From positions 1-50,277 of the forward strand of contig JAQVHS010000010.1 of NCBI GenBank assembly GCA_028696075.1: a stretch of 50,277 bases of DNA, read 5' to 3'. Position numbers and translations under genes: made by a program. Under the pieces are notes generated by a model that was given only the letters and a program-made list of their open reading frames with translations, did not search any database and was not told the origin of the DNA. The first letter of the stretch is position 1, and each line of letters begins with the position of its first letter. Origin of the DNA: Candidatus Gastranaerophilales bacterium. Lineage in GTDB: Bacteria; Cyanobacteriota; Vampirovibrionia; Gastranaerophilales; JAILCC01. Of the stretch, positions 1 through 50,277 are shown piece after piece.

Positions 1-1
1 C

Positions 2-472
2 CTTGAATAAGTAAAAAACGGCGGAATAGATAAACTGGCAAAAGGTAAAACCCAAATAAACATCGCACTGCGTCCTGAATCGCTGGGAAAAATAAATATT
101 AATATAATTTCCAATAACTGAACCTTAAGCGCACAATTCACGGCAGAAAATAAACAAGCTGCAGACATACTTAATAAAAATCTGGAAACTCTAAAGCAGA
201 GCCTGAACGACCAAGGCTTCAAGCTAAGCACTGTAAATGTAAGAGTACAGGAACCAAGCCAAAGCGAAGCCAATTTTAACAACACTCAAGGCAATAATGA
301 AGAAAAACTAAGCGGATTTTTCAATAATCCTCATAAAAATGCTGACGGAAAAAATTCTGATATGAAAAATCAAACATCAGATAATATTGAAAACGAAACA
401 GATAACACAAATGAAGAAATCAGCGAGAGGATGATTTCCGAACACGAAGGTGAAGTAGATTATATAGTTTAA
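2..472 (+). pseudogene. fliK: fliK 3' part (hook-length control), two in-frame stops
   Basis: One frame running from position 2 to the stop at 470-472 encodes a recognisable FliK C-terminal domain: NGGIDKLAKGKTQINIALRP, then ESLGKI, then ANKQAADILNKNLETL-like helical sequence (AENKQAADILN), then an Asn/Glu-rich hydrophilic tail. FliK sets hook length and switches export specificity. The frame contains TAA at 8-10 (family context suggests Gln, CAA) and TGA at 119-121 (context suggests Gly, GGA). Each is one substitution from a sense codon, and the frame is otherwise intact with coding-like codon use. It lies 24 bases before flgD, the usual fliK-flgD-flgE order. The gene is cut by the window edge. 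It is either a recent pseudogene, a sequencing/assembly error, or a readthrough case. The family call is good; the status is uncertain. Confidence 0.72.
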
Positions 473-496
473 TTAATAAATATAAGGGGAGAGAAG

Positions 497-1111
497 ATGT
501 CTTACATAGATACTACAAGCCAATTAGCAACAATGAAGAACGCAACTTCGTCCGCTAATTACGAAAAAAACAAAGATAAGGTGGGTAACTCATCAATGGA
601 TCAGGACACGTTCCTTCAATTAATGATGACTCAATTACAATACCAAGACCCGCTATCACCGATGGGCAATACGGAATTTCTGGCACAACAGGCTCAATTT
701 ACACAAATAAGCGAACTTCAAAAGTTAAACAGCAACTTTGTCGGATACAACAGCATGCTTCTCGCCACTAACCAAATTACTCAGGCAAGTTCAATGATAG
801 GAAAAGAAGTAGAAGCAATAGACCCTGATGACAGCAATAAAACAATGACAGGTATTGTCGAAGAAGTGAAATTCAGCGCCGACGGCATAACTTTGTTAAT
901 TAACGGCAAAGAAGTTTCTTCTGATTTGGTAACCTCAATCAAAAGCGACGGCACAAAAGCCGGTACGGGTGATTCATCAGAAAACAACAGTACAACGAGT
1001 ACAGATGCAACAAGTTTTGCAGATAGTTTCATTGATTCAATATTAAACAATCCAAAGCTCAAATCAGCCTTTAATACAGCGTTGGATACATTAGTCGAGA
1101 AATTTTTATAG
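497..1111 (+). CDS. flgD: Flagellar hook assembly scaffold FlgD
   Basis: FlgD caps the growing hook and is needed for addition of FlgE subunits. Residues about 34-75 carry the family signature: MDQDTFLQLMMTQLQYQDPL, followed by NTEFLAQQAQFTQISEL. The middle (about 95-150) looks like the short FlgD Tudor/Ig-like region (MIGKEVEAID, then GIVEEVKF). The C-terminus is a Ser/Thr/Asn-rich linker and a final helix. At 204 residues it is a normal length for the family. The ATG is preceded by a strong purine-rich site (AAGGGGAGAGAAG). It sits between the fliK remnant and flgE and is presumably co-transcribed with both. Confidence 0.93.
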   Translation: MSYIDTTSQLATMKNATSSANYEKNKDKVGNSSMDQDTFLQLMMTQLQYQDPLSPMGNTEFLAQQAQFTQISELQKLNSNFVGYNSMLLATNQITQASSMIGKEVEAIDPDDSNKTMTGIVEEVKFSADGITLLINGKEVSSDLVTSIKSDGTKAGTGDSSENNSTTSTDATSFADSFIDSILNNPKLKSAFNTALDTLVEKFL

Positions 1112-1137
1112 AAATATACAAAGGGGAGAAATAATTT

Positions 1138-2529
1138 ATGTCACAAGCGTTATTTTCAGCAATTTCAGGAATGACTACTTCACAATCAAAAATTGACGTA
1201 GTAGCCGACAACATTGCAAACATGAACACTGTAGGCTTTAAAGCATCTAATTTAAACTTTAAAAATCTTTACTCCAGAATGTTATCATCAGGAAGCAGCC
1301 CTACATCAAACGCAGGGGGAACAAACCCCATGCAGGTAGGATTGGGAGTAGCAATAGGAAGTATTACACGCGATTTTACAGCAGGAACAGTACAATCAAC
1401 GGGACGTTCCCAGGACCTTAATATACAAGGGATAGGATTTTTCACTATCAGAAATTCCAACGGAAGTATAGGCTTAACACGTGACGGGAATTTCACGCTT
1501 GATTCAGAAGGCTATCTTGTAACCGCAAACGGAAATAAAATATACGGAACAAATAAAGCTCTGAACAATATTTCAAGCAATGAATTTGTAAGAGTTCCTC
1601 CCTCATTAAATATGGTAGCATCAGGCAAAGACCTGACATCAGGCAGTGCCGGAAACTTGGACTCTTTGAATAATGCAAGTATTACTCAGGGGAAATTCAC
1701 CTTTAACGTATATGACGGAACAAGTCTGTTAAGCACAATAAATATAGATACAACTTCGCCTATACAAGCAGTTTCTCTGAAAGATATTCAAGACCGTATA
1801 AATGCTGCAATAGCTGCAGACCCGGCTTTAAGCGACGGAACGGATCAAACGGTAAGCGCAAAAGTTAATACCGACGGTACATTTTCCATAAGCATAGGCG
1901 CAGCGGGAAGTTTAGTAACGCCAACTAAAATAGAGTTTGGCGACAGCACAGATACAAGCAACTTCCTTGTAGAAACAGGCATATCAACCTCAACTTTGGA
2001 CACAGGTGCATATACGAGCAAGATATTGTCTTATCAGGCAACTATAGCTCCGCCAAATAACAGTGAGGCAACACAATCGAAAACCTCTTACTCTGTAAGT
2101 GATACAGGTGCGTTAGAAGCGGTATATTCAAACGGTGATAAAATTACCGTTGAAGATAAAAACGGCAGTATTGTATTGAAATACATCACTTCAAGCGGTA
2201 TGACCATTGGTAGCGACGATATTACCGTAGTAAATAATGCAATTAAAGCCGAAAATCTTCAACTGCAATTGGCAACGGTTATGAATGAAGAAGGTTTGAT
2301 TTCAACAGGCGGGAATATATTTGTAACAGGACCTAATACAGGTAGTATGACTTTTTCTTCAGGCAATACCAACGGCTTTGGCTCAATCGGTTCTGCGGGG
2401 TTAGAATCCTCTAATGTTAACCTGTCTATTGAATTTGCCAATATGATTATTGCTCAAAGAGCAATCGACGCTAACAGCAGGGTATTCAGCGCTTCAAGCG
2501 AAGTCCTGCAACGACTGGTCAATATGTAA
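1138..2529 (+). CDS. flgE: Flagellar hook protein FlgE
   Basis: FlgE forms the universal-joint hook outside the cell. The N-terminus (MSQALFSAISGM, then VVADNIANMNTVGFKAS) is the classic flagellar rod/hook motif. GIGFFTIRN with LTRDGNFTLDSEGYLVT marks the FlgE/F/G core at about residues 100-135, and the C-terminus (SNVNLSIEFANMIIAQRAID, then ANSRVFSASSEVLQRLVNM) is the matching coiled-coil helix. At 463 residues it is longer than FlgF/FlgG (about 250-260), so FlgE fits best. A clear site (AAGGGGAGAAA) lies ahead of the ATG. It follows flgD by 26 bases and ends at a strong terminator. Confidence 0.93.
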   Translation: MSQALFSAISGMTTSQSKIDVVADNIANMNTVGFKASNLNFKNLYSRMLSSGSSPTSNAGGTNPMQVGLGVAIGSITRDFTAGTVQSTGRSQDLNIQGIGFFTIRNSNGSIGLTRDGNFTLDSEGYLVTANGNKIYGTNKALNNISSNEFVRVPPSLNMVASGKDLTSGSAGNLDSLNNASITQGKFTFNVYDGTSLLSTINIDTTSPIQAVSLKDIQDRINAAIAADPALSDGTDQTVSAKVNTDGTFSISIGAAGSLVTPTKIEFGDSTDTSNFLVETGISTSTLDTGAYTSKILSYQATIAPPNNSEATQSKTSYSVSDTGALEAVYSNGDKITVEDKNGSIVLKYITSSGMTIGSDDITVVNNAIKAENLQLQLATVMNEEGLISTGGNIFVTGPNTGSMTFSSGNTNGFGSIGSAGLESSNVNLSIEFANMIIAQRAIDANSRVFSASSEVLQRLVNM

Positions 2530-2540
2530 ATAAACTATAA

Positions 2541-2575
2541 AAAATAAGGTCAGATAATCTGACCTTATTTTTTTT
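2541..2575. terminator. Bidirectional intrinsic terminator between flgE and rsmI
   Basis: Perfect inverted repeat: the arm AATAAGGTCAGA (ending at 2554) pairs with TCTGACCTTATT (from 2558) around a three-base loop. A T-run follows on the plus strand (2568-2575) and an A-run precedes it (2539-2544), giving a U-tract on either strand. It ends the flgDE transcript and also the convergent rsmI transcript. The minus-strand stop codon of rsmI (2565-2567) lies inside the stem. Confidence 0.88.
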
Positions 2576-3383
2576 GTAACGTTTGCACTATTTCATAAAC
2601 TTCATTTTTAGATACTTCAAAGATTTCAGAAAGTATCACGCTTATATCTTTTGAGCTAAAGCCTTTTGCAATCAATTTTTTAATATATTTATCAATATCA
2701 GAAATACCGGCTTGCAAATCGCAGGAATGAATAATCCCCGTTATCTCACCTTTTAGCGTTGTATTTTTGAGATATTCAATCATTTCGCAGGCAGACAGAG
2801 TGTTAATATCCTCAAACATTTTGGTTAATTCTCTGCCGATAGAAACTTTTACATCTCCAAAATTCTTTTTTATAGTTTCTATCGTTGCCAAAATACGATT
2901 AGGCGATTCATAAAATACAATATCAAACTCACTCAAATAATCAGATATTTTAACGACTTCGGATTCTTTTTGAGGGAAAAACCCTATAAACGCAAACTTT
3001 TTATAGCTTTCAACGGCGCTAAGCAGGGTAGTCACAGCGCTGATACCGCCGACGGGAATAACTTTTATCCCGTTTTGGCGTGCAATTTCAATAAGAATAC
3101 TGCCGGGGTCTGAGATTAACGGGGTTCCCGCATCAGAAACCAGTGCAATGTTTTTACCGCTGTTGAGCAGGGCTATAAGTTTTTCTGATTGCTGCTTTTC
3201 GCTGAATTTATGGTAACTTACGGTTTTAGTCTTTATATCATAATAATTGAGGAGTTTTTGGGTAACTCTTGTATCTTCACAGGCAATTAAATCAGCACTA
3301 TTAAGAGTCTCAAGCGCCCTCAAAGTAATATCTTTAAGATTACCGACAGGAGTGGCGACTACAAATAAATCGCCTTTACTCAA
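2565..3383 (-). CDS. rsmI: 16S rRNA 2'-O-ribose C1402 methyltransferase RsmI
   Basis: RsmI uses SAM to methylate the 2'-OH of C1402 in the decoding centre of 16S rRNA. Visible are the TP-V/I-GNL motif near the start (VVATPVGNLKDITLRALETL), ACEDTR at about residue 35, VSDAGTPLISDPGS at about 84-97, and FYESPNRI at about 158: the tetrapyrrole-methylase fold in RsmI order. At 272 residues the length is normal. The C-terminal region ends in a short helical segment (KDISVILSEIFEVSKNEVY). Its ATG overlaps the end of the upstream winged-helix gene by 8 bases, so the two are probably translationally coupled. Confidence 0.93.
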   Translation of the reverse strand: MSKGDLFVVATPVGNLKDITLRALETLNSADLIACEDTRVTQKLLNYYDIKTKTVSYHKFSEKQQSEKLIALLNSGKNIALVSDAGTPLISDPGSILIEIARQNGIKVIPVGGISAVTTLLSAVESYKKFAFIGFFPQKESEVVKISDYLSEFDIVFYESPNRILATIETIKKNFGDVKVSIGRELTKMFEDINTLSACEMIEYLKNTTLKGEITGIIHSCDLQAGISDIDKYIKKLIAKGFSSKDISVILSEIFEVSKNEVYEIVQTLQKK

Positions 3384-4113
3384 AAGTAAAACCGCTGTTG
3401 TCAGAATTTTTTATAACATCAATAGCCATTTTAGCTCTGAGGTTTTTAATATATTTATAAATATAATCTCTTTTTAAATCCAAAAGTTCCGCAAGCTCTT
3501 TTGCATAAACAATTTCGCCCTTTTTGCTGATAAAGTAGTCTAAAACCTTCTCTTCTCTGTCGGTCAAAGGTTTAACAAAAGAAATATTCAGTTTATCATA
3601 TTTATCCGATATGACAGCCTTTTTATCCGTTGTTTTTTCTTTTTTAGCCGCAGGCTCGGCAGTTTCTTTTGTTTTGAGAGCAGCTTTAGACGGAGCAGGT
3701 TCTTTAACCGGCTTGGTTTTTTCAGTTTTAACTTCAGATTCTTTTTTTATCTTTTCCGGTTTTTTAGCGGGTTCTTTTTTGACCGGCATTATTTCTTCAT
3801 CATTTTCCATATCAAAAGCATCATGTTCCGGCAGTTCAGCAAAATCATCAAATTTAAGCTCATCATTTTTTTTATGTTTAGCTTCTGTTTTAGATAATTT
3901 AGGAGTCAGGTCAATTTTTTCAAGTTTAGTCATTGTATTAAATGAAGAAGTTTCTCTGGGGTTATATGTCTGGTACAACATATCAGCCAAATCGTTGGTT
4001 TTCTTTTCTTCCTGAATTTTCTTGCCAAGGCGCTGCGCATATTCTTCAAGCGTAATTTTCTCAACCGAACTTCGCCATTTTTTTATTTCTTCTTTTGATA
4101 AATATTCGCTCAT
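3376..4113 (-). CDS. Winged-helix protein with long charged linker, unknown role
   Basis: I do not recognise a named family. The C-terminal 65 residues (LTDREEKVLDYFISKKGEIV, then LLDLKRDYIYKYIKNLRAKM, then SGFTFE) resemble the effector domain of OmpR-type regulators, a winged helix with recognition helix and wing. There is no receiver domain. The N-terminal 45 residues are helical and charged (EYLSKEEIKKWRSSVEKITL). The centre (about 95-170) is a Lys/Glu/Pro/Ala-rich low-complexity linker, probably disordered. It starts 82 bases downstream of pcrA on the same strand and overlaps rsmI by 8 bases. It could be a DNA-binding regulator or nucleoid-associated protein; the DNA-binding role is an inference. 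Confidence 0.6.
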   Translation of the reverse strand: MSEYLSKEEIKKWRSSVEKITLEEYAQRLGKKIQEEKKTNDLADMLYQTYNPRETSSFNTMTKLEKIDLTPKLSKTEAKHKKNDELKFDDFAELPEHDAFDMENDEEIMPVKKEPAKKPEKIKKESEVKTEKTKPVKEPAPSKAALKTKETAEPAAKKEKTTDKKAVISDKYDKLNISFVKPLTDREEKVLDYFISKKGEIVYAKELAELLDLKRDYIYKYIKNLRAKMAIDVIKNSDNSGFTFE

Positions 4114-4195
4114 CTGACTTCTCCAGAGTTCCTGCTCCGCATAATAAGGATACAGGAAAAATCAAATTAGTCAAAGCCTTAATATTTTTGTAATA

Positions 4196-6658
4196 TTACT
4201 CAACCGGCATAAGTCTGTTGAACTGTGCATCTATTGCCCTTATTCCGTTTTTGTCAAAATCGATTTTATATAAAATCGATTTGCCGATAGTAATGGCGCC
4301 CTGCACTTTGCCTATGCCGAATTTTTCGTGCATAACGACATCACCGTTTTTAAAAGAATATGTATGCTCAATATCAATCTCATCATTCATTTGATTATTT
4401 TTCTGCTCTTTTAATTTTTGAGCTATAGCTCTTGCCTGTTCAATACCGTTTATCATATTTTTAAACTCTTTTTTAGTCCCTTTTTCCGTTGTTTTTTTCT
4501 TTAATACGGGAGGTTCAAAATTCTTACCAAATCCTCCTGCAGCGGATGTTTCTTTTTTAAAAGGCGGTACAAAGTTTTTTCCGAAAGACGAAGACACAGG
4601 ATTATCATTGTCATAACCTTGTCTTTTTTGGTTTAGGGATTTTACAGCTTCGCCGAATGTAGAGGGGCGATAAGCAGCGGGCGACGTTTGGGAGATATTC
4701 GAATTTACAAGATTATCAGGTATTTCCGATATAAATCTGCTGGGTTCTCCATACCTGTATTCACCCCACATTTGACGTCTTCTTGCGTAAGTAATATAAA
4801 GTTTTTCTTCGGCACGGGTTATCCCGACGTACATCAGGCGCCTTTCTTCTTCCATTTCGGAATTATTGTTTAAAGAACGCGAATGAGGAAAAATCCCCTC
4901 TTCCAAACCCGATAAAAACACAACCGGATACTCCAAACCTTTAGCAGAGTGTAAAGTCATCAAAGTAACAGCGTCAGATGCTTCATCAATTTCATCTACA
5001 TCACTAACCAAGGCTACTTGCGCCAAAAATTCGCCAAATTCATTTTCCTGCGCAATTTCTTCAAATTCTCTTGCAACGTTTATAAATTCCTGAATGTTTT
5101 CAATTCTGACCTGAGCTTCTTCCGTTCCTTCATCTTCAAGTTCTTTAATGTACAAAGTATCAAGCAAAAGCTCTGATATAAACTCACTCAAAGAAAACTC
5201 CTTTTGTTTTTTAACAAGACTCAATACAAGGTTTCTGAACCCTTGCAGATGTTTTTTGGTTGCGGCGGAAAACTCTTCAACATTCTCCAGCTCACCCAAA
5301 ATACTAAACATACTTGTGGAATTTTTATACGCCAATTCTTCAAGCTTTTTAACCGTAGTGGGACCTATTGAACGTTTTGGAACGTTTATAATACGTTTCA
5401 GCCCTTGATTATCAGACAGATTGTAGACCAATCTTAAATAAGCAACAATGTCCTTAATTTCTTTTCTTTCGTAGAACTTCAGCCCTCCTACCATACGGTA
5501 AGGAATAGACGAAGACATAAAGGCTTCTTCAATAGCGCGGCTTTGGGCGTTTGTTCTATATAACACGGCAGTGTTTTTCAGTTGCGAAAGCCCGTTGTCT
5601 TTGACTTGTCTTGCAATATAATAAGCCTCTTGCGCCTGATCGTCAGCCTCATAGCATTCTATTTTTTTACCCCGCCCTTTTGTAGAATACAAATTCTTTT
5701 CTACCCGCTCAAAATTATTCTTTATAATTTTATTCGCGGCTTCTAAAATAGTGCCTACTGAGCGATAATTCTGCTCAAGTTTAATCATTTTGGCTTCGGG
5801 AAAATCAGACCTAAAATTCAATAATATCTTATAGTCCGCCCCTCTCCAGCTATATATTGACTGGTCAACATCACCTACCACACACAGCGAAGTTTCGCTT
5901 AAATCCAATTCTTCTGCCGGCTTAGCGTTAGTGAAGAGCAATTTTATAAGTTTATATTGCGCAAGGTTCGTATCCTGAAACTCATCCACCAAAATATGCC
6001 GGAACTTATTATGATATTTAGTGCGGATTTCCTCATTCTGTTCAAGCAAATTAACCGCCATTAAAAGCAAATCGTCAAAATCAAGCGCATTATTTACGCT
6101 AAGCGCTTTTTCATAAAAATCATAAACCTGTGCGACTTTATCTGTTCTGTAATCACGCGCCCTGCAGGCAAATTGGTAAGCATTGAGCATTTTGTTTTTT
6201 GCATTGCTGATTTCAATTTGCAAGACTTTCGGCTTATAGATTTTATCATCCATGTTCAAGTGCTTTAATGCAGCTTTTATAACAGCAAGGGACTCGTCCT
6301 GGTCATAAATAGTGAAATTTCTGTTCCAGGAAATTCCTTCTTCGTTTTTGTAGCTTTCAATATCCTGCCTTAAAATCCTGCCGCAAATACCATGAAACGT
6401 TCCTACCCAAAGATTTCTGACAACTTCTTCGCCAAGATTTTTTTCAAGCCTGTTTTTCATTTCTTTGGCGGCTTTGTTGGTGAACGTAACCCCTAAAACA
6501 TTGTAAGGCTTTACCCCTGATTCAACCAAATAAGCAATTCTTGTTGTCAAAACCCTTGTTTTGCCGCTTCCTGCACCCGCAAGCACAAGCAATATTCCGT
6601 TTGATTTAACTACTGCCTGTTTTTGCTGCTCATTTAACCCTTTTAAAAGCTCTGCCAT
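4196..6658 (-). CDS. pcrA: ATP-dependent 3'-5' DNA helicase PcrA/UvrD
   Basis: A superfamily 1A helicase of DNA repair and replication restart. All motifs are seen in order: the Q-motif (LNEQQKQAV, 8-16), Walker A (AGAGSGKT, 27-34), motif Ia TFTNKAAKEM, motif II DEFQDTN, motif III VGDVDQSIYSWRGAD, motif IV QNYRS, motif V TLHSAKGLEYPVVFLSGLEE and motif VI VGITRAEEKLYIT. A Ser/Pro/Lys-rich linker follows, and the last 55 residues form the Tudor-like PcrA C-terminus (GDVVMHEKFGIGKVQ), which binds RNA polymerase in the family. At 820 residues it is slightly longer than B. subtilis PcrA, because of the linker. Confidence 0.95.
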   Translation of the reverse strand: MAELLKGLNEQQKQAVVKSNGILLVLAGAGSGKTRVLTTRIAYLVESGVKPYNVLGVTFTNKAAKEMKNRLEKNLGEEVVRNLWVGTFHGICGRILRQDIESYKNEEGISWNRNFTIYDQDESLAVIKAALKHLNMDDKIYKPKVLQIEISNAKNKMLNAYQFACRARDYRTDKVAQVYDFYEKALSVNNALDFDDLLLMAVNLLEQNEEIRTKYHNKFRHILVDEFQDTNLAQYKLIKLLFTNAKPAEELDLSETSLCVVGDVDQSIYSWRGADYKILLNFRSDFPEAKMIKLEQNYRSVGTILEAANKIIKNNFERVEKNLYSTKGRGKKIECYEADDQAQEAYYIARQVKDNGLSQLKNTAVLYRTNAQSRAIEEAFMSSSIPYRMVGGLKFYERKEIKDIVAYLRLVYNLSDNQGLKRIINVPKRSIGPTTVKKLEELAYKNSTSMFSILGELENVEEFSAATKKHLQGFRNLVLSLVKKQKEFSLSEFISELLLDTLYIKELEDEGTEEAQVRIENIQEFINVAREFEEIAQENEFGEFLAQVALVSDVDEIDEASDAVTLMTLHSAKGLEYPVVFLSGLEEGIFPHSRSLNNNSEMEEERRLMYVGITRAEEKLYITYARRRQMWGEYRYGEPSRFISEIPDNLVNSNISQTSPAAYRPSTFGEAVKSLNQKRQGYDNDNPVSSSFGKNFVPPFKKETSAAGGFGKNFEPPVLKKKTTEKGTKKEFKNMINGIEQARAIAQKLKEQKNNQMNDEIDIEHTYSFKNGDVVMHEKFGIGKVQGAITIGKSILYKIDFDKNGIRAIDAQFNRLMPVE

Positions 6659-6779
6659 GTTAACTCTTTTCTATTCCCAAAATTGTGCTATGATAATAAA
6701 ATCATATACAAAAAACAGATTATTTGGTAAAATCTTAAAGAAACTTATTAATTTGGTAGATACACATAGGAAAGTAAAA

Positions 6780-7328
6780 ATGTCAGACGAAAAAGAAAAC
6801 ACGATTATGGTACCGCTTGACGGCGTTGATAAAGATGATATCCCTGATACAGCTGATGCTTTGGCACATGAACTTGCTACAATTCAGCAGTCTTCAAAAA
6901 AAATAGCTATAATCGGAAGCAGAAACCTTCCTATAACACACCAACAGATTATTGAAACAATTTCATGGGCGCTTGCCAATAACGGGAATACTATTATAAC
7001 CAGCGGAGGTTCAAGCGGAACTAACGCCGCAGCTATAAGAGGCGCTATGAGAGCCAATCCGCAAAACCTTTTGGTTATTTTGCCCCAGACCATAGGTCAG
7101 CAACCATCAGACGTACAAGACCAGCTGATAGGCGTTCCGAATATTACAGAACACCCTGACCGTGCAATGATGACTTTGGCTGACGCAAGCAGAATTTGCA
7201 ACCGTGAAATTATAGACGAATGTCAACAGCTTATATGTTTCTTATCACATACAAGCGGAACGCTGCATAAAGCTGTAGCCTATGCGGAAGAAACCTACAA
7301 AATAGTAACAACTTTTTATTTAGATTAA
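6780..7328 (+). CDS. DprA-like SLOG (Rossmann) protein, cyanobacterial type
   Basis: A 182-residue stand-alone SLOG-superfamily protein related to DprA/LOG nucleotide-binding folds. It shows IAIIGSR (about 41-47), ALANNGNTIITSGGSSGTNA (about 61-80) with the Gly-rich phosphate loop, then AAIRGAMRANP, ILPQ, and a C-terminal CNREIIDECQQLICFLSHTSG. It closely resembles a short protein labelled 'DNA recombination-mediator protein A' in cyanobacteria and lacks the other DprA domains. I chose the ATG at 6780, preceded by TAGGAAAG; an in-frame extension to 6561 is antisense to pcrA and not credible. Its 3' end overlaps convergent rnc by 9 bases. The ligand is unknown; a recombination role is only suggested by family names. 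Confidence 0.78.
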   Translation: MSDEKENTIMVPLDGVDKDDIPDTADALAHELATIQQSSKKIAIIGSRNLPITHQQIIETISWALANNGNTIITSGGSSGTNAAAIRGAMRANPQNLLVILPQTIGQQPSDVQDQLIGVPNITEHPDRAMMTLADASRICNREIIDECQQLICFLSHTSGTLHKAVAYAEETYKIVTTFYLD

Positions 7329-8030
7329 TTTTAAAACCTCACATGCCTGCTGTGCGGCAAGTTTTTGTGCTGATTTTTTAGAATTGGCCGTTCCGGTACC
7401 GAGTTTTTTACCGTCGAAGATAATATCTACGGTAAAAATTTTGTTGTGCGGAGGACCTTCCTCGTTTACTACAATATACTCCGGCAAAGCGCCGTAAGCA
7501 GACTGTAAATATTCCTGCAAAACAGCTTTATGATTGACCATAGAGCGTCCTTCATCAACGAGCGTTATTTCTTCATGAAGCAGGCTGACCAAAAATTCTT
7601 CCAGCTGAACTTGCTTTCCGTCTAAGTACAATGCGCCTAAAAGAGCCTCAAAAGCGCAAGCAAGGGTCGAACCCCTGTATCTGCCGTCATTTTTTTCTTC
7701 ATTGGTACCAAGTTTCAGATAATCAGGCAGGCCTATTTTAAGTGCCAATTTTTCCAGGATTTCATCGCTAACAACAACAGAGCGGATTTTTGTTAATTCA
7801 CCCTCATTATACGAAGCAAAACGCTTGTATAAATAATCGCTAATGACAAGTTTCAAAACAGCATCGCCGAGAAACTCCAACCTTTCATTAGAAGTAATAT
7901 AATCACAACCGCTTTCTCTGCAAAAAGAACTATGTGTAAGTGCCGTGTCCAGCAACTCCAAATTATCAAACTCAATAGCGGATTTGACTAAAAATTGTTT
8001 AAGCTGTTCGTGCCTGTTAATGTTCATCAT
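7320..8030 (-). CDS. rnc: Ribonuclease III
   Basis: RNase III cleaves double-stranded RNA for rRNA processing and mRNA decay. The signature NERLEFLGDAVLKL (about residues 46-59) supplies the catalytic acidic residues, the second acidic cluster lies in FEALLGALYLDGK, and the C-terminal 70 residues are a dsRNA-binding domain (KAVLQEYLQSAYGALPEY, ending KKSAQKLAAQQACEVL). At 236 residues it is standard. The start ATG overlaps the cdsA stop (ATGATGA), so translation is coupled. It is the last gene of a pyrH-frr-cdsA-rnc run. Confidence 0.95.
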   Translation of the reverse strand: MMNINRHEQLKQFLVKSAIEFDNLELLDTALTHSSFCRESGCDYITSNERLEFLGDAVLKLVISDYLYKRFASYNEGELTKIRSVVVSDEILEKLALKIGLPDYLKLGTNEEKNDGRYRGSTLACAFEALLGALYLDGKQVQLEEFLVSLLHEEITLVDEGRSMVNHKAVLQEYLQSAYGALPEYIVVNEEGPPHNKIFTVDIIFDGKKLGTGTANSKKSAQKLAAQQACEVLKLI

Positions 8031-8863
8031 CTTACTAAAAATATCGGATAGGCAACAAAGTAATAAAAGTAATAATAAGTCGCAGCTACAGTAAATATGT
8101 AACTATCAGCCCTGTCAAGGAAACCGCCATGCCCGGGAAGAATATCGGACGAATCCTTAGTACCCGCATCACGTTTAATCATAGATTCAAATAAATCACC
8201 AAATTGAGCGCTGGCTGTAATAATCACACCTGCAAAAAATGACTGCCAAAAACTCAAATTTATAAAATAACCAATCACAAGACATGCAAGGATGGCAAAG
8301 AGCGCACCGCCGGCTGCACCCTCAATCGTTTTTTTAGGGCTTACTTCGGGCCAGAGCTTCGTTTTGCCGAAATTTTTACCTATGTAATAAGCAAAAACAT
8401 CGGTCATTGTTATTCCTATAACCATAAGAAAAACGTAAGCAATAGAATTATCGAAGTTAAAATTATAGAACAATAACTGCCCTGCATCCATATTCCTCAA
8501 AAATAAGAAATGGACAGGCAATACACCGCCATAAATAAAGCAAAGCAGAGTTGCCCCTATATCAATGACCCTGGCCTTCGGTCCGCGTTTTAGTATAGCG
8601 ATAAAAGCGTAAATAGAACAAAAAACAGTTACTATTACAAATAAATCCCACCTGTTAAATAACCCTATTAAGGTATACAAAACACAGCTGATATAGGCAA
8701 TTTGTTTGTTGGGATGGAGGGCTTTTGCATACATCATATTTGTAAGCTCTTTCATACCAAAAAACATAATAGTTAATAAAAATAAAGCCAAAGCCCAGCT
8801 TCCTATAATAATAGAAGCCAATATAACCGCTAAAAATATTGACGCCGTAATTACCCTTTTCAC
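8027..8863 (-). CDS. cdsA: Phosphatidate cytidylyltransferase CdsA
   Basis: CdsA makes CDP-diacylglycerol from CTP and phosphatidic acid at the inner membrane, the entry point to phospholipids. It has about seven hydrophobic segments, beginning ITASIFLAVILASIIIGSW. The C-terminal CDP-alcohol signature is clear: FGDLFESMIKRDAGTKDSSD followed by ILPGHGGFLDRADS. At 278 residues it is normal. The start is GTG and overlaps the frr stop (TAGTG). The common bacterial order frr-uppS-cdsA is altered: no uppS lies here. Confidence 0.93.
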   Translation of the reverse strand: MKRVITASIFLAVILASIIIGSWALALFLLTIMFFGMKELTNMMYAKALHPNKQIAYISCVLYTLIGLFNRWDLFVIVTVFCSIYAFIAILKRGPKARVIDIGATLLCFIYGGVLPVHFLFLRNMDAGQLLFYNFNFDNSIAYVFLMVIGITMTDVFAYYIGKNFGKTKLWPEVSPKKTIEGAAGGALFAILACLVIGYFINLSFWQSFFAGVIITASAQFGDLFESMIKRDAGTKDSSDILPGHGGFLDRADSYIFTVAATYYYFYYFVAYPIFLVR

Positions 8864-9423
8864 TATACTTTTAATACCTCTTTTTCTTTTTCATCAGATA
8901 AATTGTCAATAATCTTAGTAAATTTGTCGGTTAATTTTTGAATTTCATTTTGGGTATCTTTAACTTCGTCCTCTGATAAATTATCGGCTTTTTCAACTTT
9001 TTTCAGCTCATCTGTCATGTCGCGTCTGATATTTCTTATAGCAACTTTTGATTCTTCTGCGGTTTTGCGAACCTGCTTGGAGATTTCTTTTCTTCTGTCT
9101 TCCGTTAAAGGAGGAAATGTCATTCTTACACAAGTACCGTCACTGTTAGGTGTAATCCCTATATCAGATTTGGCAATGGATTTTTCTATCTCATGTACCA
9201 AAGTTTTATCAAAAGGAGAAATCACAAGAGTTTGACCGTCTTGCACGGAAACATTGGCAACTTGTCTTAAAGGGGTAGGTACACCATAATACTCAACGCT
9301 GATTTTTTCTAAAATCAAAGGATTGGCTCTGCCGGTTCTGACATTACCGTATTCTCTTTTTAAATTGTTAACGGCTTTTTCCATTTTTTCTTCGCCGTTT
9401 ATCAGAATTTCTTCAACGCTCAT
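8863..9423 (-). CDS. frr: Ribosome recycling factor
   Basis: RRF splits post-termination ribosomes together with EF-G. Family features include REYGNVRTGRANPLILEKI near residues 24-42, VEYYGVPTPLRQVANVSV, RMTFPPLTEDRRKEISKQV and IRNIRRDMTDELKK. At 186 residues it is the expected length. It starts 2 bases after the pyrH stop and overlaps the GTG start of cdsA, so the three are in one operon. Confidence 0.96.
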   Translation of the reverse strand: MSVEEILINGEEKMEKAVNNLKREYGNVRTGRANPLILEKISVEYYGVPTPLRQVANVSVQDGQTLVISPFDKTLVHEIEKSIAKSDIGITPNSDGTCVRMTFPPLTEDRRKEISKQVRKTAEESKVAIRNIRRDMTDELKKVEKADNLSEDEVKDTQNEIQKLTDKFTKIIDNLSDEKEKEVLKV

Positions 9424-9425
9424 AG

Positions 9426-10151
9426 TTATTCTCCTACAAAAGTACCTATATTTTCACCTGAAATTATCTTAGTAATACCGTTCTTTAAAGCAAAATCAAA
9501 TACAATTAACGGGATTTTATTCTCCTTACAAAGAGAAACAGCGGATGTATCCATAATCTTTAAATCTTTTTTTATAAGCTCTTCGTAAGTCAGAGTTTCA
9601 AATTTTTTCGCGTCAGGATTAATTCTAGGGTCGGAATCGTATATTCCGTCAACTTTATTCTTTGCCATAAGCATAAGATTAGCGTCAATCTCAGCCGCTC
9701 TCAAACCTGCGGCGGTGTCTGTCGTAAAGAACGGATTGCCTGTTCCGGCCGAAAAAATAACCACACGATTTTTTTCCAAATGTCTTATAGCTTTAAACCT
9801 CAAATAAGGCTCTGCAATCTCATTCATAGAAATAGCGCTCATAAGCCTGCAGGGAATATCAATGTTGCGCAGCATGGATTGAAGCACAGCCCCGTTCATA
9901 ACAGTGGCAAGCATTCCCACATAATCGGCAGAAGCCTGAGGCATGCCGAGTTTAGTACAGTTCTGCACCCCGCGGAAAATATTTCCGCCGCCAACAACAA
10001 TTGCAATCTGAGCGCCTAAATCATGCGCTGATTTAATTTCCTGCGCTACCTCGCTGACCACTTTAGGGTCAATCCCAAAGCCCTGCTCACCCATAAGGGC
10101 TTCGCCGCTGATTTTTAATAATACCCTCTTATATTTTAAATTATCGGACAT
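9426..10151 (-). CDS. pyrH: UMP kinase PyrH
   Basis: PyrH phosphorylates UMP to UDP and belongs to the amino-acid kinase fold. It shows KRVLLKISGEALMG near the N-terminus, IAIVVGGGNIFRG (about 49-61), GMLATVMNGAVLQ, VVIFSAGTGNPFFTTDTAA (about 134-152) and MAKNKVDGIYDSDP. At 241 residues it is normal. It heads the pyrH-frr-cdsA-rnc operon. The usual upstream partners rpsB and tsf are absent; instead an rsfS-thrB duplication scar lies upstream. Confidence 0.96.
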   Translation of the reverse strand: MSDNLKYKRVLLKISGEALMGEQGFGIDPKVVSEVAQEIKSAHDLGAQIAIVVGGGNIFRGVQNCTKLGMPQASADYVGMLATVMNGAVLQSMLRNIDIPCRLMSAISMNEIAEPYLRFKAIRHLEKNRVVIFSAGTGNPFFTTDTAAGLRAAEIDANLMLMAKNKVDGIYDSDPRINPDAKKFETLTYEELIKKDLKIMDTSAVSLCKENKIPLIVFDFALKNGITKIISGENIGTFVGE

Positions 10152-10250
10152 GATAAACTCTTAAAAACTATTATCTTAATATTACAGGAAATCAGGATAA
10201 AATAAAAGGGTTTAAAGGAAACTATTATTATATTTCCTTTATCTCATCAA

Positions 10251-10463
10251 CATATCTTGAAAAATCTCGGATTCAATCATCCACTTTTCTTCTTCCACCG
10301 TAAAAGCGTGATTTCAAATATCATCGCTGACTATAACATAATTATTTTTTTAACATCGCTAAGCTCACACACAACCAAAATACTCGGACCTGCACCGCTT
10401 AGCTCATAGTCCGAAATACCTATTAAAAGTTTCCACTATCTTGACCAATCAAGTTTTCTGGTT
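10251..10463 (-). pseudogene. Shrunken second copy of rsfS-thrB (four collinear fragments)
   Basis: Four blocks match the intact genes in the same order and orientation. 10251-10318 matches 11760-11827 (rsfS 3' end, 3 differences in 68). 10319-10338 matches 12008-12027 (rsfS, 1 difference in 20). 10339-10403 matches thrB from about 12241, with a 9-base deletion. 10401 to about 10459 matches thrB from 12546. Internal deletions join at very short matching bases (for example AGC at 10401-10403). None can code for the original proteins. The intact rsfS-thrB starts about 1.5 kb further on, and the acyltransferase gene lies between the two copies. Confidence 0.85.
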
Positions 10464-11523
10464 TTATATAATTCGCAGAATTGGCTCTAGACCAGTTTAC
10501 AAATTTTTTTTTGACTGTTGCCGGAGTTCCGGTTACTAATGTATTTTCTTCACTAAATTGTTTGTTTACAAGTGAACACGTACCAACAATTGTATTATTA
10601 GGCAAAATTACATTTTTAAGAATATTAGATTTTGCGGCAATCCACACATGATTACCTATTATAATATCTCCGGGATGATTGATAATTTCTTTTGAATTAT
10701 TGTCATAAATGACATGTGCATCACTTGTCCGCAGTAGTATATCCCAACCGAACATACAATCTTCACCTATAACTATTTTGGTGTTTACCGCATCATAATT
10801 TATAAGAAAAACGCCGCCATTAATTGAAAAATTTTTATCTATCAAAATTTTCGATTTTTTTGCATCAAGATTTAAGGTTGTATTTTGGATTAGATAAGAA
10901 GAACTGTTTATTTTAACTAGCGTATTGCTCTTACATTTGATTTTAAAGTTCAAGAATCTTGGCATCGGGCTTCCATATATAACAACTTTTGAGCCATTTC
11001 CGTCAAAATGGACATCAAGCCCGTTGATTTTAGGATATAGTTTTTTATTTCCATCTCCATCAATTAAATAAAACAGATTGCGCTTTTTAAAATTAATATA
11101 ATTTTTGACAAATGTTATACGCATAAGTTGTGTGCGGGAAAGAATTTTAATCCAACTTAATTTGGGGTTGTTTGGCAGGAAAGGTTCAATATTTTTAACT
11201 TTATAATCTCGTTTTAAACTTCTGATAACAGGATTAGGGTCAAATGTGCCAACTAAAATATAATCTGAATTTTCATTCTTTATAGCATCTGCCGGAATTG
11301 CTCTATATTGTACAGAATTCAATTCTATAGTTGTTTCTTTTTTAAAACGTTTATCACTTATTGCAACGATGTTTAGTGTATTTAAATCATAATTTTTTGC
11401 AATGGTTTCAAAAAAGCTACCGCATCCGTATACCAAAATCGGTTTATTTTTATATTTTTTATTTAAATAATCGAGCCTTCGTTTAAAAAATTTTTTTTCT
11501 AGGTATAACTCTAAATTTTGCAT
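10423..11523 (-). CDS. Hexapeptide (left-handed beta-helix) acyltransferase with Rossmann-like N-terminus
   Basis: Probably an O- or N-acetyltransferase modifying a surface polysaccharide or nucleotide sugar, using acetyl-CoA. Residues about 28-120 look like a Rossmann-type binding domain (PILVYGCGSFFETIAK, then ILVGTFDPN). From about residue 240 the hexapeptide repeat typical of CatB/WbbJ-like enzymes appears: IVIGEDCMFGWDILLRTSDA with HVIYD (likely catalytic His), GDIIIGNHVWIAAKSNILKN, and VTGTPATVKKKF. The gene looks more AT-rich than its neighbours and lies between two copies of rsfS-thrB sequence, suggesting acquisition by recombination. The last roughly 10 residues (NLIGQDSGNF) are read from the thrB-derived remnant in a shifted frame. 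The site GGAAGC precedes the ATG. Confidence 0.75.
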   Translation of the reverse strand: MQNLELYLEKKFFKRRLDYLNKKYKNKPILVYGCGSFFETIAKNYDLNTLNIVAISDKRFKKETTIELNSVQYRAIPADAIKNENSDYILVGTFDPNPVIRSLKRDYKVKNIEPFLPNNPKLSWIKILSRTQLMRITFVKNYINFKKRNLFYLIDGDGNKKLYPKINGLDVHFDGNGSKVVIYGSPMPRFLNFKIKCKSNTLVKINSSSYLIQNTTLNLDAKKSKILIDKNFSINGGVFLINYDAVNTKIVIGEDCMFGWDILLRTSDAHVIYDNNSKEIINHPGDIIIGNHVWIAAKSNILKNVILPNNTIVGTCSLVNKQFSEENTLVTGTPATVKKKFVNWSRANSANYIKPENLIGQDSGNF

Positions 11524-11747
11524 TTTGCTTCCTTTTATTTTTCACAGTGCCATTTTAACACAAATTTTTTTAAATCTTTTGATAACAGACTTGGTTCGGC
11601 TAAAGACGAGATAGAGACTGAAGAGTTTAGAGAGGAAAAATAAATTAGTAACTTTAATGGTTATAGGTGTGCTTACTGTTTTAACTATTTCCGATATATT
11701 TTATAAATGATAGCTGATAAAAGCACCTTAAGTAGCGGTCAGTATTG
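11524..11747. other. Intergenic stretch with a possible broken small ORF
   Basis: This 224-base stretch lies between the acyltransferase start and the rsfS end. On the plus strand, one frame encodes RLGSAKDEIETEEFREEK and stops; the neighbouring frame continues NKLVTLMVIGVLTVLTISDI and FYK before a stop at about 11709. Joined by a frameshift in the A-rich segment near 11637, they would give a short protein with a charged N-part and one hydrophobic segment, so it may be a decayed small membrane protein. I see no clear start or terminator. This is a weak reading. Confidence 0.25.
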
Positions 11748-12146
11748 TTACTTTAAAAGCATATCCTGAAAAATCTCGGATTCAATCATCCATTTTTCTT
11801 CTTCCACCGTAAAAGCGTGATTCCAAAACTTCTCTATAGCATAAGTTTCACGCTCTTCTCTATGAAGAATATGAACAACCACATCGCCGTAATCCAACAA
11901 ATTCCATCTGTTTTTTGTATCTTTTTCATCACCGCAGGGTTTTCTGTTAAAAAGCTCTTTAACTTTATCTTTTACAAAATCGCTCATCGCTTTAACCTGA
12001 GTAGAGGTATCAGCGCTGACTATAACAAAATAATCAGCTAAAACGGACACATTGCTTATGTTTAAAATCGCAATATTATATCCTTTTTTATTATCCAAAG
12101 CTCTTGCAATAGTACAAGCAAACTTATATGCGCTTATTTCTTCCAT
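11748..12146 (-). CDS. rsfS: Ribosome silencing factor RsfS (Iojap/YbeB family)
   Basis: RsfS binds uL14 on the large subunit and blocks subunit joining when nutrients are low. Family features: DYFVIVSADTSTQVKAMSDF (about 38-57), a basic/Gly stretch, WNLLDYGDVVVHILHREERE (about 81-100) and YAIEKFWNHA. At 132 residues it is standard. It is the last of M16 protease-thrB-rsfS, with 14 bases after thrB. Its 3' end is duplicated at 10251-10338. Confidence 0.93.
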   Translation of the reverse strand: MEEISAYKFACTIARALDNKKGYNIAILNISNVSVLADYFVIVSADTSTQVKAMSDFVKDKVKELFNRKPCGDEKDTKNRWNLLDYGDVVVHILHREERETYAIEKFWNHAFTVEEEKWMIESEIFQDMLLK

Positions 12147-12160
12147 TTACACCCCTTGTT

Positions 12161-13087
12161 TTATAATAATTTTGCGCCGTTAGGCTCTACATCCACTACC
12201 CTTATATCAGTATTAACACTGTAATTACTCCAGGTTTCTTTAATTATTTTTTTAACATCGCCAAGCTCACTATCAGAACACACAACCAAAATACTCGGAC
12301 CCGCACCGCTTAGCGCACAGCCCAAAACATTATCGACATGTTTTAAATTAGTGATAATTTCATCAAGCCCCGGAACTAATTTCATTCTGTAAGGCTGATG
12401 CAGCCTGTCTTTCATTGCAAGTTTCATCAAAGCAGCATCCTTTAAATGTATAGCTTCAACTAACATAGCAGCCCGCCTTGCATTAAAAGCGGCATCAGAC
12501 AAACTGACTTTTTCGGGCAAGACAGAACGCGAAATAGAAGTAGAAAGCTCATAATCCGGAATACCTATTAAAAGTTTCCACTGTCTTGGCCAATCAAGTT
12601 TTCTTGTTGTTACGCTGCCGTCGCTTTCGGCGCTGGATAATACAAAACCTCCTTTAACAGCAGCTGAAATATTATCCGGATGACCTTCAATTTCTGTTGC
12701 TATGGACAAAATCGTATCTTCATCGGCAGGCGAACCCAAAAGCTCATTAGTAGCCATCAATCCGCCTACAATAACCGAAGCGGAACTACCCAGTCCTTTT
12801 GCCAGCGGGATATTTGACTGGATATTAATTCTCATGGAATGGGGGGTTTGCCCTATATAAGTAAAAAGCAAATCTACCGCCCGATAGACAATATTAGATT
12901 TATCCGTAGGAATATGAAATTCACCTATATCAAACTCATCAGAAAACACATTAATTTGTATCCCCGCATTCGGGTCAACCAATTCTTCAATGGTAACAAT
13001 ATTATACATAGGAAGCGCTATCCCAAAACAGTCAAAGCCCGGTCCTATATTTGCAGAAGTTGCAGGGACTTTTACACTTACTTTCAT
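12161..13087 (-). CDS. thrB: Homoserine kinase
   Basis: ThrB phosphorylates L-homoserine in threonine synthesis and is a GHMP kinase. It shows the N-terminal VPATSANIGPGFDCFGIAL (about 7-25), the ATP-binding motif PLAKGLGSSASVIVGG (about 93-108), EGHPDNISAAVKGG (about 132-145), and the C-terminal GCALSGAGPSILV. At 308 residues it is normal. It follows the M16 protease by 7 bases. Internal parts are copied in the remnant at 10339-10463. Confidence 0.95.
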   Translation of the reverse strand: MKVSVKVPATSANIGPGFDCFGIALPMYNIVTIEELVDPNAGIQINVFSDEFDIGEFHIPTDKSNIVYRAVDLLFTYIGQTPHSMRINIQSNIPLAKGLGSSASVIVGGLMATNELLGSPADEDTILSIATEIEGHPDNISAAVKGGFVLSSAESDGSVTTRKLDWPRQWKLLIGIPDYELSTSISRSVLPEKVSLSDAAFNARRAAMLVEAIHLKDAALMKLAMKDRLHQPYRMKLVPGLDEIITNLKHVDNVLGCALSGAGPSILVVCSDSELGDVKKIIKETWSNYSVNTDIRVVDVEPNGAKLL

Positions 13088-13094
13088 TGTTTCA

Positions 13095-15746
13095 TTATTC
13101 CTTATCTATATTTTTAACAAATTCTTCTTCACCTACCACACTCATTACATAAGGTTTAGAAAAATATTTATCAGCCACATGCATTATATCCTGAACAGAA
13201 ACTGATTGTATTAATTTAACATAATCATCCTTAAATTTGTAAGTTTTGTCAAAGTTTTCCCAATACCCGTTCAAAAATGCCTTATTTTCCGCTGTTTCCT
13301 GAGCAAGCATATAACGCCCTATAAGTTTGGTTTTAGTGTCTTCAAGCTCTTTTTGAGTCAAAGGCTTTGTTTTTAAATAGTCAATTTCTTTTAAAAAGTC
13401 TGTTTTAACCTCCTGTAAATTAGCAGGGTTTGTGCCTATATACATCATAAAAACCCCTGTGTTATAGCCTGAAGAAAAACTCGATGCCAACTCATAAGCA
13501 AGCCCTTTTTCTTCCCTTAAATTTATAAAAAGCTTAGACGTAAAACCCGACCCTAAATAAGTGCTTGCCACCTTCAAAGCAGCGTAGTCTTTTTCGTTTA
13601 AAAACCCGTCGGTCAACCAGCCCAAAACAAGCCATGCCCCCTGTGAATCTTTTGCTGTTTTTACGATTTTATTTGATGTCAACGCAGGCGCTTTGATTTT
13701 TAATTTACTTTGCTCAACAGGCACAAAATCAGGGTTATGTTTAAAAGATGAAAACTTTGCCAGCACATCATTTTCATCAAAATCGCCCGCCACGCTTACA
13801 AGCATATTGGAAGGGTCAAATGTAGTTTTGTATACCCGAATAACATCCTGCCTGTTTATTGAAGGAACTGTTTTTTCTAAAAGCTTACCCGTATAAAGCA
13901 GTTTGGAATTAGCAAAAAGCGCCGTATTAAACTCCTCAAAGGCGATGTTTTTAGGCTTATCACGCGATGTTTTTATATTATAAAGTGTGTCTTTTTTAAC
14001 GTCTATGATATATTTTTCTTCAAAAAGCGGATTTTCCGCGACATCCTGTAAAACCTCAAAAGCCTTATCAAAATCCTGAGAAGTTGTTTTCATTGAAATT
14101 TCAAAAAACTCTTTAGCAGCGCTTACTCCGATATAAGAGCCAATATTTTCCATATCATTATTTAGCTGCATATTGGTTCTGTTTTTTGTGCTTTTAGCAA
14201 TCGTGGAAGCAAGAATGTCAGATGTTCCCGCTTTTGGCTCGGTCAAAAGCCCGCCTTTCAAATAAATTTTCAAAGCAACAATATCATTGCTGTCATATTT
14301 GTTTAAAAGAACAATTGCACCGTTTTCAAGTTTGTATTTTTTAATGCCGTTATACTCTTCCAAAAATTGTACTTTGGGTGAAGCTGTTTTTGCAGCGGTA
14401 TTTTTATTTGCAGCTTCAACATACCCGTTGGGTGCAACTATCGATAAAAAAGCCTTCTCATCGTCCAAATAACGGTTAGCGGCAGTTTTAATATCATCGG
14501 TTGTTATGCTGTCAACGACATTAAGATAATTACAATACTCTTTTACTCCCGTGCCGACCGTTTCTGAATAACCAAGAATAAAGGCTATCTCATCATTTTT
14601 TTCGTTGGAATAAATAAATTCTCTTTTGTATATATTTTTAATTTTTTGAAGCTCCTCCGGCTTAACCCCTTCTTTTTTAATTTTCGCAATTTCCTGTTTT
14701 ACTTTTTCAAGAACAATATCCTTGTTTTTAGGGTTATAAACAGAAAACACGTAGAAGAACCCGTCATCTTTCAGCGTAAAATTACCTGCGGAAATATTCT
14801 GCACAAGATTTTCCTTCTCTTTCAAAGTTTGGTAAAGCTTGGAGGATTCGCCCGAACCGCCCAAAATCATTCCCAAAATATCAAGAGTATAGTCTTCTTT
14901 TTTATTTTTTACAGAGTCCTTTGTATTATAGCCGTAAACCATATAAATTGAATTTGTGTCGGTTTTTTCGATAATTTGACGCTTATTTTGCGGCATTTTT
15001 TGAGGTTTCGGAGCAGTTAAGGTTGAGGGTCGTTTTTTCGCGCAGGCAAAAGCATCAGCTACCTTTTTAAGTGTTTTTTCGGGATCAACGTTACCTACAA
15101 TAACTGTTGTCATATTGGAAGGGGTGTAGTATTTATTATAAAAATTAAATATTTCTTCCCTTGAAATATTTGCAATTACATCCGCAGAACCCAAAACAGG
15201 CTTGACGTATCTGCTATCCTGATAAACAATTGATTGAAAATTTTCAAACACTCTTTGCGAAGGGTTATCTTTAGAACGGGTAATTTCTTCCAAAACAACT
15301 TTTCTCTCATTTTTCAGCTCTTCCGGGGGAATTGCTATGTTTAAAAGCATATCGGAATGAAGCCTTATCGCATCATCCAGATATTTATCCGCTATTTTTA
15401 CATAATAATAAGTATAATCCTTGCTTGTAGCAGCGTTAAAGACGCCGCCCTTTGTTTCTAAAATCTTCTCAAACTCACCGCGTTTATTATTTGTAGTTCC
15501 TTTAAAAAACAAATGCTCCAAAAAGTGCGCCACTCCGCTATTAACTTCTGTTTCATTTTTAGAACCGGTATTTACAAAAGATTCCACAACCACAGACGGG
15601 TTATTTTTTTGCGGAACAATAATAACTTTTTGTCCGCTCTTAAGCCTGTATTGGTTTATGTTTTCGCACACAGAGGCATAGCTTTGCGAAAAGTTTAAAA
15701 ACAAAACCGTATAAACAATTAAAAATACCCTTATTAATTTCATCAT
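13095..15746 (-). CDS. Exported M16-family zinc protease, full two-half form
   Basis: An insulinase/pitrilysin-like metalloprotease of 883 residues. The N-terminus (MKLIRVFLIVYTVLFLNFS, then QSYASVC) is a signal peptide, with a Cys soon after that could be lipidated, though no clean lipobox is seen. The zinc motif HxxEH is HFLEH near residue 75, with the third ligand in NERKVVLEEI. The second half (from about 440) repeats the fold without HxxEH (FINLREEKGLAYELASSF near the end), as in two-domain M16 enzymes. I chose the ATG at 15746, spaced from GAGGG; a TTG at 15758 is in frame. It is followed by thrB and rsfS. The substrate is unknown. Confidence 0.88.
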   Translation of the reverse strand: MMKLIRVFLIVYTVLFLNFSQSYASVCENINQYRLKSGQKVIIVPQKNNPSVVVESFVNTGSKNETEVNSGVAHFLEHLFFKGTTNNKRGEFEKILETKGGVFNAATSKDYTYYYVKIADKYLDDAIRLHSDMLLNIAIPPEELKNERKVVLEEITRSKDNPSQRVFENFQSIVYQDSRYVKPVLGSADVIANISREEIFNFYNKYYTPSNMTTVIVGNVDPEKTLKKVADAFACAKKRPSTLTAPKPQKMPQNKRQIIEKTDTNSIYMVYGYNTKDSVKNKKEDYTLDILGMILGGSGESSKLYQTLKEKENLVQNISAGNFTLKDDGFFYVFSVYNPKNKDIVLEKVKQEIAKIKKEGVKPEELQKIKNIYKREFIYSNEKNDEIAFILGYSETVGTGVKEYCNYLNVVDSITTDDIKTAANRYLDDEKAFLSIVAPNGYVEAANKNTAAKTASPKVQFLEEYNGIKKYKLENGAIVLLNKYDSNDIVALKIYLKGGLLTEPKAGTSDILASTIAKSTKNRTNMQLNNDMENIGSYIGVSAAKEFFEISMKTTSQDFDKAFEVLQDVAENPLFEEKYIIDVKKDTLYNIKTSRDKPKNIAFEEFNTALFANSKLLYTGKLLEKTVPSINRQDVIRVYKTTFDPSNMLVSVAGDFDENDVLAKFSSFKHNPDFVPVEQSKLKIKAPALTSNKIVKTAKDSQGAWLVLGWLTDGFLNEKDYAALKVASTYLGSGFTSKLFINLREEKGLAYELASSFSSGYNTGVFMMYIGTNPANLQEVKTDFLKEIDYLKTKPLTQKELEDTKTKLIGRYMLAQETAENKAFLNGYWENFDKTYKFKDDYVKLIQSVSVQDIMHVADKYFSKPYVMSVVGEEEFVKNIDKE

Positions 15747-15831
15747 CTCAACCCTCAAGTCTAAAGCTGCATAATGAAATTATAGCATAATGACCGATAA
15801 AAATTTTTTAGTCCGTTATCTAACTTTAAGG

Positions 15832-16497
15832 CTAATCTTCAATATTCAAAAACATATTTAGGGTACCGTCGGCGTTGCGCCATTTAAACCAACCTATTTT
15901 TTGAGTTCCGTCGTATTCGCCTACTCTCAAAAGAACCCAGTTACCTCTAACCAATTGGGCTTTAACAGCTTTAGGGTACAAAAATTCATAGCTGATTGCG
16001 CCGTCTTCCTGCGGAGTAAGCCTTAAGATTCTATCTTCTTTTCTGGTATCGGCAAAGAAATATAGCCCCCTTGCGGAACCGAATTTTTGAAACAATTCCC
16101 CCCAATAAAAAACTCTGCAATCAGGGTCGTTTTTTATCCATCCGCTTAAGTTTGACTGTCCATTGTAAATAATTTTAGTATAAGAAGTTTCCTCTTCATC
16201 AAGAGCGATAAAACCCGCCATACCTTTTTTAGGAGAAAAAACAGCAAATACGTTCTGAGGTTTTTGAGTTCCCGCCAAAGTATAAACACTTTTATTATCC
16301 CAATTCATTTTTTCAAGCACACGGCTTTTTTCATCAGGCTGCTCATAAATTGTAACCGCTCCTGTAGCAAAATACAGCCCTATACCGTAATTTTTAATAT
16401 TGTTATGGTATTTTGGAGTGTATTCTACAGCAAAAAGACTTCGCATGGGAATCATCACAGCTAAAATCAAAATTATAAAATAAATAAACTTTCTCAT
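15832..16497 (-). CDS. Exported SH3-like protein, unknown role
   Basis: A 221-residue protein with a signal peptide or N-terminal membrane helix (FIYFIILILAVMIPMRSLFA). The segment after it (LYFATGAVTIYEQPDEKSRV) resembles bacterial SH3 (SH3b) domains, and a second such segment may lie at the C-terminus (VKAQLVRGNWVLLRVGEYDG, then QKIGWFKWRN). It is Trp/Tyr-rich and probably periplasmic. Its ATG overlaps the stop of the GGDEF gene by 4 bases, so it is translated together with it and may act in the same envelope or signalling process. No named family recognised. Confidence 0.6.
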   Translation of the reverse strand: MRKFIYFIILILAVMIPMRSLFAVEYTPKYHNNIKNYGIGLYFATGAVTIYEQPDEKSRVLEKMNWDNKSVYTLAGTQKPQNVFAVFSPKKGMAGFIALDEEETSYTKIIYNGQSNLSGWIKNDPDCRVFYWGELFQKFGSARGLYFFADTRKEDRILRLTPQEDGAISYEFLYPKAVKAQLVRGNWVLLRVGEYDGTQKIGWFKWRNADGTLNMFLNIED

Positions 16498-17948
16498 AAT
16501 ACAACTACCTTGTTTCTTCCGCCTTTTTTAGCCTGATAAAGCGCATTATCCACCCGTTGGTATAAAGCCTTCATATCCTCCTTAGGATGAAGTTTTACAA
16601 GCCCTATACTTGTTGTAATTTTCAAAGAACTTTGCTTTGCATTGAATTTGGAAATATCAAAGTCCATATTTTCTATACGGCCTTTCAGCCTGTTTGCCAC
16701 TATCTCCGCTTCTTCAATAGTAGTCGAAGGCAAAATCATAAAGAATTCTTCTCCGCCGTACCTTGCTGCAAAGTCGTATTCACGCACTTCATCTTTTATA
16801 ATTTTGGAAAATTCCTTCAAAACCACATCTCCTACGTAATGCCCGTAAGTATCGTTGATTTTTTTGAAATAGTCCACATCCAACATCATAACGCATAAAG
16901 GCAAATTTTTCCTGTGCGCAATAGCAATTTCCTGCACTATTCTTAAATCCAATGACCGCCTGTTGTTTAAAGCAGTCAAAGCATCCTGCGTTGCATATTT
17001 TTCAATTTCAGCATAAACCCCTGCTTTATCAAGCGTAGTGGCAGTCTGCTGTGAAAGCTGCAAAAGATAATCTATATCTTCCTGTGCAATACATTGTTGC
17101 TTTCCGTCAATTATAATCGCGCCTTTCAGAGCATTTTCAAAAAAGATAGGGAACAAAACTATTTTTTTATCCCCGGAAACAGTAATTTTTTGTTTTAAAT
17201 CAATATTTTCCAAAACGGGATTTAAACGTTTTTTATCGTAGCGCAACGGCCATGCAAGTTCAAAATTATCACCATCATCTCTCATAAAAATATAGACAAA
17301 ATATTCACTGGCAAAATTATCAAGAATTTCGCCTATAACAGGGATTAAGAAGGAATAATCGTACTGCGTTTCGAGGATTTTTGCTATATTTTTCTGGGCT
17401 TTATAAAAATCAGCGCTCTTAAGGATTTTAGCATTCAATTCCTGATTAATGACTGTAGATGAGATAAGAGATGAGAGTACAAAGAAGGTTTTAACCTGAC
17501 TCTTTATAAGCATTCTCTGTATTATATTTTCTATTATGATTTCTAAAAAACCTATACACTTATAATTCTGCATCATAGGGATATAAAGCGTATTTTTGCC
17601 TTTTTTAAGCTCAATTTTGTAAGAAATATCAAAATCATCATTAATAACAATCGACATACCGTTTAACAAAAAGTTCAAACGAATTGTAGAAGTAAGCGTT
17701 GAATAAACCGCTTCATATTGGGAAATGCGTTTATCCGACATAATTTCCCATTGGCGGTCATAAAATTTAAAACTGTTTTGACTTTCATCACGTAAAATAA
17801 TATTGAAATCATTCAAACACAGATACTGTTCAAAAATAGAATATAAATTTGCAAAAATATCTTCAACAGCAAGATTACAGGTCAAAGACCGACTGACTTC
17901 CCATATAAAATCCAATTCGGTATGATTTTCAAAACAATTCACATTCAA
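16494..17948 (-). CDS. GAF-GGDEF diguanylate cyclase
   Basis: A soluble 484-residue protein that should make c-di-GMP. The C-terminal GGDEF domain is intact: MLDVDYFKKINDTYGHYVGD, the active-site loop RYGGEEF (about residues 400-406), and ITTSIGLVKL. An upstream sequence, DALTALNNRRSLD, marks the domain start near 320. The first 310 residues look like two GAF-type sensor domains (ILRDESQNSFKFYD; YVFIFMRDDGDNFELAWPL-like segment at about 220). There are no transmembrane helices. A clear RxxD inhibitory site is not evident in front of GGEEF. It is co-transcribed with the SH3-like gene downstream. Confidence 0.9.
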   Translation of the reverse strand: MNVNCFENHTELDFIWEVSRSLTCNLAVEDIFANLYSIFEQYLCLNDFNIILRDESQNSFKFYDRQWEIMSDKRISQYEAVYSTLTSTIRLNFLLNGMSIVINDDFDISYKIELKKGKNTLYIPMMQNYKCIGFLEIIIENIIQRMLIKSQVKTFFVLSSLISSTVINQELNAKILKSADFYKAQKNIAKILETQYDYSFLIPVIGEILDNFASEYFVYIFMRDDGDNFELAWPLRYDKKRLNPVLENIDLKQKITVSGDKKIVLFPIFFENALKGAIIIDGKQQCIAQEDIDYLLQLSQQTATTLDKAGVYAEIEKYATQDALTALNNRRSLDLRIVQEIAIAHRKNLPLCVMMLDVDYFKKINDTYGHYVGDVVLKEFSKIIKDEVREYDFAARYGGEEFFMILPSTTIEEAEIVANRLKGRIENMDFDISKFNAKQSSLKITTSIGLVKLHPKEDMKALYQRVDNALYQAKKGGRNKVVVL

Positions 17949-18103
17949 ATACTCTTTTTTAGGAATTTCACAATTTTAGCCTAATTTTTTTATCAAGACA
18001 ACATGAATGTGGAGTATTTTTTAAAACTGTTAAAAACTTTAACTTTTTTGAATTTTGTTATAGATTATAAAAGTAAGTGTTAGAACATAAGGGGGTTTTT
18101 ATT

Positions 18104-19033
18104 ATGAGTAACACAAAGAACATTGTTTATTTAGACGGTAAATATTTGAATTATGAGGACGCAAAACTCCCCGTAAGAACTCATGCTTTTTTGTATGGAA
18201 CATCTGTTTTTGAAGGTATAAGAGCGTATTGGAACGAAACAAACAAGCAACTGTACATTTTTAGAATGAAAGAGCATTATGAAAGAATTTTGCGCAGCTG
18301 CAAAATAATGCATATGCAAGTACCCTATTCCGTGCAGGATATGTGTGATATAACGGTAGAATTGCTCAAAAAAAACGCACCTGAAACAGATACCTACATA
18401 AGACCCACCATATTTAAAACCGCAGAAAAAGTGGGACCCGGCTTGCTTGATAACCCCGATTCATTTTTAATTTTTACAACCCCGTTAGGTCAATATTGTG
18501 ATTTATCAAAAGGCTTAAGCGTATGCGTATCAAGCTGGAGAAGAGTAGAAGATAATGCAATTCCTCCACGAGCCAAAGTAAGCGGAGCTTACGCAAACAC
18601 GGCTCTTATTGTTACTGATGCCAAACTTGCAGGATTTGACGATGCGATAGTTTTATCAGAAGCTGGTAATGTAACCGAAGGCAGCGCAATGAATTTATTC
18701 CTTATAGAAGACGGGAAACTTATCACTACAAAAACAACCGATAATATTTTAGTCGGCGTAACAAGAAATACCATTAAAGAAGTAGCGCAAAAAGAACTCG
18801 GGCTTGAAGTAATAGAAAGAGAAATAGACAGAACCGAACTCTATATAGCTGATGAAGCCTTTTATTGCGGAACAGGCGCACAGGTAAGCCCTATCACAAA
18901 AATAGATAACCGCAAAATAGGCACAGGCGAAGTTGGTGAAATAAGTAAAAAAATACAAACCTTATATTTTGAACTGGTAAAAGGCAATGTGGAACAATAC
19001 AAACACTGGTGCGTAGGAGTTTATGATAATTAA
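18104..19033 (+). CDS. ilvE: Branched-chain amino acid aminotransferase
   Basis: A fold-type IV PLP enzyme that makes Leu, Ile and Val from their 2-oxo acids. It shows HAFLYGTSVFEGIRAY (about 25-40), IRPTIFKTAEKVGPG, the PLP lysine in RAKVSGAYANTALI (about 152-165), VLSEAGNVTEGSAMNLFLI and TRNTIKEVA with GTGAQVSPI. At 309 residues it is typical of BcaT. I chose the ATG at 18104, preceded by AAGGGGG; the GTG at 18077 is upstream of that site. Its end overlaps the mlaE start by 11 bases. A D-amino acid aminotransferase is a less likely reading. Confidence 0.92.
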   Translation: MSNTKNIVYLDGKYLNYEDAKLPVRTHAFLYGTSVFEGIRAYWNETNKQLYIFRMKEHYERILRSCKIMHMQVPYSVQDMCDITVELLKKNAPETDTYIRPTIFKTAEKVGPGLLDNPDSFLIFTTPLGQYCDLSKGLSVCVSSWRRVEDNAIPPRAKVSGAYANTALIVTDAKLAGFDDAIVLSEAGNVTEGSAMNLFLIEDGKLITTKTTDNILVGVTRNTIKEVAQKELGLEVIEREIDRTELYIADEAFYCGTGAQVSPITKIDNRKIGTGEVGEISKKIQTLYFELVKGNVEQYKHWCVGVYDN

Positions 19034-19766
19034 ATCCATTCTTGAATTCATCGGGCAATGTGTAATTAACCTGATTTTTTCAATAAAATATCTGCTTGAA
19101 GGCAAAGTAAACTGGAAAAATACCATAATCCAAGCGGCAAGTATAGGTTATGATTCCGTAGGAATTTCACTGATAATCATATTTGTAACGGGAGCTGTAA
19201 TTTCGCTGCAGCTTGCAAGATACTTTTATATGTCCGGGGGCGAAGCTTATGTTGGAGGGCTGGTTTCTATCACCCTTGTAAGAGAATTAGCTCCCGTTTT
19301 TACGGCGCTTGCGATTTCAGCCCGTGCAGGAACCGCCATAGCATCTGAAATAGGAAATATGAAAATCTCACAGCAGGTCGATGCGATGAAGGTCTTATCT
19401 GTGAACCCGTTAGCGTATCTTGTTTTACCGAGAGTAATAGCAGCCGCTGTGATGGTGCCTTTGGTAACTATTCTGGCACAGTTGACAGGGCTGATAGGCG
19501 GGATGTTTATAGCAAAGCTAAGCATAAATCTTCATCCTCAAAGATTTTTCAATGCCGTTTGGTTATATACCCAAACAAAGGATGTTTATATCTGTCTGCT
19601 GAAAGCCTTTGTATTCGGGATTATAATGGCGCTTGTATGTTCAACTCAGGGATTAAACACAACGGGCGGAGCTGCAAATGTCGGCAAAGCCGTTACAAAA
19701 TCCGCCATTTGGACAACTGTTATCATACTCATTGCGGATTATATTATATCCTGGATTTATTACTGA
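19023..19766 (+). CDS. mlaE: MlaE-type ABC transporter permease
   Basis: An inner-membrane permease for phospholipid trafficking between membranes. It has five or six hydrophobic segments. The family core is clear: FVTGAVISLQLARYF, VRELAPVFTALAISARAGTA (about 84-103), then SEIGNMKISQQVDAMKVL and LPRVIAAAVMVPLVTILAQL. The C-terminus is also typical (VCSTQGLNTTGGAANVGKAV). At 247 residues it is standard. Neither the ATPase (mlaF) nor the substrate-binding protein (mlaD) lies here; the gene instead overlaps ilvE, so the transporter's partners must be elsewhere. It implies an outer membrane. Confidence 0.93.
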   Translation: MIIKSILEFIGQCVINLIFSIKYLLEGKVNWKNTIIQAASIGYDSVGISLIIIFVTGAVISLQLARYFYMSGGEAYVGGLVSITLVRELAPVFTALAISARAGTAIASEIGNMKISQQVDAMKVLSVNPLAYLVLPRVIAAAVMVPLVTILAQLTGLIGGMFIAKLSINLHPQRFFNAVWLYTQTKDVYICLLKAFVFGIIMALVCSTQGLNTTGGAANVGKAVTKSAIWTTVIILIADYIISWIYY

Positions 19767-19845
19767 TTTTACGCGCTTAACTTGCCAAAGCACAAACTTA
19801 TACAGTATAATGTAGGAGTATCCGAAATAGATATTGGAGAAAATT

Positions 19846-20013
19846 TTGGCTATTCCTAAATGCCCTTTAATGAGTGCGGGCGGTGAAAATATTATTGTTT
19901 GTCAGCAAGAAGATTGTGCCTGGTATATGAAAAATTTTAAATCTTGCAGTATTTACATATTAGCCCACGAAGCGGCTCTAAACATTAAAGAAAAACAAAC
20001 AAAACAAGGGTAA
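19846..20013 (+). CDS. 55-residue Cys-rich small protein
   Basis: A short frame with a TTG start, preceded by GGAGA five bases upstream, ends 3 bases before the next gene. Its four Cys are arranged C-x12-C-x4-C-x9-C: KCPLMSAGG, then IVCQQEDCAWYMKNFKSCS. This pattern (CPLM...C....CAW....C) is one I associate with unnamed small proteins in several anaerobes, and it would suit a zinc or iron-sulfur site. It is probably co-transcribed with the 127-residue membrane protein and the kinase. The function is unknown. Spacing and the Shine-Dalgarno site support its being real. Confidence 0.6.
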   Translation: MAIPKCPLMSAGGENIIVCQQEDCAWYMKNFKSCSIYILAHEAALNIKEKQTKQG

Positions 20014-20016
20014 GAT

Positions 20017-20400
20017 ATGAGCAAGACTTTTGCATTGGCGTTTTTTGCCTTAACCATCATAATAATAGTAGCTTCAACTGTCATTGCCAACAAGACCATT
20101 GATATTTATACTATGATAAGAGCATTACAGGTAATGGTTCCCGCCTGTATTGTTACCGCCGCAATAGGTTATTTGTTGGGAAGGGTTCTTGAACAATCAA
20201 AAAGCGACACAAAAATTTTTAACAGCCTACCGCAGCAAAGGTATATAGACGATTTATTAATCAAGCCTGATGAGATAATAAAAAAATCAAGTTTTATAGA
20301 AACATCAAATATAAATGACGGGGATTATTACAATGCAGAAAATCAATTTGACGCCGGCTCATACCCCGAAGAACCTGTAGAAAAGAAAATAATAGAGTGA
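20017..20400 (+). CDS. Small two-helix membrane protein, unknown role
   Basis: A 127-residue protein with two hydrophobic segments (FALAFFALTIIIIVASTVIA at about 4-23, and MVPACIVTAAIGYLLGRVL at about 40-58) and an acidic cytoplasmic tail of about 65 residues ending in Glu-rich sequence. A purine-rich site (CAAGGG) overlaps the end of the Cys-rich gene. It lies 3 bases before the histidine kinase, so it may be part of that signalling operon. No family recognised. It recalls the general architecture of flagellar-motor or stress-related small membrane proteins, but nothing specific. Confidence 0.6.
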   Translation: MSKTFALAFFALTIIIIVASTVIANKTIDIYTMIRALQVMVPACIVTAAIGYLLGRVLEQSKSDTKIFNSLPQQRYIDDLLIKPDEIIKKSSFIETSNINDGDYYNAENQFDAGSYPEEPVEKKIIE

Positions 20401-20403
20401 TAT

Positions 20404-22041
20404 ATGGTTGATAAAATAGTTCTTTTTTTTAAAAAGCAGAGAATAAGTTTAGGCATACTATTTTTTATTCTAATGAATGTAGTAATGCTCTTAACTGTAT
20501 TATCATTAAGCTCTTACTACATGTCCGTATCTCAAAAGCTCAGCCAGATAAGTCTTACAGAGAAAAAATTCACCAATTCGGCTATTTCAAACATAATATT
20601 TTCAGCAACCAAAGAAAGTATAAACCGCAACAATTTTGAAATACTTGAAGAAATTTCAAACAAATTAAAAAATAACACTCTCGTAAGTTTTGTTGTTGTA
20701 TACAAATCGCCTGATTCTTATAAAATCACCTGGTCTGACCTTCCCGACCTTGAAGGCAAAGCCTATACCATAGAAGAAATAACAAAAATATATCAGGATA
20801 AATACCCTTTTGCGACGAAACTCAGTTTCACGGAAAGCGAAGTAAACGGAAAAAAAGTTGTAGTTGCCTATACAATAGAAACAGGAATAACCTACGCAAT
20901 TGATGATTTAGTAAAAACGAATTCTGCTATTGTTTTAGGTTTTGTCCTATTAAGCTCATTTATAGCCATCTTAATGTTCAAAATTGTAATATCACCTATA
21001 AACGAACTTACAAAAGGGGTTCATGTTTTGGCAAAAGGCAACCTGAAGCACAAAATCCCTTATACCCCCTATGGTGAATTAAACATACTGGTTAGTGCCT
21101 TTAACGATATGGCATCGATGATAGACAGAATTCATACATCTTTGGAAGACAGGATAAGAGAAAGAACGGAAGAAATTTCACAAAAGAATAAAGAACTGAA
21201 ATCGGCTTACAAAGAGCTGCAGGAAGCTCAGGCAATGGTAGTTCACAGCGAAAAAATGCGCTCTTTAGGCGAGCTTGTAGCAGGTATAACCCATGAAATA
21301 AATAACCCCATCAACTTTATTTACGGCAACTTAATGCACCTTAGCAACTATTCCCAGGATTTAATAGATATAATAGAAAAATTCAAACTATGCGAACCTG
21401 AGTTAAGTGAAGGTCAAAGAAACGAGATTAAAAAATTACTTGAAGAAAAAGAATACTCGTATATTAAAGAAGACCTTCCCGACCTGATAAAAAGCTGCCG
21501 CGAAGGCACCATCCGCACCAAAAATATCGTAAGCGATTTGAAGAATTTCTCAAGAGCGGAAGAAATGATAATCAATGAAATTGATATAAATAAAGAACTC
21601 AATACAACACTTAATATCTTGTATAACAAATATAAAACACGCATAAGGGTACATAAGGAATATTCTGATTTACCCAAAATAGACTGTTTTGGAGGACAAA
21701 TCAATCAGGTTTTTGTAAACCTTATTGACAATGCCATAGGCTCAATAAAAAACGAAGGTGATATCTTTATAAGGACAAAATTTGAAAATAACAACATAAT
21801 AGTAGAAGTTGAGGACACGGGAGTGGGTATTCCGAAAGAAAACCTGAAAAAAGTCTTCGAACCGTTTTTTACCACAAAGTCTGTAGGAGAAGGTACGGGA
21901 CTGGGCATGTCAATCACTTACAAAATTGTAGAAACACACAACGGTAAGATTGATATAGAAAGTGAAGTTAACAAAGGGAGTAAATTTACTGTAACCCTTC
22001 CTTTAGACGGAATTAAAAGAAAGGCAAAAAATGAAGTATAA
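20404..22041 (+). CDS. Membrane sensor histidine kinase
   Basis: A 545-residue kinase. A transmembrane helix (about 14-38) and a second (about 176-197) frame an extracytoplasmic sensor of about 135 residues. A HAMP domain ([19 protein letters not shown]) and a coiled coil ([20 protein letters not shown]) follow. The phospho-acceptor His is in [15 protein letters not shown] (about 296). The kinase core shows the N-box [15 protein letters not shown], the G1 box VEDTGVGIP, the F-box FEPFFTTK and the G2 box GEGTGLGMS. The extended H-domain resembles that of cyanobacterial and deltaproteobacterial kinases. It overlaps the HD-GYP regulator by 11 bases, so that is the obvious partner. Confidence 0.93.
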
Positions 22042-23017
22042 AATCTTAGCAGTAGACGATGAAGAGAATAATCTGCAGCTTCTGAATCGAACTTTAAGAA
22101 GGAATTACACCGTAGTTACAGCAGATAACGGCATAGCCGCTTTGGAAATTTTAAAAAAAGACCCTGAATTTGACATGATAATCTCGGACCATAAAATGCC
22201 TCAAATGAGCGGAGTAGAACTTCTAAAAGAAGTGAACGACCACTTCCCCGGAATCATCCGTATTCTTATCACGGCATACAGCGAAGTTCCTATTTTAATA
22301 GATGCTATCAACTCAGGCAAAATTTACAGGTACATAAAAAAACCATGGATGCCTGAAGAAGTTTTACTAACTGTGGAAAAAGCCTTTGAAGCAAATAAAT
22401 TGACCTATGAAAACCAAAAACTTATAAAAGACTTCAAAGATTTATTTTCAGGAACAATTACAGCAATTACCGAAGCGCTTGATGCCAAAGATAAATATAC
22501 ATCGGGTCGAAGCAAAAGAGTTTGTGTATATTCAATAGAAATCGCCAAAGAGATGGGTCTGTCAGACATAGAACTTAGCAAAATCGAAGTGGCGGGACTC
22601 TTGCATGACATAGGAATGATAGGGGTATGCGAAGATATTTTAAACAAAACAGAAGCACTAACGCCGGAAGAATACGAAGTAATCAAAAAACACGTTGACT
22701 TTGGCGTAAATATTCTCGGCAATATCAAGCAGCTTGACAGCGTAGTAAAGATAATCAAAGCCCACCATGAAAGGTACGACGGTACAGGTTATCCCGACAA
22801 ACTCACTGGTGAACAAATCCCGATAGGAGCAAGAATTATAGCGCTGGCAGACAGCTTTGACAGTATGACATCAACAAGAGCGTACAGAAGCGATTTATCG
22901 TCTGAAAAAGCCGTCGAAATAATTAAAGAGAACGCAGGCAAACAATTCGACTACAATGTTGTGCAGGCATTTTTAAAAGTTATACATAAATTCGATTTCT
23001 CAAAAGATGAATACTAA
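22031..23017 (+). CDS. Response regulator with degenerate HD-GYP domain
   Basis: The receiver domain (1-120) is complete: acidic pair DDEENN near 9-14, phospho-acceptor in MIISDHKMP (about 57), and KKPW with the conserved Lys. The HD-GYP domain (about 140-328) keeps HD (192-193), HHERYDGTGYP (from 245) and IIALADSFDSMTS. However, the first His, normally in T-x-GHS-x-RV, is Arg160 (TSGRSKRV), and HDIGK is HDIGM (Met196). In studied HD-GYP enzymes the first His binds metal, so c-di-GMP hydrolysis may be weak or lost and the domain may act by binding. It is coupled to the kinase by overlap, and its stop lies 6 bases from the convergent fliR end. Confidence 0.88.
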   Translation: MKYKILAVDDEENNLQLLNRTLRRNYTVVTADNGIAALEILKKDPEFDMIISDHKMPQMSGVELLKEVNDHFPGIIRILITAYSEVPILIDAINSGKIYRYIKKPWMPEEVLLTVEKAFEANKLTYENQKLIKDFKDLFSGTITAITEALDAKDKYTSGRSKRVCVYSIEIAKEMGLSDIELSKIEVAGLLHDIGMIGVCEDILNKTEALTPEEYEVIKKHVDFGVNILGNIKQLDSVVKIIKAHHERYDGTGYPDKLTGEQIPIGARIIALADSFDSMTSTRAYRSDLSSEKAVEIIKENAGKQFDYNVVQAFLKVIHKFDFSKDEY

Positions 23018-23023
23018 AAATCT

Positions 23024-23806
23024 TTAAAAATTAATAATATTCTGATAGCTGGCAAAATAATCCTGAATAACATTAAGCAGCGTCGGAAGAATAAAAATTA
23101 AAATCATAGCGCCAAGAACGGGTTTAAACAAAAAACTCAGTTGAAAAACGTTAACCTGAGGAGCTGTTCTTGAAATAATACCGAGTATTATATCCTGCCC
23201 CAACGAAGCAAGCAAAATAGGTGCGGCGATTTGCAAACCGACATATAGAACGTTAGCGGTTATAGCAACCAGATAATCAGGTGAAGCAAATTGCACCATA
23301 TTAAACGAAACAGCAAAAATTCCGCACAGCTCGAATGATTTTTCAAAAGCCATAATCAACCAATATATACCGCCTATATTGACATAAATAACAGCCGCCA
23401 ACAAATTAAAATAACTTCCGAGCAAAGAACTTTGCGACCTTGTAGACTGGTCAAACATTGTAGCGGAAGACAACCCCATCTGCATATTAATCATATCACC
23501 GCCTGCTGACACCGCCGCAAAAATAGCGGAAGCCACAAAACCCATAAACGCGCCTAAAACCCCATTGATTAGCAGCCCTAAAGCGTAGGGGAAATCAGCG
23601 GGCATAGGCTCTATTTTTAATATTCCGACAAAGATAATCGACATAATAAGCGCAAAGGCAAGCTTAACAATAGTAGGCACCTCTTTTCTACTTATGACCG
23701 GGGCGAACCTGATAAACCCCATAAATCTTGCAAAAATCAACAATCCTGCGACAAGCGCATTATTAAACTCGGGAAAATGTTTAAAAAACGCTAAAAAGGT
23801 CTCCAC
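23024..23806 (-). CDS. fliR: Flagellar export gate protein FliR
   Basis: FliR joins FliP and FliQ in the export gate of the flagellar type III apparatus. It has about six hydrophobic segments and the family patterns FARFMGFIRFAPVISRKEVP (about 26-45), GGDMINMQMGLSSATMFDQ (about 105-123) and the C-terminal FLFKPVLGAMILIFILP. At 260 residues it is normal. The start is GTG, overlapping the stop of the preceding gene (TAGTG). It is the last gene of the operon; flhB and flhA, often next, are not here. Confidence 0.92.
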   Translation of the reverse strand: METFLAFFKHFPEFNNALVAGLLIFARFMGFIRFAPVISRKEVPTIVKLAFALIMSIIFVGILKIEPMPADFPYALGLLINGVLGAFMGFVASAIFAAVSAGGDMINMQMGLSSATMFDQSTRSQSSLLGSYFNLLAAVIYVNIGGIYWLIMAFEKSFELCGIFAVSFNMVQFASPDYLVAITANVLYVGLQIAAPILLASLGQDIILGIISRTAPQVNVFQLSFLFKPVLGAMILIFILPTLLNVIQDYFASYQNIINF

Positions 23807-24207
23807 TATTTTTCTCCCAAAGCGGGCGGCAAATCAATTATCAGGTCACCATCATTTGCAGGAGGAACATCTATAACGGTTAAATTCTCAATTGTATCAT
23901 CCGTCCTAACAAACCCTACCTCATAATTATAATAATGATTTTTTGTTTTTACCTGCAAAACAGTAGGCTTATCTTCTTTTAACTTCAATATCAATCGTTT
24001 TTTATCATCAAAAATGGTATTCATAATTTGAGCGTCAAGCACCTTGTTATCATTGTTAAGAAACTCAATTTCATCATCAAAATCAAGCACATAAAGTTGA
24101 TTTTTGTTTAAGTGCATAGCCTTCATTTCCAGTGAAAAAACAACGGATTGAATAAACAAAGCAACGGCCAAAACTATCATTAATTTTTCACAAATTTTAG
24201 AAAACAT
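23806..24207 (-). CDS. Exported 133-residue protein inserted between fliQ and fliR
   Basis: I do not recognise this gene. It has an N-terminal hydrophobic segment (EKLMIVLAVALFIQSVVFS), probably a signal peptide or anchor, then a beta-rich domain (KNQLYVLDFDDEIEFLNNDN, then LILKLKEDKPTVLQVKTKNH, then YYNYEVGFVR) and an acidic Pro-rich end. The beta pattern recalls the small N-terminal domain of pilus/secretin proteins, which is only a guess. I chose the ATG at 24207, with AAAGGCGG before it; a GTG at 24213 is also in frame. It starts 11 bases after fliQ and overlaps fliR, so it is translated within the export-gate operon and probably serves the flagellum. Confidence 0.65.
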   Translation of the reverse strand: MFSKICEKLMIVLAVALFIQSVVFSLEMKAMHLNKNQLYVLDFDDEIEFLNNDNKVLDAQIMNTIFDDKKRLILKLKEDKPTVLQVKTKNHYYNYEVGFVRTDDTIENLTVIDVPPANDGDLIIDLPPALGEK

Positions 24208-24218
24208 AAACACCGCCT

Positions 24219-24707
24219 TTAATTACCGTTAATTATTTTTTTGGTTTCTACCAGATTAGGTCTTGAATTTGCCTCAGAGTTTGTTTTTTGGAACACAGGC
24301 TTTTGCTGATATTCGCTGTAAGGAGGTTTCCCGGGACGCTTCATTAATTTATCGGTATCTGACTGCCTTCCTTCCATATAATTATTTTTAGTATCAAGGT
24401 TAAGCCCTGCATAACCTTGAGAATCCAAAACATAATCTTCTTCTTTCGTAATAACATTAAACGCCAAGTTTGCAGATTCTTTTAAATAATCTGTCATAAT
24501 TTTCGCAAAGAAGCCGCCCAAAAGCATAATAACCAAAAATACGCCCAAAATTTTAGGCGCGGCAACAATAGTTTGTTCCTGAACAGAGGTAACCGCCTGC
24601 AAAATACCTATAACAAGCCCTACCCCCGCCGCTATTAACACACAGGGCATTGCTATCAACAACATATTTATAAAACCGCGACCTAAATGTTCCAGTAAAA
24701 CTTCCAT
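24219..24707 (-). CDS. fliQ: Flagellar export gate protein FliQ with long C-terminal tail
   Basis: FliQ is a two-helix gate component, normally about 89 residues. Here residues 1-85 are typical (GRGFINMLLIAMPCVLIAAG, VGLVIGILQAVTSVQEQTIV, then FLVIMLLGGFFAKIMTDYL). A hydrophilic tail of about 75 residues follows (DYVLDSQGYAGLNLDTKNNY and onward), rich in Lys, Asn and Ser. The tail is not part of the family as I know it and is probably cytoplasmic. I chose the ATG at 24707, six bases after GAGG; a TTG overlapping the fliP stop at 24719 is an alternative. It sits between fliP and the 133-residue gene. Confidence 0.9.
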   Translation of the reverse strand: MEVLLEHLGRGFINMLLIAMPCVLIAAGVGLVIGILQAVTSVQEQTIVAAPKILGVFLVIMLLGGFFAKIMTDYLKESANLAFNVITKEEDYVLDSQGYAGLNLDTKNNYMEGRQSDTDKLMKRPGKPPYSEYQQKPVFQKTNSEANSRPNLVETKKIINGN

Positions 24708-24715
24708 CTCAAACC

Positions 24716-25357
24716 TCAATTAAAGCTGTTTATTAAGCCGTTTACAATCATCCCCCAGCCGTCAACCGCAATAAATATAAGCAGTTTAAACGGCAGCGAA
24801 ACAATGGTAGGCGATAACATCATCATACCGAGTGCCAAAAGAATATTTGCAACGACCAGGTCAAGAATTACAAAAGGCACAAAAATAACAAACCCTATTT
24901 CAAACGATTTTTTAAGCTCACTTACCATAAAGGCGGGAGCAACATCAAGGATACTAACATCTTTAGGTGTTTTAGGCGGAGTTTGTTTTCTAAGCTCTAT
25001 AAAAAATGCCAAATCCTGCTGTGTTGTCTGTTTCATCATAAATTCTTTCAGCGGCTCAGACCCTTCCTGAATTGCCACTAAAATATTCTGTGTTTTTTGA
25101 TACGGTGTATATCCCGCCTCATACATTTTTGTAAAAACCGGCGCCATGGTATAAAGCGTCATAACCATAGACAAGCCTATAATTATAATCCCCGGAGGAA
25201 CCTGCTGTGTCCCGAGCGCTGTTTTTAATATAGAAAATACAATTATAAACCTTAAAAAGCTTGTCAAACAAGAAAATACAAACGGCAATAATGAAAATAT
25301 CGTCATCAGTATAAGCATTTGTATTATAGGATTTAAATCCTTTATCATAGCATCCAT
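24716..25357 (-). CDS. fliP: Flagellar export gate protein FliP
   Basis: FliP forms the pentameric core of the export gate. Signature sequences are present: SCLTSFLRFIIVFSILKTAL (about 29-48), GTQQVPPGIIIIGLSMVMT, VSILDVAPAFMVSELKKSFE (about 133-152) and the final GWGMIVNGLINSF. At 213 residues it is shorter than enterobacterial FliP because it lacks the cleaved N-terminal extension. It starts 11 bases after fliO, and its TGA lies at the fliQ start region. Confidence 0.94.
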   Translation of the reverse strand: MDAMIKDLNPIIQMLILMTIFSLLPFVFSCLTSFLRFIIVFSILKTALGTQQVPPGIIIIGLSMVMTLYTMAPVFTKMYEAGYTPYQKTQNILVAIQEGSEPLKEFMMKQTTQQDLAFFIELRKQTPPKTPKDVSILDVAPAFMVSELKKSFEIGFVIFVPFVILDLVVANILLALGMMMLSPTIVSLPFKLLIFIAVDGWGMIVNGLINSFN

Positions 25358-25368
25358 CTAACTACCCC

Positions 25369-25731
25369 TTAATTATCATTGTTTAACTTTTCAAGCATTG
25401 ACAAAATCACGCTGTTATGAGGATTTTTAAACTCTTTTTCAGATTTGTGTTCCTCCTGCACAAGCTCTTGTTTTTTCTCTTCCCCGATTTTAGCCAACAT
25501 AGTTGTTTTATCGGAGTCAGAAGAGATTAAATATTTTTCATCATAAACTTTTATAATATACAAAGTCTTTCTCGGAGCTAAAGATAAACTTTCTTCAATA
25601 GTAAGATTAGATTTTTTCTTGTTTTGAAGGAAACCGCCGTTCATATAATTTTTAGCCACAACATAAGCTATAAGCAGAAGTCCTATCACTCCCAAAGTAT
25701 AAAAAGCAAACCCCATAATATACTGCGTCAT
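25369..25731 (-). CDS. fliO: FliO-like flagellar export protein
   Basis: FliO helps assemble the FliP ring. It is 120 residues, with one N-terminal membrane helix (YTLGVIGLLLIAYVVAKNY) and a cytoplasmic domain with the loosely conserved beta pattern SLAPRKTLYIIKVYDEKYLI (about 50-69). The tail is acidic and charged. FliO is poorly conserved, so the call rests on topology, the SLAPRKTLYI-type motif, and position just before fliP. It begins 8 bases after the SpoA gene. Confidence 0.8.
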   Translation of the reverse strand: MTQYIMGFAFYTLGVIGLLLIAYVVAKNYMNGGFLQNKKKSNLTIEESLSLAPRKTLYIIKVYDEKYLISSDSDKTTMLAKIGEEKKQELVQEEHKSEKEFKNPHNSVILSMLEKLNNDN

Positions 25732-25739
25732 AATCCTAC

Positions 25740-26909
25740 CTATATTTCTTCTTCATCTATATCGAAATCGTTAACATCAAAATCATCATCGTCAGAAGCT
25801 AACTCATTCGGCTGTTCTTCCGTATCGTCTTTCACTGTTTTTTCTACATCCCGGGGCTGGGCAAAAATTTCTGTAATTTTAACCCCGTACTTATCTCCTA
25901 TAATGACCAATTCGCCTTTTGCAACATTTTTATCTTCAACCTCAAGCAAAATATCATTTTCATAAATAGAATCAAGTTCCATTACCAACCCCTCAGACAT
26001 TTGCCTAAGCTCGCCCAAACTCATTTTAACCTGATTAAATTTAGCGGTAACATCAACCTGAATGTTATCCCATATATTTTTGGCTGTCATATCTTCACTC
26101 TCCCGAATTAGTTCATCATGTTCATCATCCTCTCTCATAAAAAGCCTTGGGTCAGGATTGACCTTAAAGTCAATGTGAGCAGGATTTATTATACTCATTT
26201 TTTTAATATTACTTTTTTCCAAAACAACAATATCATCTGTTTCAATATGTTTGACATCATCAAGCGAAAGTTTCGTTTTACCGACGGCAATATCGACTTC
26301 CGCAAGCGCCCTTGTAAAAGAATCAACATTAACCCTTTCCTCATCAAGCTTCGCAAGTTCAGGATATTTAATCAGTTTAACCGGCAAAGTAAAAATCATT
26401 TTGCCCGCTTCAAAATTATCATCGTCATACAAAATCAGTCCAAAATTCAAAATATCGTCAAACATTTCATTCTGATTGGTTAATTTTTTAATGGCTTCTT
26501 TTGAAACAAAATAATTTTTTACCCCGTCAAAAACATTGTTGTTAAATCGGCTTAGAATTTGCGCTTCAAGCTCAGATATTCTGGTAAATTCAAACGACCT
26601 GCCGTTTTTACCCAAAGATTTCGTTAAAAATCTTTCACAAGCCCCGTCAGAAAGTCTTATGACACATTTAATGTTCTGGAACTGCGCCTGGGTAACAAAA
26701 TACGGGGTGCCTTTAAGGAAATTTTTAGTATTACGCTCAAGGGAAAATAGCTTAATTTTGGGGGTATAGAGCCAAAATTCAGAGCATTTTTGCGAAATCA
26801 GGTTAGAAAATTCCGCCTCAAACCATTGAAAAAACGGCAAAAATTGTTTTATAGAAGTATCTAAACTCTTTGTAGTTTGCGTCGTCACGCTACCTACCCC
26901 CAATGGCAT
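25740..26909 (-). CDS. FliM/FliN-like switch protein with two SpoA domains
   Basis: A C-ring (switch) component of 389 residues. Two SpoA-like domains are visible: one at about 196-250 (VDIAVGKTKLSLDDVKHIET, then DDIVVLEKSN) and a clearer FliN-type one at about 285-345 (VDVTAKFNQVKMSLGELRQM, then LVIIGDKYGVKITEIFAQP). The N-terminal 190 residues vaguely follow the FliM/SctQ middle domain. The CheY-binding LSQ-EID-LL motif of FliM is absent at the N-terminus. The tail is Asp/Glu-rich. It may replace FliM and FliN together, or be a SctQ-like or FliY-like protein. It heads the fliOPQ-X-fliR operon. Confidence 0.8.
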   Translation of the reverse strand: MPLGVGSVTTQTTKSLDTSIKQFLPFFQWFEAEFSNLISQKCSEFWLYTPKIKLFSLERNTKNFLKGTPYFVTQAQFQNIKCVIRLSDGACERFLTKSLGKNGRSFEFTRISELEAQILSRFNNNVFDGVKNYFVSKEAIKKLTNQNEMFDDILNFGLILYDDDNFEAGKMIFTLPVKLIKYPELAKLDEERVNVDSFTRALAEVDIAVGKTKLSLDDVKHIETDDIVVLEKSNIKKMSIINPAHIDFKVNPDPRLFMREDDEHDELIRESEDMTAKNIWDNIQVDVTAKFNQVKMSLGELRQMSEGLVMELDSIYENDILLEVEDKNVAKGELVIIGDKYGVKITEIFAQPRDVEKTVKDDTEEQPNELASDDDDFDVNDFDIDEEEI

Positions 26910-26941
26910 ATACTACCCCAAGCTATTTTATATAACAATAT

Positions 26942-26972
26942 ATTATAACTTTTAGCACCTAAAGTATATCAA
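26942..26972 (-). promoter_or_regulatory. Candidate promoter of the flagellar export operon
   Basis: On the minus strand TTGATA (26967-26972) and TATAAT (26942-26947) are separated by 19 bases, about 30 bases upstream of the FliM/FliN-like start. The -10 is perfect; the spacer is slightly long. This is sigma-70-like rather than a sigma-28 or sigma-54 flagellar promoter. By-eye call. Confidence 0.4.
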
Positions 26973-27020
26973 CTGTTTGTTGTATGTTTTAAACAAAAAG
27001 CACACAATCAAAATCCCCGC

Positions 27021-27050
27021 TTGTATACTTCTTCAATCATAGTTTATAAT
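27021..27050 (+). promoter_or_regulatory. Candidate promoter of cca, giving a leaderless transcript
   Basis: TTGTAT (27021-27026) and a perfect TATAAT (27045-27050) are 18 bases apart. Only six bases separate the -10 from the cca ATG at 27057, so transcription would begin at or next to the start codon. No Shine-Dalgarno sequence precedes that ATG. Confidence 0.45.
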
Positions 27051-27056
27051 ATAAAA

Positions 27057-28361
27057 ATGAATATTAAAGATAAAATAGAAAAAGTCTTCCAAAATGAGCA
27101 AAAAACCGCCATCCAATACTGCAGCCGACTTGCCCAAAATATGGGGATACAAATTTATCTTGTCGGCGGCGTAGTCAGGGACCTTATTCTAAACAAAAAA
27201 TCTTACGACATAGATATTTTGGTCGAAGACAGCGCTATCATATTCTGTGAGCTTTTGGCAAAAAATCATCCTAACGAAATAGAAATTCTTGCCCAAAACG
27301 ACAAATTCCAAACGGCAAAAGTCAGATTTATCTTTCACAACCAACCTATAGAAATTGATTTTGCCTCCACCAGAAGCGAAATTTACGAATATCCTTCAGC
27401 ATTGCCGTCTTTGGTCGAAACAGGAGTAAGCCTGAAAAAAGATATGGAAAGGCGTGATTTTACCATAAATGCCATAGCTGCTTCTTTAAATAAAACGAAC
27501 TTTGGTGAAGTGATAGACTACTTCGGAGGCACAGAAGATATAAACAACGGTATTATCAGGATATTGCACAATAACAGCTTTGTTGATGACCCGACAAGAA
27601 TACTGAGAGCGTTAAAATTCAGGGTGCGTTTTGATTTTAACCTGGAAGAAAAAACCAAAGCACTGCAAAAACAATGCCTTGACGCAAAGCAGTTTGATAA
27701 TTTATGCTCCGAACGTATTAAAAAAGAACTCAAATCAGGTCTAAATCTTCTAAAAAGCGAATATTTCGATAAACTCATTTCAGAAAACATATACAGGCTT
27801 ATAATAAGCGACATATCAAAAATAAACATCCCAACAGGGAAAATTATTTGTGAAATAATAAATTCTAATCTGAATCATATCAACAAAGAAAATATTTGGG
27901 TTATATTTTTGAGTATATTATTTTACTTTGCACCGACAGAGCCGGTAATAGAAAATATTGAAAAACTTGCACTTACAAGTGCGGAGCAAAGAATTCTAAT
28001 GGACTTTTTCAAGCTAAAATCAAACAACAAAAAATTTAACGAAGCCAAAACACCCTATGATATTTATACCCTGCTTAAAAATTTTACCCCCGAATCGATT
28101 ATTGCAAATCAATGTTTACAGACTAATATAGATAATAGCGACAAAATATTTCTGTATCTTAATGAGCTAAAAGATGCCAAGCTTAAAATAAACGGACATT
28201 ACATCAAAGAATACCCTGAAATAGAAAAAATACACTACAAAGACATTCTTGAAGAAGTAATGAAAGCCAGATTGAATAAAAAAATTTCAGATACAGAAGA
28301 AAAATCATACCTTAAAAAAATATGCAAAAGATACCTTAAAACAGAAAAAGGAGCCGTATAA
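27057..28361 (+). CDS. cca: CCA-adding tRNA nucleotidyltransferase
   Basis: A class II nucleotidyltransferase of 434 residues that adds or repairs the CCA end of tRNA. It shows YLVGGVVRDLILNKKSYDID with the metal-binding DID (about 33-52), TRSEIYEYP, RRDFTINAIA (about 135-144) and FVDDPTRILRALKFRVRF, the NTP-recognition motif. The C-terminal half is divergent and helical. It could instead be a poly(A) polymerase, which motif reading cannot exclude. I chose the ATG at 27057; an upstream TTG at 27021 overlaps the promoter. It starts a three-gene operon with TAATG overlaps. Confidence 0.88.
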   Translation: MNIKDKIEKVFQNEQKTAIQYCSRLAQNMGIQIYLVGGVVRDLILNKKSYDIDILVEDSAIIFCELLAKNHPNEIEILAQNDKFQTAKVRFIFHNQPIEIDFASTRSEIYEYPSALPSLVETGVSLKKDMERRDFTINAIAASLNKTNFGEVIDYFGGTEDINNGIIRILHNNSFVDDPTRILRALKFRVRFDFNLEEKTKALQKQCLDAKQFDNLCSERIKKELKSGLNLLKSEYFDKLISENIYRLIISDISKINIPTGKIICEIINSNLNHINKENIWVIFLSILFYFAPTEPVIENIEKLALTSAEQRILMDFFKLKSNNKKFNEAKTPYDIYTLLKNFTPESIIANQCLQTNIDNSDKIFLYLNELKDAKLKINGHYIKEYPEIEKIHYKDILEEVMKARLNKKISDTEEKSYLKKICKRYLKTEKGAV

Positions 28362-29464
28362 TGGAAAATATTTGGGAAAAATACGCAAAAGTCCTTGTGG
28401 AATACTCAACTTCAATAAAAAAGGACGACAAAGTTATTATAAGAGCAGAAGCCCAAGCCCAACCTCTGATAAAGGCTGTGTATGAAGAGGTCTTAAAAAA
28501 AGGCGCTCACCCGATTTTAAGAGTTTCTCTTGATGAAATAAACAACAGCTACTATAAATACGCAAGCGATGAGCAGCTTGATTACATAGATGATTTTGTA
28601 AAAATGGAATACGAAAAATCAGATGCCTTAATAGCAATAAGCGCACCATATAATGTGAAAGCGCTCTCAAGGGTAAGTGCGGAAAAACAAGCCCGCCGCT
28701 CAAAAGCAACAAAAGGCTTATCGGTAAAAATGCTTAATCGTGCGGCAAACGGAGAATTAAACTGGGTAATTTGCAACTTCCCGACCAATGCCAGAGCGCA
28801 GGAGGCAAAAATGTCGCTGGAAGAATACAAAGAATTCCTTATAAACTCCTGCTATCTCAATGATAAATCCCCTGTTGAGCAGTGGAAAGCAATGGATAAA
28901 AAACAAACTCAAATTGCAGAAATTTTAAACACTAAGTCCAAAATACGAATAACGGGTGAAAAAACAGACGTTGAATTTTCCGTCAAAGACAGAAAATGGA
29001 TTAGCTGTGCAGGCAAAAACAACTTCCCCGACGGAGAAATTTTCACATCTCCCGTGGAAGACAGCGCAAACGGCGAAATTTATTTTGACTTCCCCGCAAT
29101 ATATCGCGGCAACGAAGTCAACGGAATATATATTAAATTAAAAGACGGCAAAGTAATAGAAGCCAAAGCCGAAAAAAACGAGCCTTTTCTGTTAAAAATG
29201 TTATCGCAGGATGAAGGCGCAAGCTTTGTCGGCGAAGTTGCCATCGGTACAAACAATATGATTCAGGACATCACAGGCGATATTTTGTTTGACGAAAAAA
29301 TCGGCGGTTCAATCCATATCGCCTTTGGCGCCTCATACCCCGAAACAGGCGGCAAGAATGAATCAGGACTTCACTGGGATATCATTAAAAACATGAAAAA
29401 CAACGGAAAAATTTACGCCGATGATGAACTTATCTACAAAAACGGAAAGTTCTTAATCAGCTAA
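28361..29464 (+). CDS. M29-family aminopeptidase (AmpS/PepS type)
   Basis: A cobalt/zinc-type cytosolic aminopeptidase of 367 residues. It shows IWEKYAKVLVEYSTSIKKDD with VIIRAEAQAQPLIKAVYEEV near the start, FPDGEIFTSPVEDSANGEIY (about 225-244) carrying the Glu ligands, VGEVAIGTNNMI, and the C-terminal GSIHIAFGASYPETGGKNES and GLHWDIIKNM with His/Asp ligands. These match the thermophilic aminopeptidase family. Start and stop overlap both neighbours (TAATG), so it is translated with cca and rlmH. Confidence 0.9.
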   Translation: MENIWEKYAKVLVEYSTSIKKDDKVIIRAEAQAQPLIKAVYEEVLKKGAHPILRVSLDEINNSYYKYASDEQLDYIDDFVKMEYEKSDALIAISAPYNVKALSRVSAEKQARRSKATKGLSVKMLNRAANGELNWVICNFPTNARAQEAKMSLEEYKEFLINSCYLNDKSPVEQWKAMDKKQTQIAEILNTKSKIRITGEKTDVEFSVKDRKWISCAGKNNFPDGEIFTSPVEDSANGEIYFDFPAIYRGNEVNGIYIKLKDGKVIEAKAEKNEPFLLKMLSQDEGASFVGEVAIGTNNMIQDITGDILFDEKIGGSIHIAFGASYPETGGKNESGLHWDIIKNMKNNGKIYADDELIYKNGKFLIS

Positions 29465-29934
29465 TGAATATCTCCGTAATTTGTATAGGCAAAATCAAGG
29501 AAACCTACCTGAAACAAGGAATAGACGAATTTAAAAAACGTCTTACCCCCTTTTGTTCACTTAAAATCATTGAGCTGCCCGCTTACCAAATAAAAACACC
29601 GGAAGACGAAAAAAAGGCAAAAACCGTTGAAGCCCAAAAAATTCTTGAAAATTTAAGCGAAAATTCCTACAACATAGCCATGGAAGTTAAGGGCAATACT
29701 TTAAGTTCAGAAGGTTTGGCGCAAAAAATAAGCGAGCTTACTGTTTCGGGAGTTAACCAAATTACCTTTATCATAGGCGGTGCAACAGGATTGGACAATT
29801 CTGTTTTAGAAAAAGCCCACTACAAACTTAGCTTCTCAAAACTGACCTTCACACATCAAATGATAAGACTGCTTCTTCTTGAGCAAATTTATAGAGCGTT
29901 TAAAATTCTGAACAACGAACCTTATCACAAATGA
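29464..29934 (+). CDS. rlmH: 23S rRNA (pseudouridine1915-N3)-methyltransferase RlmH
   Basis: RlmH methylates pseudouridine 1915 in helix 69 of 23S rRNA. It is a SPOUT-fold protein of 156 residues: ISVICIGKIKETYLKQGIDE at the N-terminus, then ITFIIGGATGLDNSVLEKAH (about 100-119) as the SAM knot, and LTFTHQMIRLLLLEQIYRAF near the end with the conserved H-x-L/M-x-R. The TAATG overlap with the aminopeptidase indicates coupled translation. Confidence 0.94.
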   Translation: MNISVICIGKIKETYLKQGIDEFKKRLTPFCSLKIIELPAYQIKTPEDEKKAKTVEAQKILENLSENSYNIAMEVKGNTLSSEGLAQKISELTVSGVNQITFIIGGATGLDNSVLEKAHYKLSFSKLTFTHQMIRLLLLEQIYRAFKILNNEPYHK

Positions 29935-29972
29935 ACTGTTGAAGAGGTAAAAAAGGTGAAGAGCTTAAATTT

Positions 29973-31925
29973 CTAAACTAACTCGACCTTACCTTTAGAC
30001 GTGATTTCTTCGTTGATTTTAGCAATAAACTCATCAACGCTCATTGTACCGATTTGACCGCGGCCTTTAGACGCTCTTACGGATAAGGTTTTGTCTTCAA
30101 TTTCTTTATCACCTATAACAGCCATATAAGGGATTTTTTTATTCTGGGCCTCTCTGATTTTATAATTCATAGATTCGCTTCTATCATCAAGCTTAGCTCT
30201 TATACCCTGCGCTCTAAGACTTTTATAAACCGCCTCGGCGGCTCCAACATGCCTGTCTGCAATCGGGATTATTTCAACCTGAACCGGAGCAAGCCATGTT
30301 GGAAAAGCCCCTGCATAATGTTCTATTAAAAGCCCTGCAAACCTTTCCATTGAACCGAAAATTACACGGTGAAGCATAACAGGAGTTTTCAAACTGCCGT
30401 CTTTATCCTGATATTTAAGGTCAAATCTTTCAGGCAGCGTAAAATCAAGCTGAACAGTAGCGCCCTGCCATGTTCTGCCGATGGCATCTTTTAGTTTAAA
30501 GTCGATTTTAGGACCGTAAAAAGCACCATCGCCCTCGTTAATATCGTACTTAAGCCCTTTTTTCTCAAGAGCCTGCTTTAGTCCCTCTTCGGCTTTATCC
30601 CAATTTACGTTAGTACCTACAAATTTTTCGGGTCTTGTTGATAATTCAACACTGTAATCAATATTAAACAAGCTTAAAGTATAATCAACAAAGTCAATTA
30701 CACCTATAACTTCATCAATAAATTGTTCATGCGTACAAAAAATATGGGCATCATCCTGGGTAAAGCCCCGGACTCTTGTCATACCGGACAATGCACCTGA
30801 ACGTTCGTTGCGATAAACAGTTCCAAGCTCGGCTAATCTAAGCGGAAGGCTGCGATAGCTCTGTCTGTCGGATTTATAAATCAGCATATGGAACGGACAA
30901 TTCATTGGTTTTAATACGAAGTCCTGGTCGGGTGATTTGACCATAAACATATTTTCGCTGTAATAGTCCATATGACCTGATGTAATCCACAAATCAGGCT
31001 TTGCTATGTGCGGAGTGTTTACTATAACATAATCACGTTTGCGATGTTCGCTGCGCCAGTAGTTTTCAATCTCTTCACGTACAATTGAAAGATTAGGGTG
31101 CCATAAAACAAGCCCCGAGCCGACTTCATCTTCAATACTGAATAAATCAAGTGCGCTGCCAAGCTTTCTGTGGTCGCGTCTTTCGGCTTCTTCAAGCTGT
31201 GTTAAATAAGCCTTTAAATCATCTTTTGTCAAAAATGCTGTAGCGTAGACCCTTTGAAGCATTTTATTTTTCTCATTGCCTCTCCAGTATGCCCCTGCGA
31301 CGCTCAAAAGCTTAAATGCCTTAACAGGCTTTGAACTAAGCAAATGAGGTCCTCTGCATAAGTCGTTCCACAGCTCTTTTCCCTCTTTTGTTTTGGTAAC
31401 AAAAAGGGTAGGATTTTCACTCTTATGCTCTTCCAAAAGTTCGGCTTTGTATATTTCACCCTGCGCTAAAAACTCTTTTATTTTTTCATCGGGATTATCA
31501 ATGACAACTTTTTTAAAAACCAAATCTTGCGCAATTAACTCCTGCATTTTCGCTTCAATTTTTCCAAGGTCTTCTTCTTTTAAGCTAACTCCCGGAATAT
31601 CAAAGTCATAGTAGAAGCCGTTTTCAATAGCAGGTCCGATAGCTAATTTTGCTTCAGGGTACAAAGCCTGTACAGCCTGCGCCATAATATGCGAACAGCT
31701 GTGTCTTAAAACATCAAGGCTTTCCGGGTCTTTTGCAGTTAAAATTGCAACCCTGTCATTATCCGTCAAAACCGTATCCAAAGAACAAACAACATCATTG
31801 ATTTTGCAGGCTAAGGCATTTCTAGCCAAGCCTTCTGATATTTTCTTTGCCGCATCTAATGCGGTAGAATTCGGCTCAAGAGCGAGCTTCGATTCATCAG
31901 GTAAAATTATATGGATTTCAGACAT
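29973..31925 (-). CDS. thrS: Threonyl-tRNA synthetase
   Basis: Class II synthetase of 650 residues, with an N-terminal TGS domain (EIHIILPDESKLALEPNSTA), the editing domain with HSCSHIMAQAVQALYP (about 74-89), the catalytic core with zinc-binding MNCPFHMLIYKSD and motif 2 RNERSGALSGMTRVRGFTQD (about 374-393), motif 3 HRVIFGSMERFAGLLIEHY, and the C-terminal anticodon-binding domain. It is full length. Its end faces rlmH with 38 bases between. Confidence 0.96.
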   Translation of the reverse strand: MSEIHIILPDESKLALEPNSTALDAAKKISEGLARNALACKINDVVCSLDTVLTDNDRVAILTAKDPESLDVLRHSCSHIMAQAVQALYPEAKLAIGPAIENGFYYDFDIPGVSLKEEDLGKIEAKMQELIAQDLVFKKVVIDNPDEKIKEFLAQGEIYKAELLEEHKSENPTLFVTKTKEGKELWNDLCRGPHLLSSKPVKAFKLLSVAGAYWRGNEKNKMLQRVYATAFLTKDDLKAYLTQLEEAERRDHRKLGSALDLFSIEDEVGSGLVLWHPNLSIVREEIENYWRSEHRKRDYVIVNTPHIAKPDLWITSGHMDYYSENMFMVKSPDQDFVLKPMNCPFHMLIYKSDRQSYRSLPLRLAELGTVYRNERSGALSGMTRVRGFTQDDAHIFCTHEQFIDEVIGVIDFVDYTLSLFNIDYSVELSTRPEKFVGTNVNWDKAEEGLKQALEKKGLKYDINEGDGAFYGPKIDFKLKDAIGRTWQGATVQLDFTLPERFDLKYQDKDGSLKTPVMLHRVIFGSMERFAGLLIEHYAGAFPTWLAPVQVEIIPIADRHVGAAEAVYKSLRAQGIRAKLDDRSESMNYKIREAQNKKIPYMAVIGDKEIEDKTLSVRASKGRGQIGTMSVDEFIAKINEEITSKGKVELV

Positions 31926-31991
31926 TTTTAACCTCGTTTAACTAATTATACTATTAAGATATCACTTCAAAAAAATACTTCAAATAATCAT

Positions 31992-32030
31992 AAAAAAAGC
32001 CGCATTGAAATAAATTCAATGCGGCTTTTA
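31992..32030 (-). terminator. Intrinsic terminator downstream of metK
   Basis: Perfect 11-base stem GCCGCATTGAA (31999-32009) / TTCAATGCGGC (32015-32025) with a five-base loop. On the minus strand it is followed by a U-run (complement of A's at 31992-31998). The plus-strand side has only four T's, so it acts mainly for metK. It separates metK from thrS. Confidence 0.88.
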
Positions 32031-32048
32031 AAAAATATAAAATTTTTA

Positions 32049-33308
32049 TTATTTGCAGCAAGCTGCAGAATTAGCGTACTCTTTCAGCTCCGCCACTCTA
32101 TCGAGTTTTTCCCAGGGTAAATCTAAATCAGTTCTACCCATATGACCGTAAGCAGCAATATTTTTGTAGAAAGTACCGCCGCTTTTAGCGGGAAGATTTC
32201 TTAAATCAAAGTTATTAATAATGGCAGCAGGTCTTAAGTCAAAAATCTTGCTTACTATGTCAGAAATTTTATCGTCAGAAATAATACCTGTACCAAAAGT
32301 CTCAATCATTACAGAAACAGGCTGCGCAACACCTATAGCGTATCCCAGTTGAACCTCGCATTTTTTAGCCAAACCTGCCGCTACGATATTTTTAGCAACG
32401 TGTCTTGTGGCATAAGCAGCGCTTCTGTCAACTTTTGTGGGGTCTTTGCCCGAAAAAGCCCCGCCGCCGTGTCTTGAATAACCGCCGTAAGTATCTACAA
32501 TGATTTTTCTTCCCGTCAAGCCGGCATCACCTTGAGGTCCGCCAACTACAAACCTGCCCGACGGGTTAATTAAATACTTGGTTTGAGCGTCAGGTTTGAT
32601 TTTATCGTTTTCAAATACAGGGGCTATAACATATTTTTTCAAGTCGTCAGAAATAATCGCCTGAACTTTGGCGTTATCTTCTTCACCGTTAATGGCAGGG
32701 TCATGCTGGGTAGAGATAATAATAGTATCAATTCTTGCAGGCACACCGTCAACATACTCGACAGTAACTTGAGATTTACCGTCAGGACGAAGGTAATACA
32801 AAGTATTATCTTTTCTGACTTTAGCCAATTGAAGAGCCAGTCTGTGCGCCAAGCTTATAGGAAGGGGCATTAACTCGGGAGTTTCATCACAAGCAAATCC
32901 AAACATAATACCCTGGTCGCCTGCGCCGATATTTTCTGTTTCTTCCGCTGCAGCATCACTTTCACGTTTTTCAAGCGCCGAATTTACACCATGCGCAATA
33001 TCAGGCGACTGTTCATCTATACTTGTTAAAACAGCACATGTTCTTGCGCAAAAGCCACCGCCTTTATCACCGACATATCCTATATCTTCTACAGTTTGTC
33101 TGACTATAGCGGGAATATCGACATAACAATCAGCGGTAATTTCACCTGCAACTAAAACCATACCTGTTGTAACAGATGTTTCCGCCGCAACTCTTGCTTG
33201 CGGATATTTAGTTAAAAATGCATCTAAAATAGCATCAGAAATTTGGTCGCATACTTTATCGGGATGACCTTCGGTAACTGATTCTGAAGTAAAAAGATAT
33301 TTGGACAT
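32049..33308 (-). CDS. metK: S-adenosylmethionine synthetase
   Basis: MetK makes SAM from ATP and methionine. Motifs: [20 protein letters not shown] (about 5-24), [15 protein letters not shown] (about 116-130), [20 protein letters not shown] with [20 protein letters not shown] (about 255-294), and [18 protein letters not shown]. At 419 residues it is slightly longer than E. coli MetK. I chose the ATG at 33308, preceded by GAGGAG; a longer frame to 33347 lies upstream of this site. No SAM-riboswitch-like structure is visible in the 200-base leader. Confidence 0.96.
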
Positions 33309-33514
33309 ATTATTCTCCTCTCGGGCATTAGTACTGTATAAATTCAATGTACTTACATATTAGCATAAACATAATATTCAGTTACCAATATATTGCCAAA
33401 TACTTTAAAATTTCTTAATTAAAAACGTAAACAAATGTAAATTTCTACAAGATTTCTGCAATTTTTCCAAACAACATCACTTTATTTATATAAGAAGGTA
33501 GTTAGGTAAGTATA

Positions 33515-34282
33515 ATGTCTCATGATTTAGCGTCTGTATTAATATACAAGCTTGGGTTTTTCGGAACCCGTTCAACAAATGCCGTCAACCAGGCAAGAGA
33601 AGGACAGACATGCACCGCAATGGCAAATGCGGGCAGAGTAGCCGTTACTACTTCTCAGGCAATGGTACCGCTTTTCGCAGTTGCTGCAACTCTTGCTACT
33701 ACTGCTAAAAATCCAACCCTTAGAAATACCGCCAATAAGATTGCATCAAGCAGATTAAAAGATATAGCCGCAACTCTGACATCTTCTACCACAAAAGACT
33801 CTACAATGTTTATAGCAAAAGCATCAAAATTTTTAGCACGGCTTGGTGTAGCAGGTAATATTGCATATGCGGCAGCAAAACCGCTTGACGCTGATGAAAA
33901 AGATAAGAGCAAAGTTTTTGTAGCAGCAACAGGTAATATCGTAGGCATGTATACAGCGGAACATATTTATTCCAAAGTTATAGCGAAAATAAAACCCAAA
34001 GATGCCGCAGAAGTCACAGTTGCAGCATCAAAGAAAATCAATCCAAAAAGCATAGCAGAATTATGTAAAAAAATTAAATTAAGAAATATAAAAGGCAGCT
34101 CTATTTTAATAGGTATAGGTTTTGTAGCAGCTTCGCTGGCAGGCTGCAAAGCGGGCGAAAAAATCGGCGAACTTGTCTACAAAGGCTCTAAGACAGAAAA
34201 ATTCCAACAGGAAAAACAAAATCTTTTAGCTAAAACAGATAATCCTTTAAGCTTACAATCAAATATTCCTACGACTGCATAG
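33515..34282 (+). CDS. Membrane protein of unknown function, lineage type
   Basis: A 255-residue protein without a recognised family. Four stretches are weakly hydrophobic, Ala/Gly-rich: TTSQAMVPLFAVAATLATTA (about 45-64), FLARLGVAGNIAYAAAKPL, VFVAATGNIVGMYTAEHIYS, and SSILIGIGFVAASLAGCKAG (about 203-222). Lys-rich segments lie between them and at the C-terminus. It could span the membrane or lie on it. A site (AAGG-TAGTTAGG) precedes the ATG. It lies alone on the plus strand and overlaps the end of the convergent ABC exporter gene by 14 bases. Its architecture recalls the pair at 43-45 kb. Confidence 0.62.
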   Translation: MSHDLASVLIYKLGFFGTRSTNAVNQAREGQTCTAMANAGRVAVTTSQAMVPLFAVAATLATTAKNPTLRNTANKIASSRLKDIAATLTSSTTKDSTMFIAKASKFLARLGVAGNIAYAAAKPLDADEKDKSKVFVAATGNIVGMYTAEHIYSKVIAKIKPKDAAEVTVAASKKINPKSIAELCKKIKLRNIKGSSILIGIGFVAASLAGCKAGEKIGELVYKGSKTEKFQQEKQNLLAKTDNPLSLQSNIPTTA

Positions 34283-36059
34283 CAGGCTGAGCTTTAAATT
34301 GCGCCATATAAAGCGCTTTATAAGCGCCATTATCCGCACGAAGCAACTCTTCATGAGTGCCTGATTCAACAATATTACCGTCATTAACAACCATAATCCT
34401 GTCGGCATTTTGAACGGTAGAAAGTCTGTGAGCAATTACAAATACTGTTCTTGATGCCATCAAGTTATCAATAGCTTTTTGAACGACAGCTTCAGCCTTA
34501 TTATCAAGCGCGCTTGTAGCCTCGTCTAAAATAACAATAGGCGCATTTTTCAGAAAAGCTCTTGCAATAGCGACCCTTTGTTTTTGTCCGCCGGAAAGCA
34601 AAGTACCGCGCTCACCTATAAATGTATCCAGCCCGTTTTCCAAGCCGGCAACGAACTCGTCCAGGAATGCGCATTTCAAAGCTGCATTAATTTCTTCTTC
34701 GGTTGCATCTTGTTTACCAAGCAAAATATTTTCTCTTATAGTCCCGGAGAACAGGAAATTATCCTGAAATACAACTGCAATATTATCTCTGAGCGATTTT
34801 AAAGAATAGTTACGAACATCAATGCCGTCAATAGAAATACTGCCGCCGCAAACATCATAAAATCTGGGTATCAAATTAACCAAAGTAGTTTTACCGCCGC
34901 CTGAATTACCGACTATAGCAATAGTTTGATTGGCTTTTGCAGAGAAGGAAATACCTTTTAAGACAGGAACTCCGTTACCGTATTCAAAGTAAACATCGTC
35001 AAATTTCACACCGCTGCCGATGTTCTTGAGTTCAATAGGGTCTTCGCAATCTTGAACGGCAGGCACTCTTTCCAAAATATCATAAACCCTCTCAATAGCC
35101 ATAAAAGAAAACTGCACATCTTTCAAATTATTGCTCAAACTTTTTATAGGCTGATATAACATAACAAGAGCTGTAATAAACGATACGAAGTTACCGCTTG
35201 TAATAACTTTATTAACAATCAAATAGTTGCTGAAACCGATAACAGCAGCTATACCCAATGAAATAATAAAGTAAGTAATAGGAGAAATAATAGCCGTTCT
35301 CTTTGTAATTTTCATCATCAGAGAGAATAAATCCTGAAGCAAAACAGAGAATGAATTTGTTAACTTAGGCTGCAAGTTATAAGAAGCAACAGTTTTGTTA
35401 CCCGCAAATGTTTCGTTATAGGTAGTCATAACTTTAGTAACAGCAACTACGTTTTCTCCGACTGCAGATTCTATCCTTTTCCTTACAAAAGCCAAAGGAG
35501 CAAGCGCAGCGCCTAAAACAGTAATCGCGATAATTGCCAAATGCCATGAGTTCCAAATCAATACACCTACAAGTGATATTGAAGAAAAAATCCTCGACAC
35601 AAATAATTTAAGGTTTGATAACAATCCGTTACATGCAATTTCAGCATCCTGATTAAATCTAAATAAAACATCACCCGATGTCTGATTGTCAAAATAAGCG
35701 GTTTCAAGCGCCATAAGTTTTGCATACAGCTTACGTTTCAAATCCAAAGTGATTTTCATCCCAACCCATACATTCATATAATCTGCAAGATAGTTTAAAG
35801 TTCCCTGCACCGTGGTGAACAAAATAATTAATAAAGGAATTAAGAAAGGAGAAGACCCGACTTGTTTTTCAACCAAAACAACATCCATGTAAGGTTTTAA
35901 AGAAAGCGCTATAATTGCATCCAAAGAGCCTAAAGGAATACAAATAAGCATTGCCACTAAAGCTCTAAACGCATAAGGCTTAACAAAAGGCCACATTCTC
36001 TTATAATTTTTTACAAAATTATTATCTCTAAATTTCTCTAATAACTCTTCCCTGTTCAT
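34269..36059 (-). CDS. MsbA-like ABC exporter (fused permease-ATPase)
   Basis: A 596-residue half-transporter with six transmembrane segments (about 25-330) and a C-terminal ATPase. It shows Walker A IVGNSGGGKTTL (about 380-391), Q-loop FQDNFLFSGTIRENI, signature LLSGGQKQRVAIARAF, Walker B PIVILDEATSALD and the H-loop IAHRLSTV. It resembles MsbA-type lipid A flippases. I chose the ATG at 36059, preceded by GGTGAAG; a TTG at 36077 is in frame. It follows the glycosyltransferase by 52 bases, in a run with ftsH and gltA, so export of a glycolipid made by the neighbouring enzyme is a reasonable inference. The substrate is not shown. Confidence 0.9.
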   Translation of the reverse strand: MNREELLEKFRDNNFVKNYKRMWPFVKPYAFRALVAMLICIPLGSLDAIIALSLKPYMDVVLVEKQVGSSPFLIPLLIILFTTVQGTLNYLADYMNVWVGMKITLDLKRKLYAKLMALETAYFDNQTSGDVLFRFNQDAEIACNGLLSNLKLFVSRIFSSISLVGVLIWNSWHLAIIAITVLGAALAPLAFVRKRIESAVGENVVAVTKVMTTYNETFAGNKTVASYNLQPKLTNSFSVLLQDLFSLMMKITKRTAIISPITYFIISLGIAAVIGFSNYLIVNKVITSGNFVSFITALVMLYQPIKSLSNNLKDVQFSFMAIERVYDILERVPAVQDCEDPIELKNIGSGVKFDDVYFEYGNGVPVLKGISFSAKANQTIAIVGNSGGGKTTLVNLIPRFYDVCGGSISIDGIDVRNYSLKSLRDNIAVVFQDNFLFSGTIRENILLGKQDATEEEINAALKCAFLDEFVAGLENGLDTFIGERGTLLSGGQKQRVAIARAFLKNAPIVILDEATSALDNKAEAVVQKAIDNLMASRTVFVIAHRLSTVQNADRIMVVNDGNIVESGTHEELLRADNGAYKALYMAQFKAQPAMQS

Positions 36060-36111
36060 TTCTTCACCTATTTTCAATTTTTACTTAATTAAATTATACT
36101 ACAAACAATTC

Positions 36112-37719
36112 TTAGGTATTGTCTTCTTTTATATGTTCTAATTCTTTCTTAACAAATTCTTTTGCATGCTGGGGAATAATATTCTCACAGCTATCCCAAA
36201 CAGGGGTTATACAAGGATTTTTGGTTTCACGCTTTATCATGTTCAAATAACAATTGCCTCTGTCAAAATCAGCCCTGCCTTTATTCGCAAATTCAAAATA
36301 ACCGCAATTTTGGCAAATTTTCAGTGCAAACCCTTTTTCCATAAGAATATCGGTTATTTCTTTCAAAGCCTCTGATACTCTTAAATATTTTTTTGACGAC
36401 ATATAATTTTTTTCATACCAAAAAACCACACGATAAAGAGCATCTTCGTTAATAATTTGAATTTCAACGGAAAGTTCCATCTCGCCATCCGTGAGAGTTA
36501 CGGGAATAAATTGAGAATTCTCCTCCTCTTCTTTTTCATCAGGTTGTTTTTGTGCATTTATACGCGCATAGTAGTTTATCGAGTAATTGGCAAATAATGC
36601 TATAGGAGAAAAAATCACCCAGGCCCCCCAAAGTATGAACTTTCTCAAATTAAAATTAGCTACCCTCATTAAATAAATAAACAGTAGAGCATAAGCTATA
36701 GTGAGAAAATAAGGGATATCAAACCCCAAAACATAACCGTTAACAGCGGCAAAATTCATTATAAAAAGACAAGCCGCAATTATATAGAATTCGCCAGGAT
36801 ATAAAACAGAAAGCAAAAACTCTTTAGATTTCAAATTACAGTTTGGCGAAAATAAATCCCGCCAATATTTTTTTAGTAATATAAATTTTGATACATTAAT
36901 TTTATTAAAGAAGTCCAAAACATTATCCGTACTTTCATAAAACTGTTTAAAAACCCTGATATCCGAAGAATGAAGCATTTTAATATTTTTCTTCATAAGC
37001 AAAAGCGGAATTTCAAACTGAAAATCTTCAGAAGAAGAAAAATGATTTCTATGTTCAAGCAAAACATCCTTTTTAATAGCAAAAACATCTTCATTTAAGT
37101 AATTTGCAAGCCCCGCAATATTTCTTCCGGTAAAAATAATAGTATTCAAAAATATTTTACGATAACCGATAACAGTGCCTATTAATGTAGTAAAAAAGTT
37201 TTTATTTAATGTGATACCGCTTACAACATGGGTTTGTCCGATTTTAGCGTTAACCCTGCCTAAAAAATCGGGTCTTACCGTGCTATCAGCATTGATAAAG
37301 ACAAAAGCGTCAGAAGTATCGTTAATAAAAATTCTGTCAAAAAACCACCTGATAGCTTCTCCTTTCCCGAGCTTTTCACCGTTTTCGGAATTTAACCGCC
37401 ACAATCTGCAGCCGCCCAAAACCTCTAAAACTTTGGCGGTTTCATCAACACAATTGTCTAAAATAACGTTAATAACATATTTTTCTTTATTATATTCCTG
37501 AGATTTCAAAGCATTAATTAAAGACGCAATAGTGTACTCGGAATTATTAGCATAAACCACAACATTAAAAGAATGGGTATAATCAGTTTGCGCTATCCTG
37601 CTTTCTATATCTACGAGCCTTGTTTTTGAAGCGCAGTAAATAATATAAGAAAAATAAAAAAAGGCTAAAACCAAATGCACCAATAATATTATTGCAATAA
37701 TATCAATTACAAAAATCAA
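36112..37719 (-). CDS. GT2-family membrane glycosyltransferase with Cys-rich C-terminal domain
   Basis: A 535-residue membrane protein: N-terminal helix (FVIDIIAIILLVHLVLAFFY), then a GT-A fold glycosyltransferase of family 2 with NVVVYANNSEYTIASLINAL, GEKLGKGEAIRWFF and a DxD-like FINADSTVRPDFLG (about 140), and SSEDFQFEIPLLL where the ED catalytic acid is expected. Three more hydrophobic helices follow (about 310-390). The last 120 residues are an extra domain ending in a Cys cluster: ICQNCGYF, GNC, PCITPVWDSC, possibly a zinc site. I do not know this fusion. It lies between gltA and the MsbA-like exporter; sugar donor and acceptor are unknown. Confidence 0.75.
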   Translation of the reverse strand: MIFVIDIIAIILLVHLVLAFFYFSYIIYCASKTRLVDIESRIAQTDYTHSFNVVVYANNSEYTIASLINALKSQEYNKEKYVINVILDNCVDETAKVLEVLGGCRLWRLNSENGEKLGKGEAIRWFFDRIFINDTSDAFVFINADSTVRPDFLGRVNAKIGQTHVVSGITLNKNFFTTLIGTVIGYRKIFLNTIIFTGRNIAGLANYLNEDVFAIKKDVLLEHRNHFSSSEDFQFEIPLLLMKKNIKMLHSSDIRVFKQFYESTDNVLDFFNKINVSKFILLKKYWRDLFSPNCNLKSKEFLLSVLYPGEFYIIAACLFIMNFAAVNGYVLGFDIPYFLTIAYALLFIYLMRVANFNLRKFILWGAWVIFSPIALFANYSINYYARINAQKQPDEKEEEENSQFIPVTLTDGEMELSVEIQIINEDALYRVVFWYEKNYMSSKKYLRVSEALKEITDILMEKGFALKICQNCGYFEFANKGRADFDRGNCYLNMIKRETKNPCITPVWDSCENIIPQHAKEFVKKELEHIKEDNT

Positions 37720-37728
37720 CTTAAGCTC

Positions 37729-39111
37729 CTAGGACAATTCTTTTAAGTATTGATTAATGGCTTTAGCAGCCCTTTTGCCAGCTCCCATTGCATTAATAGC
37801 GTTAGATTCTCCGGTAGGAGCAACGTCCCCTCCGGCATAAACACCTTTAATAGAAGTTTCACCGGTTTCGGGATTAACAATGATATAGCCTTTTTTATTA
37901 ACCTCTAAATCCAAACCTTCCTGACAGGCAGAATATTGAATAAGAGGATTAGGATTAGTACCTAAAGCCACGATTACGGCATCGACATCCATGGTTTCAA
38001 TTTTACCTTCAACAGGCACGGGGCTTCTTCTGCCGCTTTCATCCGGTTCACCCAGCTCCATAACCTGAAGTTTCAATCCTGCAACCTTGGCTCCTTCTCC
38101 TAATATTTCAACAGGAGAATGCAAAAGTTTAAATATGATACCCTCTTCTTTAGCATGTTTAATTTCTTCTAACCTGGCAGGCAATTCCGCCTCAGAGCGG
38201 CGATACACGATAGTAACTTCTTCAAAACCTATTCTCTTGGCAACCCTTGCCGCATCCATAGCAGTGTTGCCGCCGCCCACTACAGCAACTTTTTTACCTA
38301 TATAAACAGGAGTAGGAGTATCTGCTTCATTAGCTTTCATAAGATTTACACGTGTTAAAAATTCATTTGCGCTATAAACCCCGTTAAGATTTTCCCCGGG
38401 AATTCTTAACATCTTGGGGAGCCCTGCCCCCGAGGAAATAAATACCGCATCAAAACCGTCTTCTTTAAGGTTATTAATAGTAAGCGACTTGCCGATAACT
38501 ACATTTTTATATAATTTAACACCTAATTTTTTCAACCCTTCAAGCTCTGTATCTAAAGCTGTTCTCGGTAAACGGAATGAAGGAATACCATACCTTAATA
38601 CTCCGCCGAATTCATGAAGCGCCTCAAATACCGTTACATCATGCCCTTCTTTAGCCAAATCAGCTGCAGCGCTTATACCCGCACAGCCTGAACCTATAAC
38701 GGCAACTTTCTTATGTGTAGGATGTTTTTGTGTTGTCAGGGTTTGGGAATTATCGCCAACAAAACGCTCTAATGCACCTATAGCGACACTTTCGCCTTTA
38801 ATGCCCAAAACACACTTCGCCTCACACTGCCGCTCCTGAGGACAAACCCTTCCGCATACAGAAGGCAAAAGGCTTGTTTCCCTGATAGCATCACCTGCCG
38901 CCTGAATATCGCCTTCTTTTACTTTTGATATAAAAGCAGGGATATTAATATTTACGGGGCAGCCTGCAATACAGCGCGCATTTTTGCAGTTTAAACACCT
39001 TTGCGCTTCCAGCGCAGCCTGCTCAGATGTGAAATTTTTTGTAACTTCTTCAAAATTTTTATTTCTGTAATTGGGGTCTAACTCCGCGGGTTTTACTCTC
39101 TCTTTTGCCAT
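37729..39111 (-). CDS. gltA: NADPH-dependent glutamate synthase small subunit-like (GltA type)
   Basis: A 460-residue iron-sulfur flavoprotein oxidoreductase. It has N-terminal [4Fe-4S] Cys clusters (CLNCKNARCIAGCPVNINIP at about 39-58; VCGRVCPQERQCEAKCV at about 85-101), an FAD motif VIGSGCAGISAAADLAKEGH (about 138-157), an NAD(P) motif VAVVGGGNTAMDAARVAKRI (about 274-293), and a final GVYAGGDVAPTGESNAINAM. It fits the homotetrameric GltA family and the GltD/SudA family equally in motif terms. The catalytic large subunit is not nearby, so SudA-like NADH:ferredoxin activity is a real alternative. It is 11 bases downstream of ftsH and 9 upstream of the glycosyltransferase. Confidence 0.88.
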   Translation of the reverse strand: MAKERVKPAELDPNYRNKNFEEVTKNFTSEQAALEAQRCLNCKNARCIAGCPVNINIPAFISKVKEGDIQAAGDAIRETSLLPSVCGRVCPQERQCEAKCVLGIKGESVAIGALERFVGDNSQTLTTQKHPTHKKVAVIGSGCAGISAAADLAKEGHDVTVFEALHEFGGVLRYGIPSFRLPRTALDTELEGLKKLGVKLYKNVVIGKSLTINNLKEDGFDAVFISSGAGLPKMLRIPGENLNGVYSANEFLTRVNLMKANEADTPTPVYIGKKVAVVGGGNTAMDAARVAKRIGFEEVTIVYRRSEAELPARLEEIKHAKEEGIIFKLLHSPVEILGEGAKVAGLKLQVMELGEPDESGRRSPVPVEGKIETMDVDAVIVALGTNPNPLIQYSACQEGLDLEVNKKGYIIVNPETGETSIKGVYAGGDVAPTGESNAINAMGAGKRAAKAINQYLKELS

Positions 39112-39122
39112 TTTTCTCTCCG

Positions 39123-40961
39123 TTATTCACTTTCAGTATGTCTTAGCGCTTTCACGTCTTCCATAATTTCAACTACTTCACTATCATCTAAAGTTTCTTT
39201 TTCCAAAAGAACTTTTACCACAGCTTCTAAAATATCTCTGTTCTCGGAAAGCAAAGTTTTCGCAAGATTATATTGGGTATCGACAATTTCTTTTACTTCC
39301 GCATCAATGGCCGCAGCAACATCTTCGGAGTAATCCTTAGAATGCCCGAAATCCCTTCCCATAAAGACATGTTCATTAGATTTACCGTAAGTAATGGTAC
39401 CCATTTTCTCAGACATTCCCCAGGCTGTAACCATTTTACGTGCAATATTGGTTACGGTTTCGATATCTTGGGAAGCGCCCGTACAGATATTTTCCTTACC
39501 GAAAACAATTTCTTCCGCCGCTCTGCCGCCTAAAGCAGTTGTAATTCTTGCAAGAAGTTTTGTTTTCTTTGTAGAAACGCTCTCGTCTTTGGGTTTATAC
39601 CAGGTTAACCCCAAAGCCATACCGCGGGGAATAATAGACACCTTGTGCAAAACATCGCTGTCCTTAACAAGCTTGGACACAAGCGCATGCCCGACTTCAT
39701 GGTAGGCTGTAACTTCTTTATCTTCTTCAGTCATAACCTTGCTTTTCTTTTCAACGCCTGCTATGACTTTATCGATAGAGACATCGACTTCTTCCATTGT
39801 AATTTTATCTTTGCCTAATCTTGCAGCGTAGAGTGCAGCCTCGTTAAGAAGATTTTGCAAATCCGCACCGGTAAAGCCGGGGGTTCTTTTAGCCAAAACC
39901 TTTAAATCCACATCATCGGCAAAAGGTTTATTTTTCGCATGAACTTTTAAAATTTGCTCCCTGCCGTTAATATCCGGACTGCTAACGGCAATTTGTCTGT
40001 CAAACCTGCCCGGACGCAAAAGCGCATTATCCAAAATATCAGGTCTGTTTGTAGCAGCTATAATTATAATGTTTGTATTTTCATCAAACCCGTCCATTTC
40101 AACCAACAACTGGTTTAGTGTTTGTTCTCTTTCATCGTGTCCGCCGCCTAAACCGGCGCCGCGCTGACGTCCGACCGCATCAATTTCATCAATAAAAACA
40201 ATACAGGGCGAATGTTTTTTCGCCTGTTCAAACAAATCTCTGACCCTTGAGGCACCCACACCGACAAACATTTCAACAAAGTCAGAACCGCTTATGGAAA
40301 AGAAAGGAACGCCTGCTTCACCTGCAACGGCTTTTGCCATAAGTGTTTTACCTGTACCGGGCGCGCCGACAAGAAGAACGCCTTTAGGGATTTTTGCACC
40401 CAAAGAAACGTATTTTTCGCCGTTTTTGAGGAAGTCTACTATCTCCATCAATTCCTGTTTTTCTTCATCAATACCTGCTACATCGGCAAAAGTGATTTTA
40501 ACTTTGTTATCCATCATAAGTTTTGCTTTTGATTTACCAAAGGACATAGCCTGAGACCCGCCTGATTGAATGGCTTTAAAGAAGAAAATAAGCCCTACCA
40601 AAAGCAGCAAAGGCAGAATTAAGGAACCCAAAAAATTAATCCATTGATTAGTCTCGGCAGGATTTTCAACTTTTATATCAATACCTTTTTCTTCCAACCT
40701 CGGGATGAAATTACTATCATTCATAGGTATAACGGTTACATAATTAGCAGGTGCATCATCAGCTGTTTTTTTAGGAACAGCGGTAACTTTATTGTTCTCA
40801 ATGGATACAGATTTTATCTCATCTTTTTGCACCATGTTCATCAACACCGAATAAGAAACTTTTTTAACCACTTCTTTTTTCTCAACAAAAAACGAAGCCG
40901 TAAAGAGCGCCAAAACCAGTATTAACATTATATAAACGCCGGCAGATTGGTATTTTTTCAT
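39123..40961 (-). CDS. ftsH: ATP-dependent zinc metalloprotease FtsH
   Basis: A membrane-anchored AAA+ protease of 612 residues that degrades misfolded membrane proteins and regulators. It has a first helix ([20 protein letters not shown]), a periplasmic domain, a second helix ([19 protein letters not shown]), and an AAA domain with [20 protein letters not shown] (Walker A), [16 protein letters not shown] (Walker B) and the SRH ([20 protein letters not shown]). The zinc motif is HEVGH in [11 protein letters not shown] (about 419-423). Length and order are standard. It heads the ftsH-gltA-glycosyltransferase-exporter run. Confidence 0.96.
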
Positions 40962-41076
40962 TCTAATAAATTCCTCAACTTGTCTGTAAAAAAATTATAT
41001 CACCGACACGGCAGGAATTGAAGCATTTAACATAGCTAAACAGAGCTATTCTATTATTAATATGCTGCAATACCAG

Positions 41077-42225
41077 CTATAAAGAGCTTTCAAGAAAAGT
41101 GCTTACTCCGCTTCCGGGCGTAAATTTATAACCAAGTTTTAACAAAGTACGCTCCAAAGCCCCGATTGCTCCTATTACATCTCTTTCACAAACAAATCCG
41201 AGCGTTCCCATACGGAATATTTTGCCTTTAAGATCATTTTGCCCGTCAGCAACAACTATATCAAAATCTGTTTTTAAGCCTTTTCTGATATCAGCAACAC
41301 TGATTTCTTCAGGCGGCAGAATAGAAGTTATAGCCGCGCTTGCAAAATTATCATCTTCAACAAACAGCTCTAAGCCTAATGCACGAACAGCCTTTCTCAA
41401 GCCTAAAGACAACTTTTTATGTCTTGCAAAAATATTTTCCAACCCTTCATCCTGCATCATCTTTAAAGTTTTGCTCAATGCCATGATAAGTGAAACTGCC
41501 GGTGTATAAGGAGTAGTATCTTGCGCAACGGCTTTTTTATGAGCTTTAAAGTCAAAATAGAAGCTTGGGTATAAGCATTCTTCATAAGCCTTCATGGCTT
41601 TTTCGCTTGCCGCCAGAAAAGATAACCCGGGAGGAATCATAAAGCCTTTTTGAGAGCCTGAAACCAAAATATCAATCCCCCATTCATCCATCTTAACATC
41701 CATGGCGCCAACGCTTGTAACGCCGTCAACAACAGAAATAGCGCCATGTTTGTTAATAACATCCATTAAGTCCTTTAAAGGATTGGCAGCCCCTGTTGAA
41801 GTTTCACTGTGGGTAAGAGTTATGACTTTAATTTCTTTATTAACGTCTTTTTCAAGCCTTTCAGCCAGCGCGTCGGGAGAAATAGTTTTTCCGAATTCTA
41901 CACTCATGCGCTCTACTTCCGCCCCCCTTGATTCGGCGATTTTAGCCCATCTTTCGCCAAAATTACCTATAACAAGGCATAGAACTTTATCTTTAGGGTT
42001 AACTATATTGGACAAAGCGCCTTCTAACGCTCCGGTTCCGCTTGCAGTATAGATAAACACATCGTTTTTTGTCTGGAACAACCATTTCAAGTCCGAATAC
42101 ACTTCTTTTAAAATAGCAGAAAATTCCACACTTCTGTGTCCCAAAGGGTGTTTAGCCATTTCAACCAAGGCTGTTTCAGGCACAGGTGTAGGGCCCGGAA
42201 TCATTAAAAATTGTTTGTCTTTCAT
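41077..42225 (-). CDS. Class V aminotransferase (Ser/Ala-glyoxylate type)
   Basis: A PLP enzyme of 382 residues related to serine-pyruvate/alanine-glyoxylate aminotransferases and the cyanobacterial proteins once called soluble hydrogenase small subunit. It shows IPGPTPVPETAL (about 8-19), HRSVEF, ASGTGALEGALSNIV, TLTHSETSTGAANPL, VVDGVTSVGAMDVKMDEWGI and the PLP lysine in VSGSQKGFMIPPGL (about 188-201). The C-terminus holds FRMGTLGFV. It starts with a GGAG-type site (AAAAGGAGTAAATT) and is a single gene, 115 bases upstream of ftsH. Its exact substrates cannot be told from sequence. Confidence 0.88.
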   Translation of the reverse strand: MKDKQFLMIPGPTPVPETALVEMAKHPLGHRSVEFSAILKEVYSDLKWLFQTKNDVFIYTASGTGALEGALSNIVNPKDKVLCLVIGNFGERWAKIAESRGAEVERMSVEFGKTISPDALAERLEKDVNKEIKVITLTHSETSTGAANPLKDLMDVINKHGAISVVDGVTSVGAMDVKMDEWGIDILVSGSQKGFMIPPGLSFLAASEKAMKAYEECLYPSFYFDFKAHKKAVAQDTTPYTPAVSLIMALSKTLKMMQDEGLENIFARHKKLSLGLRKAVRALGLELFVEDDNFASAAITSILPPEEISVADIRKGLKTDFDIVVADGQNDLKGKIFRMGTLGFVCERDVIGAIGALERTLLKLGYKFTPGSGVSTFLESSL

Positions 42226-42357
42226 AATTTACTCCTTTTATACTCTTATTTTTATTTTGGCACAAAAAAGCAAAACAGAAGCAAAATTATTTAAAAGGTT
42301 TAATTATTAATAAAAAAGTGGTATAAGTAAATTAAGGAATAAGGCAATAAGGATAGT

Positions 42358-42897
42358 ATGATGAAAAAAGGATTTACTTTTGCGGAATTAATGATATCGC
42401 TGGTAGTAATAGCCGTAATTACCGCTATTTTGTATCCCACTATAGCCGAACTTGCCCCTAATAATAATAAGCACTTATTTAAGTCAGCCTATAAAACATT
42501 AGAAATGGTAATAAGCGAGGTAGTAAATGACCCTAATGCCAGTCCCAACGGAATAATAGGGGAACAAGAATTATGCATAAACATAGCATCAAAATTGAAT
42601 ACAAAAGGAGCAACTCCCGATAAAGTACTTTGTGCAAAAGCATACCCGGTAGATGCTGCTAACCCTTCTTTTGTAACAACAAACGGGATGAGATGGTTCG
42701 TATCACATAAAAGCGGAAATAAATTCACCATAACCGTCGATGTGAATGCCTCAAATAATAACGTGGGCGGCGGCTACCATCCTGATGAAGATGCATATTC
42801 ACAAGATACATTCACCATCACTGTTTTAGATACAGGCAAAATAGAAACCATAACAGGTGCAGGTTACAACCACTTAACTGATTCCAGCCCTGATTAG
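42358..42897 (+). CDS. Type IV pilin-like protein (prepilin N-terminus)
   Basis: A 179-residue protein with a short leader ending in Gly and the mature N-terminus G|FTFAELMISLVVIAVIT; the conserved Glu5 and hydrophobic helix fit type IV pilins or type II secretion pseudopilins. Two Cys (LCINIAS, LCAKAY) may pair. The C-terminal part ends with VLDTGKIETI, echoing the other two pilin-like genes here (DGMITYY, DGKITYF). This style of pilin is frequent in Vampirovibrionia genomes as I recall them. It stands alone with its own promoter-like TATAAG upstream. The secretion or pilus machine is not in the window. Confidence 0.82.
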   Translation: MMKKGFTFAELMISLVVIAVITAILYPTIAELAPNNNKHLFKSAYKTLEMVISEVVNDPNASPNGIIGEQELCINIASKLNTKGATPDKVLCAKAYPVDAANPSFVTTNGMRWFVSHKSGNKFTITVDVNASNNNVGGGYHPDEDAYSQDTFTITVLDTGKIETITGAGYNHLTDSSPD

Positions 42898-43030
42898 AGT
42901 AAAAATTACACGGAAAAATTAACGTATTGTAAAAAAATTATTACAAAACTGCAATATTTACGGTTTTCTTAGCAATTTTTTTGTTTTATAGTTATTAAAT
43001 ATATTGTAAGGTATATTTCTTGAGTTGGTC

Positions 43031-44050
43031 ATGCAGGTACAATTTAATACTACTATCAAAAAAGGTTATCCAAAAAATAACGATAATAGAAGCCAAACAA
43101 TTACCGGGGCTTCCTTTAAAGGCAGCTCCCTGTTATCAAAAGCAGGAACTGTAAATCAGGTCCTGATGAACAAATTTGAAAACGGCGGTTTCTTTTTAGA
43201 GTTTTTCTGTCTTGATTTTATAGGACTTGTATTCCCCCGTGTATGGCAGGCATTTAACAGAAATAAAGCGGAATTAGGGCACTGGAATGTTATGGCGGGA
43301 ATTGAAGAACTTTTAAGAGAGTCCATCACGGGTCCCAGTATGTTTCTTATCCCTATGGTGGCTTTAGCTTTTGCCGGAAGGTTTTTAGGCAAGGGTGCAA
43401 AAATAAATACCAACGTAATCAACAAATTCACAAAAATATTTAGAGAATCAGCGTCTAACTTGGCAAATTCCGATATGGCTAAATTGAGTAAAGAATTCAC
43501 AGGCAATCTGTTTGATGATTTATTTGCCAAACACATAAAAAATGCCGGCAAAATCGCAGGTGAAGCTGCTGACGGCATAAGCATAGGAAAATACCGTGAA
43601 AAATTCTGTAATATGATTACGGAAGCTCAAGGTACTATTACAAAACAACGGCGCAAAGAATTAACAGGCGAATTTTCCAATCTTATAAGCGATATAAACT
43701 CAAGATATACCAACTCTCTTAATACCAGAGCAATCCCGTTTGTTAACGGCAAAGGTAAAGACTGCGCAATGCTTGCAGGGGATTTATTTGAAGATATACA
43801 AAAATATGCCCAGGATATAATACCCACAGCAAAACTAACGGCGAGCGAACTTACCGAAAAATCTCCTGATGCGATAAAAGCAAGCATTGACCAAATAAGC
43901 AAGATGAGAGAAAACGGCAGAAGATTTTTGACAACACTTAATATCCTTTCTTTAGCAGGAGTTTTATCACTTTTGCCGAAGATTTATCAACGTGCAAAAA
44001 GCAACCCTGCGTTAGAAGGCTTAAAACATGAGAAAGGAGGAAATGCGTAA
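43031..44050 (+). CDS. Membrane protein of unknown function, first of a coupled pair
   Basis: A 339-residue protein without a recognised family. After a polar N-terminus carrying TGASFKGSS (about 23-31), a hydrophobic region (FFLEFFCLDFIGLVFPRVW) and a second (PSMFLIPMVALAFAGRFL) precede a helical, charged middle of about 180 residues, then a C-terminal hydrophobic segment (LTTLNILSLAGVLSLLPKIY). The SFKG-type N-terminus is one I associate with Gastranaerophilales proteins. The start is uncertain: ATG at 43031 or TTG at 43025. Its stop overlaps the next ATG (TAATG), and the next gene's ribosome-binding site lies inside this gene, so the two are made together. Topology matches the partner. Confidence 0.68.
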   Translation: MQVQFNTTIKKGYPKNNDNRSQTITGASFKGSSLLSKAGTVNQVLMNKFENGGFFLEFFCLDFIGLVFPRVWQAFNRNKAELGHWNVMAGIEELLRESITGPSMFLIPMVALAFAGRFLGKGAKINTNVINKFTKIFRESASNLANSDMAKLSKEFTGNLFDDLFAKHIKNAGKIAGEAADGISIGKYREKFCNMITEAQGTITKQRRKELTGEFSNLISDINSRYTNSLNTRAIPFVNGKGKDCAMLAGDLFEDIQKYAQDIIPTAKLTASELTEKSPDAIKASIDQISKMRENGRRFLTTLNILSLAGVLSLLPKIYQRAKSNPALEGLKHEKGGNA

Positions 44051-44928
44051 TGGATCCGATATCAGCAGCAAAACCTCTTTCTCAACAATCAATTCTTAGG
44101 AAGTCATTTGCAAAAGTAGGCGAATACATACCTAAAAAAATAGGTGATGTATTCGAACTTAATAACAAAGGTAATCTTGGCAGATACTCCCTGATTTTCT
44201 TCTCTATGATATTTGTAATGGGAGTAAGGATGTACAAAGCCAGAGATGCACACGAAAGAAGAGAAGCACTGACCAGAGATGCTTCTACAATCCTTGCCTG
44301 CATGGGCGGCGTACCCGTATTAAAAAATATTATGTCTACAGCGTTAGATAAAGCAACAAAAATCCCAACCGCTGCAAACGGCAAATTTTTCAAAAAAGCA
44401 ATTTCCTATGACGGCTTGGCTGACTGGTATTCCAAAGCTGATATTATGGAGCAAAAAGTCCTTACAGTAGCTAAAAACATTGATAAAAACGGCGGAGATG
44501 TAGTAAAAGCCTTTAATTTACTCGGCGATAACGCAAAAGGCTGTGTAAATACCATACTTAATGGCAAAGACGCTACTTCAAAAAATCTATTAACCGCTCT
44601 TGAAAACATAGCTGAAAAAACTACAAACTTCACAACAGGCAGCGGAAAATTAAAACAGGCCTGTGATACATTAACGGATATGTTGTCTAACAGTAAGAAC
44701 GAATTAGTAAAATCAGCAAAAAGGTTAAAAGCTGTACCCGACATTGTGAGTTTACTTCTAATCACATTGGTTTTAGGCTGGGGAATACCCGCATTTAATA
44801 TTAAATTAACCAGAAAAAAGGTAAAATCCAACGAAAACAAACCTGCTCAAAATCATATTGAACCTGCTATATCAGCTCCCCAACAAACAGTAATAAAAGA
44901 ATTTTTTCAAAAAGCGGCTTTAAAGTAA
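44050..44928 (+). CDS. Membrane protein of unknown function, second of the pair
   Basis: A 292-residue protein whose layout repeats that of the preceding gene: hydrophobic segment SLIFFSMIFVMGVRMYKARD (about 56-75), second weak one around ILACMGGVPVLKNIM, a helical charged middle (about 110-225), then a C-terminal hydrophobic segment IVSLLLITLVLGWGIPAF (about 235-252) followed by a Lys/Asn/Pro-rich tail. A strong AAGGAGG (44034-44040) precedes the ATG. The two are probably divergent paralogues forming a complex, which is an inference from layout and coupling. No named family. It ends 1 base before the convergent HD-GYP gene stop. Confidence 0.68.
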   Translation: MDPISAAKPLSQQSILRKSFAKVGEYIPKKIGDVFELNNKGNLGRYSLIFFSMIFVMGVRMYKARDAHERREALTRDASTILACMGGVPVLKNIMSTALDKATKIPTAANGKFFKKAISYDGLADWYSKADIMEQKVLTVAKNIDKNGGDVVKAFNLLGDNAKGCVNTILNGKDATSKNLLTALENIAEKTTNFTTGSGKLKQACDTLTDMLSNSKNELVKSAKRLKAVPDIVSLLLITLVLGWGIPAFNIKLTRKKVKSNENKPAQNHIEPAISAPQQTVIKEFFQKAALK

Positions 44929-44929
44929 T

Positions 44930-46075
44930 TTAATAAATATCTTTGACCAAATTCTTATCTTCAGAAAAATACTGCCTTAAAATACTGTAATCAATATAGT
45001 ATTTTTCAGGATTAGCCTGCGCCTGTTTAAATATACCTTCGACTTTGAGGAATAATTTCACCAGCTCAGGGTCAAACTGCGTACCCGAACATCTTTCAAT
45101 CTCCGCTTTTGCAACTTCATGAGATAAAGCTTTTCTATATGAACGACTGGAAGTCATTGCATCATAAGTATCGGCAATAGCGATAATCCTGGCGCTTAGC
45201 GGAATTTCTTCACCTCTGATTCCAAGGGGATAACCTTGTCCGTCCCAACGTTCATGGTGTGTATTTAACCACTCTGATACAGTTGATAACTTACGAATAC
45301 TCGTTAACATCTTCTTACCCTGCCCCGGATGACTCTTCATGATTTCATATTCATCATCGGATAATTTACCGGGTTTGCATATAATATTATCGGGTATACC
45401 GATTTTACCTATATCATGCAGTAACCCTGCTGTTTCGATTTCTTCAAGAAATTTATCGGTAACGTCATCCATATGCTTGGTCAAAATTAAAGAATAAAGC
45501 GTAACGCGCAAAGAATGTCCGTGAGTGTAGGCATCTTTAGCATCCAAAGCATTAGAAATGGATTTAATAGTGGTATAAAAAAGCTCTTTCAAATCAATAA
45601 GCATATCTTTTTTATTTTTCGAAAGCTCAAACACATCAATCCCGTTTTTGACAATTAACATAAGTTCTTCAGGGTCAAACGGCTTCATAATATATTGGAA
45701 TAGATTACATTTATTGATACTGTCAACCAATATTTCCAAATCAGAATGTCCTGTTAAAAGCATTCTAATCATATCAGGATATTTTTGAGCAGCCTCGCTA
45801 AACATTTCTGTTCCCTGCATAGCGGGCATTTTTTGGTCGCTTATAACCAGAGAAATTCTATCGCCCTGCTCTTCAATAACTTTTAAGCCTTCAACACCGT
45901 TTGTAGCGGTCAAAATATCGTATTTAGAACGCAAAGTACGCTTTAGCAACGCCAAATTATTAGGTTCATCATCAACCAATAAAACAGTGTGTTTTTTATC
46001 TTTTTTATTAGCTTCCAGAATCACTCTATGGAAGGTTTCTAAATATGATTCGTGAAACTCGTCAGACTTTAACAT
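44930..46075 (-). CDS. Response regulator with intact HD-GYP domain
   Basis: A 381-residue protein: N-terminal helix, receiver domain (HTVLLVDDEPNNLALLKRTL; phospho-acceptor in LVISDQKMPAMQG), then a complete HD-GYP phosphodiesterase domain: AYTHGHSLRVTLY (first His present), GLLHDIGKIGIPD, MKSHPGQG, THHERWDGQGYP and IIAIADTYDAMTSSRSYRKA. It should hydrolyse c-di-GMP. It resembles the regulator at 22031-23017 throughout (VDDEPNNLALLKRTLR versus VDDEENNLQLLNRTLR), so the two are probable paralogues. No kinase is adjacent. It lies as a single gene. Confidence 0.92.
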   Translation of the reverse strand: MLKSDEFHESYLETFHRVILEANKKDKKHTVLLVDDEPNNLALLKRTLRSKYDILTATNGVEGLKVIEEQGDRISLVISDQKMPAMQGTEMFSEAAQKYPDMIRMLLTGHSDLEILVDSINKCNLFQYIMKPFDPEELMLIVKNGIDVFELSKNKKDMLIDLKELFYTTIKSISNALDAKDAYTHGHSLRVTLYSLILTKHMDDVTDKFLEEIETAGLLHDIGKIGIPDNIICKPGKLSDDEYEIMKSHPGQGKKMLTSIRKLSTVSEWLNTHHERWDGQGYPLGIRGEEIPLSARIIAIADTYDAMTSSRSYRKALSHEVAKAEIERCSGTQFDPELVKLFLKVEGIFKQAQANPEKYYIDYSILRQYFSEDKNLVKDIY

Positions 46076-46132
46076 GCAAACCCATTAAAAAATTTTGCCA
46101 CTTAATTAGATTATACCACTTTTAGCATTTTT

Positions 46133-46516
46133 TTACACATTATTCTTTTCTAATATCGGCAAAATTAGCTCATATAAACGATAAAGCCGTTGTTTATCAT
46201 TCAAATACAAATAACCGATAAGCGCTTCAAAAGCAGTAGCAAGCCTGTGTGCCTGCTGGTTAACTTTTTTCGACACTCCGAGCGATAAATTTCTTCCGCG
46301 GCGAACTATCTCAAGCTCCTCTTGCGATAAATAAGACTCTATTTGTTCTAAAATATCAGCCTGAAACTGTGCATTAACAAAAGAAACCGTAAGTTTATGC
46401 AAAGTTTTAAGATTTTGGGTAAGAGAAATCGTATACTCTCTTACAAAAACCTCATAAACACTATCACCTAAATGTGCCAGATTTTTAATATTATTTTTAT
46501 AAGAGCTATTGGTCAA
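46133..46516 (-). CDS. mrnC: Mini-ribonuclease 3
   Basis: MrnC is an RNase III catalytic domain without a dsRNA-binding domain, used in 23S rRNA maturation in Firmicutes and cyanobacteria. It shows LAHLGDSVYEVFVREYTISL (about 13-32) with the catalytic acidic residues, QAHRLATAFEALIGYLYLND (about 88-107) with the second acidic site, and nothing beyond residue 127. It lies 19 bases after the upstream pilin-like gene on the same strand. The genome therefore has both rnc and mrnC. Confidence 0.92.
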   Translation of the reverse strand: MTNSSYKNNIKNLAHLGDSVYEVFVREYTISLTQNLKTLHKLTVSFVNAQFQADILEQIESYLSQEELEIVRRGRNLSLGVSKKVNQQAHRLATAFEALIGYLYLNDKQRLYRLYELILPILEKNNV

Positions 46517-46535
46517 TGCTATTCAAACCCCGGAA

Positions 46536-47237
46536 CTAATAATAGGTAATCATACCGTCATTCAAAATCCTGTCACCGCAGCCTATCCAATCCGCACAGG
46601 TTGTATCACTCTTGCTTGCAGGGCAGCAAGCGCCGTCTTTTGTGGAATTAAGAGGCCTTAAGCTCTCTACTAAAGAACCGGGGGCAGTAGTATCTTCATC
46701 AAAAGTAAAATAAAAAATATCTTTACCAATAAAATTAGGACCTTTTTTACCGTTAATATCCACAGCAACATAATCAATCCCGGTACCATCGGCTTGAGTA
46801 TTTCCTATTCCAATAATCATTCCGTTTTTCAAAATAATTGTACGGGCGTCATTAACATAATAAGTCCTTCCTTCGTTATTTCTAGCAATTCTTGCTATAT
46901 TGGCAGCCTGGGCTGAAAATTCAATAGCCGGAGGTCTAAATGGCAACATTCTTGCTGCTCTGGCGTGGGGTACAACCTTCATCTTTTTTTCTATAGCCTG
47001 TTGTAGAAATCCTGCACTACCGTTATTAGTCTCATCAATTTCACCTTTAGCACGCATAGTGGGAACTGCTCTTTGAACCAAATTCAACTCCGTATAAATC
47101 TTTTTATAAGAAGTCGCTAAAACCGATTTTTCATTATCCGCCACAATAGAAGGCAGCATTATCATAGCAATGCCTGCAACAAGCACCATTGCTATAACCA
47201 CCTCTAATATTGTAAAACCTTGTAGATATTTTCTCAT
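46536..47237 (-). CDS. Type IV pilin-like protein
   Basis: A 233-residue protein with a standard prepilin start (YLQG|FTILEVVIAMVLVAGIA), Glu5 present. The C-terminal part has Cys-rich GACCPASKSDTTCADWIGC and ends RILNDGMITYY. A central segment (DINGKKGPNFIGKDIFYFTF) is nearly the same as in the upstream gene (DLNAQKGPNTIGKDIHYFWI), so the two are paralogues. It starts 9 bases after that gene and 19 before mrnC. It is a minor pilin or pseudopilin; its function beyond this is unknown. Confidence 0.85.
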   Translation of the reverse strand: MRKYLQGFTILEVVIAMVLVAGIAMIMLPSIVADNEKSVLATSYKKIYTELNLVQRAVPTMRAKGEIDETNNGSAGFLQQAIEKKMKVVPHARAARMLPFRPPAIEFSAQAANIARIARNNEGRTYYVNDARTIILKNGMIIGIGNTQADGTGIDYVAVDINGKKGPNFIGKDIFYFTFDEDTTAPGSLVESLRPLNSTKDGACCPASKSDTTCADWIGCGDRILNDGMITYY

Positions 47238-47246
47238 TTAACCACC

Positions 47247-48038
47247 CTAAAAATATGTTATTTTTCCGTCTTCGAACACTCTGTATGTACATCCAAATAA
47301 ATTTACTTTATCCAAACCTCTTTTTGTAGGCAGAGTAGTATATTCTCCCTCATTATTAATCACTCCGCAGTCCAACCCGTCAACTTCACCAAACGGAATA
47401 ATACCTTCCTTATTCACAATCCAAAAATAATGAATATCCTTGCCGATGGTATTAGGACCTTTTTGAGCATTCAAATCCACTTCTATAATACCGCAAACAG
47501 GCAAGGAATTATTAGCAGATGCAAGATAATCGGACATGTCGGCATTACATAGATGATTATAAACAACATTTACAGATGCCCCGTTTTTTAGTACTGCAGC
47601 AGCCATAGTATCTTGTGAAATACCAACTATATCTGCTTCATAGTCAAATCCTGTCTTGTTTAAAAATTCTCGTTTATTGAAATATTCGCTACCGTAGTAA
47701 TCTTCATATTTCTCCGCATTAGCTCCGACAACATCATTTTCATTATCATAAGTAACAATGGGCTCAAGATACTTAACCAACTCATCTCTAAAGCATTTAT
47801 TACTTGCTGCCCCGGCTGCGTCCGCCGAACATACGGTAGTATAATCACTGTGATTTTTGGCCAAAATCACAAGCATAGCTTGTTGTATGTCATTATTAAC
47901 TTTTTTCAGCTGGGTAGAAAAAAGTGACTTTTCAGAGCTTTTCATAATAGAAGGGATGACAAATGTACCAACAAGCACAAAAATTACCATTGCGGTTAAT
48001 ATTTCCATAAGGGTAAAAGCGCTAAATTTTTTCTCCAA
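47247..48038 (-). CDS. Type IV pilin-like protein with Ala before the cleavage site
   Basis: A 263-residue pilin-like protein. The N-terminus (EKKFSA|FTLMEILTAMVIFVLV) has Phe1 and Glu5 but Ala rather than Gly at -1, which is unusual and may slow prepilin peptidase cleavage. The globular part contains three or four Cys pairs (TTVCSADAAG, NKCFRDEL, HLCNADM, PVCGIIEV, GLDCGVI, FGCTYRV) and ends RVFEDGKITYF. It heads a unit with the second pilin-like gene and mrnC. Confidence 0.83.
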   Translation of the reverse strand: MEKKFSAFTLMEILTAMVIFVLVGTFVIPSIMKSSEKSLFSTQLKKVNNDIQQAMLVILAKNHSDYTTVCSADAAGAASNKCFRDELVKYLEPIVTYDNENDVVGANAEKYEDYYGSEYFNKREFLNKTGFDYEADIVGISQDTMAAAVLKNGASVNVVYNHLCNADMSDYLASANNSLPVCGIIEVDLNAQKGPNTIGKDIHYFWIVNKEGIIPFGEVDGLDCGVINNEGEYTTLPTKRGLDKVNLFGCTYRVFEDGKITYF

Positions 48039-48163
48039 TTATTCAACTCCGAAAAATTAACACTTTTATTTTAACATATTTTCATAAAAATCAGTAACTA
48101 TTTTTAATCATGACAAAGTTTTAATGCTAGAATAGAGAAAAACGAATGAAGAAGGAGACAAAA

Positions 48164-49831
48164 ATGAGAAGTGATGAAATAAAAGAAGGTTTAGACAGAG
48201 CAGGACATCGGTCATTATTAATGGCAACAGGTGTTTCTCCCACACAATTTAAAAAGACTCCGTTCATCGGAATAGCAAGCAGCTTCTCGGATTTAGTCCC
48301 CGGTCATATAGGAATGCGCGACCTTGAACGCCAAATTGAAAAGGGCATCCATACAGGGGGTGCTCAAGCATTTATATTCGGAACACCCGCAGTTTGCGAC
48401 GGAATAGCAATGGGGCACAGCGGAATGGGCTACTCTCTGCCTTCAAGAGATTTAATAGCGGATTGTGTAGAATCGGTGGCAAATGCACATCAACTTGACG
48501 GTCTTGTTTTACTCTCAAACTGCGATAAAATCACGCCGGGTATGCTGATGGCAGCGCTAAGGCTTGATATCCCATGTGTTTTAGTAACAGCGGGACCAAT
48601 GCTTGACGGTTCTTGTAAAAATGTTAATTTAACAATGATAAAAGGCACCTTTGAGGCAACAGGTCAATACAAAGCAGGCAAATTAACCCTTGAAGAACTT
48701 CAAGCAATGGAAATAGAAGCCTGCCCGAGTGCCGGAGCTTGTCAGGGTCTTTATACAGCAAACACTATGGCGTGCTTATCCGAGGTAATGGGAATAAGTA
48801 TGCAGGGCTGCGCAACAAGCAGCGCAGTAAGCGCAAAAAAACGCAGAATAGCATTCGAAAGCGGCGTTCTTATTAGCGAACTTATAGCAAAAAATATCAA
48901 ACCAAGCTCAATAATAACAAGAGAAAGTATGAGAAACGCAATAATAGCGGATTTAGCATTAGGCGGTTCCACTAACTCTATCCTGCACCTCCTTGCAATA
49001 GCAAACGAAGGCGGAATTGATATTACCCTTAATGATTTTAGCGAACTAAGCCAAAAAATCCCGCAAATAATCAAGCTTGACCCGTCAAGCGCGCTTACAA
49101 TGACAGATTTTGACAAAGCAGGCGGAATACCGGGAACATTTAAACAACTTTGGGGTAATACGACTGAACTTACTGACCTTCCAAACGTCCAAGGCGAAAA
49201 AATCAGCGAAATTGCCGCAAAAACCTGGGTTGACAGCGATGTCATAAAACCGTTTGACAATCCTATAACAAGCAACCCCGGTCTTGCTGTTCTATACGGA
49301 AATCTTGCGCAAGAAGGCGCTGTAGTGAAAATTTCAGGTGTTGAAAAAGAATGCCTTACTTTTGAAGGCACCGCCAAAACCTTTGACAGTGAAGAAGCCT
49401 GCATGCAAGCAATCAACAACGATGAAATAAAACCAAAAACAGTTATCATTATAAGATACGAAGGACCAAAAGGCGGTCCCGGCATGAGGGAAATGCTTGC
49501 TCCAACCTCAGCAATAGTAGGCAAAGGCTTAGGTAAAGAAGTAGCATTAATAACAGACGGCAGATTTTCAGGCGGCACAAGAGGACTTTGCATAGGACAT
49601 GTCTGCCCCGAAGCGAGTATGAACGGTCTTATTGCTTTGATAGAAGACGGCGATAAAATACAAATCGACATTCCAAACAGAACAATCAATCTTGATGTAT
49701 CTCAAGAAGAATTGGATAAAAGAAAAGCCAACTTCAAACAACCAAGCCCGAAAGTCGTAAAAGGCTATCTTGCAAAATTTGCCAAAACAACCACAAGCGC
49801 GAGCAAAGGCGCCATAACCTCCGCATCTTAG
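48164..49831 (+). CDS. ilvD: Dihydroxy-acid dehydratase
   Basis: IlvD dehydrates 2,3-dihydroxy acids in Val, Ile and Leu synthesis using an iron-sulfur cluster. It shows [16 protein letters not shown] (about 31-46), [20 protein letters not shown] (about 80-99), [19 protein letters not shown] with a cluster Cys, [20 protein letters not shown] (about 186-205), [20 protein letters not shown], and [20 protein letters not shown] near the end. The VPGH version lacks the extra Cys of plant-type [2Fe-2S] enzymes, so a [4Fe-4S] cluster is more likely. I chose the ATG at 48164, six bases after AAGGAG; the upstream ATG at 48146 is before that site. It complements ilvE at 18 kb. Confidence 0.95.
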
Positions 49832-49868
49832 AAGCTGAGATGAGTTTAAGAGGTGAAGAATTATTTTT
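49831..49868 (+). repeat. Direct repeat copy A (38 bases)
   Basis: It begins GAAGCTGAGATGAG, ends AAGAATTATTTTT, and matches copy B at 50240-50277 in 35 of 38 bases. It starts at the last base of the ilvD stop codon. A third, shorter and more divergent version (GAAGTTGAGATTAAGTTTAA) lies at 49922-49941. Confidence 0.8.
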
Positions 49869-49906
49869 GTCATTGCGAAAAATGCGAAGCATTTTGTGGC
49901 AATCCA
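49869..49906. repeat. Palindromic TCATTGCGA...CAATCC element
   Basis: Stem made of ATTGC (49872-49876) plus AAAATGC (49879-49885), a GAA loop, then GCATTTT (49889-49895) and GCAAT (49899-49903). The TCATTGCGA...GCAATCC frame is a widely seen intergenic repeat type in bacteria. It lies directly after copy A. Confidence 0.7.
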
Positions 49907-49953
49907 GTGGAAAGAAGCTAAGAAGTTGAGATTAAGTTTAAGAGCTTAAAAAA

Positions 49954-50111
49954 GCAGGCTTTACGATATAGGATAGGACGCTATTCATTGTTTGAAATCA
50001 GAGTATTACTTTGCCTAACGACATTTTTAACCACTTAGGCTAAGTTATGCTCTGATTGAGTTTGAATAGCACTGGACTTTAGAAATAAATTTTAATAGTA
50101 GTAAAGCCTGC
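49954..50111. mobile_element. MITE-like 158-base imperfect palindrome
   Basis: Perfect terminal repeats GCAGGCTTTAC (49954-49964) and GTAAAGCCTGC (50101-50111). Nested matching arms are GCTATTCA/TGAATAGC (49980-49987 / 50063-50070), AATCAGAG/CTCTGATT (49996-50003 / 50050-50057) and GCCTAA/TTAGGC (50013-50018 / 50035-50040), with a 16-base central loop. No coding frame. It could be a miniature inverted-repeat element or a structured non-coding RNA; a single copy cannot tell them apart. Confidence 0.6.
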
Positions 50112-50154
50112 GGCAGAAGCCGACTAAGCGTATTTTTTCTTTTTCTTTGGTTCG

Positions 50155-50192
50155 TTTCTTTTTCTTTTTGTTCGCATAAAAAGAAAAAGAAA
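50155..50192. repeat. Perfect 15-base pyrimidine/purine hairpin
   Basis: TTTCTTTTTCTTTTT (50155-50169) is perfectly complementary to 50178-50192 around the loop GTTCGCAT. A related TTTTTCTTTGGTTCG precedes it, hinting at local duplication. There is no T-run after it on the plus strand, so it is unlikely to be a normal terminator; it is probably a REP-like element. Confidence 0.65.
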
Positions 50193-50239
50193 TGGACAAT
50201 CAATATGAAGGCTTGGAAGCTGGGAAGTTAGGAAGCTGA

Positions 50240-50277
50240 GAAGTTGAGATGAGTTTAATAGGCGAAGAATTATTTTT
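50240..50277 (+). repeat. Direct repeat copy B (38 bases)
   Basis: Matches copy A (49831-49868) in 35 of 38 bases and runs to the window edge. Just before it (50213-50240) the motif GGAAGCTGGGAAG/GGAAGCTGAGAAG is tandemly repeated. The two copies bracket about 370 bases holding the palindromes, so the whole may be one compound repeat unit. Confidence 0.78.

Follow-up and report, generated by a model that had tools for sequence, protein, structure and literature searches.

Two overlapping genes that encode membrane proteins of similar layout raise the question of whether their products are subunits of one complex and, if they are, what kind of complex this might be. The genes, here called P1 and P2, lie in a window of 50,277 nucleotides (the whole stretch of DNA that was analysed) from a Candidatus Gastranaerophilales bacterium. 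The Gastranaerophilales are non-photosynthetic relatives of cyanobacteria that live in animal guts and other habitats. A sequence-only reading of the window had described the genes as a translationally coupled pair whose products may form a hetero-oligomer, and had singled them out as a candidate for an undescribed system.

Two overlapping genes for membrane proteins of common layout

The features of the locus are collected in Table 1. The TAATG overlap and the ribosome-binding sequence within the first gene, from which coupling had been deduced, are both present, and a single base is common to the P1 stop codon TAA (44048-44050) and the P2 start codon ATG (44050-44052). The ATG at 43031 is the best start for P1, as it coincides with the starts of homologs, and use of the TTG at 43025 is improbable. 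A single-sequence search detected P1 relatives in 53 of 60 relatives, and a profile search detected them in 232 of 241 Gastranaerophilales genomes. P1 and P2 are real genes and not chance ORFs.

Table 1. Coordinates of the P1/P2 locus, its neighbours and F-x-G-type tails (window positions unless a locus is named)
Feature	Coordinates	Strand	Remarks
P1	43031..44050	+	339-aa membrane protein, first module
P2	44050..44928	+	292-aa membrane protein, second module
TAATG	44048..44052	+	P1 stop overlapping P2 start
AAAGGAGG	44033..44040	+	ribosome-binding sequence for P2, inside P1 gene, 9 nt before ATG
SFKG (F-x-G motif)	43112..43123	+	flexible N-terminal tail of P1; F29 invariant in 27 homologs
P1 hydrophobic segment 1	43187..43243	+	aa 53-71; invariant D62, P69, R70
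P1 hydrophobic segment 2	43322..43378	+	aa 98-116; after conserved RE..TGPS
P1 hydrophobic segment 3	43928..43984	+	aa 300-318; end of long C-terminal helix
P2 hydrophobic segment 1	44176..44232	+	aa 43-61
P2 hydrophobic segment 2	44290..44346	+	aa 81-99; after conserved E..R(E)..TRD
P2 hydrophobic segment 3	44731..44787	+	aa 228-246; homologous to P1 segment 3
P2 C-terminal tail	44890..44925	+	phenylalanines; F within last 10 residues in 58/70 homologs
HD-GYP regulator	44930-46075	other strand than P1/P2	downstream
Pilin-like genes	42358-42897; 46536-47237; 47247-48038		around the pair
F-x-G-type tail examples	window 43112-43123; L221:589-1437, L221:1456-1863, L221:15835-16887		
F-x-G-type tail examples, further	L168:2597-4435; L026:2984-3913; L231:13422-14924		

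Each protein has three hydrophobic segments, defined as hydropathy peaks, two of them N-terminal and one C-terminal, which flank a charged helical middle region, and conserved charged residues lie near the segments. The layout claimed to be common to the two proteins is borne out by the correspondence of their peaks. An odd number of segments, three per protein, would separate the two middle domains, one on each side of the membrane, yet both are positively charged, and some of the segments may therefore not cross it.

P1 and P2 are distant paralogs

Pairwise comparison of P1 with P2 by BLASTP gives no match, and the likeness of the two proteins becomes visible only with profiles. A profile-profile comparison of 16 P1 and 14 P2 homologs gave P 6.7e-4, and hhalign with 78 P1 and 70 P2 modules aligned the N-terminal module with a probability of 95%, P 2.6e-8 and a score of 64.7; none of 100 column shuffles scored above 19.7, and the reversed profile scored 25.3. 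This alignment covers the F-x-G tail and continues across both N-terminal hydrophobic segments. The C-terminal hydrophobic segments also align, with their order in the proteins kept (P 1.2e-5, score 30.8, shuffles no higher than 14.8). In the middle region the profiles give no significant alignment, apart from local direct matches of the P1 profile. In several species this profile matches P2 halves directly (L078, 4e-5; L127, 7e-5; L131, 3e-5), and it also matches the separate P2 of L155 (2e-5). Judged from these alignments, P1 and P2 are true, distant paralogs; the earlier reading had asked for a profile comparison and had staked its claim of likeness on it, and homology was found at both ends of the proteins.

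P1 and P2 occur together throughout the order

Among the 241 Gastranaerophilales genomes, P1 is present in the 232 mentioned above (224 of the 231 good ones) and P2 in 235. The difference between the two counts consists of weak matches that fall on a sister family, Q, described below: three genomes without P1 (G021, G223 and G237) match P2 only weakly, and all three carry Q, and the weak P1 matches in G003, G006, G019 and G126 lie in Q-like frames. The genomes that lack a strong P1 are the same set as those that lack a strong P2, and no genome clearly with only one of the two was found among the 241. The expectation that the pair always occurs together, against which a lone P1 or P2 would have counted, thus agrees with the genomes.

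Wherever a split locus could be resolved, P2 follows P1 immediately on its 3' side, and in the 48 split loci with a nearby P2 the genes overlap in 39 and are 0-10 nt apart in 7 more. The partnerless entries in the split-locus count are Q proteins together with a third paralog and a truncated second record of the first P1, both from genome G013; two L202 pairs that overlap beyond the counting limit were also counted as partnerless. The third paralog of G013, a divergent P1 (L044:1764-2888, L012:3437-3913), is encoded directly after the P1-P2 pair, overlaps P2 by 4 nt and sits on a very long branch of the tree.

Named relatives carry the labels Candidatus Gastranaerophilales, Candidatus Adamsella avium and Candidatus Melainabacteria. 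Outside the order, 16 sampled genomes of the class have relatives. These too are P1/P2 pairs whose genes adjoin or overlap, and some genomes hold several pairs; none were found outside the class. In L065 (613-3024) P1 seems to stand alone, fused to NAD synthase, but this case was rejected as a scaffold artefact in which a run of N joins the two. The contig concerned is labelled Planctomycetes bacterium GWF2_42_9 and carries a Gastranaerophilales-type P1; it is probably mis-binned and mis-scaffolded.

Repeated interchange of split and fused forms

Much of the order's largest family encodes P1 and P2 fused in one frame, as proteins of about 630-790 aa. The analysis covered 72 fused sequences. 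Genome G016, from another family, encodes one split pair and one fused pair. Parsimony on a tree of 78 P1 modules requires seven changes between split and fused forms, at least five of them forced by well supported branches; the tree comes from a quick search without bootstrap and is arbitrarily rooted, and the direction of the changes, fusion or fission, is thus not fixed by it. Interchange on at least five occasions points strongly to a functional unit of 1:1 stoichiometry, and repeated in-frame fusion is better support for a 1:1 complex than translational coupling is.

A sister family in which each protein holds both modules

Q proteins, of about 520-590 aa, consist of a P1-like half followed by a P2-like half, and their genes often come as tandem pairs with a gap of between a few and a few dozen nucleotides. 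With P1/P2 they have in common the order of the two modules, the F-x-G tail and a PR....RE signature, and the Q profile reaches the C-terminus of P2 (E 1.7e-6). They differ from P1 and P2 in that each protein holds both modules and in being distant in sequence; they are likewise undescribed. Only one Q gene, of 533 aa, is found in the window's genome (L221:8314-9915 on contig C1, G000:C1 about 198.3-199.9 kb), whereas many relatives have the tandem pair. Outside the order, genome G266 encodes a split Q-like pair beside a P pair.

Q is present in all 33 examined genomes with a clear P1/P2 pair. Four near-complete genomes of the order (G007, G096, G186 and G239) lack P1, P2 and Q together, and other genomes without P1/P2 keep Q, so the relation is one-sided. 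Q was found to be absent only where P1/P2 are missing, in 4 of about 12 genomes as against 0 of 33, which is suggestive and not proof of a connection.

A predicted fold without relatives in the libraries searched

AlphaFold2 folded the natural fusion L004 (594 aa, 55 sequences) with a mean pLDDT of 82.2 and a pTM of 0.80, with low confidence confined to the N-terminal tail, the linker between the halves and one loop; for P1 alone the pLDDT was 74 and the pTM 0.65. The fused form, the only form of the pair that was folded, is predicted to be one compact helical body to which each half contributes three hydrophobic helices and a helical extramembrane domain, and its pTM is suggestive of contact between P1 and P2.

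The fused model has no significant match by Foldseek in the PDB (best E 0.38) or in BFVD (best E 0.08). Profile searches gave no significant match either, with a best E of 0.032 among PDB sequences and of 0.0024 among the phage proteins of PHROGs, the latter to a helical stretch. In Pfam-A and NCBIfam, P1, P2, one fused form, Q and the relatives from outside the order all stay under the curated cut-offs, and over 55 homologs there are only scattered matches of single members. Literature searches found nothing on these proteins. The proposal of an undescribed system stands as far as sequence, fold and literature were searched: P1/P2 are a protein family not described before and confined to one clade, and their predicted fold is unseen in these libraries. 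What is new is the protein family and the predicted fold; the arrangement, paralogous subunits with overlapping or fused genes, is ordinary. P1/P2 would be a near-universal complex of Gastranaerophilales with no describable relative in sequence or fold among the libraries searched, and its conservation and restriction to one clade make it a good entry to the peculiarities of the cell envelope of this class. The natural P1-P2 fusions offer a ready single-chain construct for structural work.

Genomic context and alternative explanations

The gene neighbours of P1/P2 differ between families; the context is dispersed, P1/P2 therefore appear to be self-contained, and an assignment of function from neighbours was rejected for this variability. 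Three pilin-like genes cluster around the pair in the window. The earlier reading had suggested looking for co-occurrence with pilin or HD-GYP genes in related genomes; this link turns out to be local and not general. A role for P1/P2 in a type IV pilus or type II secretion machinery, for which the flanking pilin-like genes and those near three other loci speak, is quite improbable, since a pilin-like gene lies within 2.5 kb in only 4 of 23 loci, three of which are the window and its closest relatives in the same family (about 1.2 genes would be expected; by the same rule pilin-like genes occur on average about once per 90 kb in the sampled genomes). In addition, neither a pilin-type N-terminus in P1 or P2 nor a pilus domain of Pfam or NCBIfam was found. 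It is hardly credible that P1/P2 are the c-di-GMP output or the partner of the downstream HD-GYP regulator: the genes adjoin in the window, but the regulator is encoded on the other strand and one is found near only 1 of the 23 loci, the window itself.

The main rival to a scaffold is a small transporter or channel in which the paralogous three-helix halves, possibly in opposite orientation as in dual-topology heterodimers, enclose a pseudo-symmetric pore. Two homologous halves with three hydrophobic segments each, recurrently fused, and conserved charged residues close to these segments are what such a protein might show, and the odd number of segments per half fits inverted halves, although the charge bias gives no clear support to an inversion of the SMR type. 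Paralogous two-gene SMR transporters, for example EbrA/EbrB and MdtI/MdtJ, have four-helix subunits of about 110 aa that lack a large soluble domain. They resemble P1/P2 in having overlapping or adjacent genes and paralogous membrane subunits, which in SMR transporters work as a heterodimer, but no relation in sequence, profile or fold was found. The large charged helical domains and long flexible tails of P1/P2 are atypical of small transporters, and no substrate genes were found near the loci. MATE, EAAT and POT transporters, the top Foldseek matches, are helical membrane proteins as P1/P2 are, but match the fused model at chance level (E 0.38 or worse, TM-scores of about 0.1-0.13, the best match at about 0.13), with no real similarity. 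We therefore regard a transporter or channel as rather unlikely. Translational coupling alone is no proof of contact, and P1 and P2 might merely be co-expressed and act separately; repeated fusion, joint absence and the single compact predicted body make this improbable.

A model for a probable P1/P2 complex

The explanation that we favour, and consider probable, is that P1 and P2 are ancient paralogous subunits of one obligate 1:1 membrane complex, which would probably be a scaffold with docking motifs on flexible tails. That they form an obligate heterodimer is very likely from the sequences and the model; the hetero-oligomer proposed at the outset is backed by profile homology, constant adjacency or fusion, joint absence and at least five changes between split and fused forms. 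A scaffold or docking role, taken by itself, is possible and rather doubtful, and the evidence does not directly favour it over a transporter. P2 would be made on the mRNA of P1 immediately after P1 and assemble with it during synthesis, and the complex would be located in the inner membrane. There it could act as a structural or organising platform whose tails, with the N-terminal F-x-G motif and the C-terminal phenylalanines, dock partners, possibly including the sister Q proteins. We infer a membrane platform because the genomic context is dispersed, the flexible tails carry conserved short motifs and the large helical domains resemble a partner surface. A wider version of this model makes P1/P2 and Q the hub, in the membrane, of a docking system specific to the clade; the F-x-G tail would mark the proteins of a single membrane-attached assembly, which a few lineages would have lost entirely. 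This version seems to us a long shot.

F-x-G tails on other proteins and candidate correlates of the pair

Proteins of other kinds (examples in Table 1) can also begin with a short tail of the form M-K/Q-I/V-x-x ... (S/P)-x-F-x-G/S, among them a glycogen synthase-like and a diaminopimelate decarboxylase-like protein, both recognised by eye. As a genome-wide tag in the window's genome, the loose pattern shows no excess, with 6.8% as against 6.8% in an internal control window. A stricter rule, set after the examples had been viewed and with some clearly spurious matches, selects 11 of 347 and 9 of 291 proteins where the pair is present, in two genomes. The corresponding figures are 6 of 326 for a genome that lacks the pair and 4 of 334 for a control taken from a different class; these counts are only a lead, and no statistical excess was found.

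Two candidate envelope or motility correlates of the pair were rejected, being present with or without it and leaving its distribution unexplained: of the 20 genomes tested, all have Omp85 and 19 have FliF-type rings. The window's genome and several of its relatives encode two different FliF/YscJ ring proteins (here G000:C3:203748-204272 and G000:C6:48510-49031), which suggests two flagellar or secretion-type basal bodies.
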